A stretch of 53,171 bases of DNA. Origin: Magnetococcales bacterium (lineage in GTDB: Bacteria > Pseudomonadota > Magnetococcia > Magnetococcales > JADFYX01). Below the pieces are notes generated by a model. It did no database searches. It saw nothing but the letters and a program-made list of their open reading frames with translations, and was not told where the DNA came from. The stretch covers positions 1 through 53,171 of the forward strand of contig PEAM01000029.1 in NCBI GenBank assembly GCA_002753565.1, given 5' to 3'. The position numbers and the translations under genes were made by a program. Each line of letters starts with the position of its first letter. Position 1 is the stretch's first letter. Positions 1 to 53,171 of the stretch are shown piece after piece.

Positions 1-213
1 GCTCAGTCGGAGCTTCCGTTGGTGGCTCGGTTGGAGCTTCCGTTGGCGGCTCGGTCGGAGCTTCGGTCGGTGGCTCAGTTGGAGCTTCCGTTGGTGGCTC
101 AGTCGGGGCTTCGGTCGGCGGCTCAGTTGGAGCTTCCGTTGGTGGCTCAGTTGGAGCTTCGGTCGGTGGCTCGGTCGGGGCTTCCGTTGGTGGCTCGGTT
201 GGAGCTTCCGTCG
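1..213 (-). repeat. 24-bp tandem repeat encoding PTEPPTEA units
   Basis: About nine head-to-tail 24-base units are visible, the ninth partial (193-213), and the array continues past the left edge. Units differ only by scattered substitutions such as GTTGG/GTCGG and TCAG/TCGG. Each unit keeps the reading frame and encodes eight residues, so gain or loss of a unit would change the linker length without a frameshift. Confidence 0.9.
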
Positions 214-739
214 GCTCATCAGGGGGGTTGGTTACTGTTTCTGTGGCGGCAGCAGTTTCTGGGGTTACGGGCTCAGCCTCTGCTTCGGCTTGGCCTTCAC
301 CTTCCAACTCGGGCAACTCGTCAACCTCGGCAGGTTGGGGTGTTTCGGGGTCGAAATCGGGTCTCGGGAATTCAATAGGGTCGAATTCAGGGGCTGGGAA
401 AGGGCTGGGAGGCTCAGGAATCTGGTCCTCACCGGCTGGGTTGTCGATGGGTGGGATTTCCGCGTCTGGGGTCACATCCTCAGGAGGGGGTTCACTACCC
501 TCAACCGGGGGTGCTTTGCCAACATTCTGTGGAAGAAAATCTTCCGTGACAACTGCCGCAGGCTGGAGATTGGCAAGATCGGACTGATCTTCCGCATCTT
601 CCATCTCACCACCATCCGTAAGAGTCTCCTCAAGGGACTCCGATGCTTGGGTGTTGCTGAACACCGTCATATCATCGAATACTTGAGCCTCTTGTTCTTG
701 CTCTTCAGTAATCCCTTGGTCTTTGGTGTCTTCGGCCAT
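1..739 (-). CDS. N-terminal part of a large acidic Pro/Thr/Glu-repeat surface or secreted protein (runs off the left edge)
   Basis: The frame is open from an ATG at 739 to the window edge, about 246 codons without a stop. A good ribosome site (AAGGA) lies 8 bases upstream of the ATG. The product begins MAEDTKDQGITEEQ, has no signal peptide, is extremely acidic and proline-rich, and passes into tandem PTEPPTEA-type octapeptides. A cytoplasmic-type start followed by a long disordered linker fits the N-terminus of giant type I secretion substrates such as RTX or LapA-like adhesins; that is an inference, since the C-terminus with its secretion signal is outside the window. A type I secretion cluster lies 5 kb away. 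The 136-base leader holds a small GC-rich hairpin at 771-786. The gene is downstream of, and co-oriented with, the glycosyltransferase gene. Confidence 0.7.
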   Translation of the reverse strand, partial: MAEDTKDQGITEEQEQEAQVFDDMTVFSNTQASESLEETLTDGGEMEDAEDQSDLANLQPAAVVTEDFLPQNVGKAPPVEGSEPPPEDVTPDAEIPPIDNPAGEDQIPEPPSPFPAPEFDPIEFPRPDFDPETPQPAEVDELPELEGEGQAEAEAEPVTPETAAATETVTNPPDEPTEAPTEPPTEAPTEPPTEAPTEPPTEAPTEPPTEAPTEPPTEAPTEPPTEAPTEPPTEAPTEPPTEAPTE

Positions 740-875
740 TGTCTGATTCCTTGAGTAAGTTGAATACCCTTGTGCGACCCCGCACATAGATTTCGAGTTG
801 AATGAAGGTTACCACCTTTCGCAAACAAAAACCATCCTGACAAAGGTTATAGACATTCCCTCCAATCCAACCTGT

Positions 876-2480
876 TCACAGGGCTGCCAACCGCCAAACA
901 CCGAGGAAACGACCGTATTTACTGTGGCCATCTTTGATCAGTTGTGAAGGCTTGGGCAGAGAGAAGGGAGGGGCTGTCAAATCCAACCGGCGCCAATGGC
1001 CAATTTTAATCTCTTCGTTGTCCGCTCCTGGTGAGTGGGTGGTAATCAGATAACGGGCGCCCGTTCGTTTAAACGCGGACAGGGCTTGAAAAACTAGCGG
1101 GTTGGGAAGGTGGGTCAGGGTATTGCGACAAAGAATAGCATCCACACAGGGCAGCCTGTCTTTAGTTATATCGGCCACATTGAAAAAGAGATTTTTCTCC
1201 TCGGTAAAAAGAGTCCGATTATGGGCAATCAACTCATCCACCACATCAAAACCAAGATAGAGATCAAGTCCCGGCGTCACACGAGCTGCCCAGTTTAGAT
1301 CTCCACAGCCCGCATCGGCCAGGGTTCGAACCCGCAGGTGACGCAGGACAGATCTCAACGCCGAACGCATCTGTTGGGTCGCTTTCAAGGTGGAGCCGGG
1401 ACCACTGCGAGTTTCGGAGGAGTCCCAATGGTTCATGACATATATTGACGTGAAGCGTTTTTTAATTTCAGCAGCCGTTCCAGTCGTGGGAGGCGCTTTG
1501 GGACAACGACCATCCGCCCCCCGCGCACCAATCCACCGACGACTGAGGTCGACATTGGCATGAGCCTCAAACTCTCGCAGGGTTCGCTCCTTCCCCAAGC
1601 CGTACCGATCCAGCTCTTTGATGATTTCGGGATCCTCGCTGCTGCGAACCTCAAACAGGTGGAATAATCGGTCAACCGCTTTTTGTTGGATGGCAACCCA
1701 GTCCGCTTTATGGTCGTCCCAATGTCGCTGTCGAGGGCGGTCGGTATAGTCGTGGTAGAGAATGATATCGTTGGGGCTGAAAAGATCGTAGCCATGGCTC
1801 CATAAACGTACAGCCATACTGATCTCCTCCCCATGAAAATAGAGATAGGGGTCATAAGGCACCTTCTGCACCATGTCCCCCCGACCAAAGACAAATCCTC
1901 CCCCAAAAAATGCGTTGGGAACCGGCTTGAGTGGCCGGTTATCTTTGAGGCAATACTCCCCTTGCGGTATGAGAATACCGTTACGGTTGAATGATTTAGC
2001 CCGCAAATAAGGATAACCGGTCGGAAATCGCTCATCGGGGGGAGAATATTTGTTGGGGTGGGTGGACAGAACCGCTTTTTCTGATGGACAGTCGTGGAGC
2101 ATTCTGATCAGGTTAAGATCCCAATCCGGATCAAAGCGGGTGTGGCTGTCAATTTGCAGATAGAAATCCTCTCCCTGCCACAATAGAGTTTGAACCTGGC
2201 TCCGCGCCCAACAGGCTCCTAGGCTTTTGGTGACATCCACCCTCAATCCGCGAACATTTTCAGGGTAGGAGGGAATGGCTGTGTACTCCACTCCATCCTC
2301 TGGGGCAACCTGCCATAATACTCCGGCAAAAACACGCTCTGGATGGGCCGCTTTGGCAAACAGATCTGCCAATGTTGCAGGGCATTCCGTATCCCGATAG
2401 CTGGCGATTGAGACAAAAATCGTCCCCTTCTGCACCTCTATCGCTCTCTTTGTCTCTTCCGAAACAGTCTCAGCTCCCAT
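876..2480 (-). CDS. GlcNAc-transferase-family glycosyltransferase fused to a class I SAM methyltransferase
   Basis: The N-terminal ~290 residues match the Skp1-type GlcNAc glycosyltransferase family (PF11397): IFVSIASYRD near the start, a DSH metal/nucleotide motif in LQIDSHTRFD near residue 113, and the FFGGGFVFGRGD and YFHGEEISMAVRLWS segments. The last ~200 residues form a methyltransferase with motif I LADAGCGDLNW near residue 390, LGFDVVDEL, and CRNTLTHLPN. Known eukaryotic members add GlcNAc to hydroxyproline on a protein; the bacterial substrate is unknown. The ATG at 2480 follows a G-rich stretch; a longer TTG start at 2537 adds 19 residues outside the domain. The gene sits upstream of the Pro/Thr-rich gene on the same strand, so a role in modifying that protein is a reasonable inference. 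Confidence 0.8.
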   Translation of the reverse strand: MGAETVSEETKRAIEVQKGTIFVSIASYRDTECPATLADLFAKAAHPERVFAGVLWQVAPEDGVEYTAIPSYPENVRGLRVDVTKSLGACWARSQVQTLLWQGEDFYLQIDSHTRFDPDWDLNLIRMLHDCPSEKAVLSTHPNKYSPPDERFPTGYPYLRAKSFNRNGILIPQGEYCLKDNRPLKPVPNAFFGGGFVFGRGDMVQKVPYDPYLYFHGEEISMAVRLWSHGYDLFSPNDIILYHDYTDRPRQRHWDDHKADWVAIQQKAVDRLFHLFEVRSSEDPEIIKELDRYGLGKERTLREFEAHANVDLSRRWIGARGADGRCPKAPPTTGTAAEIKKRFTSIYVMNHWDSSETRSGPGSTLKATQQMRSALRSVLRHLRVRTLADAGCGDLNWAARVTPGLDLYLGFDVVDELIAHNRTLFTEEKNLFFNVADITKDRLPCVDAILCRNTLTHLPNPLVFQALSAFKRTGARYLITTHSPGADNEEIKIGHWRRLDLTAPPFSLPKPSQLIKDGHSKYGRFLGVWRLAAL

Positions 2481-2596
2481 CCAGCCCCCCCATACTATTT
2501 TCTTTGGTATTTTCAACTGGCAACGGTACCAGTTCAAGCATAAAACCCGATCAAAAACTGGACAAAAAGAGGCGCATTTGCCACACTTAATCTACT

Positions 2597-3811
2597 ATGA
2601 ACAGACAAATCAGACACCCTGGACTCTTCTGGCTTTTGGCCCTATTGGCCCTGATCGTTCTTCCGGAGCAGGCAACCGCCAAGGGGTCCGTCACCTCCTC
2701 AGATGATACGGCGATATTGGATCAAATCCGCTATGTCAACGACGACCGCTGTCAAAAAGGCCAGATTCTTATCGAAGAACATTTTACCGTCCTCGGTTTT
2801 GATCCCGCCGATCTGCTCCTGGTACGGAAAAACAAGCAAGAAAAGGTTTCACGCCACCTCGTCTCACGGGTCGACCCATCGGGGCGCATCATCCACAGCT
2901 ATTGCGCCAACCGGTATTATAACGATTTTATCGAGACCAGCTTTTTAAGCCATAACGGTCAATCGACAACCCTGGCCCGCTATTCCATCTGGGCCCAGGG
3001 GCAAAAACTGCTGCCGAGCAGAACCCCAACCCTGGCCATCTACCAGACAACCAGATACACCCAGTTTGGTGATAAAGAGCGGCCTGAAAAGGGAATTTGT
3101 TGCTGGCATTATGGTTATATCAACTATCCCTGGGACAAAACCGAGCCGTTTAAGATCATAGAACTGCCCATTAAAATACAGGCTGCCCCCAAGCCCGACA
3201 GCCATATTTATATCATGTTTTACTCTGCCATCAATGGCGTAAAATTCTATCTGGGCTACCAAACCAACCTGAAAAACAAGGGGCAGGACCATGGGCCGGG
3301 GGTGATCTTCTCGCGATGGGATAGCCAGGATGGATCCGACCTCCGCACGGTGCCAGAGGGTTTTTCCGAGATCGGCGCTTACGAAGGTCGGTTTGTCAGT
3401 GTGCGCAAACCTCTGCAACTGCCAGAGGGGAGGACAGCCGTTCTGGAGCTTACCACCCATCCAGATAAAAACCGCAAGGGAAAGGTCTGGCTCGACCTGG
3501 CTGTTGCTTACTCAGACAACGGAAAACAGAGACGGGAAAGGATTGGCGGCCTGCGTTTTCCCGGCCCACTGGCCCAGTTGACCAAAAAATTAAAAATCAC
3601 TGTGGAGAGCTACGCCCTGCATCAAAAGAACCGAGCCAACATCTGGCGCGTTCCACCGTTTGACTTTCTCTTTGACACCCCCCGGATTGACAGACACCCT
3701 ATCCCTGTGCCACCCCACCTGACCTACCCTAAAAAGGTACCCAAAATCATTAAGATGACCCAAGAGGGTGAGGGTGTTCGTCTGCGCCGGGTTGGTCTGA
3801 CCAACCAGTAG
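2597..3811 (+). CDS. Exported protein of unknown function (404 aa, DUF3472-like region)
   Basis: A clear Sec signal peptide occupies about residues 1-28 (hydrophobic core FWLLALLALIVL, cleavage near ATAKG). The mature part has no further membrane segment. Its middle (roughly residues 190-320, including FYLGYQTN and GVIFSRWDSQDG) resembles the beta-rich DUF3472 family, a weak recognition made by eye. It is read divergently from the glycosyltransferase gene and ends only 10 bases from the stop of the convergent kinase gene. Function is not known; the neighbourhood suggests the cell envelope. Confidence 0.65.
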   Translation: MNRQIRHPGLFWLLALLALIVLPEQATAKGSVTSSDDTAILDQIRYVNDDRCQKGQILIEEHFTVLGFDPADLLLVRKNKQEKVSRHLVSRVDPSGRIIHSYCANRYYNDFIETSFLSHNGQSTTLARYSIWAQGQKLLPSRTPTLAIYQTTRYTQFGDKERPEKGICCWHYGYINYPWDKTEPFKIIELPIKIQAAPKPDSHIYIMFYSAINGVKFYLGYQTNLKNKGQDHGPGVIFSRWDSQDGSDLRTVPEGFSEIGAYEGRFVSVRKPLQLPEGRTAVLELTTHPDKNRKGKVWLDLAVAYSDNGKQRRERIGGLRFPGPLAQLTKKLKITVESYALHQKNRANIWRVPPFDFLFDTPRIDRHPIPVPPHLTYPKKVPKIIKMTQEGEGVRLRRVGLTNQ

Positions 3812-3821
3812 CCCGATAACT

Positions 3822-5690
3822 CTACTCTCTCCTTGTCGGGAGGATAACCGGTCGCAGACCGATATCATCTTTGCCGATATCAGGGTAGGTCCCTCCCCGA
3901 TAGGCACAGCGAACCATGGCAGGAGGAGAGCGCCAGGAACCACCTCGCTTGATACAATAGCCGATATTGGCCCGATAGAGTGGGTTGCGACGCCGGGCCT
4001 CCGGGCTGTCGTAAAACTCACCGTTATAGTGGTCCAAGGCCCACTCCCAAACATTGCCGTGCATATCGTACAGCCCATAGCCATTGGCCGGAAAGGTGCC
4101 AACGGCGGTGGTACCTTTCCGGAACAGGCCCGGCTTCCCCTCCCCAAAAACCGGCAACTCACCATCATAGTTGGCTTGGTCGGTGCTGATGTTGGCGCCA
4201 AAATGAAACACGCCCGAACCGCCGCCGTGGCAGGCATACTCCCACTGAGCCTCGGTGGGCAGGGAAAAATCCAGATTGGTCCTCTCCCGAAGCCAGAGAA
4301 TATAGGCTTCGGCATCAAACCAACTGATAAAGATGACCGGATGCTGATCATCCTGATCGAAATTACAGTTATTCCAGTTTCCCCAGTTGGTCTTATCCCA
4401 CATGCCGGGGTTGTTTCGAGCGCTGTATTGGGTGCGTTCGGCATCGGTAAGGTAGAGGGTATCCTCAACAAACTGGGAAAAATGGCCATGGGTAACCGGT
4501 GTCTCCGCCATCCAAAAACCGTCTAACTGAACCGTATGGCGAGGCAGCTCCCGCGCAAACCACTTCTCGAAATAGGCCTCATCTTCCAGCTTGCGCAGCA
4601 ACCGGGTCTCCCGATCCGACTGCCCCATGACGAACGATCCTTTGGGAATCCAATGATAGCGCATACCGGTAAGGGGCTCCCTCCAGACCCTATCCTGGCC
4701 CTGCTGGGGAGTGGGCGGAGAAAGATGGGCCCGGTCTGAAGAGGAGATCAATTGAGATAGATTTTTGGCCCGTACCGCCGTTTCCACCTGCTTGATGGCC
4801 TCGGCAACCTCGGCAAAACAGCTGTAGCGATCGGCTCTCTTCTCTTCCAGGCAGCGCTCAATAACGGCCACATAACCGGGTAGACTCTCTTGAACCTCTG
4901 CCGACCAGTTCAGCCCACCCTGTTGGCGAATTTTGAGCAGAAGGGGTTTTTTATAATCGTAGTCCGCAACCGGCCAGCGCCCTTCGAGAATATAATAGCC
5001 GATCAGCCCCAGGCTAAAGATCAAGATTGGCTCATCGATACGGGTTACCGTCGTATCGTACAGCTCGGGGGCCATGTAGAAGTCGGTCGTCACCACCCGG
5101 TAATAGTCTGCCAGACGGGCCTCGAAAATACCGCCGAGATCGATCAGGGCCAAAGAGAGCGGCCCCTGACCACAGGATCCAACCATGACATTTTCCAGCT
5201 TGAGATCGGTAATGATCAGCCCGGTATCCTCCAACAGCCTCTGGAGAAGCCGGGTAAGGCCAAGAAACAGTTTTTTCTTGCGAGAGGGGGTATGCCTCCC
5301 CTCTTTCACCAACCGTCGGATACAGTCACTGAGGTCGGTTGACCAGTAGTCCATATAGATCAAGCCATACCGAGCGATAGGATCTTTTGGGTCGGTCTCA
5401 TCGTAGGTGAAAAAGGCCCGATTCCTGACCAGACTGGCATGGTTGAGTCGATCCCAGTTGGTGGTCAACTGCTGCCACTCGTGGTTCTCCTCCTCCCCTT
5501 CACCCGAACGCAGGGTGAGGGGGACGATTTTAACCGCAACCCGTGACTGAGCATCCTCGATCAGAAAAACCTGACCAAAACTCCCATCCCCCAACAGATG
5601 CTCTACCTTGTAACCCGGAGTAAAATGATGGATAAGGCGTTCCGCCTGCTCCACGGTAAGATTGACCACTCTCGCCATATTGAAAACCAT
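3822..5690 (-). CDS. Ser/Thr protein kinase fused to a formylglycine-generating-enzyme-like (SUMF1-type) domain
   Basis: Residues ~30-310 are a Hanks-type kinase: glycine loop GDGSFG (34-39), ATP-binding Lys54 in VAVKIV, catalytic loop TDLKLEN (Asp162, Lys164, Asn167; His-Arg of the HRD motif replaced), DLG in place of DFG (184-186), and APE at 207-209. From ~345 to the end is an FGE-sulfatase domain (FVMGQSD, LPTEAQWEYA, GNVWEW, RGGSW, GLRPV). The cysteine pair after GGS that true formylglycine-generating oxidases use is absent (RGGSWRSPPAMVRC), so this is probably a C-type-lectin-like binding fold, not an oxidase. No transmembrane helix is apparent. Proteins of this layout act in signalling. 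It diverges from the secretion operon, so a regulatory role there is possible but unproven. Confidence 0.88.
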   Translation of the reverse strand: MVFNMARVVNLTVEQAERLIHHFTPGYKVEHLLGDGSFGQVFLIEDAQSRVAVKIVPLTLRSGEGEEENHEWQQLTTNWDRLNHASLVRNRAFFTYDETDPKDPIARYGLIYMDYWSTDLSDCIRRLVKEGRHTPSRKKKLFLGLTRLLQRLLEDTGLIITDLKLENVMVGSCGQGPLSLALIDLGGIFEARLADYYRVVTTDFYMAPELYDTTVTRIDEPILIFSLGLIGYYILEGRWPVADYDYKKPLLLKIRQQGGLNWSAEVQESLPGYVAVIERCLEEKRADRYSCFAEVAEAIKQVETAVRAKNLSQLISSSDRAHLSPPTPQQGQDRVWREPLTGMRYHWIPKGSFVMGQSDRETRLLRKLEDEAYFEKWFARELPRHTVQLDGFWMAETPVTHGHFSQFVEDTLYLTDAERTQYSARNNPGMWDKTNWGNWNNCNFDQDDQHPVIFISWFDAEAYILWLRERTNLDFSLPTEAQWEYACHGGGSGVFHFGANISTDQANYDGELPVFGEGKPGLFRKGTTAVGTFPANGYGLYDMHGNVWEWALDHYNGEFYDSPEARRRNPLYRANIGYCIKRGGSWRSPPAMVRCAYRGGTYPDIGKDDIGLRPVILPTRRE

Positions 5691-5950
5691 TTAAAAGAAA
5701 AGCTAACTATCGATAATAATTCTTAATGGGATTATCACAGAAAATCTCTTTTTTTATCGTACTATACATTACATTTTCATCGATTTATACTACCATTTAT
5801 ACCGTGGAATAGTATAACATATTCTAGATAAGGTACAAAGATAGCCGCTCACTCTTCCTGCTTAAAACGGTCACTGTTTCATATACAGATCGTTTGCAGA
5901 CTTTTTTGTCACGATCCAAATGATTATTCTATAAAAGGGAACGTACCTCA
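5691..5950. promoter_or_regulatory. AT-rich divergent intergenic region with a candidate promoter and dyad
   Basis: This 260-base gap separates the kinase gene from the secretion operon and is noticeably AT-rich. A possible sigma-70 promoter facing the operon is TTGTCA at 5906-5911 and TATAAA at 5930-5935 (18-base spacer). It would start transcription almost at the TTG codon and leave the AAGGGA ribosome site outside the message, so either the promoter or the start codon may be wrong. A dyad GATCGT-N17-ACGATC spans 5888-5916 and overlaps the -35. No gene is seen. Confidence 0.35.
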
Positions 5951-7276
5951 TTGAATCTTTTTCCCGAAAAACCCCAGCCTTTCCAGATCCGCCCGTTGGA
6001 GGTGACCGGCAATATTGAAGATGCCGCATCCCCAGCCCTGATTCGCCAGACCTGGCGGGTGGTAATCATGGCCATTATTCCCCTGATTGTCTGGGCAGCC
6101 CTGGCGCCTATCCAAGAGGTAGCTCACGTACCCGGACAGGTCGTACCCAGCGGCTCGGTACAGGTTATTCAACATCTGGATGGCGGGGTTATTCGAGATA
6201 TCCTGGTCCAGGACAACATGTTGGTGGAGAAGGATCAAGTTCTCTTTCTCTTTGATGGTCAACAGGCTCTGTCGGAGTTAAATCAGGTAGAGTCTCGACT
6301 GGCGGCTCTTCAAGCTCGGGCTATTCGCGCCGAGGCGTTGGCCAACAACCTTAAACCCGACTTCTCCTCCCTCTCTGACCGTTATGCCAATCTTGTTGCA
6401 GCCCAACAGCGGCTCTACGAAGATCAGCTTCAGTCCCGTGAGAGCAACAAAGGGGCTATCAGCACCCAGATAGCCCGCAGACTATCCGAACTTCGTGAAC
6501 TCAAAGATGCCAAGAAAAATGCCATCCAACAGGTGGCTCTCACCAAGGATATGCTCGAAATCCGTCGGCCTCTTTTAAAGGAAAAAGCCATCTCCCGTGT
6601 GGTCTTCCTGGAGACCGTTCGCGCCAACATTACAGCAATGGGAGAGGTGAAGCGTTTTCAAAAAGAGATGGAGAACATGCAAAACGCCATCCAAGAGCTG
6701 AAAAGCCGGCAAAAAGAGTTGATAACCGACTCTCGCCGAGAGGCCATAGATGAACTGGCCAGTGTCACCAACGAGATAGCCCAGGTACGGGAAAAACATG
6801 TCGGACTCAAAGCGCGAGTCTCCCGCCTGGAGGTCCGCTCTCCGGTCCGAGGCATTGTCCAGGAGCTGAACATCGTCTCCAAAGTGGTGCCTCCTGCAGA
6901 GGTGCTGGCCAAGATTGTCCCTCTGGATGGACCTCTGGAGGTAGAGGTCCGCTTTAAGCCGGAGAATATTGGGCGGATTACGGTTGGCTCTCCGGTGGTC
7001 ATCAAACTGAGTAGTTATTCGTTTGTCCATTTTGGTCAGGTCAAGGGAACGCTGCTCGAAATCTCTCCCAGCACGCTTCTGGATGAGAGAAATCAGCTCT
7101 ACTATCGGGGCATTGTCCACATGGAGAAAAACTATCTGGGCGACACTCCCGGACTCTACCCCATTCTGCCCGGGATGATGGCACAGGTTGATGTGGCCCT
7201 GGATAAACGGAAAATGCTGGAGATCATGTTGCGCCCATTAACCGGCACCCTCAATAATGCCTTCAAAGAACATTGA
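5951..7276 (+). CDS. HlyD-family membrane fusion protein, type I secretion (first of two)
   Basis: 441 residues with the standard layout: a ~36-residue cytoplasmic tail, one transmembrane helix (about 38-54), a lipoyl-like half-motif (HLDGGVIRDILVQDNMLVEK, ~76-95), a long coiled-coil hairpin (~105-290), and a C-terminal beta-barrel (VRSPVRGIVQELNIVS onward). It would bridge the inner-membrane ABC exporter to a TolC channel. The start is TTG at 5951; the next methionine lies inside the membrane helix, so a short protein is unlikely. It is the first gene of the cluster, and the exporter gene follows after 104 bases containing a perfect hairpin. Confidence 0.88.
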   Translation: MNLFPEKPQPFQIRPLEVTGNIEDAASPALIRQTWRVVIMAIIPLIVWAALAPIQEVAHVPGQVVPSGSVQVIQHLDGGVIRDILVQDNMLVEKDQVLFLFDGQQALSELNQVESRLAALQARAIRAEALANNLKPDFSSLSDRYANLVAAQQRLYEDQLQSRESNKGAISTQIARRLSELRELKDAKKNAIQQVALTKDMLEIRRPLLKEKAISRVVFLETVRANITAMGEVKRFQKEMENMQNAIQELKSRQKELITDSRREAIDELASVTNEIAQVREKHVGLKARVSRLEVRSPVRGIVQELNIVSKVVPPAEVLAKIVPLDGPLEVEVRFKPENIGRITVGSPVVIKLSSYSFVHFGQVKGTLLEISPSTLLDERNQLYYRGIVHMEKNYLGDTPGLYPILPGMMAQVDVALDKRKMLEIMLRPLTGTLNNAFKEH

Positions 7277-7329
7277 ACAGGCAACCCATACATTCACAAA
7301 ACCTCTCCTGTCGACAGTAAAGGGGAGAT

Positions 7330-7354
7330 GTTGGAATAAGAGCCTTATTCCAAC
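7330..7354. other. Perfect 11-bp hairpin between the adaptor and exporter genes
   Basis: GTTGGAATAAG, the triloop AGC and CTTATTCCAAC form an uninterrupted 11-bp stem. No T-run follows, so it does not look like a simple terminator. It lies 26 bases before the exporter start and could affect translation, mRNA stability or processing inside the operon. Confidence 0.7.
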
Positions 7355-7380
7355 CTGTTAAAACTGCTTGGAGCAGACGT

Positions 7381-10300
7381 ATGCCGAAAGATATTCGAGG
7401 TCTTCCAGAGGGTGCCGGAAATGTTGGAACCATCACCGTACTGGGGATTACTTCACTGGTCATCAACCTGCTGGGACTGATGGTTCCTCTGGTTCTGATG
7501 CAGGTTTTCAATCGGATCATTCCCAATCAGGCGGTTGACACCCTCTCTCTTTTGGTGATGGGGGTTCTGATTGCCCTGGCGGTCGAAGGTATTCTTCGTA
7601 CCTTGCGGGCCTATATCATCAGCTGGATTGGCGCGCGGTTTACCCATAAGGGGAGCTGCCGAATTCTACGCCGCCTTCTCTTTGCCGAACCTCGGGTGTT
7701 CGAACGGGTGGACGGGGCTAAATATTTAGAGCAGATGGGTGCCATCAACACCTTGGGAGATCAATACTCCGGCCAAGGAATGCTGGCTATTTTCGATTTC
7801 CCCTTTTTGCTGCTGTTTCTCTTCATGATCTATCAAATCGGCGGTGTCTTGGTACTGATTCCCCTGATATCCCTGACCCTGATCGGCCTTTTTTCCATGA
7901 TGACCGGCAGCAAACTGCGCAAAACCCTGGATACCGACATCGAACTATCCGAGCGACGGTTCAGTTTTATCACCGAAACCTTGAGCCGGATTCACTCGGT
8001 GAAAGCGCTGGCCATGGAGTCTCTCATGCTCCGTCGTTATGAGATGCTGCAGCAACCCAACATTCGCCAAACCTACGACATCATCGCCTGGGGAGGGACC
8101 ATCCCGGTCTTCTCCGCCTTTACCAGTCAGGCCACCACCGCCCTGGTGATCGGTTTTGGCGCCATTCAAGTGATCAACAGCGACCTGACCACCGGCGGAC
8201 TGGCTGCCTGTGTGATGCTCTCCGGTCGCTCTCTGCAGCCCCTTCAGGCTCTGGTAGGTGGGTGGACCCGCCTCCAATCCACCAAGCTGGCCAAAAGACA
8301 GGTCGAGACCCTCTTTGCCATTCCACAACGCCCCATTCACCAAAAAACAGAGGAAGAAGATGTGGTGATGGGGGCTTTGGATCTTCAGAACATCTCCTGC
8401 ACCTTCGAGGGTGATCTGACCATCCTGGACAAGCTCAGCCTCTCTGTAGAGCCGGGTGAGTGCGTCGGCCTCATCGGTGAGAGTGGCGAGGGAAAAACCA
8501 CCCTCCTGAAGCTCATCTCCGGCTCGGTGGCGCCAACCGGCGGCAAGGTGTTGATCGATGGCTACGACCGTAGCGAACTGCCCCCTCACATGCACGCCTC
8601 CATCGGCTATATTCCGCAAAAAGGCACCCTTTTCAACGCCACCATTCTTGAAAACCTGACCATGTTCGACCCCTCCCGAACGGAGGATGCTTTGGAAATT
8701 GCTGAAAAGCTGGGCCTGGATGACATGGTCTCCCGAACTCCCAAGGGGTACCATACTCCTGTGGGAGAAGGGGTCTCCGACACCCTGCCTGCTGGTGTCA
8801 TTCAGCGGATAACCATCACCCGAATTCTGGCCATGAAACCCCGAATCGTTCTGTTTGATGAAGCCAATATCGCCATCGATTCAGAAGGGGACATCATGCT
8901 GCGCAACTACCTGGATGAGCTGAAAGGGAGCTGCACCATTCTGCTGGTCTCTCAACGCCCCTCTCTGTTGCGGATTACCGATCGGGCGGTCCAGTTCCAT
9001 CAGGGCCGACTAAAAAATCTCGATCACTTCATGGATGCCCTTCGTCCGCCGCCGCCCAAACCTGGAGAGGAGAGAGAGCCCGTTACTGAAGCGCCGACCC
9101 TGGCGGCAAAACAGATAGTGGCCACAGATGAGGTATTGGAAGAGAGCCCGAAAGAAGAGGACAGGCCAGAGTTTGGCTCCCGATCCTGGCAGCAATATCT
9201 GGAACAGATGCCCGATCAAAACCCAGCAACATGGTGCCTCAAAGGGCTGCTGGAGGGGTTTCACTGGCACGGAACAGCCCGTCAGTTGGCCGAAGCCATC
9301 CCTCACATGCTCTCCAACCTGGACCTGACCGGCCTCTGTAATGTGATGGCCAATCTCAGTTTCAGCTTTCAGACCGAAAGAGGGAAGATTACCGATGTGG
9401 ATAATCGGCTGACCCCTTTTCTGTTTGTCTTTGAAAATGGACACTCGGTGGTGGTTCAGAAGGTCAAATCCCATGGCGAGATGGAGATTACCGACAGCAA
9501 AGATGGTGAGCGGCACACCGTCAAGCTGACTGGAGTGGGTGATGCCTATTTTTTCATCCCTGACCAAGATGAGCGAACGGTCAAACGGAGCTGGCTCAAA
9601 ATGCAGCTGGGCCTTTTTCGCTCTTTGGTCGGTAACATCATGGCGATCACCCTGGTGGCTGGCATCATGACCATGTCCATTCCGGTCTATGTCATGATCA
9701 TCTACGATCGGGTGATTCCCAGCGGCTCGGTCTCTACCGGCATGGTCATGCTGCTTGGCGCCATACTGGCCTTGATTGTCGATGCGGTGCTGCGCATACG
9801 CCGCGCCCATATGTTGGCCTATATCGGCGCCAAGGTGGAGCGCTCCCTGGGCGGGGCCATTCTCGGCAAAATCATGTCCATGCCCCCCAACCTGACAGAA
9901 CAGGTCTCCATTGGTGATCAGGTCTCTCGGGTCAAGTCTCTGGAGATTATCCGGGAGATGATGACCGGCCCGCTGGCTCTGCTTTTTTACGATATCCCCT
10001 CTACCCTGCTGTTTCTGGTTCTACTGATGGTGATCAACCCGGGTGTGGTGGTGATGATGGTCGCTCTGATTGTCATCTTGACCCTGTTTGGCATGGCCCT
10101 TTTGCCGGTGATTCGCTACCGCTCTATGGTCTCCTCCAAGCTCCACTCCCAAAAGCAGATTTTCTTGACGGAAACCCTATCCCGAATCCAGACCATTCAG
10201 ATGACCCATGCTGAGGAGACCTGGTTTGAACGTTATCGTGAAATATCCGGCAAGGCGACCCTGGCTGAGAGTCGTCTCAACATGATCTCCAGCCAGCTGA

Positions 10301-11277
10301 CGACCCTGGCCAAAATGGTGACCATGGCAGCCGCTATCGGCATCATGAGCATCACGGCCCGGGCGGTGATGGCAGGCGAGCTGGGTATGGGGGCGGTGGT
10401 TGCCTCCATGTTGATGACCTGGCGGATCCTCTCCCCCATTCAAACCGCCTTTCTGGGCATTGTTCGCATGGTGAGTGTCTTTAACAGCACCGCTCAGCTA
10501 GACCGATTGATGGATATTCGAGGAGAGCGCAACATCAGCAAAGATGCCATAACCCAACAAAAATTTGTTGGCGAGGTGGCCTTTGCCCGAGTCTCTTTCC
10601 GCTATGTCAACGATGCCGACCCAGCTCTGGTCGGTATGAGTTTTCGCATTCCCGCAGGCTCGGTAGTGACTATTATCGGTGCCAACGGTTCAGGCAAGTC
10701 AACCCTGATGAAGTTGATCATGGGTCTTTACTCTCCTCAAGCGGGTAGCGTCTTAATCGATAACAACGACATTCGCCAACTCAGCCCCATCGAACTTCGC
10801 CATGCCATCAGCTATCTACCTCAGAAGTGTGACATCTTCTTTGGTACGGTTGCACAAAACTTGCGACTGGCCAATCCAGAGGCCAGTGATGAGGAGCTGG
10901 AGGAGGCAGCCAGACAGTCGGGGATGCTGGAGGAGATTCAAGATTTACCCCGTGGTTTCAATACCCGGCTCCAAGACAGTGGTGGTGAACAGCTCTCAGC
11001 GGGATTCCGCCAACGGCTCTCTCTGACCCGTACCCTTTTGAAGCGTTCGCCCATTACCCTGTTTGACGAGCCCTCCAACAATATGGATTCCAAGAGTGAG
11101 ACCCTGTTTTTGGAGACCATCAACAGAATGCGCGGAAAAAGCACCGTGTTTATCGTCACCCACCGGCCCAGCCATCTTAAAATGGCCGATCTGGTGCTCT
11201 ATCTGGACCGAGGCTACTTAAAGGCCATCGGTCCTCCTGACGAGATCAACAAAATGCTGCCGAAGACGTTCGTATAA
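7381..11277 (+). CDS. Type I secretion ABC exporter with two fused half-transporters and a degenerate first NBD
   Basis: One 1298-residue chain holds two complete export half-units. Half 1 has a membrane domain (~15-290) and an ATPase domain with Walker A GESGEGKT (366-373) and Walker B Asp493-Glu494. Its signature is LPAGV (469-473) instead of LSGGQ, and the switch His is replaced by Gln525. A ~150-residue C39-peptidase-like domain without an obvious catalytic Cys (from about residue 610) leads into half 2. Half 2 has a membrane domain and an NBD with Walker A GANGSGKS (Lys1106), signature LSAGF (1205-1209), Walker B Asp1229-Glu1230 and His1261. Type I exporters are usually homodimers of one half. 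GGAG 7 bases before the ATG supports the start. It is flanked by two HlyD genes. Confidence 0.92.
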   Translation: MPKDIRGLPEGAGNVGTITVLGITSLVINLLGLMVPLVLMQVFNRIIPNQAVDTLSLLVMGVLIALAVEGILRTLRAYIISWIGARFTHKGSCRILRRLLFAEPRVFERVDGAKYLEQMGAINTLGDQYSGQGMLAIFDFPFLLLFLFMIYQIGGVLVLIPLISLTLIGLFSMMTGSKLRKTLDTDIELSERRFSFITETLSRIHSVKALAMESLMLRRYEMLQQPNIRQTYDIIAWGGTIPVFSAFTSQATTALVIGFGAIQVINSDLTTGGLAACVMLSGRSLQPLQALVGGWTRLQSTKLAKRQVETLFAIPQRPIHQKTEEEDVVMGALDLQNISCTFEGDLTILDKLSLSVEPGECVGLIGESGEGKTTLLKLISGSVAPTGGKVLIDGYDRSELPPHMHASIGYIPQKGTLFNATILENLTMFDPSRTEDALEIAEKLGLDDMVSRTPKGYHTPVGEGVSDTLPAGVIQRITITRILAMKPRIVLFDEANIAIDSEGDIMLRNYLDELKGSCTILLVSQRPSLLRITDRAVQFHQGRLKNLDHFMDALRPPPPKPGEEREPVTEAPTLAAKQIVATDEVLEESPKEEDRPEFGSRSWQQYLEQMPDQNPATWCLKGLLEGFHWHGTARQLAEAIPHMLSNLDLTGLCNVMANLSFSFQTERGKITDVDNRLTPFLFVFENGHSVVVQKVKSHGEMEITDSKDGERHTVKLTGVGDAYFFIPDQDERTVKRSWLKMQLGLFRSLVGNIMAITLVAGIMTMSIPVYVMIIYDRVIPSGSVSTGMVMLLGAILALIVDAVLRIRRAHMLAYIGAKVERSLGGAILGKIMSMPPNLTEQVSIGDQVSRVKSLEIIREMMTGPLALLFYDIPSTLLFLVLLMVINPGVVVMMVALIVILTLFGMALLPVIRYRSMVSSKLHSQKQIFLTETLSRIQTIQMTHAEETWFERYREISGKATLAESRLNMISSQLTTLAKMVTMAAAIGIMSITARAVMAGELGMGAVVASMLMTWRILSPIQTAFLGIVRMVSVFNSTAQLDRLMDIRGERNISKDAITQQKFVGEVAFARVSFRYVNDADPALVGMSFRIPAGSVVTIIGANGSGKSTLMKLIMGLYSPQAGSVLIDNNDIRQLSPIELRHAISYLPQKCDIFFGTVAQNLRLANPEASDEELEEAARQSGMLEEIQDLPRGFNTRLQDSGGEQLSAGFRQRLSLTRTLLKRSPITLFDEPSNNMDSKSETLFLETINRMRGKSTVFIVTHRPSHLKMADLVLYLDRGYLKAIGPPDEINKMLPKTFV

Positions 11278-11298
11278 TGGTGATTAGAGGGAAAAATC

Positions 11299-12657
11299 AT
11301 GCTGCGCAATAACTTTTCCCGGTATCTTCCGGAAGCGAACATTCTGGAAGAGACCGGGGTATCCTCCAAGATTCTCCTGCTTTTGTTGGGAACCGTTCTT
11401 TTGACGGCCTTCCTGTTTATTCTTGCTTCTGCCACAACGGTGGATGAAGCGATCAAGTCGAGAGGGCAGATTCTCCCTCAAAAAGGGGTTATCCAGGTAC
11501 AGCCCTCCGAAGGGGGGGTAATTGAGGCCATTCATGTCCAGAATGGCCAGCGGGTAAACCGTGGCTCCCTGCTGATCACCCTGAACAATGCCAAAACCAG
11601 CTCGGAACAGAAACAGGTTGAGGCACGCCTCATGAGCCTGATCGCCAAATCCATCCGTCTGGAGGCCTTTATCAAAGAGACCCCAGCCGATTTTTCCGGC
11701 ATACCCGAAGCCTACGCCGACCTGGTCCGGGAGCAGCGCTCTCTACTCAAAACCCAAAACCAAGCGTTGAAGCAGAGTCTCTCGGTCTACGACAAACAGA
11801 TCGACCAGAGACAGTCGGAAATCGAGCTAACCCGTCAAAACCTGAATAATATTGAAGCCACAAACCGGGTGAATGCCACTCTGCTCTCCCTCCAAGAGGA
11901 TCTGGGCAAGAAAAACCTCTCCTCTCGCATGTCTCAACTGGATGCCAAACGGGTCCATCTGACCAGCGAGGGGAAAAAAATGGGCCTGATCAGCCAATAT
12001 AAGCAGGTCAAGCTTGCCCTGCGTGAGGTGAAAGAGAAGAAAAAACGGTTCAAAGAGATGGCGCTGGAGCAGGCTTCCAGAGAGTTAAGCGAGATCAACA
12101 ATGAGATCAACCAATCCAGGACCCAACTGGAACGTATGAATGACCGCAAGCGCAACCTTTTTATTCGCGCCCCCATTGCCGGTTGGATTCAAAACACCCA
12201 GGTCCACACCATAGGGGGTGTTTTCAGGAGTGGTGACATCATGATGGAGGTGGTCCCAGCCCATGCAGATCTGCATCTGGAGCTGGAGATCAAGCCGCAG
12301 GATGTCGGCTTTGTCAAACCGGGGCAGAAGGTGGCGGTCAAGGTCTCCAGCTACTCGGCCGAACAGTATGGAAAAATTTCCGGCAAGATGGTCTCCATCT
12401 CCCCTTTCACCCAGATGGGCAGCGATGGCTCTTTTATTTACAAGGGGATTGTCAAACTAGACAGCCGATTTGTCGGTGATCCCAAAGAGGGACGCCTGAT
12501 CCTGCCCGGCATGACAGCCGAGGCCGACGTTATTTCTGGCAATCGATCCATTTTAACCTATATAATCAAGCCATTGATTAAATCCAGCCGGCATGTTCCT
12601 GTCTCTGAAGGGTTGGGCAACATCAGCCGAGAGCTTTCCGGCATGTTTGACAAATAA
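11299..12657 (+). CDS. HlyD-family membrane fusion protein, type I secretion (second of two)
   Basis: 452 residues with the same plan as the first adaptor but clearly divergent in sequence. A transmembrane helix at ~26-46 (ILLLLLGTVLLTAFLFILA) is followed by a lipoyl-like half-motif (QPSEGGVIEAIHVQNGQRVN), a long coiled coil (~105-280), and a C-terminal barrel beginning near IRAPIAGWIQNTQVH. It starts 21 bases after the exporter stop and is probably translated from the same message. Having two different adaptors beside a two-headed exporter suggests either a mixed adaptor ring or one adaptor matched to each half. A weak inverted repeat (TCAAGCA/TGCTTGA) lies in the 158-base gap after the gene. 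Confidence 0.88.
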   Translation: MLRNNFSRYLPEANILEETGVSSKILLLLLGTVLLTAFLFILASATTVDEAIKSRGQILPQKGVIQVQPSEGGVIEAIHVQNGQRVNRGSLLITLNNAKTSSEQKQVEARLMSLIAKSIRLEAFIKETPADFSGIPEAYADLVREQRSLLKTQNQALKQSLSVYDKQIDQRQSEIELTRQNLNNIEATNRVNATLLSLQEDLGKKNLSSRMSQLDAKRVHLTSEGKKMGLISQYKQVKLALREVKEKKKRFKEMALEQASRELSEINNEINQSRTQLERMNDRKRNLFIRAPIAGWIQNTQVHTIGGVFRSGDIMMEVVPAHADLHLELEIKPQDVGFVKPGQKVAVKVSSYSAEQYGKISGKMVSISPFTQMGSDGSFIYKGIVKLDSRFVGDPKEGRLILPGMTAEADVISGNRSILTYIIKPLIKSSRHVPVSEGLGNISRELSGMFDK

Positions 12658-12815
12658 GTTCGGGCACTGTTTCAATTGCCCTGGAGGCGATCAAGCAGGC
12701 ATGGAACCTTTATTGCTTGAGATATTCTTTGGTTTGACAAAAAAACGACAGGCTGACTCCTGGCACCTTTTTATCTGAATATTTTTTCACCAATCTCAAC
12801 AAGGATTGCCCCATC

Positions 12816-14744
12816 ATGCCAGACACATCTCTTTCAACGTTGACCAAACGGCAAAATGAAATTTTGAAGCTTTTGCGTGCCGGATTAAGCAACAAAGAGG
12901 TCGCTCGCAAGCTGGATATTTCCGATGGAACGGTCAAACAGCATTTGGTAGAGATCTACCGCCGCCTGAAAGTCAACAATCGTACCAAAGCAGTACAGGC
13001 CCTCTCCGATCAAGGAGATCATTCTGTTTTTCTCTCTCCCATGGAGAAAGCCGACTTGCAAGAGCCGGGAGATGCCGCCCCGACCCCTTTTCAAATTTCC
13101 GGCTCCATTCAGCCCATCAGCTTCATGACCGTACGAATTCAAGCTTCCGAAACCTTGATCAACCGGCTGGGTAGCGAGGGATACAGCCAACTGAATCTTA
13201 CCCTTCGCCAGGCCTGTCAAGAGGCGGCAGACCGCTATGAAGGGGTGGTCCAGGGTAGCCCGGATGGTCTGCTGGTTCTGTTTGGCATCAAGCGCATGCG
13301 AGAAGATGATGCCCTGCGGGCGGCCTGCTCTGCCCAATGGGTTGTGCAAACCATGGATAAGGAAAAAAGTGCTCTTGAGCTTTTTGTCAACAGCGGCAAT
13401 GTGGTTCTTTTCAACGAGGGGGGGACGACGACTGTACAGGGTGGCTTACTGAGCAGCCCCGTTAAAGGCCTGCCCATGGCAGGCCACCGGTCTATCATCC
13501 TCTCCCAGGCCACCCAGGTAGAAACCGGTAATCTGGACAGCCGATATGGTCCTACCTCTCCCCACTTTCCTGGCGGCATGTTACAGGCTGAAAAAATGAA
13601 AAAAGCGCCAGCTTTTACTCCCCCTTTTACCGGCCGATATGAGGAGCTGGACAGCCTCCATGAGATGGTTGCCGAAGCCAGACAGGGGACCAGCAGCGCG
13701 ACCATCGTCTCGGGTGAGGCCGGTTTTGGTGTCACACGGCTGGTACGTCAGTTTCAAAAAGAGATGACCGCCAACCAGCCCATTCTCTGGCTGGACGGTC
13801 ACTGCCACTCTACCGCCACCATGATTCCCTTTCACCCCCTGCTCCCCATCCTCGAAAAACTTGCTGACTGTGATGAGCAGGCAACCTTGGCACAAAAGAG
13901 CGAACAGCTTCATATTTGGGCTAAAAGCCTGGATGTCACCCTGGCTGCCAGCGCCCAACAGCTGCTCTCTTATCTCCTGGAAAAAGAGCCGCCACCCCGC
14001 ATGAAGCAGGGCGATCCCCTGCTGGAGAGTCTCACCAATCTTTTGGCCACCCTTTTGAAAGGGCTTGGGCAGCCTGCTGTTCTGTTTTTGGATAATTTAC
14101 AGTGGATGGACCCCCACTCTCGGGTACTGTTACCCAGCCTCGCCAACGCCTTGAACGGCAGCCATGTTTGGCTGTTGGGTGCAGGGCGTCGTGCCGAGTT
14201 GCGGGCCTTGGTCAATCTGCCCGGATTCCGAGGCATCTCTCTCTCCCGCTTGACAGGTCGAGAGATGCTCCGTCTGCTCAAAGAGCTGCCGATTGCCAAA
14301 AAAGTCAACCGGGAGACCCTGGTATCCTTGGCTCAGTGGAGTCGGGGTGCCCCCCTGTTTGCCATTGAGAGTGCAGCCCGTCTATCTCAACTAAGCCAGA
14401 CCAAACTGGACAAAGCGGTAGAGGATGCCGATTTTTTTCCCGACTCCCTTCTCTCTCTTATTTTGGAGCGGCTGCATGGTGTTCCGGGGATCGATTGGAA
14501 GGTGATCCGTACGTTGGCCATCCTGGAAGAGCCAACCCTGTTATCCACCCTGCTCTCCCTGCAACTGCACGGCAACAGACAGGCTACTCAAGCCGCTGCG
14601 GCCCATCTGGTCCAGACCGGCCTGCTGAAGATTGTCGGAACCGGAGAAGAGCGAACCATTCTTTTCACCAGCACCATGGTTCGCTCGGCCATTCGCAAAA
14701 CCCTTCCCCAGAGTGATCTGGACATGCGCTTGTCACCTGGTTGA
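12816..14744 (+). CDS. LuxR-type HTH regulator with cyclase-like and AAA ATPase domains
   Basis: 642 residues. A LuxR/GerE helix-turn-helix is at the N-terminus (about 8-64; LTKRQNEILKLL, ISDGTVKQHLVEIYRRL), where most family members carry it at the C-terminus. Residues ~105-190 resemble a class III nucleotide cyclase fold (SFMTVRIQASE, GLLVLFG) without clear catalytic aspartates. From ~268 is an AAA/STAND-type module (FTGRYEELDSL; Walker B VLFLDNLQWMD), but the P-loop reads GEAGFGVT, with Val306 in place of the essential lysine. It therefore may not hydrolyse ATP. It follows the secretion genes in the same direction, and control of that cluster is the likely role. AAGGA precedes the ATG. Confidence 0.82.
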   Translation: MPDTSLSTLTKRQNEILKLLRAGLSNKEVARKLDISDGTVKQHLVEIYRRLKVNNRTKAVQALSDQGDHSVFLSPMEKADLQEPGDAAPTPFQISGSIQPISFMTVRIQASETLINRLGSEGYSQLNLTLRQACQEAADRYEGVVQGSPDGLLVLFGIKRMREDDALRAACSAQWVVQTMDKEKSALELFVNSGNVVLFNEGGTTTVQGGLLSSPVKGLPMAGHRSIILSQATQVETGNLDSRYGPTSPHFPGGMLQAEKMKKAPAFTPPFTGRYEELDSLHEMVAEARQGTSSATIVSGEAGFGVTRLVRQFQKEMTANQPILWLDGHCHSTATMIPFHPLLPILEKLADCDEQATLAQKSEQLHIWAKSLDVTLAASAQQLLSYLLEKEPPPRMKQGDPLLESLTNLLATLLKGLGQPAVLFLDNLQWMDPHSRVLLPSLANALNGSHVWLLGAGRRAELRALVNLPGFRGISLSRLTGREMLRLLKELPIAKKVNRETLVSLAQWSRGAPLFAIESAARLSQLSQTKLDKAVEDADFFPDSLLSLILERLHGVPGIDWKVIRTLAILEEPTLLSTLLSLQLHGNRQATQAAAAHLVQTGLLKIVGTGEERTILFTSTMVRSAIRKTLPQSDLDMRLSPG

Positions 14745-14750
14745 ACATCT

Positions 14751-14797
14751 CCAGAAAACCCAAACCCCATCGATGAAATGGGGTTTGGGTTTTCTGG
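14751..14797. terminator. Hairpin between convergent regulator and TolC genes (likely bidirectional terminator)
   Basis: A perfect 20-bp stem (14751-14770 with 14778-14797) and a 7-base loop lie 6 bases after the regulator stop and 30 bases before the TolC-family stop. The arms end in CCAGAAAACC/GGTTTTCTGG. The T-run after the stem is short, so termination is inferred from position and stem strength. Confidence 0.75.
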
Positions 14798-14827
14798 GTT
14801 TAAGGTGAAACGTCGCCCTACTGAGAA

Positions 14828-16963
14828 TCAATCATAGTCGTACCAGATCCGTTCATGTTTGTAGTCATGAAGCCGCTCGAACTGATCGTGGTTGAAGCGG
14901 TGATTGCTGTTTTTGGCATGGTCAACCGTATCCCAATAGAGCCGCCGTTTTTGCCACTTCTTATGCGGAACCCATCCAGCCTCCAGTCCCAGCCGACGCT
15001 GAATACGGTCCAGCTTTTCCTGAACATCTTCATAGCGTTTGAAGGGTCCGGCAACCACGCGGGTCATCTCCTTGCCATCGGGTGTATTCATGATCTCCAA
15101 CCAGGTGGGAATCCCCTCCTGGGAGAGGTTGTAGATCATGGGGGCAATGTCCTCCTCTTTGACATAGGTCTCCATGTGGATCATGTACTCTCCCTTGGCA
15201 TGGATCATCGGAGAGAGAGGCACCTCAGCCGGTCTCTCTTCTCTGGGAATAAGAGCGGTCAGGATATAATCATCGTCCAGAGTCTCGCCTTTACCAGACA
15301 GCCAATAGTCGTCATTCAACTCCTTCAATGGGCGCCGTTGGTCGCCATAGAGAGGAGGGTCATGCAGGGGGATGCCCCGTTCAATCAGTAACGCACTGAG
15401 AACCAGATTAAGACCTTCAGAAATGACATCATCATCGATCTTCTGAACCGCCTCAATTTTTTCGATGAGGATAGCCCGCTCTTTTTCGACAACCTCCTCA
15501 ATAACCGCCTCTCGCCCAACATGGGCCAGACGGACCACCTCTTCATGGTCGCCAACCGGAACGGTCGATTCCGGCACGACCGAACGACCCAACGCCCGCC
15601 ACAGGCTGACCAGGGCCAACTGAGCCTGAAAACGGTGGCGAACCAAGGTCGACTCCAAAGTAAACAGGTCAAAGCGGGTGTCCAGAAGGTCCACCAGGGT
15701 GCGGGTACCGGCCAGATACTCCTCTTCCAGGCCTGCCAAGGCCTTGTTGCTATAAAGCAGGGCCTTCTCCAGCGCGACAATGGCGGTCTGATTATTTTTC
15801 AGGTCATGACGGGCCTCCTCCACCTCGCGCCAGGCCAACTTCTTGGCCCGATCCAGATCGGCTAAAGAGGATGCCTTCCGAGCCATCGCCTCACGAGACT
15901 TCGAAACCGTCTCTCCCCCACTGAACAGAGGCAGGTTGAAGGTAAAGAGCAGTTGGTGGGCATCTTCGGTATCGGTCAGGGAGATACCGGAAGTACCGCC
16001 CAGCTCTGAGTCCCAGGTGCGGCTGGCAGAGTAGTTGACATCGAGGGTGGGTAGATGTTGGGAACGGGCAATGCTGACATCATACTCCCGCTCCTTGAGT
16101 CGTGACCGAGCTGCCCAGATATCGGGACGATCTTCAATCCAGCGCCAGATCTGCTCATCCAGGTTTTCCGGCTCGCTCCAGCTTAACTCCGGCAGAGAGA
16201 GGGAGTCGTCTGGATATTGACCGACAATCTCCTTGAAGAACTCCGCCTCTTTTTTGACCGTGTTGAGGGCATCTTCATAGCTGGCCTCAGCCTGGGCCGA
16301 GCGGGAAGCGGCCTCGTTAAACTCTGTCTCATTGGCCTCGCCGGAGTCCAGGCGCAGCTTAACCACCTTCATATTTTTTCGGGTGACCTTGAGATATTTA
16401 TTGGCCAGATCAAACACCTGCTTGGCCTCCAGCCAGTTGGCGGCAACGCTCGAAACCTGCAGCACCATATCCTGACGCATGGCCATCAACTCGGCATAGG
16501 CGGTCTCTCGAACCAGATCGCTTTGGGAATATTCCATAAAATCCGGTACATTAAAAATGACCTGGTCAATATTGAGTTCGATTTTGGAGGGGTTGGAATG
16601 TTTTTGCGTACCCAGACGACGATAGTGGGTGCCCTGAATCGAGTGGCTGGCGGTAAAATCTGCCGAGGGAATCAATTTGGCAAAGGTTTGAGACTCATCC
16701 TCACGGGCAATCCGCAGCTGGGCCTCAGCCTTGTGAATGCTTGGGTTATGAGACTGGGCGATATCCACGGCCCGCCAAAACTCCCGAACATCGGCATGAG
16801 AAACCTCCGGAGAGAGCAGGGTCGTAGCAGAAACCATCATAGCGGCCGCCAACCCCATCCGTCGCAATACGCTCCCGCTGGGCAGCAAGCCTTCCAGTGG
16901 TGTTATATGCTCTTTCATGTTATCCAAACCAGTTCCCAAATTAAATAGATTGGTTAAAGCCAA
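14828..16963 (-). CDS. TolC-family outer-membrane efflux protein with C-terminal SPOR-like extension
   Basis: The N-terminal ~450 residues are a TolC/OEP channel: signal peptide (core GLAAAMMVSATTLL, cleavage near SHADV), two repeated helical/beta halves, and features such as HNPSIHKAEAQL and YLAGTRTLVDLLDTR. A ~250-residue C-terminal extension follows; its last part (MIHMETYVKEEDIAP to GWVPHKKW) resembles a SPOR peptidoglycan-binding domain, including RVVAGPFKRYEDVQ. TolC proteins usually end near 430-490 residues. TTG at 16963 has a strong AAGGTGA site; ATG at 16918 (GGATAAC) gives a more usual signal peptide and is a real alternative. The gene is convergent with the secretion operon and would supply its outer-membrane channel. 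Confidence 0.87.
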   Translation of the reverse strand: MALTNLFNLGTGLDNMKEHITPLEGLLPSGSVLRRMGLAAAMMVSATTLLSPEVSHADVREFWRAVDIAQSHNPSIHKAEAQLRIAREDESQTFAKLIPSADFTASHSIQGTHYRRLGTQKHSNPSKIELNIDQVIFNVPDFMEYSQSDLVRETAYAELMAMRQDMVLQVSSVAANWLEAKQVFDLANKYLKVTRKNMKVVKLRLDSGEANETEFNEAASRSAQAEASYEDALNTVKKEAEFFKEIVGQYPDDSLSLPELSWSEPENLDEQIWRWIEDRPDIWAARSRLKEREYDVSIARSQHLPTLDVNYSASRTWDSELGGTSGISLTDTEDAHQLLFTFNLPLFSGGETVSKSREAMARKASSLADLDRAKKLAWREVEEARHDLKNNQTAIVALEKALLYSNKALAGLEEEYLAGTRTLVDLLDTRFDLFTLESTLVRHRFQAQLALVSLWRALGRSVVPESTVPVGDHEEVVRLAHVGREAVIEEVVEKERAILIEKIEAVQKIDDDVISEGLNLVLSALLIERGIPLHDPPLYGDQRRPLKELNDDYWLSGKGETLDDDYILTALIPREERPAEVPLSPMIHAKGEYMIHMETYVKEEDIAPMIYNLSQEGIPTWLEIMNTPDGKEMTRVVAGPFKRYEDVQEKLDRIQRRLGLEAGWVPHKKWQKRRLYWDTVDHAKNSNHRFNHDQFERLHDYKHERIWYDYD

Positions 16964-17134
16964 GCTTCACCTTTTTCACTCTTCTCACGGTGTTTATCGG
17001 TGTCGTGACCGTTTTCTGAAGGGAAAAAACCCAAAGCAGAGCTAAAACTGTCTATTTATTTCACATAATGGCTGTTCCAACTTCCATTAAGTAAAAAAAT
17101 TGGTCTTTACAAGGCAGGAGCAGGGGGAAGGAGA

Positions 17135-17167
17135 GCTTGCCCCTTTCAGGATGAAAAAGGGGCAAGC
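17135..17167 (-). terminator. Terminator hairpin downstream of ssb
   Basis: GCTTGCCCCTTT and AAAGGGGCAAGC form a perfect 12-bp stem around a 9-base loop, 16 bases past the ssb stop. Only short T-runs flank it. The rest of the 16964-17182 gap holds ACACCG direct repeats and a possible tolC promoter region, but no gene. Confidence 0.7.
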
Positions 17168-17182
17168 GATGAAAAAGGCAGG

Positions 17183-17698
17183 CTAAAAAGGGATGTCGTC
17201 GTCAAAATCCGGGGCCGGAGCTGGGGCCGAAGGGGCCGAGGCCGGAGCCCCTTGAGGTTTCTGGGGAGCGGCAGCAGGCTGTGAATAAGCCGGTTGCTGT
17301 CCATAGCCCGACCCAGACTGAGCCGGCTGCTGATATCCTCCCTCCCCCTGGGGCCGTCCGTCCAACATGATCATCTGTCCGTCAAAGGGGGTGATGACCA
17401 CCTCGGTGGTATATTTGTCCTGGCCCTGGTTATCGGTCCACTTGCGTGTTTGCATTTTGCCCTCTATGAAGAGCTTGCTCCCCTTGTGGACATACTGCTG
17501 GATAATCTCCGCCAACTTACCAAAGGCCACCACCCGGTGCCACTCTGTCTTTTCCTGCCGCTGCCCCTGCTTGTCCTTCCAGGTTTCGGAGGTAGCAACC
17601 GAGAAATTGGCGATGGGCCGCCCATCCTGGGTAAAACGGATATCCGGCTCCTGCCCTACATTTCCAATCAATTGTACCTTGTTGAGAGATCTGGACAT
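17183..17698 (-). CDS. ssb: Single-stranded DNA-binding protein
   Basis: 171 residues. The N-terminal OB fold (~1-112) shows the family signature: MSRSLNKVQLIGNVGQEPD, then FSVATSETW, EWHRVVAFGKLAE and YVHKGSKLFIEGKMQTRKW. A Gly/Gln/Pro/Ala-rich linker leads to the acidic tip DDDIPF, which recruits replication and repair partners. It coats ssDNA as a tetramer. Spacing from the AAAAGGGG ribosome site to the ATG is slightly long. It is monocistronic, ends at a hairpin, and is divergent from the TRAP-type gene. Confidence 0.97.
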   Translation of the reverse strand: MSRSLNKVQLIGNVGQEPDIRFTQDGRPIANFSVATSETWKDKQGQRQEKTEWHRVVAFGKLAEIIQQYVHKGSKLFIEGKMQTRKWTDNQGQDKYTTEVVITPFDGQMIMLDGRPQGEGGYQQPAQSGSGYGQQPAYSQPAAAPQKPQGAPASAPSAPAPAPDFDDDIPF

Positions 17699-17899
17699 AT
17701 TTCAATTCCCCTTTTAAGCGGAAAAAAGGTTCCGCATGTCATCGTAAAGCTATAGATTAAAGAGTGATGAGTCGATAACCATGACATCCTGTTGCCCTTG
17801 GTGTTGTTCCCCGATTGAGGATAGAGTAACCGGTTATTTTCCGACCGCTGCTCGACGATACGTATTAATTAATGCTAAGGCAAGCGTTACCACCATAAA

Positions 17900-19210
17900 A
17901 TGAGTTGGCTACCAACCATGAAAGCGCAAACTAAAATACGCCTCCTTCTGCTCGCCCCCCTCCTCCTTCTGCTGGGACCCACCTCAGGGGGTGCGGCACC
18001 GGCCTCTACCTCTCCGGACGGGTCGGTACCGCCGGATGATGCCATCCCCATGCGGATTGCGGCACTCCATGGGCGGTCGTTTGGCTATGTCAGCCTCTTG
18101 GATAAGATGGCAGAAGAGATCCAAATTCGCAGCCAGGGTCGCATCCGGGTAGAACTTCTTGTCGGTGGAGAGGGGGGGTCGGAGGCGGAAGCGCTGAAAA
18201 AACAGATCCAGAACAGAATAGAGGGGGGATTGACCTCCGCCACCACACTGGCCTACTCCATACCGGCCTTTCGGCTGCTGACCCTGCCGCTGCTTTTTAC
18301 CGCACCCGGTCACGTCGAACAGTTTATCCACTCACCAATGGATCAACTCATCCGAGAGAAGGCCCACAGCAGAAACCTTTCGGTGATGGGCTATGGCTCC
18401 TACGGGTTTTATGGTCTTCTCTCCTTTGTCCAGGGGAGAGCGAGCCCACCCCCTCAAAAGAGTGGCGGCAACGGGGATGCCATCGATCAGATGGTGGAGG
18501 CGTTAAACCAAAATAACAGCTATGCCCCCCCATCCTTCAAGGGTCTGTCGGTTCGGGCACCAAAAGACCGCTGGATGGAAAAAGTTCACAAGGCCCTGCA
18601 TGTCAAACAGGTTTTGGTGCCCATTGCCGATGTGCCCGATGCCATGGACTCTGGCTGGGTGGAGGGGGTTGTCTCTACCCCGGAGTCCCTTGCCCTTACC
18701 CCTTTTCCCAAACGGGCTGGCCACTATTTCGATATCCGCCAGCTCCACGGTTGGTCTGTCTTCACTTTGAACAAAAACTGGTTTGACGCGCTCCCCGCCG
18801 ACCTTCAACCACTCCTATCCGAGGTGATCGCCACCTACTCCCAGCAGATGCGCAAGAACGCCTACCATCGAGAGGCCACCATCAAGGAGACGTGGTCCCA
18901 TACCCTGGGACTCCCCATTTCAGAACCGGGGCCGGTGGAGCTTGAGTCTCTGTTCAGACCACTGGTTTTTAAAACCGCCCAACGGCTGGAACGGCGATTG
19001 GAGCGACCCCGTGACGTTCGGAAGCTGTGGGAGAGAAACCGCTCTCCCAAGTCGGTCAACCGGCCCTCTTCCAACTACCAGGGTGCCCAACCCATTCCAC
19101 CATCCAACCGACCCAACGAAAGCCAATCAGCCGCTCCCGACAGAGAGATGGAAGAGATGCTGAAAATGGATGAGCTGGAGCAACAGAGAAGGCGAGCCGA
19201 TCAACGATGA
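17900..19210 (+). CDS. TRAP-transporter-type (DctP-like) periplasmic substrate-binding protein
   Basis: 436 residues with a Sec signal (IRLLLLAPLLLLLGPTSGGAA). The mature domain resembles DctP/TAXI-like solute receptors: LDKMAEEIQIRSQGRIRVELL, the LTLPLLFTAPGHVEQFI segment, and the C-terminal HGWSVFTLNKNWFDALPADL. The last ~90 residues are a charged, Pro/Gln-rich tail not expected in this family. No DctQ or DctM membrane subunits are nearby, so it is either an orphan receptor or has another role. Two starts are possible (17900 and 17918); neither has a strong ribosome site. Its stop overlaps the plsY start by four bases (ATGA), indicating translational coupling. Confidence 0.8.
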   Translation: MSWLPTMKAQTKIRLLLLAPLLLLLGPTSGGAAPASTSPDGSVPPDDAIPMRIAALHGRSFGYVSLLDKMAEEIQIRSQGRIRVELLVGGEGGSEAEALKKQIQNRIEGGLTSATTLAYSIPAFRLLTLPLLFTAPGHVEQFIHSPMDQLIREKAHSRNLSVMGYGSYGFYGLLSFVQGRASPPPQKSGGNGDAIDQMVEALNQNNSYAPPSFKGLSVRAPKDRWMEKVHKALHVKQVLVPIADVPDAMDSGWVEGVVSTPESLALTPFPKRAGHYFDIRQLHGWSVFTLNKNWFDALPADLQPLLSEVIATYSQQMRKNAYHREATIKETWSHTLGLPISEPGPVELESLFRPLVFKTAQRLERRLERPRDVRKLWERNRSPKSVNRPSSNYQGAQPIPPSNRPNESQSAAPDREMEEMLKMDELEQQRRRADQR

Positions 19211-19818
19211 ATGACCCCATGGCAGCCCTTCTTGTTCTTGCCTCCTACCTGATCGGGGCCATCCCTTTTGGTCTGCTGATTGTGCGGCGGCTGGGTGGGG
19301 GAGATATTCGTCAACAGGGCAGCGGCAACATTGGTGCCACCAATGTTCTGCGCACCGTGGGCAAAAAAGCCGGGGCTGCCGCGCTGCTCCTGGATATGGC
19401 CAAGGGGGGTATTCCGGTGCTGGCCTGTCAGATGCTCTATGGCCCAACCAGCCAACTGACACTCCTCTGTGGTCTGGCGGCCTTTTTGGGCCATCTCTAT
19501 CCGGTCTATCTTGGTTTCAAGGGGGGCAAAGGGGTCGCTACGGCCTTGGGGGTATTGATGGCCTGGTCACCTGCTGCCGCTGCCCTTACCCTGCTCCTCT
19601 GGCTGATCTCGGCCAAAGGGTTCAAAATCTCCTCTCTGGCGGCACTGATCGCCTTTGCCGCTCTGCCCCTGGTTCTTTTCCTGCTGGGGGAGCCGACCGA
19701 TCTACTCTGGGCCTCTGGGGTTTTAACCCCCCTTGTTTTTTGGCGGCACCGGGCCAACATTCAACGTCTTCTTGCGGGAACCGAACCCCGAATCGGCAGA
19801 AAGAGTGGTGCATCATGA
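19207..19818 (+). CDS. plsY: Glycerol-3-phosphate acyltransferase PlsY (acyl-phosphate dependent)
   Basis: 203 residues with five to six hydrophobic segments and the three PlsY motifs: GSGNIGATNVLRTVGKK (~38-54), GFKGGKGVATALG (~105-117), and the C-terminal HRANIQRLLAGTEPRIG. It transfers an acyl group from acyl-phosphate to sn-glycerol-3-phosphate in the inner membrane, the first acylation in phospholipid synthesis. It is translationally coupled to both neighbours through ATGA overlaps (19207 and 19815). Confidence 0.96.
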   Translation: MNDPMAALLVLASYLIGAIPFGLLIVRRLGGGDIRQQGSGNIGATNVLRTVGKKAGAAALLLDMAKGGIPVLACQMLYGPTSQLTLLCGLAAFLGHLYPVYLGFKGGKGVATALGVLMAWSPAAAALTLLLWLISAKGFKISSLAALIAFAALPLVLFLLGEPTDLLWASGVLTPLVFWRHRANIQRLLAGTEPRIGRKSGAS

Positions 19819-20672
19819 GATCCCTTTTATTCTGGTTGGCACTCACCTTCTCTCCTCTCATCGGCTGGGCCGGAGAGCCTCCCTCTTCCCAGGGGATGCC
19901 CCAGGAAGCCCCTACCTTCAAGCGTATCGAGAAACTGGCACCTCGTGCCATCATGAGGGCTCTACCGGCTGATGATGTCGATACCCTGCCCGAGTTGACC
20001 GAACGGATTCGCCGCCGCATGGCCCAAACCGGCTTTATTCTCAACCACCCCCCACCCAACGACTATATCATCGGCTCCCTGGACAAACGAAACCTCATGG
20101 GCCGCTACGATCAGGTTCTCATCCAGATCTCGCCCAACACCCCCCTCAACACCGACCTGATCATCCATCGGCCCGGTCCCATGCTCATCGACCCGATAAC
20201 CGGAGAGAAGATGGGGATCCTCTCTTTTTATATCGGCGCCTTGAAGAGTCAACGTCTGACCCGCAGCGGTACGGTCGCCGTGGTAGAGGAGTCGTTTCGC
20301 ACTATTACCGCTGGAGATCGACTGCTGCGGCGGGTGGCGATGGCCGAAGGTTTTAACATCCATCACAGCGCAACAACCGATATGGAGGGGGCTATTCTGC
20401 GTATTGAGAACGATCTGGAGATGGCCGGTTCCGACCAGCTGTTCATCGTCGGTCTGGGTCGGCGGGATCGGGCCACGTTGGGTCTGAAGCTGCCCATCTA
20501 TCAATCGGTGGAGACCATCATTGACCCGGTCACACAGCAAAGGGTCCCCCTCCCTGCCAGACCCATTGGTCATGGGGTTCTCATCCGTATCGGAGAGAAG
20601 GCCTCCATCGCCTTTTTGACCGACTCAACCCGACCCATCCGACGTGGGGACCGGATGGCGACCTCCCCTTGA
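19815..20672 (+). CDS. Exported envelope protein related to the LysM-type proteins found beside dprA, lacking LysM
   Basis: The start is the ATG at 19815, overlapping the plsY stop; the frame is open further upstream but only in the shadow of plsY. A 285-residue product begins with a signal peptide (RSLLFWLALTFSPLIGWAGE). The body contains DPITGEKMGILSFYIGALK, FRTITAGDRLLRR, a second DPVTQQRVPLP segment and a final DSTRPIRRGDRM. These match by eye the C-terminal region of LysM proteins encoded next to dprA in many beta- and gammaproteobacteria. No LysM motif is visible, so direct peptidoglycan binding cannot be assumed. The dprA start follows 1 base after the stop. Confidence 0.65.
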   Translation: MRSLLFWLALTFSPLIGWAGEPPSSQGMPQEAPTFKRIEKLAPRAIMRALPADDVDTLPELTERIRRRMAQTGFILNHPPPNDYIIGSLDKRNLMGRYDQVLIQISPNTPLNTDLIIHRPGPMLIDPITGEKMGILSFYIGALKSQRLTRSGTVAVVEESFRTITAGDRLLRRVAMAEGFNIHHSATTDMEGAILRIENDLEMAGSDQLFIVGLGRRDRATLGLKLPIYQSVETIIDPVTQQRVPLPARPIGHGVLIRIGEKASIAFLTDSTRPIRRGDRMATSP

Positions 20673-20673
20673 T

Positions 20674-21849
20674 ATGGATCGAAAAACCCTCCTCGACTGG
20701 CTGAAATTGACCCAGGTTCCCGGCTTGGGGCCGGTGGGAATCGGGCGGCTGTTAGACCATTTCGGTCAGCCGGAGGCGGTTCTGGAGGCCAACGAACAGG
20801 GCTTAAGCCAGGTTCCGGGGATTCGACCCGCCCTGGTTGCGGCCCTCAATCATTTTCGACAAGCGACCCCACCAGAACCCATCAACCACCACCTGGACCG
20901 CCTGCACCACCTGGGTGGGACGGTGCTGATTCGTGGCGGCAAGCACTATCCGCCCCTGCTGGCAACCATTCACGACCCACCGCCGGTGCTGTTTGTCCTG
21001 GGGGACCCGGTCCATCTTCAAGGGGAGCAGGCCATTGCGGTGGTCGGCTCGCGGCGAGCCAGCCGCCAGGCCGTCCAGTTTGCCCAAACCCTGGCCCAGG
21101 ATCTGGCCCAAAACCAGATCACCACCGTGAGCGGTCTGGCTCTGGGGATCGACTCTGCAGCCCACAGGGGTGCCTTGAGCGGCAAGGGGCCGACCATTGC
21201 CGTGATTGCCACCGGGTTGGATGTGGACTATCCCCCCGGCAACCGAGGCTTAAAAGAGGAGATTCTAGCCCAAGGCTGTCTGATTACCGAGGCCCCCCTC
21301 GGCACCCAGCCAGCCCCCTATCTTTTTCCGCCGCGCAACCGGATTATCAGCGGACTCTCCCAGGGTGTCGTGGTGGTGGAGGCGGCCCCCCGATCCGGCT
21401 CTCTGATCACCGCCCGACTGGCCCTGGAGCAGGGACGAGAGGTGTTTGCCGTCCCCGGCTCAGGCGCCTATGGTGACAGCCGTGCCAAGGGGGTAAACAA
21501 TCTGCTGCGTCAGGGGGCTGTTTTGGTGGAAGGGGTGGCGGATATTTTGCAGGAGCTATCCTGGTCGCTCCCCACACAGAGGATCTCCTCCCCCCACCCC
21601 GAGAGAGAAGAACAGCAACCCCACCAAGAAAAACTTTCTGAAAAAAAGAACATGAGCCATGAAAACATCACTATTATAAAACAGTTAGAGGATGGACCGC
21701 TGTTGGCAGACGAGTTGGCGAGAAAGTGTCAATTGACAGTAGCCTCACTTTCCCGCATCTTACTTCAGCTTGAATTGACCGGTGTGGTTGAACGGCTTCC
21801 GGGAAATCAATATGCCTTACTAAGAGGCGCTGGTTCCCCTTTAAAATAA
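20674..21849 (+). CDS. dprA: DNA-processing protein DprA (RecA loader in transformation)
   Basis: 391 residues from the ATG at 20674, just after the previous stop (the frame extends to 20644 without a better start). Order: N-terminal helix-hairpin-helix region (LTQVPGLGPVGIGRLLDHFG), Rossmann-like DprA core with VVGSRRAS, SGLALGIDSAAHRGAL, LFPPRNRIISGLSQ and EAAPRSGSLITARLALEQGR, and a C-terminal winged helix (~315-385) after a charged linker. DprA binds incoming ssDNA and loads RecA. The plsY-X-dprA-topA order is a familiar proteobacterial arrangement. Confidence 0.96.
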   Translation: MDRKTLLDWLKLTQVPGLGPVGIGRLLDHFGQPEAVLEANEQGLSQVPGIRPALVAALNHFRQATPPEPINHHLDRLHHLGGTVLIRGGKHYPPLLATIHDPPPVLFVLGDPVHLQGEQAIAVVGSRRASRQAVQFAQTLAQDLAQNQITTVSGLALGIDSAAHRGALSGKGPTIAVIATGLDVDYPPGNRGLKEEILAQGCLITEAPLGTQPAPYLFPPRNRIISGLSQGVVVVEAAPRSGSLITARLALEQGREVFAVPGSGAYGDSRAKGVNNLLRQGAVLVEGVADILQELSWSLPTQRISSPHPEREEQQPHQEKLSEKKNMSHENITIIKQLEDGPLLADELARKCQLTVASLSRILLQLELTGVVERLPGNQYALLRGAGSPLK

Positions 21850-21879
21850 TTAACAATTAAAAGATTATATTGCATTCAA

Positions 21880-24225
21880 ATGAGCGCTATCGTCATCGTA
21901 GAGTCCCCAGCGAAAGCCAAAACCATCGAAAAATTCCTGGGTAAGGGATTCAAGGTGGTTGCCACGTATGGTCATATCCGTGATCTCCCCAGCAAGAAGG
22001 GGTCCGTTGACACGGAAAATGACTTTGCCATGTCCTACGAGATCTCCAAACAGTCGACCAAACATGTGACCGAATTAGCTAAATCGGTCAAGGGGGCTGA
22101 TGAGATCCTGCTGGCAACCGACCCGGATCGAGAGGGAGAGGCGATCTCCTGGCATGTTCTGGAGGTGTTGAAAAACAAACGGGTCGGGCTGAAAAACATG
22201 ACGGTGCGCCGGGTGGTTTTTCACGAGATTACCAAACGAGCCATCCAGGATGCGGTCGCCAACGCTCGGGAAATTGACATGGACATGGTCAATGCCCAGC
22301 AGGCCAGACGGGCTCTGGATTATCTGGTTGGCTTCACCTTGAGCCCCCTGCTCTGGAAAAAGGTCCGTCGAGGACTCTCTGCCGGTCGGGTTCAGTCGGT
22401 GGCACTGCGTCTGGTCTGCGATCGGGAGAACGAGATCCTGGCGTTTAAATCTCAGGAGTATTGGTCCATCCTGGGTCAGGTCAGCAAAAAGGATGATCAA
22501 GAGACCCGGTTCCAGGCGCGTCTGGTGGTTGCCGACTCTAAAAAACTGAGCAAATTTGATATTCCCGATAAAAACCGGGCGGATGAGCTGGTCAAAGCCA
22601 TTCAAAACAGGCCTCTTACCCTGACAGAGCTGGCGAAAAAACAGACCAAACAGAACCCCGCTCCCCCCTTTATCACCTCCAGCCTTCAACAGGAGGCCTC
22701 ACGTAAATTGGGGTTTTCGGCCAAGAAGGCCATGATGGTGGCGCAAAAGCTCTATGAGGGGATCAAGATTCCCTTCCCGGACGGTCATGAAGAGGTGGTC
22801 GGGTTGATCACCTACATGCGTACCGACTCGGTCAATCTGGCTCAAGAGGCCCTGGCAGGCATACGCTCCTTGATTGAAGAGCGGTATGGGGCGGAGTATC
22901 TCCCCAGCAAGCCCCGCTATTATAAATCGTCGGCTAAAAATGCTCAAGAGGCCCATGAAGCCGTCCGACCAACCGATGTCAACCATCTGCCTGAACGGCT
23001 ACGGAAAAGCCTGGATAAAGATCAATACCGCCTCTACGAGCTTATCTGGAAAAGGACCATGGCCTGTCAGATGGCTCCGGCCAAGATTGACAAGGTGACC
23101 GCTACCCTATCAGTAGACAGCGATGACCCCAAGGCCCCCTTCTCTCTGCGGGCCAACGGCTCATCGGTAGCCTTCTCTGGCTTTCGCAAGGTCTACAGTG
23201 AGGGCAAGGATGCGGTATCTGCTCAAGATCGCAACGAGGACGATGCCAGCACCATGCTGCCGCCCCTCCAAAAGGGTGACAAACTCAACCTGGACGAGGT
23301 TCTCCCCCAACAGCACTTTACCGAACCGCCCCCTCGCTACACAGAGGCCTCTCTGGTGAAGGCGCTGGAGAGCTTTGGTATCGGCCGACCCTCCACCTAT
23401 GCCCCGACCATGTCCACCATCCAGGACCGGGGCTATGTGAAGCTGGACCAGAAAAAGTTTTTCCCGGAAGATGTCGGCATGGTGGTCAACCGCTTTTTGG
23501 TCGAACATTTTGAAAAATATGTCGACTACCATTTTACCGCCCATCTGGAGGATGATCTGGATGCCATCTCTCGGGGCGAAAAGGCCTGGGTACCTCTCTT
23601 AACCGAGTTTTGGTCGCCGTTTAAACAGCAGATCGAAGAGAAAGACAAAACCACCACCAAAGCTCAGGTCACCACCGAAGATACCGACGAGGCCTGCCCG
23701 GAGTGTCAAAAGCATCTTCAAATCAAACTGGGCCGTTATGGCCGGTTCATGGCCTGCTCCAACTATCCCGACTGCAAATACACCCGTAACATTCTCAAAG
23801 AGGGTGAAGAGGAGACCCCGGTTGCCGAGCCGGTGATGTCGGACGAAAAGTGCGAAAAGTGCGGCGAAGGGATGTTGATCAAGGAGGGGCGCTTTGGCAA
23901 ATATCTGGCCTGCTCGGGCTATCCCAACTGTCGGAACATTCAATCTCTGGAAAAACCCACCGATACCGGTATTGCCTGTCCTACCTGTGGCAAGGGGACC
24001 TTCCTTGAGAAAAAGTCCCGGCGTGGCAAGATTTTTTACTCCTGCTCCACCTATCCGAAGTGTAAACACGCCTTGTGGAACAAACCCCTGACCCAACCCT
24101 GTCCGAAATGCAGCGCCCCCTTCGTAACGGAAAAAATCACCAAAAAATGGGGTCTGGAACATCTGTGCGCCAATGAAGAGTGTGACTATCGAGAGAAAAT
24201 AGGTGAAGCTCCCGCCAAGGAGTAG
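21880..24225 (+). CDS. topA: DNA topoisomerase I
   Basis: 781 residues. The TOPRIM domain comes first (IVIVESPAKAKTIEKFLG, with acidic ATDPDREGEAISWH). The type IA core follows, with the catalytic tyrosine in GLITYMRTDSVNL (~305-317) and the GRPSTYAPTMSTIQDRGYV segment. Four C-terminal C4 zinc ribbons start at ~606 (CPEC/CSNYPDC, CEKC/CSGYPNC, CPTC/CSTYPKC and CPKC/C-x4-C). It relaxes negative supercoils through a 5'-phosphotyrosine intermediate. It begins 30 bases after dprA, probably in the same unit. Confidence 0.98.
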   Translation: MSAIVIVESPAKAKTIEKFLGKGFKVVATYGHIRDLPSKKGSVDTENDFAMSYEISKQSTKHVTELAKSVKGADEILLATDPDREGEAISWHVLEVLKNKRVGLKNMTVRRVVFHEITKRAIQDAVANAREIDMDMVNAQQARRALDYLVGFTLSPLLWKKVRRGLSAGRVQSVALRLVCDRENEILAFKSQEYWSILGQVSKKDDQETRFQARLVVADSKKLSKFDIPDKNRADELVKAIQNRPLTLTELAKKQTKQNPAPPFITSSLQQEASRKLGFSAKKAMMVAQKLYEGIKIPFPDGHEEVVGLITYMRTDSVNLAQEALAGIRSLIEERYGAEYLPSKPRYYKSSAKNAQEAHEAVRPTDVNHLPERLRKSLDKDQYRLYELIWKRTMACQMAPAKIDKVTATLSVDSDDPKAPFSLRANGSSVAFSGFRKVYSEGKDAVSAQDRNEDDASTMLPPLQKGDKLNLDEVLPQQHFTEPPPRYTEASLVKALESFGIGRPSTYAPTMSTIQDRGYVKLDQKKFFPEDVGMVVNRFLVEHFEKYVDYHFTAHLEDDLDAISRGEKAWVPLLTEFWSPFKQQIEEKDKTTTKAQVTTEDTDEACPECQKHLQIKLGRYGRFMACSNYPDCKYTRNILKEGEEETPVAEPVMSDEKCEKCGEGMLIKEGRFGKYLACSGYPNCRNIQSLEKPTDTGIACPTCGKGTFLEKKSRRGKIFYSCSTYPKCKHALWNKPLTQPCPKCSAPFVTEKITKKWGLEHLCANEECDYREKIGEAPAKE

Positions 24226-24317
24226 CGGCAAAAAGTGGCTATCCCTGACAGGTTACGATTGGCGGTCCTGTTTTGGTAGCTCACCAACACCACAAAATGC
24301 TGGATACTTAAGAGGCC

Positions 24318-26255
24318 ATGTTTAAGCACCTTTTTTCCACCCGCTTCGGGACGGTTTATCTGTTTGGGCTGCTGTTTACCCTGATCGCCTTTGTCACCCG
24401 AACCACGCTGCTGATCAAAGCCTGGAGCGTGGTGGATCTCAACCCGCTCAATCTGCTGGCCATCTATTTGGTGGGGCTTCTGTTCGATGGGGTAACCGCC
24501 ACCTATTTTGTCCTCTTTCTGGTTCTCTATCTGATTTTCATACCCGACAGGGTGTTCAACCATCGACTCCACCAACCGGTTTTTCTTACTCTCTTTTTTC
24601 TTTTTCTCTACGGTCTGGTCTTTGGCATCGTTTCAGAGTGGATTTTTTGGGACGAGTTTGGTGTGCGCTTTAACTTTATTGCCGTCGACTATCTGGTCTA
24701 CACCGAAGAGGTGTTGAAAAACATCTGGCAGTCCTATCCGGTTCCGGCTCTTCTGACGGCTATCTTTATCCTTACCGGGTTGGTCTTCCATCAAACCTGG
24801 AAACGGGGCTATCTGACGGCCAGCTTCAACAACAAGCGGACCACCCTGGCGGGTCGGGCCAAACAGGGCAGCCTTTTTCTCGCCTTGCCGATACTCTTTT
24901 TTTTCCTGGTCGACAGCTCTCTGTCCGAGATCTCTCCCAATCGCTACCATAACGAACTGGCTAAAAACGGGGTCCACGCCCTCTTCTCCGCCTTTCGTAA
25001 CAACAAGCTCGATTATGCCGATTTCTATCTGCAAAAAGAGGAAGATCTCATCCTTACCCGGCTCAGAGCGCTGCTCAAAAGCGACAACAGCCACTTTCTC
25101 TCCGACGACCTGCGCGACATCACCCGCCGCGTCAGCGGTAACGGGCCGGAAAAACGCCATAATGTCATTTTTATTACCATCGAAAGCCTGAGTGCCGAGT
25201 TTATGGGTAAATTTGGCAACCAGGCCGGACTGACCCCCCACCTGGACCGGCTGGCGGATGAGAGTCTGTTTTTTTCCAACATCTACGCCACCGGAACCCG
25301 CACCGTCCGAGGCATGGAGAGCCTGACCCTTTCGGTCCCCCCCAGTCCGGGGCGCAGTATGGTTAAGCGGCCAGATAACGAAAACCTTTTTTCCAGTGGT
25401 TTTGTCTTCAAAAGCAAAGGTTACGATACCCAGTTTCTCTATGGGGGCTATGGTTACTTTGACAACATGAACTATTTTTTTGGCAACAACGGCTTCGATA
25501 TTGTCGACCGGGCCAAAATGGACGATGACAAGATCAGCCACGAAAATGCCTGGGGGGTAGCGGATGAAGATATCTATCGCCGCGCAACCGAAGAGGCCGA
25601 TAGAGCCTACGGAGAGGGGAAACCGTTCTTTCACTTTATCATGACCACCTCCAACCATCGCCCCTACACCTATCCAGCCGGTCGCATCGATATTCCCTCA
25701 CCCGGTGGACGGGAGGGTGGGGTTAAATACACCGACTATGCCATCCACCGCTTTATCGAAGATACCCGTTCCAAACCGTGGTTTGACAACACCCTGTTTG
25801 TCATTATTTCCGACCACTGTGCCGGTAGCGCCGGACGGACCGAACTGCCGGTATACCGTTATCGGATACCCTTTCTTATCTATCAACCGGCCCTGATCAA
25901 AGCAGCAACCAACGATCGGCTGGTGAGTCAGCTGGATGTGATTCCCACGGTTTTGGGTTTGCTGAACTGGAGCTATACCAGCCGTTTTTACGGTCGGGAT
26001 ATTCTCCGCATGCGGGCGGAAGATGAGCGGGCCTTTATTGGCAACTATCAAAAACTGGGGTTGATTCAAGGCAACAATCTCGCCATTCTCAGCCCACAAA
26101 ACGGTTCAAGCTTCTACCAGTTCGACCGTCAAACAGAAGAGCAGACCACCCTCCCTCCCCAACCCGATCTACTCTTCGATGCCATGGCCTATTATCAAGG
26201 CGCCAGTATTCTGGCCAAACACGGTGGAAACCGCTGGATAGATGAAACCCCATAG
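24318..26255 (+). CDS. LTA-synthase-family (sulfatase-fold) membrane transferase
   Basis: 645 residues. Five hydrophobic helices fill the first ~220 residues; a periplasmic sulfatase-fold domain (PF00884) follows. Visible motifs are NVIFITIESLSAEFMG (metal-binding Glu), the nucleophile region ATGTRTVRGMES with its threonine, FFHFIMTTSNHRPY, and VIISDHCAGSAG (Asp-His). Family members move phosphoglycerol or similar groups between membrane lipids and glycans. In Gram-negatives the acceptor is usually an envelope glucan or LPS; here it is unknown. It overlaps the PAP2 gene by 14 bases, so the two are coupled. Confidence 0.88.
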   Translation: MFKHLFSTRFGTVYLFGLLFTLIAFVTRTTLLIKAWSVVDLNPLNLLAIYLVGLLFDGVTATYFVLFLVLYLIFIPDRVFNHRLHQPVFLTLFFLFLYGLVFGIVSEWIFWDEFGVRFNFIAVDYLVYTEEVLKNIWQSYPVPALLTAIFILTGLVFHQTWKRGYLTASFNNKRTTLAGRAKQGSLFLALPILFFFLVDSSLSEISPNRYHNELAKNGVHALFSAFRNNKLDYADFYLQKEEDLILTRLRALLKSDNSHFLSDDLRDITRRVSGNGPEKRHNVIFITIESLSAEFMGKFGNQAGLTPHLDRLADESLFFSNIYATGTRTVRGMESLTLSVPPSPGRSMVKRPDNENLFSSGFVFKSKGYDTQFLYGGYGYFDNMNYFFGNNGFDIVDRAKMDDDKISHENAWGVADEDIYRRATEEADRAYGEGKPFFHFIMTTSNHRPYTYPAGRIDIPSPGGREGGVKYTDYAIHRFIEDTRSKPWFDNTLFVIISDHCAGSAGRTELPVYRYRIPFLIYQPALIKAATNDRLVSQLDVIPTVLGLLNWSYTSRFYGRDILRMRAEDERAFIGNYQKLGLIQGNNLAILSPQNGSSFYQFDRQTEEQTTLPPQPDLLFDAMAYYQGASILAKHGGNRWIDETP

Positions 26256-26919
26256 CTCGTTTATTCCCACCCTGCTGCTGCTGATGGCGACCACCCTGTT
26301 TTTTGAGGTGGGAGACGGGGATCTGCTGGTACAAGATCTCTTTTATCAGTTTGATCAACGGGCGTGGTGGATCGATAAAGATGAGCCTGTTAAACGGCTG
26401 ATCTTCTACAGCGGTGCAAAAAAAGTGATCATCTTTTTTGGCCTCAGCGTACTGGGGGGCTATTTTCTCTCTTTTAAAAAAAGTCGCCTGGTGCCCTATC
26501 GTCGGCAACTGCTGTTAATCGCCCTTTCGCTTATTTTTGTTCCCAGCCTGGTGGCCGGGGCCAAAAACATTACCAATATCCACTGTCCGTGGGCGTTGGA
26601 GCGCTATGGTGCTGACAAACCCTACATTAAATTGTTTGAGCCCTATCCGGACGACTTTATTCAGGAGCGACCGGGAAAATGTTTTCCTGCGGGACACCCC
26701 ACCGGCGGTTTTGCGTTTATGGTCCTTTATTTTGTACTAAAAACCCCAAGGGCCAAACGGCTTGGGCTGGGGTTTGGGCTGGGGTTGGGCTGGATAATGG
26801 GGATTTATCAAATGCTTAAAGGGGCACACTTTTTAAGCCATGTCCTCTTCTCCATGATGGCCTCTTGGCTGGTTATTCTACTGGTTGTTGCCTGGGTGGA
26901 TAGAAAAGGGCATCGTTAA
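26242..26919 (+). CDS. PAP2-family membrane phosphatase
   Basis: 225 residues with about six membrane helices. PAP2 motifs are present as KNITNIHCPW, GKCFPAGHPTGGFAF (catalytic His of the PSGH-type motif) and QMLKGAHFLSHVLFS (second catalytic His). The Ser-Arg before the third motif is replaced, as in the subgroup with the GAHFLSH form. It would dephosphorylate a lipid phosphate or diphosphate on the periplasmic side. Overlap with the LtaS-like gene suggests that it recycles or prepares that enzyme's lipid donor. Confidence 0.88.
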   Translation: MKPHSSFIPTLLLLMATTLFFEVGDGDLLVQDLFYQFDQRAWWIDKDEPVKRLIFYSGAKKVIIFFGLSVLGGYFLSFKKSRLVPYRRQLLLIALSLIFVPSLVAGAKNITNIHCPWALERYGADKPYIKLFEPYPDDFIQERPGKCFPAGHPTGGFAFMVLYFVLKTPRAKRLGLGFGLGLGWIMGIYQMLKGAHFLSHVLFSMMASWLVILLVVAWVDRKGHR

Positions 26920-27013
26920 GGCCGCCTTGTTGGTTGCTTAACTTTTTTCTATCATGGTGGTTTCATCGTCATCAGGCCCCTTTTATTTCGAACAGCCATA
27001 GGGTGAATAGTTC

Positions 27014-28105
27014 ATGCGTGCATCGTTTTTTTTTATCCTATCAGTGGTCCTGTTACTGCCCCTGCCCAATCCCCTTCATGCCGAAAACACCCCGGCCCCG
27101 TTGGTGGTGGTCTCTGCAACCCTTGAAAAACCGGCCCAACCCCACGCCGCCATTCCGGGTACTGTCATTCCGCTGCTGGAGTCAACCCTGGCCAGCCGGG
27201 TGAACGGCTTTGTGGTCTCAACCCCCTTCCAAGTGGGAGATCGGGTGGAAGCCGGGGCCGATCTGGTGATGTTGGAAAGTCTGGATAGCCAGCGTGAAAA
27301 GCAGATCCAGCAAGCGGTCATCGCCGAGGCCGCCGCCCATCTCTCGCGGGCTAGAAACAACCTGGCCCGCGACAAAAAACTCCAAAACACCCCGGCCCTT
27401 TCCCGGCAACGTCTGGCAGACCGAACCGCTGAAGTGGCCATTAAAGCCGCTATTCTCAATCGGGCCAAAGCCCGACTCAATCAAATTCAAGACCAGCTCT
27501 CCTGGCACCGGATGACCGCCCCCTTCTCTGGAATCATCACCGAAAAACGGGTGAGTCCTGGCGAATGGATCACGGCTGGCCAGGGAGTTGTCACGGTTTT
27601 AGACCCCACTCAACTAGAGGTTGAAGCTCTGATTCCCGCTACGGTCGCCGACAGCTTATCGGTTGGGGTGACGGCCCAGGCTACCTTTCCCAAACAGAGC
27701 CAAACCAGCGTGGCAACCCTGCGGGCGCTGCTCCCCAGACAAAACCCCATCTCTCGTAATCGCCCCAGTTACTGGACCCTGGAACAGCCCCACCAGGCCA
27801 TCGCTGGAGAGTCGGTCTCTCTTACCATTCCCCTGGGGGAGAAGGCTACCATGGTGTTGGCACTCAAAGATGCCATCATCCGCCAAGGCAAGGGGAGTCT
27901 GGTCTTTGTGGTCGATACCGATACCATACGGGCAGCCCCGGTCCAGCTTGGCCCTTCGGTAGGGCACTATTTTCAGATAAGGGAGGGGTTGCAAGCGGGG
28001 GAACAGGTTGTGGTTCGGGGCAATGAACGGGTCAGACCGGGCCAGAAGGTGCGCCCGATTCAACTGACAGGAGCGGATACGGTCTCCGGCGAGCAGAGCC
28101 CATGA
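27014..28105 (+). CDS. RND efflux periplasmic adaptor (first system)
   Basis: 363 residues with an N-terminal signal peptide (FFFILSVVLLLPLPNPLHAE). Barrel-sandwich/lipoyl halves flank a short helical hairpin: SRVNGFVVSTPFQVGDRVEAG near 60-80, HRMTAPFSGIITEKRVSPGEW near 165-185. The C-terminus contains LQAGEQVVVRGNERVRPGQKV. No lipobox cysteine is present. It joins the RND pump encoded immediately downstream (ATGA overlap) to an outer-membrane channel. No TolC gene is in this operon, so a shared channel is likely. Confidence 0.9.
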   Translation: MRASFFFILSVVLLLPLPNPLHAENTPAPLVVVSATLEKPAQPHAAIPGTVIPLLESTLASRVNGFVVSTPFQVGDRVEAGADLVMLESLDSQREKQIQQAVIAEAAAHLSRARNNLARDKKLQNTPALSRQRLADRTAEVAIKAAILNRAKARLNQIQDQLSWHRMTAPFSGIITEKRVSPGEWITAGQGVVTVLDPTQLEVEALIPATVADSLSVGVTAQATFPKQSQTSVATLRALLPRQNPISRNRPSYWTLEQPHQAIAGESVSLTIPLGEKATMVLALKDAIIRQGKGSLVFVVDTDTIRAAPVQLGPSVGHYFQIREGLQAGEQVVVRGNERVRPGQKVRPIQLTGADTVSGEQSP

Positions 28106-31100
28106 GTCTGATTCAGGTCGCTATCCATCGCCCGGTTGCGGTTGTGGTTGGGGTTCTGCTGGTCTCTCTTTTTGGCCTGCTGGCCTATTTTCAAATTCCG
28201 GTCCAGCTGATTCCCGATGTACGCAAACCCATCATCACTGTAACCACCAACTGGCCCGGCTCCTCTCCCCTGGAGGTCGAGTCAGAGATCACCATCCCTC
28301 AAGAGGATGTGTTGAAGGCGGTACCCGGACTGGTCAAAATCAGCTCCTCTTCCACCTCTCGCCGGTCACAAATCAAGCTGGAGTTTCGACCAGGTACCGA
28401 TATGGATGCCACCTTGATGTTGACCAACAACCGACTCCAGCAGGTCAAGGACTATCCCAGCGAGGCCCAACGGCCCACCCTTAAAAGTGCCGACTCCGAC
28501 GACGCCCCCATTACCTGGATCAAACTCTCCCGAAGCAACCCCAACGACAGCCGCCCGGTCTCCACCGAGCTGGACTATGTGGAGGATACCGTCAAGGCCA
28601 CCCTGGAGCGCATTCCCGGCGTGGCAACCATCAATGTCTATGGGGGGCGAAACAGAGAGCTGAGAATTACCGTCGACCCCGACCAACTGGCCCTGCGTGG
28701 TATCTCCGTCAGCCAGATCGGCGAGGTGTTACGGCGGGAGAACGCCAACATTTCAGCCGGCAATCTTGACGAGGGCAAACGGGCCTATCTGGTTCGCTCC
28801 CTGGGCAACTTCCAGACCCCGGAACAGGTCAAGGCGGTGGTCATCCGCTCCGATGAGGCGGGGATTATCACCATGGGGGAGATCTCCGATGTGGCCTTCA
28901 ACCACAGCGAAGCCCGAGTAAATGTTCGAGCCAACGGCAGACCCATCCTGGCTATTAACGCGGTTCGAGAAAATGGCGCCAATGTGTTGGATATCATGAC
29001 CGATATCCAATCCAGCATTGCCCACCTCAACCGGGATATCCTGCCCAGCCGTGGTCTGGAGCTGACCATGGTCTATGACCAGACCGACTATATCCATGCT
29101 GCCATCACCCTGGTTCGCAACAATCTTTTGATTGGTGCCCTGCTGGCCATGGCGGCTCTGCTGCTGTTTTTACGCTCTCTTTCCGCCACCTTTATTATTG
29201 CCCTGGCCATTCCCATCTCGGTGGTGGGGGCCTTTTTGGCCATGTATGCCTTGGGACGAACGGTCAACGTCATCTCCCTGGCGGGTCTTGCCTTTGCGGT
29301 GGGTATGGTGGTGGACCCGGCTATTGTGGTGTTGGAAAATATTGTCCGCTTAAGGGGCATGGGGCTCTCTCGAGAGGAGGCCGCCGTTCAGGGAGCCAGC
29401 CAGGTTTGGGGGGCTATTTTTATTGCCACAGCGACGACAGTTGCGGTTTTTCTGCCCATCTTGGGGCTGGAAATTGAGGCGGCACAACTGTTTGGCGACA
29501 TTGCCGTTGCCCTGTGTGCCGCGGTTCTCTTCTCTCTGGTGGTTTCCACCACGGTCATCCCGACGTTGGGCCATCTACTGATTGGTCGCTTCGGGCGGAG
29601 CTATCAAAAGAAGGAGAAGAAACCCTCCGGTCGACTGGCTAACGGATTGGCAGCCCTGGTGGCAGCCATCAATCGCCGTCTCTCTACCCGTTTGCTGGTG
29701 GTTGGCGGGCTGGCGGGGGCGGCCTTGGGGTCCATTCTCATTCTCATCCCCCCGGCGGAATATCTTCCAAGTGGCAGCCGTAACCTGATTTTTGCCATGC
29801 TGATTCCCCCGCCCGGCTACAACCTGGAGGAGATGACCCGCATGGCAGAAGGGGTGGAGAAAGAGTTGAAACCCTATTGGGACCCGGCCCCGGAAACAGT
29901 TCACGACATCCCGGCCATGCGCAACCTTTTCTTTGTCACCATGGGGCCACGGGTCTTCATGGGGAGCGCTACCCGAGACCCCAAACGGGTTCGGGAGCTG
30001 TTGCCGATCATGAAAAAGCCCATCCGTTCCATTCCCGGCACCATCGGTATTGTCAATCAAAGCTCTATTTTTGGTCGGGGTATCGGTGGTGGACGCTCTC
30101 TGGATATCGCCATTACCGGACCCAACCTACACACCCTGACCGAACTGGCCAGAAAGCTGTTTATCATGGCCAAAGAGGCCATTCCCGATGCCCAGGTACG
30201 GCCTATTCCAGGGCTGGAGCTGGGCAACCCAGAGCTGCAACTCACCCCCAATCGGCTGGCCATCCGAGAGAACAGCCTCTCGGCCTTCGAAGTGGGTCAG
30301 GCGGTGGATGCTTTTAACGGTGGGTTGAAGGTGGATGATATCATCATCGACGGTCAGGAGATCGACCTCACCCTGCGGGCCCCCGTTGGTCTGTTGAGCC
30401 ATACCCAAGATATTGGCAATCTACCCATTCCCACCCCCAACGGTCACATTATTCCGGTCGCTTCGGTCATGGATATCCAGCTGACCACCGGGCCGGTTCA
30501 GGTGGACCATCTGGATCGGGAAAGAACAGTCACCCTGCGCATTACCCCTCCCCATACCATGGCTCTGGAGACCGCTGTCAACCTGATCTCCGAAAAGATG
30601 ATCACCCCCATTCGCCAGGAGGGGCTGCCGGAGGCCACCCTGATCCGATTGACCGAAGGGGCCGACCAACTGTTGCTGGCGAAAGAGGCGATGATCTGGC
30701 AGTTCTCTCTCGCCATGCTCATCACCTATCTACTCATGGCGGCTCTGTTCGAATCCTTCCTCTACCCCGTTGTGATCATCGCCACGGTTCCCCTGGCGGC
30801 AGCCGGCGGATTGTTGGGGCTGAAACTGCTCAATGTTTTTCACTTTCAGGCGATGGATGTCTTGACCATGTTGGGCTTTGTCATTCTGGTTGGGGTGGTT
30901 GTCAACAATGCCATTCTTATTGTTCATCAGGCTCTGGGCTACATGGAAGAGCAGAACATGACCCCCAATCAGGCGGTGGCTGCCTCGGTAAAAATTCGGG
31001 TTCGGCCTATTTTCATGTCCACCATCACCTCGGTATTGGGTCTTTTGCCCCTGGTACTGTTTCCGGGAGCCGGTTCGGAGCTTTATCGGGGTTTGGGCAG

Positions 31101-31236
31101 TGTGGTGATTGGTGGCCTGCTTATCTCCACCCTCTTTACCCTGGTCATGGTTCCGGCCCTCTTCTCTCTGGCCTTGAGCGCCAAGCAGAGACTCTTTGGC
31201 CCGACCGCCTCTTCCAGCAGCCCATCAAGAGGCTAG
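28102..31236 (+). CDS. RND-family efflux permease (first system)
   Basis: 1044 residues of the HAE/AcrB type: helix 1 at ~10-30, porter domains, a second helix block from ~330, and repeated halves. QIPVQLIPDVRKPIITVTTNWPGSSP and the final VVIGGLLISTLFTLVMVPALF are typical. In the proton-relay helix the sequence is VVDPAIVVLENI, so one of the two AcrB aspartates is proline. The TM10 lysine position reads VVNNAILIV. Such single-Asp, Asn-Asn versions occur in other RND proteins, so activity is not excluded. Substrates cannot be deduced. Confidence 0.93.
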   Translation: MSLIQVAIHRPVAVVVGVLLVSLFGLLAYFQIPVQLIPDVRKPIITVTTNWPGSSPLEVESEITIPQEDVLKAVPGLVKISSSSTSRRSQIKLEFRPGTDMDATLMLTNNRLQQVKDYPSEAQRPTLKSADSDDAPITWIKLSRSNPNDSRPVSTELDYVEDTVKATLERIPGVATINVYGGRNRELRITVDPDQLALRGISVSQIGEVLRRENANISAGNLDEGKRAYLVRSLGNFQTPEQVKAVVIRSDEAGIITMGEISDVAFNHSEARVNVRANGRPILAINAVRENGANVLDIMTDIQSSIAHLNRDILPSRGLELTMVYDQTDYIHAAITLVRNNLLIGALLAMAALLLFLRSLSATFIIALAIPISVVGAFLAMYALGRTVNVISLAGLAFAVGMVVDPAIVVLENIVRLRGMGLSREEAAVQGASQVWGAIFIATATTVAVFLPILGLEIEAAQLFGDIAVALCAAVLFSLVVSTTVIPTLGHLLIGRFGRSYQKKEKKPSGRLANGLAALVAAINRRLSTRLLVVGGLAGAALGSILILIPPAEYLPSGSRNLIFAMLIPPPGYNLEEMTRMAEGVEKELKPYWDPAPETVHDIPAMRNLFFVTMGPRVFMGSATRDPKRVRELLPIMKKPIRSIPGTIGIVNQSSIFGRGIGGGRSLDIAITGPNLHTLTELARKLFIMAKEAIPDAQVRPIPGLELGNPELQLTPNRLAIRENSLSAFEVGQAVDAFNGGLKVDDIIIDGQEIDLTLRAPVGLLSHTQDIGNLPIPTPNGHIIPVASVMDIQLTTGPVQVDHLDRERTVTLRITPPHTMALETAVNLISEKMITPIRQEGLPEATLIRLTEGADQLLLAKEAMIWQFSLAMLITYLLMAALFESFLYPVVIIATVPLAAAGGLLGLKLLNVFHFQAMDVLTMLGFVILVGVVVNNAILIVHQALGYMEEQNMTPNQAVAASVKIRVRPIFMSTITSVLGLLPLVLFPGAGSELYRGLGSVVIGGLLISTLFTLVMVPALFSLALSAKQRLFGPTASSSSPSRG

Positions 31237-33312
<2,076 letters not shown>

Positions 33313-33394
33313 GCGATCGTTGTCGAATTCAGGTGAATAGAGCAGGAATCACCACCGCCTCTCTCGGTTTGACAGAGGGCGTCCATAAAAACCA

Positions 33395-33426
33395 TTGACA
33401 TAAATATGACCAGCGGTCACTATTCG
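33395..33426 (+). promoter_or_regulatory. Candidate promoter and TetR operator before the second efflux operon
   Basis: A TTGACA box at 33395-33400 is followed after 17 bases by CACTAT at 33418-33423, a weak -10. Between them lies the inverted repeat TGACC-AGC-GGTCA (33407-33419). A palindrome inside the spacer is the usual place for a TetR-family operator. If real, the ATG at 33406 cannot be the start and translation begins at 33460. Confidence 0.5.
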
Positions 33427-33459
33427 ACCAATCGTCATTTCTCAAACACCGTTAAGCCG

Positions 33460-34119
33460 ATGGATATCAAACCAAGCCGAAAAGAGCGTGCGTTCAGTCG
33501 CCGGGAGGAGGAGATCCTGCAGGCAACCCGTGAACTGTTTTCCATCGGAGCGTGGGAGTCGGTCACTGTAGCCGATATTGCCATCCGAGCCGAGGTTGGC
33601 AAAGGGACCGTCTATAAACACTTTGCCCGAAAAGAGGAGATTTATGCCCGGCTTGCGCTGGATTTTGGTGCTTCTCTACTGAACGAACTGGACCAGCTTC
33701 CCCGTGTCGGCAATGCCATTGACGATCTGTACGCCCTGACTCGAATGGCCTTCCGATGGCACCTGGATGATCCCATTGGCAACAGCCTTTGCAAATTTAC
33801 TGACAGGCCGGAATTTCAACAACGGCTCAGTTTGGAGTATCAACAACAATTCAGAGATCAACATGATCGTTTCGAACGTTTTTTTGCCGGTCTTCTCGCC
33901 CAGGGTGTAGCCCAGGGACTGTTTCCCCAGGTACCGATGGCTCCGGTTCTCTACGGTACCCATGCCGCCTTTCTCGGGGCGCTGGAGATGATTCGAACCG
34001 GCATGTATCAAATGCCAAACCCGGCTGTTTCTGAAGAGGTTTTTTTAGAGCATGTCACCGACTATATGTTAGCCGGCATCCTGGGTATGGGCACCCTTCT
34101 GGAACGTAACAGGGGATAA
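33460..34119 (+). CDS. TetR/AcrR-family transcriptional repressor of the efflux operon
   Basis: 219 residues from the ATG at 33460; the ATG at 33406 would add 18 residues but lies inside the apparent promoter/operator. The N-terminal helix-turn-helix is clear (EEILQATRELFSIGAW, TVADIAIRAEVGKGTVYKHF, ARKEEIYARL). The ligand-binding helical domain is specific to this protein. It is the first gene of a tetR-adaptor-RND operon, so autoregulation and control of the pump are expected. Neither start has a good ribosome site. Confidence 0.9.
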   Translation: MDIKPSRKERAFSRREEEILQATRELFSIGAWESVTVADIAIRAEVGKGTVYKHFARKEEIYARLALDFGASLLNELDQLPRVGNAIDDLYALTRMAFRWHLDDPIGNSLCKFTDRPEFQQRLSLEYQQQFRDQHDRFERFFAGLLAQGVAQGLFPQVPMAPVLYGTHAAFLGALEMIRTGMYQMPNPAVSEEVFLEHVTDYMLAGILGMGTLLERNRG

Positions 34120-34171
34120 CCTTATCCTTATCAGTGATCCATGGTCACATTATGACTGCGAGTTTTAACGA

Positions 34172-35245
34172 ATGAACAAATCCCTCTTTTCCGCTACCGC
34201 TATTCTGCTCCTTTTGGCGGCCTGGATGTTATCTGGACCCGACAAAGAGGTAAGCGCTTCCCCCCCCTCTGCCAAAAAGAGCGAGGAGAAAGCGGAGAAG
34301 CCTCCCATGAGGGTTAAAACCCACCTCTCCAAAGGGGTGGAGATGGAGCAATTTGTCCAGGTGAAGGGGCAGGTAGAACCTCTGCGCAGTGTCACCATCC
34401 GGGTTGAGACCCAGGGTCGGGTGACACAACTGCCGGTTAAAAAAGGCGATCGGGTGCAGGCCGGTGCCAATCTGGCCCAGCTCTCCCTGAACGACCGCAG
34501 CGCCCGTTTATCAGAAGCCAGGTTTCTGGTCAGCCAGGAAGAGCGCAACCTGGCGGCTACGAAAAAACTGGTTGAAAATCGGGTTAAGACCACCAATCAA
34601 CTGAAAGTGGATGAGACCAACCTGGCAGCAGCCCGGTCACGTCTGCAACAGATCCTCTGGGAGATCGACAACACAACCATCAAAGCGCCTTTCTCCGGTG
34701 TTCTCAATGAACGCCCGGTGGAGTTGGGCGCCTTTCTTCAGGTGGGGGATCCGGTGGGCACCCTGGTCGATGACTCCACCTTGCTGCTGACTGCCCAGGC
34801 TCCCCAGTTGGCGGTTCTCCAGTTGCAACCGGGACAGGCGGTTCAGGCAACCCTGGTCAACGGTGTGGTTTTAGAGGGTAAACTCTCCTATCTCTCTGCC
34901 ATGGCAGAGAAGGGAACACGCAGCTATCGTATTGAAGCACGGGTCGACAATCCGGGGCACCTACCCTATACCGGCCTCTCGGCCACCCTGGAGTTGCCGG
35001 TTGGTCAAACCGTTGCCCATAAGGTCTCCCCCTCGACATTGGGATTGGATACCTTGGGCCGGTTGATTGTCAAAGGGGTTGATGAGGACGACCGGGTTGT
35101 GGTCATGCCGGTTGAACTGCTGCGCCGTGAGCGCGATGGCATGTGGGTTTCGGGCCTGCCGACCACCTTCCAGCTGATTATCTTGGGCCAGGAGTATCTC
35201 TCCAGCGGAGAAAAAGTCCAGACCCAGCTCGATGAGAGGAGCTAG
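34172..35245 (+). CDS. RND efflux periplasmic adaptor (second system)
   Basis: 357 residues with an N-terminal hydrophobic signal/anchor (LFSATAILLLLAAWMLSG) and no lipobox. Core motifs: VEPLRSVTIRVETQGRVTQL (~67-86), a short coiled coil (~110-160), the second lipoyl half TIKAPFSGVLNERPVELGA, and a beta barrel plus membrane-proximal part (VVMPVELLRRERDGMWV). It links the pump encoded 3 bases downstream to an outer-membrane channel. It is under the control of the preceding TetR gene. Confidence 0.9.
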   Translation: MNKSLFSATAILLLLAAWMLSGPDKEVSASPPSAKKSEEKAEKPPMRVKTHLSKGVEMEQFVQVKGQVEPLRSVTIRVETQGRVTQLPVKKGDRVQAGANLAQLSLNDRSARLSEARFLVSQEERNLAATKKLVENRVKTTNQLKVDETNLAAARSRLQQILWEIDNTTIKAPFSGVLNERPVELGAFLQVGDPVGTLVDDSTLLLTAQAPQLAVLQLQPGQAVQATLVNGVVLEGKLSYLSAMAEKGTRSYRIEARVDNPGHLPYTGLSATLELPVGQTVAHKVSPSTLGLDTLGRLIVKGVDEDDRVVVMPVELLRRERDGMWVSGLPTTFQLIILGQEYLSSGEKVQTQLDERS

Positions 35246-35248
35246 GGG

Positions 35249-38200
35249 ATGGATATCCTGATCCGAGCGGCCCTGGATCGCAGCCGAGCCACCTTGCTGA
35301 TTCTGCTTTTTCTTTTTGTGGCCGGTACCACCGCCTATATCGCCATCCCCAAAGAGTCCGACCCCGATGTTGCCATCCCCATCATCTATGTCTCCATGAA
35401 CCACGACGGCATCTCTCCGGTTGATGCTGAACGGCTTCTGGTACGCCCCATGGAGAATGAACTCAAGGGGATTGAGGGAATCAAGGAGATGCGATCCGAA
35501 GCGGGTGAGGGTCACGCCTCGGTTACACTGGAATTTGATGCTGGCTTCAACAGCAAAAAAGCTCTGGACGATGTCCGGGAGAAGGTCGATACCGCTAAAA
35601 CCAAGCTGCCCGGTGAGACAGATGATCCAGAGGTACATGAGGTCAATGTTGCCCTCTTTCCGGTTCTCTCCATCGCCCTGGCCGGCTCCACTCCAGAGAG
35701 AACCCTTCTCAAACTGGCCAAACAGCTGAAAGAGGATATCGAAGCCTTGCCCGGTGTATTGGAAGTGGTGATTGGGGGTGATCGGGAAGAGCTGATGGAG
35801 GTGTTGGTCAACCCCCTCTCTCTGGAGAGCTACCAGATCGATTTTGCCTCGGTGGTAGACACGGTAAGCCGCAACAACCGCCTGGTTGCCGTCGGAGCCA
35901 TGGAGTCTGATCATGGTCGCATGGTGTTGAAGGCACCGGGTGTCATCGAAGATGTCGCGGATCTATTGGCTCTGCCACTCAAAGTAGAAGGGGATGCCGT
36001 GGTCACCTTTGGGGATGTCGCCACCGTTCGCCGCACCTACAAAGACCCGGAGGGTTTTGCCCGTGTCGATGGTGAAAACGCCCTGGTTTTAGAGGTAAAA
36101 AAACGGGTTGGAGCCAACATCATCCAAACCATTGAGGCAGCCCAGCAGGTGGTGGATGAGCATCGTTCTCGTTGGCCGGATGGTGTTCAACACACCTATA
36201 TTCTCGATCAATCCAACAAGATTCGGGATATGCTCAAAGATTTGATGAACAATGTCCTCTCCGCCATCATTCTGGTGATGGTCATTATTCTGGCCGCCAT
36301 GGGCATGCGCTCATCGGCGCTGGTTGGCGTGGTAATTCCCGGTTCGTTTGTGACCGGCATCTTTATTATCTATCAGATGGGTATGACCCTGAATATTGTT
36401 GTCCTTTTCAGCTTGATTCTGGTGGTTGGCATGTTGGTGGATGGGGCTATTGTGGTGGCTGAGTTGGCGGATCGGAACATTCAAGGGGGTCAGAGCCCCA
36501 GAGACGCCTTTTTTAATGCCGCCAAACGGATGTCCTGGCCGGTTATCGCCTCGACGGCTACCACGCTGGTGGTGTTTCTACCCCTGCTGTTTTGGCCTGG
36601 TATCATTGGTCAGTTCATGAAATACCTCCCCTTGACAGTGGTTATCTGCCTGACGGCAGCTCTCTTCATGGCACTGATTTTTTTACCGGTTTTGGGTAGT
36701 GTCTTCTCCTCAAAAAAACCAAAAATCTTCTTGCAACAGGATGAGAGATCGAATCGTATTACCCATGGATATGGCCTTTTTCTGGCCGTTCTGCTCCGTC
36801 ATCCCGGAAAAACCCTTATGGTTGCGCTGATCACGGTGATTGGCTCATCCATGGCCTATGGAAAATGGGGGATGGGGGTTGAATTTTTTCCCGATGTAGA
36901 GCCAGAGTCGGCCATGGTGCAGATTCAAGCCCGAGGCGATCTCTCCATCCATGAAAAAGATGCCATTCTCCGCCAGGTAGAGCAGCGTATTATTGGCTGG
37001 AAAGAGTTGGAATCGGTCTATGCCCGCTCGTTTAATCGGGCAGACTCCCAGATGGCAGCGGATGTGATCGGCGTGATTCAGTTTCAACTGGTGGATTGGG
37101 ACAAACGCCGGAAAGCCAAGGATATCCTGGCGGAAATGCGCAAACGGACAGCCGATATTCCCGGTGTGGTGTTAGCTTTTCGCAAAGCGGAACAGGGACC
37201 TTCTGGTGGAAAACCCATTCAGCTTCAGGTCAATGCCCTGGATAATGATCAACTGTTTAAAACCGTTGCCCTGATTCGTACCACCATGGATGAGTTGGGA
37301 GGGTTTATCGATGGAGAAGACAACCGCCCCCTGCCCGGTATTGAGTGGCGACTGCAGGTGGACCGAGCCGAAGCGGCCCGCTTTGGTGCCGATGTCACCC
37401 TTATTGGCAAGGCGGTCCAGCTGATTACAGCCGGTATTAAAGTGGCAACGGTTCGGCCCGACAGTGCCGATGATGAGGTGGATGTCCGTATCCGTTTTCC
37501 TGCCGAAATGCGCTCTTTGGACCAACTGTTGAATCTGCAAATCCGCACCCATCAGGGTATGGTGGCACTCTCTAGCTTTGTCTCTCTGGAGCCGGCCCAT
37601 AAAACCGGTACCTTGAAGCGAGTTAACACCAAAAGAACCATCACCATCCAGGCTGATGTACAAGAGGGAAGGCTGGTTGATGAGCGGCAAAATGCACTAC
37701 AAAAAGCCTTGGAAGAGCTCAATCTCCCCCCCACCACCAAACTGGTTTTCAAAGGTGAAGAGGAGCAGCAAGCGGAGACTGGTGCCTTTCTGGGCCGAGC
37801 CTTTGCCACGGCCCTTTTTCTAATGACCCTGATTCTTGTTATCCAGTTTAACAGCCTCTATCAAGCTTTTTTGGTCTTGACAGCGGTGGCCTTCTCGACG
37901 GCGGGGGTGCTGTTGGGTCTTCTGGTGACACAGCAGCCGTTTGGGGTTGTCATGGTCGGGCTGGGTATTATTGCCCTGGCTGGTATTGTTGTGAACAATA
38001 ACATTGTCCTGATCGACACCTACAACGAAATGCGGGGCAGCGGCCTCTCTCCCCGACAGGCCGCCCACCAAACCGGTCAGCTGCGTTTACGCCCCGTCCT
38101 GCTGACCGCCATCACCACCGTTGTCGGTCTGATGCCCATGGTTCTTGCCATGAATATTGATCTGATCAACCGCTCCATTACCTTCGGCTCCCCCTCCACC

Positions 38201-38371
38201 CAATGGTGGACTCAACTCTCCACAGCCATTGCCGGTGGCCTGACCTTTGCCACCCTGCTCACCCTGTTTGTCACCCCTGCTCTATTGGTTATGGGGGAGT
38301 TATGGCCTCGAAAAAACAGGATGAGAACCCATAAGCTGAAACGGGCCATCGGCTCACTTTTTGCCCGTTAA
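35249..38371 (+). CDS. RND-family efflux permease (second system)
   Basis: 1040 residues, full-length HAE-type RND: TM1 (TLLILLFLFVAGTTAYIAI), porter domains, TM2-6 (~335-480), the second half with TM8-12, ending at SLFAR. The relay helix has MLVDGAIVVAELADRN (one Asp kept, the other Gly) and TM10 has IVVNNNIVLIDTYNEM (Asn for Lys). It is not closely similar to the first pump (28-31 kb). It is the third gene of the tetR-adaptor-pump operon; no outer-membrane factor is included. The substrate is unknown. Confidence 0.93.
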   Translation: MDILIRAALDRSRATLLILLFLFVAGTTAYIAIPKESDPDVAIPIIYVSMNHDGISPVDAERLLVRPMENELKGIEGIKEMRSEAGEGHASVTLEFDAGFNSKKALDDVREKVDTAKTKLPGETDDPEVHEVNVALFPVLSIALAGSTPERTLLKLAKQLKEDIEALPGVLEVVIGGDREELMEVLVNPLSLESYQIDFASVVDTVSRNNRLVAVGAMESDHGRMVLKAPGVIEDVADLLALPLKVEGDAVVTFGDVATVRRTYKDPEGFARVDGENALVLEVKKRVGANIIQTIEAAQQVVDEHRSRWPDGVQHTYILDQSNKIRDMLKDLMNNVLSAIILVMVIILAAMGMRSSALVGVVIPGSFVTGIFIIYQMGMTLNIVVLFSLILVVGMLVDGAIVVAELADRNIQGGQSPRDAFFNAAKRMSWPVIASTATTLVVFLPLLFWPGIIGQFMKYLPLTVVICLTAALFMALIFLPVLGSVFSSKKPKIFLQQDERSNRITHGYGLFLAVLLRHPGKTLMVALITVIGSSMAYGKWGMGVEFFPDVEPESAMVQIQARGDLSIHEKDAILRQVEQRIIGWKELESVYARSFNRADSQMAADVIGVIQFQLVDWDKRRKAKDILAEMRKRTADIPGVVLAFRKAEQGPSGGKPIQLQVNALDNDQLFKTVALIRTTMDELGGFIDGEDNRPLPGIEWRLQVDRAEAARFGADVTLIGKAVQLITAGIKVATVRPDSADDEVDVRIRFPAEMRSLDQLLNLQIRTHQGMVALSSFVSLEPAHKTGTLKRVNTKRTITIQADVQEGRLVDERQNALQKALEELNLPPTTKLVFKGEEEQQAETGAFLGRAFATALFLMTLILVIQFNSLYQAFLVLTAVAFSTAGVLLGLLVTQQPFGVVMVGLGIIALAGIVVNNNIVLIDTYNEMRGSGLSPRQAAHQTGQLRLRPVLLTAITTVVGLMPMVLAMNIDLINRSITFGSPSTQWWTQLSTAIAGGLTFATLLTLFVTPALLVMGELWPRKNRMRTHKLKRAIGSLFAR

Positions 38372-38420
38372 GTCTGGAGCCGCAAGCCTATGGTGGGGTG
38401 GCTACTGGGGAGAGTGGCGG

Positions 38421-39173
38421 TCAGGAAGTTTGCTTCTGGTCGGTTGACAACACCTCAACCCACATAATGGTCGCCCCAGCAACAGCTGTGGGCATCACCA
38501 GAAAATTGATGAAGGGGATGGAGGTCATCAGCAGGGTTATTCCACCAAAGCCAAAGCTCATGGCTCGGCGATCCCGAAGCTGTTTTCTGACCATTTTTCC
38601 CGTCACATCGTGGTTGCCCATAGGAACATCCGCATACTGAATCGCCAGAATCCAAGCAGAGAAAAGCATCCACAAAAAGGGGGCTGCTACATTGACTACG
38701 GGTATGATAAAAAGAACCAGGAAGGGAATGGTCCAGAGAAGACTATAGGCTAACTTGTTGATCTCATTCCAGACAAGCGGTATCAGACGAAGGGCAAACT
38801 GTTTCATCCCTGCCTGACCTTCTCCCGGCCCCTGACCACCCAGATAGCGTTCAACCCGGAGGGCAAGAATGCTGTTAAAAGGCGCCCCGACAATATTGGC
38901 CATGACACTGAAGGTAAAAAAGATCACCACGCCAGCCGAAACCACAAAAAGCGGTATTAATACCCAGCCAAGCCACTGCAACCAACTGGGCAAAAAACCA
39001 TTGGCCCAAAGAATGAAAAGTTCAAACTGGCTGTACCCATACCAAATAGCCAGGGCAAACAGGGCCATATTGATAAGAAGAGGAATGATGGCATAAAGAC
39101 GAATGCCCGGCTTGGTCAGAAGCCCCAAACCACGAAACAGATAGCCAGCCCCAGAGACAAAAGAGTTATTCAT
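38421..39173 (-). CDS. CysZ/EI24-family integral membrane protein
   Basis: 250 residues with four to five membrane helices. The start FVSGAGYLFRGLGLLTKPG and the segments YAIIPLLINMALFALAIWYG, NIVGAPFNSILALRVE and FGFGGITLLMTSIPFINFL agree with the CysZ/EI24 family (PF07264). CysZ is a sulfate channel feeding cysteine synthesis. No cys genes are nearby, so sulfate transport is inferred from family only. It is convergent with the RND pump (49-base gap). Confidence 0.8.
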   Translation of the reverse strand: MNNSFVSGAGYLFRGLGLLTKPGIRLYAIIPLLINMALFALAIWYGYSQFELFILWANGFLPSWLQWLGWVLIPLFVVSAGVVIFFTFSVMANIVGAPFNSILALRVERYLGGQGPGEGQAGMKQFALRLIPLVWNEINKLAYSLLWTIPFLVLFIIPVVNVAAPFLWMLFSAWILAIQYADVPMGNHDVTGKMVRKQLRDRRAMSFGFGGITLLMTSIPFINFLVMPTAVAGATIMWVEVLSTDQKQTS

Positions 39174-39218
39174 TAATCCATCCTTCTTGGTCGAAACAGG
39201 CTCATATGGTTAGTTAAA

Positions 39219-39346
39219 ACCAAATTGGGACAACGGTTAAAGGCTAAGTCAACACCTTGGGCGCTGCCCAAACCCGCTGGGAAGGCATCCACGCCTTCCC
39301 AGACCCCTCCGCAATGGTTTTGTACAAATCTGGTTTGAAATCTCTC
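39219..39346 (+). repeat. Dispersed hairpin repeat, copy A
   Basis: Copy A of a three-member family also found at 41961-42076 (inverted) and 49623-49840. Shared blocks include CCAAATTGGGACAACGGTTA, AAGTCAACACCTTGGGCGCT, a CTGGGAAGGC/GCCTTCCCAG hairpin at 39277-39302 and TTTGTACAAATCTGGTTTGA. The right inverted terminus is preserved; the left one has decayed. It sits between the cysZ-like and diguanylate cyclase genes and lacks the ~73-base insert of copy B. Confidence 0.85.
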
Positions 39347-39495
39347 TATCACTTTTTTTACCACTCCAGGCAACCCCACAACCCTTTCGGGTTTGGCCTG
39401 GAAAAGGGCCACACTGTACTGTCCGTTATTCCTTTAGCCTTGCCTGGCACTTTTCCAGGCTCCAATATGCAGCGCCGCTCTGCCATCAACAGCCT
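39347..39495. other. Non-coding stretch with interlocking inverted repeats
   Basis: Four related arms, CCAGGCAA (39365-39372), GCCTGGAAAAG (39396-39406), TTGCCTGG (39440-39447) and CTTTTCCAGGC (39450-39460), can pair in two mutually exclusive ways: neighbouring hairpins, or the second with the fourth. A small hairpin AACCC-GAAA-GGGTT (minus strand) lies inside. On the minus strand this is the 3' flank of the cyclase gene and the leader of the cysZ-like gene. No gene is seen. Confidence 0.55.
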
Positions 39496-41235
39496 CTAGC
39501 TGTTTTTTTTCTTTTTCTTCGCCGTGGGGGCAAAACGGACCTGATTCCGCCCTTTCTCTTTGGCTTGATAAAGAGCATCGTCTGCCATTTTTAGAAGCTG
39601 CTCCGGGTTCTTGGAGCCAGAATCAGGATAGATGGCCACACCAATACTGATGGTTACCTGCAACTCATCAACACGCATCTCCTCAATTTTTTCCCGGAGT
39701 CGCTCGGCTGCAATCTCAACCCCCTCCAGCCCCGTGCTGGGTAAAACCGCACAGAACTCCTCGCCACCATAGCGACAAGGGTGATCGATATCACGAAAAT
39801 GGCAGTTCATCACCTTGCCAATCGCCTGCAATACCCGGTCTCCCTGATCATGACCGTAGGTGTCGTTGAATTTTTTAAAATGATCGACATCGAACAGAAG
39901 CAGGCCCAACATCAAGTTGTACCGCTTGGCCCGGCGATACTCCTCATCCAGAACCATATCAAACCGGCGGCGGTTGAACAGCCCGGTCAGTGCATCGGTA
40001 TTGGAGAGATGTCGCAACTCCCGCTCCAACTCCTTCTCTTGTGTCACATCACGAATCAGGGCGGCCGAGCCGACCATCTCTTGATCGTTGGAGAAGATGG
40101 TGGTGGCCTGAATTTGCAACATGCGGCTATTGAAAACAATGATATCCGGGACCGACTGGACATCTTTTTTCATGATGGCTGCCAGATGTTCCGGATCGTT
40201 GAGAATATTTCTGAAACCACTCTGACAGATCTCATCCATATCCTTGCCCAACAACCGCTCGGCCGATGGGTTGACCAGAACAATCTGCTCGTTTTTGTCC
40301 GTAACGATAATCCCCTCCTTGGCACTGAGGATGATGGTAGTCAACTTATCCCGCTCATCCTGCAGACCGGAGTGGGTCCTGGCCAGTTCACTGCTCATCT
40401 TGTTAAAACAGACCGCCATCATGCGGAATTCACTGCTCCCTTCCACGTCGGCTTTCTGCTCGATGGCGCCATCTGTCATCGCCTGCATGGATTGGTTGAG
40501 TCGCTCGATGGGTTTCACCACATAGTGATGAATTCTTTTGAAAATGATGGTCAAAATAAGCAGTAGCGCACCCAGTTGAACCAAAATGATTCGAGTCCGC
40601 ATGGCGCTAATCTCTTCTTTAGCCTGCTGCATGGAGGTGGTCACCTCCAGGATTCCTCGAACAGCGTGATCCTCCCCGTGGCAGGACATACACTCCTCCA
40701 GGTTGGGGATGGGATAAAAAACCGTCAGTTGAGCATCTCCGTTTTCAGGATGGGTGGTGCTGAGTGTCTGATTTTGCTTTTTTTCAACCGCCAATCTGAT
40801 CTTTTCCAACTCCGAAGGGCTGGAGGTGGTACCTGTAATGACATCCCGATTTGAATAGACTTCACCGCCCATCAGCTTGTTGACATGGAGGATGGTCTCA
40901 TTATCGATGAAGGCTTCACGACCGTCCGTACGTAAAATACGAATCTGGCTTAGATCCTTGACCTGCTTGATATCTTCGACATAACTTTCGGCAATTTCCG
41001 CCGAACCGCTCTGCATGATGGTTTGCAGACCACTGCCAACGGTCTCGGTCAGGATATTCAGGGAGCGCTCGTGTTGAGATAGGATGGTCCGTTCCAGATC
41101 TTGGGTGAAGAGGATAGTCACCCCAACCGTTCCCAACAAAAAAGTGGTCCCCACCAAAGCCAGTATTCGATTACCAATCCGATCTAGAAACCCTCTCTCC
41201 TGAAGGTCGTCCGGCTTATCTATTCTATTATCCAT
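39496..41235 (-). CDS. Membrane diguanylate cyclase with periplasmic CxxCH sensor, HAMP and PAS domains
   Basis: 579 residues from the ATG at 41235 (GGGGA ribosome site 6 bases upstream; the frame extends to 41313). TM1 (ILALVGTTFLLGTVGVTILF), then a periplasmic domain with CMSCHGED (~residue 181), a c-type haem motif as in DUF3365/Tll0287-like sensors; TM2, HAMP, a PAS domain (GIIVTDKNEQIVLVNPSAERLLG), and a GGDEF domain with active GGEEF. An RxxD inhibitory site (RDID) stands five residues before GGEEF, so product inhibition is likely. It makes c-di-GMP, probably in response to redox or a gas. The C-terminus is lysine-rich. Confidence 0.92.
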   Translation of the reverse strand: MDNRIDKPDDLQERGFLDRIGNRILALVGTTFLLGTVGVTILFTQDLERTILSQHERSLNILTETVGSGLQTIMQSGSAEIAESYVEDIKQVKDLSQIRILRTDGREAFIDNETILHVNKLMGGEVYSNRDVITGTTSSPSELEKIRLAVEKKQNQTLSTTHPENGDAQLTVFYPIPNLEECMSCHGEDHAVRGILEVTTSMQQAKEEISAMRTRIILVQLGALLLILTIIFKRIHHYVVKPIERLNQSMQAMTDGAIEQKADVEGSSEFRMMAVCFNKMSSELARTHSGLQDERDKLTTIILSAKEGIIVTDKNEQIVLVNPSAERLLGKDMDEICQSGFRNILNDPEHLAAIMKKDVQSVPDIIVFNSRMLQIQATTIFSNDQEMVGSAALIRDVTQEKELERELRHLSNTDALTGLFNRRRFDMVLDEEYRRAKRYNLMLGLLLFDVDHFKKFNDTYGHDQGDRVLQAIGKVMNCHFRDIDHPCRYGGEEFCAVLPSTGLEGVEIAAERLREKIEEMRVDELQVTISIGVAIYPDSGSKNPEQLLKMADDALYQAKEKGRNQVRFAPTAKKKKKNS

Positions 41236-41315
41236 CTTTCCCCACCCATTTATCTCAAAAACTTTACTTGGAACACCACTATTCGCTACACTTGATAGAT
41301 CAGAATACACCAACC

Positions 41316-41337
41316 ATCAACCCGCTATCAACCCGCT
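41316..41337. repeat. 11-bp perfect tandem duplication in a divergent intergenic region
   Basis: ATCAACCCGCT occurs twice in immediate succession, one helical turn apart, between the divergent cyclase and hypothetical genes. It could be a pair of regulator half-sites or a chance duplication. Confidence 0.6.
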
Positions 41338-41408
41338 GTATGAACTCTTTTCGTGGGTTGAGTGGCCTCTATTTCCCCCACTAACCCCCTGCTAAACAAG
41401 GTTGTCAA

Positions 41409-41969
41409 ATGACCCATAACCCCCGAGTAACATCCCCCCTCTTCCTGGCAGGCCTCACCCTTTTGATTACTTTAAGTCTGTTGTTCTATTCAAAAACCCT
41501 TTGGAGTGAGCCGGGACAACCCAGCCAGCAGGATTGCCAACAGGTCAACCGAACAGCCTCTCTTATCCCTCCCCACATTACCGCTTTCTACGGAAGAAGC
41601 GACCTGCCCCATGTGGAGAACATCCAAGAGGACCTGGACCGGACCATTGCTCTGTTGATGGCTCAAAACCCAGGCCAATTTCAGTGGGTTACCTTGGATT
41701 TTGAAGATATTGTTGTCGAGTGCCAACTGGCATGGCGTGAAGAGACCATCCAACTATTCAAAACCCTCCAGAGCCGATCCAACTTTCTGGCCCCCAGCCT
41801 GGCGGCCATTCAATCGCATTTTCCCGACATGCCTCCCCTGGAGGTTGGCCAGTGGCTTGGAGAAAACATTTCAATAGACGAAATCGCCCGTTATATCCAG
41901 CAAGGGGTAACCTCTTTTGAGGCACGGATGAAAAAAAAGCAGCAAGGAAACGAGTCGGAAACAAAATAA
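41409..41969 (+). CDS. Hypothetical exported or membrane-anchored protein (186 aa)
   Basis: The N-terminus has one hydrophobic segment (PLFLAGLTLLITLSLLFYS) that may be a signal peptide or anchor. The rest is soluble, alpha-helical in appearance, with two cysteines (C43 and a later VECQLAW) that could pair in the periplasm. No family was recognised. The last codons and the TAA stop coincide with the beginning of repeat copy C (ACAAAA at 41961), so the natural C-terminus may have been replaced by the repeat. It is divergent from the cyclase gene. Confidence 0.55.
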   Translation: MTHNPRVTSPLFLAGLTLLITLSLLFYSKTLWSEPGQPSQQDCQQVNRTASLIPPHITAFYGRSDLPHVENIQEDLDRTIALLMAQNPGQFQWVTLDFEDIVVECQLAWREETIQLFKTLQSRSNFLAPSLAAIQSHFPDMPPLEVGQWLGENISIDEIARYIQQGVTSFEARMKKKQQGNESETK

Positions 41970-42076
41970 TAGCGGATGGGTCTGGGAAGGCATGAATGCC
42001 TTCCCAGCGGGTTTTGGCAGCGCCCAAGGTCCTAAGTATTTGACTTTGCTTTTTTTAATTTTAAAAGCGTGGGGGG
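41961..42076 (-). repeat. Dispersed hairpin repeat, copy C (truncated, inverted)
   Basis: Read on the minus strand it matches copy B from the AAGCAAAGTCAA block through CTTGGGCGCT and the TGGGAAGGC/GCCTTCCCA hairpin to TTTTGT. Both termini with the inverted repeats are missing. One end abuts the IS110 remnant at 42077 and the other merges with the end of the preceding gene. Confidence 0.8.
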
Positions 42077-42435
42077 GCCATCTGTGAGGCAGTGCAGCGT
42101 CCGAATAGGCGCTTTGTTCCGAGCAAATCGGAGGAACAGCAGGATTTGCAGGCACTGCACAGGATTTGCCGCATGGCAGCAGCTCATCGAACCGCATTGA
42201 TCAATCAGATTCGAGGCTTTTTGCTGGAGTATGGAATTGAGCGACCAGAAGGAGCAGGTAATGTGCGCTACAAACCTCTGGGAAGAAAACAGACAGACGT
42301 AGTCGTTGGCTTCTGGATCTGAAAGACCGCCGATGTCACAACGTAGCTGCTGTAGCTTTGGCCAACAAGAATGTGCGCACAGCTTGGGCGATGTTGACCA
42401 AAGGAGAAAAATACCGGCTTGCCCACGTTGTTTGA
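42077..42435 (+). pseudogene. IS110-family transposase remnant (internal deletion)
   Basis: Two fragments of an IS110-type transposase remain. The first (from 42077) reads AICEAVQRPNRRFVPSKSEE and continues to RTALINQIRGFLLEYGIERP, the end of the DEDD domain. The second (about 42320-42435) reads VAAVALANKNVRTAWAMLTK to LAHVV and a stop, the family's C-terminal end. The Tnp-20 region between them is gone and the frames differ. Both element ends are missing, so it cannot move. Confidence 0.85.
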
Positions 42436-42765
42436 ATGATGAGGAAAACCGTGGGGGCAAGCCCCCACACCCCCGGCCTATAAGGGGAAAACACTTTTAA
42501 TTTAGGAGGTTGTTCGGCCACCAAGTTGCGTGGAATGATGATCATTGATGGCAAAAAAGGTAAGACCTGCGTTCCTGAAAACCTGGTATAGTCAAAGGCA
42601 TTCAGAATGCCGCTTAACTGATGAGGAGAGGAAAGCGCGAATTTTCATCAGGGCCAGAGAGCAAAAACACTCTCAACCAAAGGCCGGATATAGGGATGCA
42701 ACTTTTCCTCTTTTGCTCAATGAAAAGTGTTCCTTGCTCAGTGGGGCGGACCATATATGACTATA
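42436..42765. other. Intergenic remnant DNA with one strong hairpin, no convincing gene
   Basis: A perfect 8-bp stem GTGGGGGC-AA-GCCCCCAC lies at 42451-42468, followed by CACCCCCGG, probably another small repeat. An ORF at 42548-42760 (starting MAKKVRPAFLKTW) has no recognisable similarity or signal and is not called. The rest shows nothing identifiable; it is the 3' flank of the mla operon. Confidence 0.5.
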
Positions 42766-43401
42766 TTACTCCGCTTCAGGTTTGCTGACCTTCTCTTCGA
42801 GTTTGGCCAACATCCCTTCAATGTCCGGGCGACTTTTACGAAGAAGCTGCTTGAACTGTGCCCGATAGTTGGCAATCACACTAACCCCCTCGATAATCAC
42901 ATCAAAGACCTTCCATTGATCACCTGTCTTTCCCATCCGGTAGGACATGTCATACTTCTGCCCTTTGGAATAGATGATACTATCCACCCGAACCACACTT
43001 TTGGACTGCTCAACCTCTTTGACAAACGAGACCTCCTCACCCTGATAGCGCTCAATCATGCCCAGGTAGGTCCTTTCGAGCAGCTGCTTGAAAAGTGTGG
43101 TAAACCGCTCTTTTTGATCCGAAGAAAATTTGCGCCATTTGCGCCCAGTCGCCCCTTGTGCCATACGGGAAAAATCGAATTGAGGGTAGAGGGTATCTCG
43201 TAACTGTTGCCTTCTGGCCTCCCTGTTTTCCAGATTGGCCAGCTCGGGATTTTTCAGGATCTCCAGAGCAGCGTTGACGGAAGACTCCAGGGCAGCCATC
43301 CGACTATTGGCTTCGGCATGAACAGGATTGGGTGCCAGAAAAGGGAATAGAAACAGGGCAGCAAAAATAAAGAGTGTTGAAAGGGTAAATGACCGATGCA
43401 T
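42766..43401 (-). CDS. mlaC: Periplasmic phospholipid-binding protein MlaC
   Basis: 211 residues with a signal peptide (residues ~1-29, ending NPVHA). The mature part matches the MlaC/Ttg2D family (PF05494): LRDTLYPQFDFSRMAQGATGRKWR, LLERTYLGMIERYQGEE, YDMSYRMGKTGDQWKVFDV, then VIIEGVSVIANYRAQFKQLL. MlaC shuttles phospholipid between MlaA at the outer membrane and the MlaFED complex. It is the last gene of mlaE-mlaF-mlaD-mlaC; no mlaB follows. Confidence 0.95.
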   Translation of the reverse strand: MHRSFTLSTLFIFAALFLFPFLAPNPVHAEANSRMAALESSVNAALEILKNPELANLENREARRQQLRDTLYPQFDFSRMAQGATGRKWRKFSSDQKERFTTLFKQLLERTYLGMIERYQGEEVSFVKEVEQSKSVVRVDSIIYSKGQKYDMSYRMGKTGDQWKVFDVIIEGVSVIANYRAQFKQLLRKSRPDIEGMLAKLEEKVSKPEAE

Positions 43402-43432
43402 CCTGATGGATTCCTTAAATATAGATTAAAAA

Positions 43433-43882
43433 CTATTCGACACTGCCATGGACAAACTGGCTGATCAACTCTTCAAAATTGATCGCTGGTTCCGTCTGAA
43501 TAATGGTCTGGTCTGCCGACAAAACGGTCTCTGAAGCCCCAGGGCTGATGGAGATATAGCGCTCTCCGATCAATCCCTTGGTTCGAATGGAGGCTATGGC
43601 GTCTTCCTGGATGGGGACATTCGGATGAATTTTCAAGCGGACCTTGGCCTCATACTCTTTCATGTCCAGATGAATATCATCCACCCGCCCCACCTCTACA
43701 CCGGCAATCTCTACCGGCGCACCGGTTTTCAGACCAGAAATGGAAGAGAAATGGGCATAAAGAGGAACATTGTCGCTGCCGACCATCTCCATACGAGCCA
43801 GCTTGACCGACAGCCACCCCATAGCCAGCAGTCCCCCCAAGACAAAGAGCCCCACAGAGATTTCTAATTTCACACTTCTCAT
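43433..43882 (-). CDS. mlaD: MCE-domain protein MlaD
   Basis: 149 residues: one N-terminal membrane helix (SVGLFVLGGLLAMGWLSVKLA) and one MCE domain (~38-115; SISGLKTGAPVEIAGVEVGRV, IRTKGLIGERYISISPG). It forms the hexameric periplasmic ring through which lipids pass between MlaC and the inner-membrane MlaFE transporter. GAGAG lies 6 bases before the ATG, and mlaC follows after 31 bases. Confidence 0.95.
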   Translation of the reverse strand: MRSVKLEISVGLFVLGGLLAMGWLSVKLARMEMVGSDNVPLYAHFSSISGLKTGAPVEIAGVEVGRVDDIHLDMKEYEAKVRLKIHPNVPIQEDAIASIRTKGLIGERYISISPGASETVLSADQTIIQTEPAINFEELISQFVHGSVE

Positions 43883-43958
43883 CAGTTCTCTCTACTCCCT
43901 TTTGATAAACCCCAAAAAATGAACAAAGCGCGACAAAGCAAAATGGCCCCGATGGACA

Positions 43959-44978
43959 TCAGATAAACTGGATGGGACCATCCAGATCACCGTTGATAAA
44001 TTGCCGAATGACCGGATCACGGGAATTCCTGATATCCATGGAAGGTCCCGCCGCCCGCACTTTCCCCTGGTGCAGAACAATGACATGGTGACACCAATCA
44101 AATACAGCCGGAACCGCATGGCTGATGATCACCATGGTATAGCGGGTTCGCATGAAGGTGTCGCAGATGAGATAGTGAATCGCTTTTTCAATGATGGGAT
44201 CGAGTCCCGCTGTAGGCTCATCCAGTAAAATAATATCCGGACGGATAACCAAAGCTCGGGCCAAGGCGGCCCGCTTCTGCATGCCACCACTCAACTCATC
44301 GGGATATTTCTGCTCCATTCCGGCCAGATTGACATCCTTCAAGGAGCGCTCAACCCGTTGCTGGATCTCCGCTTCTGATAGGTCTGTGGTCTCCCGCAGG
44401 GGAAAAGCGACGTTATCAGAAACCGTCAGGGAGTCAAACAAGGCACCGCCCTGGAACAGCAGGCTAAACCGTTTTCGGATGGTATTGAGCTGCTGCCGGG
44501 AGATGGTACCCAACCGGTTGTCATCTACCCAAACCTCTCCCTTGTCCGGCTCCATCAAGCCAACCATATGCTTAAGGGTGACGCTCTTTCCCCCACCACT
44601 AATACCGATAATAGCGGTAATTTTATGGGCCGGAATTTCTAGATCGAGACCATCGAGAACCTTACGGCCGTCAAACGATTTTTCAACCCCCTTGAAACGG
44701 ATTTTAGCTGCAACACCCGGCTCAACCTGATGGGCCGCCCGCTCCTGGGTAAACTGTTGAAACAGACAGTTAAGCAGTTCCGACTGGGTAATCAACCCCT
44801 TCTCAACCAGGGTACGACCGATCAGATAGGCCTCCTGATTGTTGCGTTTGCATTCAACCAGGGTCTCTTCCAACTGCTTGGCGGTGATCAGTCCATTTTC
44901 CAGCAGTCGCTGTCCCACCGGCAACGGGGCCGGTTTGAGAGGGATTGTCTGAGTTGCCATTTTATTCATGTCGGACAT
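43959..44978 (-). CDS. mlaF: MlaF-type ABC ATPase with an N-terminal MshEN-like domain
   Basis: Residues ~92-330 are a typical MlaF ATPase: Walker A GISGGGKS with Lys131, signature LSGGMQKRAALARAL, Walker B IILLDEPTAGLDP, and the switch His in VIISHAV. Residues ~19-76 are extra: two copies of the G-x2-L-x3-GLIT-x4-L-x3-L pattern of MshEN/GspE N-terminal domains (PVGQRLLENGLIT and LIGRTLVEKGLIT). MlaF proteins are usually ~270 residues; this one has 339. The Arg of the c-di-GMP-binding RLG motif is not present in either copy, so ligand binding is open. It starts 11 bases after mlaE. Confidence 0.93.
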   Translation of the reverse strand: MSDMNKMATQTIPLKPAPLPVGQRLLENGLITAKQLEETLVECKRNNQEAYLIGRTLVEKGLITQSELLNCLFQQFTQERAAHQVEPGVAAKIRFKGVEKSFDGRKVLDGLDLEIPAHKITAIIGISGGGKSVTLKHMVGLMEPDKGEVWVDDNRLGTISRQQLNTIRKRFSLLFQGGALFDSLTVSDNVAFPLRETTDLSEAEIQQRVERSLKDVNLAGMEQKYPDELSGGMQKRAALARALVIRPDIILLDEPTAGLDPIIEKAIHYLICDTFMRTRYTMVIISHAVPAVFDWCHHVIVLHQGKVRAAGPSMDIRNSRDPVIRQFINGDLDGPIQFI

Positions 44979-44989
44979 GTATAATCACC

Positions 44990-45760
44990 CTACAGCATGA
45001 TGGAGGTGATGAAATAGTCACAAACCAAGACCAAAACCGAGCTGAGAACCACCGCAGAGGTGGTGGCCTGGCTGACCCCCTCTGCACCCCTCTGGGTATA
45101 ATACCCCTTGTAGGTACAGACCCAGGTGATGATGAGCCCAAAACTAAGGGCCTTGATCAAACCGGTGTAAATGTCGTGCATGACGACAGCCGTCTCGATA
45201 CCGCCAAAGTAGGTGCCCGCACTCATACCCAGCAGTTGAACGGCAACCAGATAACCACCCATAATTCCGATGACATCGAAAATAACCGTCAGCAGAGGCA
45301 GCACAATCAACCCGGCTTGCAGGCGCGGAGAGACCAAAAATTTAAGGGGATGGATACCCATCACCTCCAAGGCATCAATCTGCTCCCGGATGCGCATAAT
45401 GCCCAATTCGGCTGTTAAAGCCGATCCAGCCCGCCCGGTAACCATCAAACCGGCGAGAACCGGACCCAACTCCCGAATCATGGAGAGCGCCACCGCTTGC
45501 CCCAAGAGGGCCTCGGAGCCAAATTTCGACAAGGTATAGTAGCCTTGAAGTGCGAGGACCATACCGGCGAACACAGCGGTTAAAACGATCACGAAAAGTG
45601 AGCGAATGCCGATAAAGTGTATTTGACGCAGAATGTTCTGTCCGCGGATGGGGAGGGTAAAGAAGGTCCCCAGGACGGAAACAAGGAACAAAAACATGCG
45701 CCCCATCTCTTGGATCAGAATGAGGGATGCTTGGCCGATACGTTGAAGGAAAGCACTCAT
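44990..45760 (-). CDS. mlaE: MlaE-family ABC lipid transporter permease
   Basis: 256 residues, five to six helices. The family pattern is clear: LIQEMGRMFLFLVSVLG, GIRSLFVIVLTAVFAGMVLALQ, the conserved ELGPVLAGLMVTGRAGSA with Glu-Leu-Gly-Pro, and QIDALEVMGIHPLKFLVSPR. It forms the inner-membrane core with MlaF and MlaD. It is the first gene of the operon, divergent from mlaA across 326 bases. Confidence 0.96.
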   Translation of the reverse strand: MSAFLQRIGQASLILIQEMGRMFLFLVSVLGTFFTLPIRGQNILRQIHFIGIRSLFVIVLTAVFAGMVLALQGYYTLSKFGSEALLGQAVALSMIRELGPVLAGLMVTGRAGSALTAELGIMRIREQIDALEVMGIHPLKFLVSPRLQAGLIVLPLLTVIFDVIGIMGGYLVAVQLLGMSAGTYFGGIETAVVMHDIYTGLIKALSFGLIITWVCTYKGYYTQRGAEGVSQATTSAVVLSSVLVLVCDYFITSIML

Positions 45761-46086
45761 TAATTCATTCGAACAGACAGGCTGTTTATTAAAAAAAGGT
45801 CCGCCAATTCACCATCAACAGGGAGAAAAACGTTCACATCAAAAAAAAATCGGGTTAATATGGAGCTATTTTCCGGGCTGTTTTTATCGAAATAGCTGGC
45901 TGGAACTGGTAGATGGTACAGATTATTAACCAAGAAAACCTGCCTTTCGTTAAAAAATAAGAAGGCGACAAAAAAAACCAAATCGTTGCAAACTCACCGA
46001 TTATCTCTCATCATCCGGAGGTTGGCAAGGTTTGGAAATAAGTAGAATTGAATAAAGTTATCCACCTTTTTTTAGGATTTGACAGA
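45761..46086. promoter_or_regulatory. Divergent mlaE/mlaA intergenic region
   Basis: This AT-rich 326-base region must hold the promoters of both mla units. No operator, riboswitch or gene can be identified by eye. AGGA at 46075-46078 supports the mlaA start at 46087; TTGACA at 46079-46084 overlaps the start and is probably fortuitous. Confidence 0.4.
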
Positions 46087-46857
46087 ATGCGAATCTTTGC
46101 TAGGATATTATTGTTGAGCATGCTCGTCTCCATACCCATTTTATCTGGTGTTTCAGATAGTTGGGCACACGGCCACAACACCGAACAGATGATGACCACC
46201 GGGCAGGATGAGGGTCTCTCTTCCGGTGATGAGAGCATGGAGGAGATGTCGGAAAATGTTTCAGACCCCCTGGAGGGATGGAACCGCTTCATGTTTGGCC
46301 TGAACGACCTCATCTATTTTGGCATTATCCGCCCCATATCCAGAGTTTACGCAGCCCTTGCTCCTGAAGGGTTGCGGATTGCCGTTCGTAATTTTTTTCA
46401 CAACCTGGAGATGCCGAGACACTTTATCAGCGCCCTGTTTCAGGGTGATATAAGAGGAGCAGGTCGGGAGATCGGGCGATTTGGTATCAATACCGTTTTG
46501 GGGTTGGGTTTTTTTGATGTCGCCAAAGATCAGTTTGACATGGAGAGCGGTGACGAGGATATCGGCCAGGTGTTGGGTAACATGGGGGTTGGTGACAGTC
46601 TCTATCTGGTTTGGCCGCTGGTTGGCCCCTCCAATCTTCGTGACACGGTCGGACTTGTCGGCGACACCCTCCTCTCACCTCTGACCTACTATCCCAAAGA
46701 TGATTGGGCTCGGGTGGCTGTGCACTCCTTCCGGACCATCAACAACACCTCTTTGCGCATTGGTGAGTATGAAGATCTCAAAGAGGCAGCTCTGGACCCC
46801 TATATCTCTCTGCGTGATGCCTACTTGAAAATGCGGCAGAAAAAGATCAGCGAATGA
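46087..46857 (+). CDS. mlaA: MlaA/VacJ-family outer-membrane lipid-asymmetry protein, without lipobox
   Basis: 256 residues from the ATG at 46087 (AGGA 8 bases upstream; TTG at 46048 is possible). The MlaA domain is unmistakable: DPLEGWNRFMFGLNDLIYFG, FFHNLEMPRHFISALFQGD, GRFGINTVLGLGFFDVA, GVGDSLYLVWPLVGPSNLRD. MlaA removes mislocalised phospholipid from the outer leaflet and passes it to MlaC. The protein has a signal peptide (RILLLSMLVSIPILSGVSDSWAH shortened here by cleavage near WA-HG) but contains no cysteine, so it cannot be a lipoprotein like E. coli MlaA. Confidence 0.94.
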   Translation: MRIFARILLLSMLVSIPILSGVSDSWAHGHNTEQMMTTGQDEGLSSGDESMEEMSENVSDPLEGWNRFMFGLNDLIYFGIIRPISRVYAALAPEGLRIAVRNFFHNLEMPRHFISALFQGDIRGAGREIGRFGINTVLGLGFFDVAKDQFDMESGDEDIGQVLGNMGVGDSLYLVWPLVGPSNLRDTVGLVGDTLLSPLTYYPKDDWARVAVHSFRTINNTSLRIGEYEDLKEAALDPYISLRDAYLKMRQKKISE

Positions 46858-47558
46858 GAAAAAAGGTTGGATTGATTCTCCTGGTGTGGGTTGGGCTGCT
46901 TTCGGCCTGCACCACACCAGGCGAGTCGACCCACGTTACCCGCGCCAACCAAGATTTTGAACTGGGTGACATTGCCAAAACCGATATAAATCTGGTAATT
47001 GAGGCCCATCACAGAGAGGCCTTGGGGTACCTGAGACTGCTAGCCCTCAAGCTCTATCAATTTAATCCCAGGCAGTGGGAAAAGAGCGGAAGTCATTCAG
47101 CCCAGGCCAGTGTCGACCGAATGTTTAACAGTCGCCACAACTGGAACTTTTCTGAACTGGAGGGGGCCACAGGAGCCGATGCCATTCACCTCTCCCTTGA
47201 TGAGTCATTCCAGGGAGATCGCGTTTTGGCCTTTACCGTAGGCCTGGGCTCCATGATAATAGCCTCCTATGAGGGTAAGTATGATTTTTTCGTCATTGAC
47301 TCTCTCGATGCCCAAAAACTCAACAATAGCGCCAGAAACCTGGAGATCGCAGCCTGGAAACTCTACAGAAGTCACGATCCGGAGGGGAACCCCCTGATCC
47401 AGACTGGAGGCTCTGGAAATACGACACAAAATTTGAGTTTTGAACGGCTTTTTGGCAAAATCATCGCTGTTCAGGATCTGATGTCCAAGATTGTTGCCCA
47501 GAAGACCAAAAGGGGCGTTAAATCGGCGATACAATTTTTAATGTTTCTACCCATCTAA
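46854..47558 (+). CDS. Predicted lipoprotein of unknown function in the mlaA operon
   Basis: 234 residues. The signal peptide ends in a textbook lipobox LLSAC (Cys19), so it is lipid-anchored. The mature part has AHHREALGYLRLLALKLYQFNP, GDRVLAFTVGLGSMIIASYEGKY shortened in meaning to a hydrophobic stretch, and a helical C-terminus. It overlaps mlaA by four bases (ATGA). It may partner the envelope proteins encoded around it; no named family was recognised with confidence. Confidence 0.75.
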   Translation: MRKKVGLILLVWVGLLSACTTPGESTHVTRANQDFELGDIAKTDINLVIEAHHREALGYLRLLALKLYQFNPRQWEKSGSHSAQASVDRMFNSRHNWNFSELEGATGADAIHLSLDESFQGDRVLAFTVGLGSMIIASYEGKYDFFVIDSLDAQKLNNSARNLEIAAWKLYRSHDPEGNPLIQTGGSGNTTQNLSFERLFGKIIAVQDLMSKIVAQKTKRGVKSAIQFLMFLPI

Positions 47559-47574
47559 CATTGAGATAGCTCTT

Positions 47575-48549
47575 ATGCGGTTTTATTTGATAGTAGTTGT
47601 TGGCCTCTTCTCCCTTCTTATTGCAGCAGCTCCGGTGCAAGCCGGTCTGATGGATGAGATCTACCAATTGACCGATCGCAAGCAGTACGGGGCGGCTTTG
47701 AGCAAGCTTAATCAGTTTCTCAAAACCAACCCAAACGATGCTCAGGCCCGTTTTCTCAAAGGTCTGGTGTTGACCGAGCAAGGGGAGCGTAATGAGGCTA
47801 TCACTGTTTTTCAATCCTTAAGTCAAGACTATCCCGACCTACCAGAACCCTACAACAACCTGGCGGTTCTTTATGCAGAGAGAGGAGAGTATGACAAGGC
47901 TCGCTCCGCTCTGGAAAAAGCCATCAAGACCCATCCCAACTATGTCACCGCCCACGAAAATCTGGGTGATATCTATGCAAAAATGGCCTCCAAGGCCTAT
48001 CGTCAGGCCCTCTCACTGAATGGATCAAGCCAGGTAATTAAAGCCAAACTGGATTACATAAAGAAAGTGTTCAACAGTCGGGCCGACCTTCCACCACCCT
48101 ACCAGGAGAGAGAGGTGGAGCATCTCGACAAGCCCAAAACGCCACCCCCACCCCCCCCTTCTCAGCAGGAGAGACCGGCACAGGCTTTTGTCTCTGTACA
48201 GGATGATCTCTTCGAAGTAGAACTGGCGGTAGATAACTGGATCAAGGCGTGGTCTTCTCTGGATATCAATCGATACCTGGACTCTTATTCCAAAAAATTT
48301 CACGTTCCAGCCAAGTTTCCCAATTATAATGCCTGGGTCCAAAATCGCCGCCGGGTAATCGGCAAAGCCAAGACCATTCGGGTTACCTACAAAGATTTAC
48401 GTGTCAAGCTGCTGGACAAAGATCTGGCTCGAGCCGAGTTCAAGCAGCACTATTGGTCGCCCAACTACCAGGATGAGGTCAACAAAACCCTCTCCCTCAC
48501 CCGCGAAGGAAAGCGCTGGAAGATATTATGGGAACGTTCTGATGGTTAG
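47575..48549 (+). CDS. Exported TPR protein with C-terminal NTF2/Cds6-like domain
   Basis: 324 residues. A signal peptide (LIVVVGLFSLLIAAAPVQAG) is followed by three to four TPR units (~25-150; NDAQARFLKGLVLTEQGERN, PEPYNNLAVLYAERGEYDKA, YVTAHENLGDIYAKMA). After a proline-rich linker (~190) comes an SnoaL/DUF4440-like domain (VDNWIKAWSSLDINRYLDSY, KRWKILWERS) of the type attached to Cds6 proteins. A periplasmic scaffold role is likely. It is 16 bases downstream of the lipoprotein gene, in the same operon. Confidence 0.82.
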   Translation: MRFYLIVVVGLFSLLIAAAPVQAGLMDEIYQLTDRKQYGAALSKLNQFLKTNPNDAQARFLKGLVLTEQGERNEAITVFQSLSQDYPDLPEPYNNLAVLYAERGEYDKARSALEKAIKTHPNYVTAHENLGDIYAKMASKAYRQALSLNGSSQVIKAKLDYIKKVFNSRADLPPPYQEREVEHLDKPKTPPPPPPSQQERPAQAFVSVQDDLFEVELAVDNWIKAWSSLDINRYLDSYSKKFHVPAKFPNYNAWVQNRRRVIGKAKTIRVTYKDLRVKLLDKDLARAEFKQHYWSPNYQDEVNKTLSLTREGKRWKILWERSDG

Positions 48550-48618
48550 GATAGACATCTCAACCTAGTCTGAAACAACAGGCAGCCGATAAAAGTGGTC
48601 AGATAAGGATGGAGTTTT

Positions 48619-49080
48619 ATGCGCGTCCGAACAACAGTATCTGCTCATGCCTTGATCATCCACAAGGAGCCTTCAACCCAAAAAGATAAGGTTCTTCTTG
48701 TTCGTCTGGCCTATCGGGATCATCGCTGGCGCCATTGGTGTTTTCCCGGGGGCTATGTGGATGAGGGTGAAGAGATTACGACGGCTTTGTGTCGAGAGGT
48801 AAAAGAGGAGACCGGGTTGGTGCTGAATAACTGGCAACGGGTTGGTGTAACCCCCCTTCTTCAGCTCAAACAGCCCAACATCAGCTTTATCTACCGGTGT
48901 GACGACTGGACAGGCCGCCCTTCTGCCTGCAGTCAAGAGCTTTTAGAGGTGGCTTGGTTTGATGAAGAGGCGTTTCGCTCTGTGGCACAGAGCGGACCTC
49001 TGGCTTACCCCAGCCACATGTGCCGTCAAGTAGAGGTGTTGGGCTGGCATATTCCTGTCGAAGAGGAAAAATCAACATGA
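48619..49080 (+). CDS. Nudix hydrolase
   Basis: 153 residues with a complete Nudix box, GGYVDEGEEITTALCREVKE followed by ETGL (G-x5-E-x7-REVxEExGL), around residues 52-75. The fold flanks (HRWRHWCFPGG before, ISFIYRCDDW after) are consistent. It hydrolyses a nucleoside diphosphate linked to X; the substrate is not predictable. GGAG precedes the ATG, and its stop overlaps the next start by four bases. Confidence 0.9.
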   Translation: MRVRTTVSAHALIIHKEPSTQKDKVLLVRLAYRDHRWRHWCFPGGYVDEGEEITTALCREVKEETGLVLNNWQRVGVTPLLQLKQPNISFIYRCDDWTGRPSACSQELLEVAWFDEEAFRSVAQSGPLAYPSHMCRQVEVLGWHIPVEEEKST

Positions 49081-49448
49081 TGAAACGATCCACTTTTTTG
49101 GCTTTATTGGCAGCAGTCACCTGGATGTCTCTCTCACCCTCGCCCCTGTTGGCAGATGAGGAACAACAAAAGGAAGATGAGATCAGGGAGTCTCTGGAGG
49201 ATGCCCAGGAGTATTTTTTCAAGGCATTAAAATCTCTTGGAGAGGCTGGAAAAAAATCCTATGAGGAGCATATGCCGGAGTTCAAAGCACAATCGGAGGA
49301 GGCTCTGGAGAAAAGCCAAGAGCTTTTGAAGAGGTGGCGAGATCAACTGGAGCAAGAGCTGGAAAAGCAGAAAAAATCCCGAGAAAAGCTCTCCCCTTCC
49401 CCACGTCCTCAACAGCCAGATGAACACGAGTCCATGCCGATGATCTAG
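49077..49448 (+). CDS. Small exported coiled-coil protein
   Basis: 123 residues from the ATG at 49077, coupled to the Nudix gene by ATGA. The signal peptide (FLALLAAVTWMSLSPSPLLA, cleavage before DEEQQ) is followed by a highly charged Glu/Lys helix with heptad character and a Pro/His-rich tail. No family is recognised. It is the last gene before a good terminator. Confidence 0.75.
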   Translation: MMKRSTFLALLAAVTWMSLSPSPLLADEEQQKEDEIRESLEDAQEYFFKALKSLGEAGKKSYEEHMPEFKAQSEEALEKSQELLKRWRDQLEQELEKQKKSREKLSPSPRPQQPDEHESMPMI

Positions 49449-49465
49449 ATCTAAGGCCGGCTGGT

Positions 49466-49495
49466 ATCCCGACATGATTCAGTCAGGGATTTTTT
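49466..49495 (+). terminator. Rho-independent terminator of the mlaA operon
   Basis: ATCCCGAC (49466-49473) pairs with GTC-A-GGGAT (49482-49490, one bulged A) around an 8-base loop, followed by six T residues (49490-49495). It lies 17 bases after the last stop. Confidence 0.85.
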
Positions 49496-49622
49496 CACCT
49501 GTTTGATCATAGCAGGGTGATCGATCAGAGGCCGGGAGAGATGCAGACAGAATATTACTTATCCCATCTTCCGGTTGTTTAGTGTAGTACTAAGTGGTGC
49601 ATTGATTAGCGGACATATGCTA

Positions 49623-49840
49623 TATAGAGATTTCAAATCAAATTGGGATAATGGTTAAAGGCAAAGTCAACACCTTGGGAGGCCTTGCAGGCCCCCAAAT
49701 CCCCACGCTTTTAAGATTAAAAAAAAGCAAAGTCAAGGGCTTGGGACCTTGGGCGCTACCCAAACCCGCTGGGAAGGCGTTCATACCTTCCCAGCCCCAT
49801 CCGCAATCGTTTTGTACAAATTTGGTTTGAAATCTCTATA
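49623..49840 (+). mobile_element. MITE-like element with terminal inverted repeats, repeat copy B
   Basis: 218 bases bounded by inverted termini GAGATTTCAAAYCAAATT (one mismatch), each flanked by TATA, which suggests a TA target duplication as made by IS630/Tc1-type transposases. It has no coding capacity. It carries the family hairpin GCTGGGAAGG/CCTTCCCAGC at 49768-49795 and a ~73-base internal insert missing from copy A. The right end supplies the stop codon of the convergent antitoxin-like gene. Confidence 0.75.
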
Positions 49841-50087
49841 GTTGGCAAGAATCCGCTTCAACTGAAATTTCCCTTTGCCTTATGGACCCGAGGCATGGTT
49901 CGTGGTTCATCTCCTCGTCACTGACATACTCTCCTCTATCCCCTTGGGCAGATGATTCGGCCAAACCTTGGGCTATAGTCTCTCTTTCCACGACCATTTG
50001 CAACACGGTCACTACCAAATCATTTCCATCAGGTAGGGCTTTTATTTTCCTTCCCAGTTCATCCGGAAGGCTAAAGGTAACGTCCAT
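49836..50087 (-). CDS. Small antitoxin-like protein, C-terminus altered by repeat insertion
   Basis: 83 residues from the ATG at 50087 (GGAG 8 bases upstream; the frame extends to 50114). The start MDVTFSLPDELGRKIKALPD and the DEEMNH segment resemble short antitoxin/RHH-type proteins of toxin-antitoxin loci, but no toxin gene lies next to it. The last codons read SCQL then TAG, the stop lying at the edge of the repeat. In the reconstructed empty site the frame would read SCQLAYVR before a stop, so only about four residues were lost. Confidence 0.55.
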   Translation of the reverse strand: MDVTFSLPDELGRKIKALPDGNDLVVTVLQMVVERETIAQGLAESSAQGDRGEYVSDEEMNHEPCLGSIRQREISVEADSCQL

Positions 50088-50258
50088 GAAGTGACTCCGT
50101 TCGGCAACCGTCATGATGAAGTTTTGTTAAATACCTCGTAGTATAGCGGAAACATAAATTCTTGCAAATCAATCTGAATGTTTGAGCGTGCGCTAATCTG
50201 CATGTGGATCCCCAAAAATGCCTCCACACTCAACCAAAACAGAGCTGGGGCTGAGTTA

Positions 50259-50414
50259 GTGTCGGTTGGAGGTGCCTTAGTTAATTTGGGTATTGGTCGA
50301 ACCAAACTCTACGACTTGATAGGAAGCTGAAAAATCGAATCAGTGAAGATTGGTAGGCGAACTTTGATCAAGAGCAGGTCTCTTCGTCAGTTTATCGAGT
50401 CACAGACCGCGTGA
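50259..50414 (+). pseudogene. Excisionase-like HTH protein with one in-frame stop
   Basis: The frame from GTG 50259 reads SVGGALVNLGIGRTKLYDLI, GS, stop (TGA 50328-50330), then KIESVKIGRRTLIKSRSLRQ and FIESQTA before the final TGA. This is a complete small winged-helix DNA-binding protein of the MerR/Xis 'helix-turn-helix domain' type in which the usual GSGKI glycine codon (GGA) has become TGA. The gene probably came with an integrated element, now inactive. Confidence 0.75.
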
Positions 50415-50763
50415 GACCGCCAATGTTCGTGGGTGTTCGGAAAGAAGACAGGTATGGGCTGTAGTATGGGTTGAAAATTTTCAGGTTATGCTACTACAGA
50501 GTAAATTTCTTAATTCTCAACCTGTTAAAGGCCATATTTTTGTGTAAATGGCGGCGGGGTGTCCGCCTAACTCAGATGTTAAGATTCTGAAATTACAGCA
50601 TTTAAATTATCACTAATTTCCGTACCCACCTCTCTACCCACACGGCGAACAAAATTTCTTGGCCTGAACCGGAATCCTATATTTTTTCAACCCAGAAAAG
50701 GAAAAGACTGCTCAATGTGAATCCCAAACACGGATTCACATTCATAAAACAATCCTCCCATAC
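50415..50763. other. Non-coding gap between HTH pseudogene and rhuM
   Basis: No ORF or RNA gene is recognised in these 349 bases. A GGCGG/CCGCC hairpin lies at 50550-50567. The DNA is AT-rich compared with the core genes. A stronger hairpin at the right side is listed separately. Confidence 0.5.
50714..50742 (-). terminator. Hairpin downstream of rhuM
   Basis: AATGTGAATCC and GGATTCACATT form a perfect 11-bp stem with a 7-base loop, 22 bases past the rhuM stop. No clear T-run follows on the minus strand, so terminator function is inferred from its position. Confidence 0.55.
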
Positions 50764-51789
50764 CTATTTCGATTTCTTCTTTACCCGCTTTTGCACATCA
50801 ACCTCAATTCTGCGTAGATCCTCTATTGCTTCCATCTCGGCAATCTGTCGTTCCGACCCTCGGCGTTGATCATCAAATTGACCATAAGTTTGATGGGCTA
50901 TCTTTTCCATCCTGTCATGGGATATCTTCCCTTTGTGGTTCAGAACTGGACGTTCATTGAATTCAATAAACCGATCTGCCTGAACAATCCAGTCAGCCAT
51001 GTACACCTTTTCTTTGCGGCTGGCCCTCAGTTCGGCAAAATCCAGAAACATGGTAACGATAAGATTGAGTTGTGTGATTTCATCGGATGTCAGATAATTT
51101 TTAGCGGTGGTCACATCTCCTTTACGAACCCGTCCCCCCTTCCATGAAGTTAACCCCATGTTAGGCTTGTCTGCATTCAACCGAGAAACCACCAACTCGG
51201 CTGCGGTCTGGCCAGTAACTGAAAAGAGCATTTTGTTCTGGATGGTCTTGAAGAAAGTTCGTGCAGTTTCGTCCCGCTTGTCATAATCCATACTGGTCTC
51301 GGTGAAAAGATCCTTCACCTTTTGGTAGAATCGCTTTTCAGAGGCCCGGATATCCCTGATCCGCTCCAGCAACTCATCAAAATAATCCCATCCACCCGGC
51401 TCCTTTAGGCGTTCATCATCCATGACGAACCCTTTAACCAGATACTCCCGAAGGTGAGTCGTAGCCCATTGCCTGAACTGGGTACCACGGGTAGAGCGCA
51501 CCCGGTAGCCTATAGCCAAGATCATATCCAGGTTAAAGAGCTTGATAGAACGTGAAACCTCCCGATTTCCCTCCTGGCGAACTGTCAAATAACTTTTGAC
51601 AGTTGCCTCTTCCTGCAACTCACCTTCCTCCAAAATATTACCGATATGGTGGCTAATATTCTGCTTGGTGGCCTTGAAAAGATCTGCCATTTCCGCCTGA
51701 GAAAGCCAAACAGTTCCATCCAACGACCGAAGCTGAACCTCTGCGATACCGTCAGGGGTAGTGTAAAGAATGATCTCGCCATCAGCCAT
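50764..51789 (-). CDS. RhuM-family protein
   Basis: 341 residues matching the RhuM family (PF13310): VWLSQAEMADLFKATKQNIS, HHIGNILEEGEL, the IKLFNLDMILAIGYRVRS motif, TQFRQWATTHLREYLVKGF, and DFAELRASRKEKVYMADWI. The N-terminus resembles a Fic/DOC-associated or phage-antirepressor-like DNA-binding region. RhuM was first noted in a Salmonella pathogenicity island and is frequent in defence and mobile islands; its activity is unsettled. AAGGAG precedes the ATG. It lies 69 bases downstream of the RT-TOPRIM gene on the same strand. Confidence 0.9.
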   Translation of the reverse strand: MADGEIILYTTPDGIAEVQLRSLDGTVWLSQAEMADLFKATKQNISHHIGNILEEGELQEEATVKSYLTVRQEGNREVSRSIKLFNLDMILAIGYRVRSTRGTQFRQWATTHLREYLVKGFVMDDERLKEPGGWDYFDELLERIRDIRASEKRFYQKVKDLFTETSMDYDKRDETARTFFKTIQNKMLFSVTGQTAAELVVSRLNADKPNMGLTSWKGGRVRKGDVTTAKNYLTSDEITQLNLIVTMFLDFAELRASRKEKVYMADWIVQADRFIEFNERPVLNHKGKISHDRMEKIAHQTYGQFDDQRRGSERQIAEMEAIEDLRRIEVDVQKRVKKKSK

Positions 51790-51858
51790 AGAATCCCAAC
51801 TCCTTCAAATTACCAAACAGATACAAGATGACATGCATTGAATCCACAAGTCTCTATG

Positions 51859-53050
51859 CTAACTGGTCGAAACTTTCTTTGCATAATCAGCTATTGCCTC
51901 TGAAAGCCGACCCAAAACACCGATGAAGCCGTCAAAGTTGATTTTTTGCTGATTCGCTCTGACCACCTTTTTTGAGAAAATGCTCTTTCCATAATTTTTT
52001 GTTGTATCAAAAGAATCATCACCAGGGTGAAACGTCTTGCCGTCAAGAATTTCTGCCCTGACTTCATCACCAAACAAATCTTCAATTGTTACATGACCAG
52101 AGCTCCCTTTTATCTTTGGCAAAGCAACAAGGTATAGATTATCAATCAGATGGTAGAATGCCTCACTATCATTGACACGCCTTCCAATTTTGTCTTTCAC
52201 AACGGAAAACAGTTTACGCGACCCTTCGTCATGATCAACCAAGATGATGACTGGGAATTTTTTTCCATTGCTTTTGAATGGCCTCAGTTTGCTTTTATAT
52301 TCGATGATTAGCTGCTTTAGATCTCCTGTCCCACCAGAGAATTGCAGAAGGTCCATATTTGTTTTTGAGTGGTTGAAAAAATCAACTGCGAAATCAAATC
52401 TCCCATCAGACTCACCACCAAGCATTGGAAAGGAAGCTGACAGAGATTTAATGGCACACTTGAGGTAAACGCTATCTGTTTTCCCTTCACACAATATCAT
52501 GGGTTTACTCAAAGCATGAAAGTTGGTGAAAAGTATGAAATTCTCATACAGTTTATGTATAGAAGTCGGCTCCTTCCATTTTTCTTTTCTGTCTCTTTGA
52601 TCATGATGCTTTTTAACGTTATAGATATGACTGAGAATCCCCCTAAGCTGGTTCACAGTTCCTGGCTGTCTCTCCCCATCACGCATTTCTTTTCCAAGGT
52701 AAAACTGCCCCGTTCTAAATAGCGCATTACACATCGACCGGGCCTGACGATAGTAAGGTGCTTTGATATTGACTTTCCTGTTCACTACCAACCCAGTAGC
52801 AGTTTGCCGGTGCAAATCGTATTGCATGGATGTCTTTTTTGGATTGAGTTCAAATCCTGCACGATTGATCTCTTTCACCACTTTGTTACTTGGAAACCAA
52901 TCTCCAGATTTATCCTGGCTGGCAATTAGGGAAGGGAAGTCTTTTTTCCGTGTGGAAAAGGTTATGTCGTCAGCATACCTTGAATATGAGCACTTGGCCT
53001 TTTTTGCTAATTTTACCAATCGAACGTCTATCAGGTGTCCAATCAGATTT
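51859..53050 (-). CDS. Retron-type reverse transcriptase fused to a TOPRIM domain, 5' part cut off by an IS66-like insertion
   Basis: The open frame starts inside the RT palm: NLIGHLIDVRLVKLAKK, then catalytic SRYADDITFS (YADD at 52966-52977), the FELNPKKTSMQ segment, and the retron-type TATGLVVNRKVNI motif. From ~52505 a C-terminal TOPRIM domain follows: MILCEGKTDSVYLK (catalytic Glu), ILVDHDEG (Asp-x-Asp), then VTIEDLFGDE. RT-TOPRIM fusions define a retron subclass (type I-C as I recall it). The fingers domain and any msr-msd RNA gene would lie beyond the insertion at 53051. Remaining start codons (e.g. TTG 53019) would yield a protein lacking part of the palm, so reverse transcription is probably lost. 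Confidence 0.85.
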
Positions 53051-53171
53051 GTAAGCGGTGTTTTAACCCCGTCAGGCTGAACCCTTGTTCCTTGGCGTCA
53101 GGTCAGGGTTGAGGTTCCAGGGCAGCAGGGCATCAATGTCGGTCGCCGTCTGAGCAAGCGGTATCTGCTCG
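53051..53171 (-). mobile_element. End of an IS66-like insertion sequence (runs off the right edge)
   Basis: The terminus starts GTAAGCGGTGTTTTAACC at 53051, the form expected of IS66-family inverted repeats (GTAAGCG). The end of a transposase gene follows inside the element. The other end and the 8-bp target duplication are outside the window. Confidence 0.75.
53072..53171 (-). CDS. IS66-family transposase (TnpC), C-terminal fragment
   Basis: The minus-strand frame from the window edge reads EQIPLAQTATDIDALLPWNL, then NPDLTPRNKGSA and TGA at 53072-53074. The IDALLPWN motif is the typical C-terminus of IS66 TnpC. Only 32 residues are visible. Confidence 0.75.
   Translation of the reverse strand, partial: EQIPLAQTATDIDALLPWNLNPDLTPRNKGSA

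Follow-up and report, generated by a model that had tools for sequence, protein, structure and literature searches.

At the end of contig C3, a damaged retron of a known type adjoins an element from a known IS family. The contig, which is the entire window analyzed here (53171 bases), belongs to a draft genome of 92 contigs, and position 53171 is the true contig end rather than an arbitrary cut. Judged from its sequence, the damaged gene is a remnant of an RT-Toprim retron gene of the PADLOC I-C kind and not a working member: the C-terminal ~396 residues of the fusion are found on the minus strand, and an IS66-family terminus stands where the remainder of the RT domain should be (Table 1). Very probably, a retron of the Eco2/Ec67 type was cut by a simple insertion of the IS66-family element, the other half of the gene would lie beyond the IS, and the locus would be dead as a retron.

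Table 1. Features at the end of the contig that bear on the retron remnant and its junction with the IS66-family element.
Feature	Positions	Strand	Remark
RhuM-family gene (PF13310; PADLOC candidate defence family PDC-S05)	50764..51789	-	directly downstream of the remnant, same strand
RT-Toprim fusion gene remnant, Eco2/Ec67-like	51859..53050	-	corresponds to Eco2 residue 175 to the C-terminus
Toprim (RNase-type effector) domain, complete	51859..52503	-	catalytic residues all present
Remaining part of the RT domain: palm, incomplete (YADD, TATGLVVN), and thumb	52504..53050	-	fingers and LPQG part missing
Predicted 8-bp target duplication, TCAGATTT (AAATCTGA on the gene strand)	53043..53050	.	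adjoins the IS end
IS66-family element, TnpC-side end, terminus GTAAGCG	53051..53171	-	121 bases up to the contig end
Last 32 codons of the IS66 TnpC	53075..53170	-	stop codon at 53072-53074

The RT-Toprim remnant and its relatives

The remnant matched the PADLOC profile RT-Toprim_I-C over positions 177-556 of 568 (E = 3.5e-135) and retron Eco2/Ec67 (PDB 9lm3/9i2f) from residue 175 onward (E = 1.5e-64). The preliminary description of this DNA had claimed a retron with an RT core joined to a TOPRIM domain and had proposed profile searches for both; these matches bear the claim out and assign the gene to the RT-Toprim_I-C, or Eco2/Ec67, kind. Pfam returned a weak RVT_1 match to the remnant and nothing else. 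The structure predicted for the fragment had a mean pLDDT of 89.5, and with it the Eco2 entries were the sole confident matches in Foldseek (E = 2.1e-31 to 9lm3). The motifs listed in the preliminary description are all present in the minus-strand frame, with YADD (52977-52966) and TATGLVVN, which holds the conserved TG.VN stretch, in the palm part of the RT, and CEGKTD (E188/D192) and VDHD (D272/D274), in fragment numbering, in the Toprim domain. Profile positions 1-176 are absent, so that the RT domain is incomplete and ~175 N-terminal residues are missing.

From residue 175 onward, the remnant has the same domain order and fold as Eco2, and YADD and the E/D/DxD/E residues of Toprim are conserved between the two. 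Essential and catalytic residues have been reported for the Eco2 Toprim, K562 being among the catalytic ones (PMC12405507). The remnant contains E188, D192, D272, D274, E323 and K355, keeps the residues matching Eco2 E374, D378, D460, D462 and E515, and has T at the position of Eco2 S513. Across 29 sequences, K355 (fragment numbering) does not vary; Eco2 K562 was not placeable by the numbering used. The remnant differs from Eco2 in that its contig is without the N-terminal ~175 residues and the ncRNA, in that it is ~34% identical, and in having DHD instead of the common DND.

The nearest relative is the RT-Toprim of a genome from the same order (G021, locus L005), which is 58% identical to the window copy, groups with it at 100/99 support in the tree and has the ncRNA upstream. 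In contrast to the window copy, it is not cut by an IS, though its reading goes out of frame by one base after a run of seven A near the start codon (L005:1490-1534); this break may be a sequencing error, a pseudogene or slippage. Other named RT-Toprim relatives are spread over many bacterial groups and occur also on contigs classed as viral. A first scan of genome contigs with the fragment alone as query returned nothing. Among 88 further relatives, the match lies in one open frame in 85 and is split over more than one frame in L029, L060 and L072. It should be noted that the fraction 85/88 gives no loss rate, because full-length matches were the basis for the selection, which would leave out IS-split copies.

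The RT of 11 relatives is preceded, at a distance of up to ~80 bases, by an RNA of 125-145 bases with perfect arms of 11-14 bases (e.g., GGCTTACAGGCA/TGCCTGTAAGCC); intact relatives thus carry an upstream ncRNA with paired end arms, as retrons do. A covariance model built from these 11 matched at the same place upstream of the RT in 28 of 29 further relatives, and the single relative without a match begins too near a contig end. A search with Rfam gave no retron RNA, either for the window or for ten relatives. By analogy with the relatives, the msr-msd RNA of the window copy would lie beyond the IS.

The joint with the IS66 element and the contig end

The residues that match the RT-Toprim family begin at 53049 and run downwards in coordinate. 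The window protein reads NLIGHLIDVRL at this point; the family similarity reaches NLIGHLIDVR and ends at 53050/53051, and the residues ahead of that stretch are unrelated to the RT-Toprim family. This agrees with the preliminary description, in which the frame ceased to make sense at 53051, at an IS66-type terminus with a TnpC C-terminus. Bases 53051-53171 begin with GTAAGCGGTG, and the TnpC C-terminus encoded on their minus strand ends with LPWNLNPDLTPRNKGSA before the stop codon. The terminal GTAAGCG and the adjoining TnpC C-terminus, which shares up to 66% identity over 29 residues with IS66 relatives, identify the family from the 121 bases of the element that are on the contig. Several IS66 relatives in genomes of the same order share the GTAAGCG terminus. 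The IS end had no match among plasmids.

Two complete IS66 copies in G021 (L256 and L257) run from GTAAGCG to CGCTTAC and are flanked by perfect 8-bp duplications, TTTTGATC and AAAGTACG. They resemble the window element in their terminus and in the TnpC end LPW.LNPD.TP close to it; the comparison extends over the 121 bases of the window element, with 66% identity across 29 TnpC residues. Because both complete copies carry a duplication, one of 8 bp is expected at the retron joint as well.

The way in which the contig ends bears on whether the joint is genuine. The 76 contig ends read include 11 pairs with an overlap of exactly 121 bases and one further pair with 122; 5 ends, that of the retron contig among them, reach exactly 121 bases into an IS66 terminus and no further. 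Judging from the way such assemblers operate, the 121-base overlaps would be the mark of an assembler using k-mers of 121 bases, and the contig end therefore appears to be a normal stop at a repeated IS. The other four ends are the ends of C8 and C17 and the starts of C21 and C22; their IS66 element differs from that at the retron site, and this genome (G000) therefore holds several IS66 insertions.

Repeats are where chimeras arise and the IS is presumably repeated, so the IS end might have been joined to a wrong flank during assembly or binning. At the joint, however, the flank meets precisely the terminal base of the IS, and the element then continues for a single k-mer length to the contig end, as expected for a correct stop at a repeat. 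This argues strongly against a chimeric joint, one of the outcomes that would have refuted the preliminary description, and we regard a chimera as scarcely credible. A mixed population, with the insertion in some of the sampled cells and perhaps an intact retron in the others, and with an assembly break at the resulting fork, would suit a draft assembly with many breaks and the undamaged state of the remaining reading frame. Yet the contig runs 121 bases into the IS before it breaks, like the four other IS66 ends, and does not break at the fork between RT and IS, which makes such a mixture quite improbable.

The missing half of the retron

Under the preferred reading of a simple insertion, the locus would originally have had an msr-msd RNA ahead of a single RT-Toprim gene. 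In Eco2, the Toprim RNase is kept in check by the complex of msDNA and RT, with phage DenB as the likely trigger (PMC12405507). In the intact state, the RT-msDNA complex of the window copy would likewise have shut off the Toprim RNase, which phage attack would have released. The IS66-family element would then have entered the coding region of the RT palm, between the LPQG part and YADD, and parted the ncRNA, the promoter and the first ~175 codons from the remainder. The remnant, being without the fingers, the first part of the palm and the ncRNA, would produce no msDNA and would be dead as a retron.

The other half was sought in the same genome, and these searches covered contigs of at least 3 kb; at least 19 contigs under 3 kb lie outside the searched set. 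In the contigs of at least 3 kb, the RT-Toprim family search found no piece beyond the retron contig, and neither did searches with the IS end DNA and the IS66 C-terminal family. The duplication partner (the AAATCTGA-GTAAGC joint) and the left IS end, with 2 mismatches allowed, were also not found in these contigs. The ncRNA covariance model gave no match in the window or in the contigs of at least 3 kb, in a search run without a positive control among whole genomes. Searches of contigs of this size neither confirm nor refute the missing half, the second IS end or the duplication, and they decide nothing: as the contigs under 3 kb are outside the searched set, absence of the missing half is no evidence of its loss.

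These results bear mainly on a deletion or rearrangement linked to the IS, in which IS66 stands at the joint and the genome no longer has the 5' half of the RT or the msr-msd RNA, so that neither follows on the far side of the element. An assembly estimated to be 99% complete, in which the contigs of at least 3 kb lack an N-terminal RT part, the ncRNA and the AAATCTGA-GTAAGC joint, would fit a deletion. Half a gene between repeats, however, is expected to be of the size of the at least 19 contigs under 3 kb, and the interior of the IS is likewise absent from the searched contigs, which shows that the region is simply outside the searched set. We therefore consider a deletion unlikely and retain simple insertion as the explanation of the locus.

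The Toprim domain and its surroundings

The insertion breaks the lock formed by RT and msDNA, yet leaves the frame of the effector whole: the remnant frame is open from 51859 to the joint and continues for ~50 bases into the IS before a stop. As no stop has arisen in the Toprim frame, the element probably inserted recently, or else the remnant goes untranslated. Growth is inhibited by isolated Eco2 Toprim starting at residue 267, 300 or 337 but not by the full protein (PMC12405507), and this toxicity, too, makes a silent remnant or a recent insertion probable. Most likely, the retron would be dead, the remnant of its effector silent and the hit recent, as the frame is still clean. The first in-frame start codon, TTG at 53019, has no evident ribosome site, while the in-frame ATG at 52686 (about Eco2 residue 295) has GGAAAAG ahead of it. 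Translation of the remnant, for example from this ATG, into a free Toprim RNase without the RT-msDNA lock that is tolerated or used by the cell seems very unlikely; if true, the locus would offer a parallel from nature to the toxic truncations of Eco2.

Insertion of IS elements into accessory genes is ordinary, and among the papers searched we found no report of RT-Toprim retrons split by an IS. The locus adds one more lineage to those with an Eco2-type retron. The preliminary description had considered an inactivated copy informative about cost or decay, which is not supported here: the genome is a draft containing several IS66 copies, the remnant is otherwise intact, and a single insertion of this kind demonstrates neither cost nor gradual decay. 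Given the toxicity of Eco2 Toprim in isolation (PMC12405507), remnants of this kind could be used to ask whether IS insertions that kill a retron must hit sites that also silence the effector, a question for which one case is insufficient.

The RhuM-family gene, next to the remnant, lies in a low-GC stretch at the contig end, which is perhaps a small defence island. RhuM was rejected as a standing partner of the retron, with only one distant match near an RT-Toprim relative. Further inward, 49621-49842 is a copy of a dispersed repeat of ~220 bases that looks like a MITE: its ends are inverted repeats of 29 bases (TATAGAGATTTCAAATC...), it is flanked by TA and it folds strongly. About 40 copies with 83-93% identity occur in the same genome, and diverged copies are present in all four other genomes of the genus.
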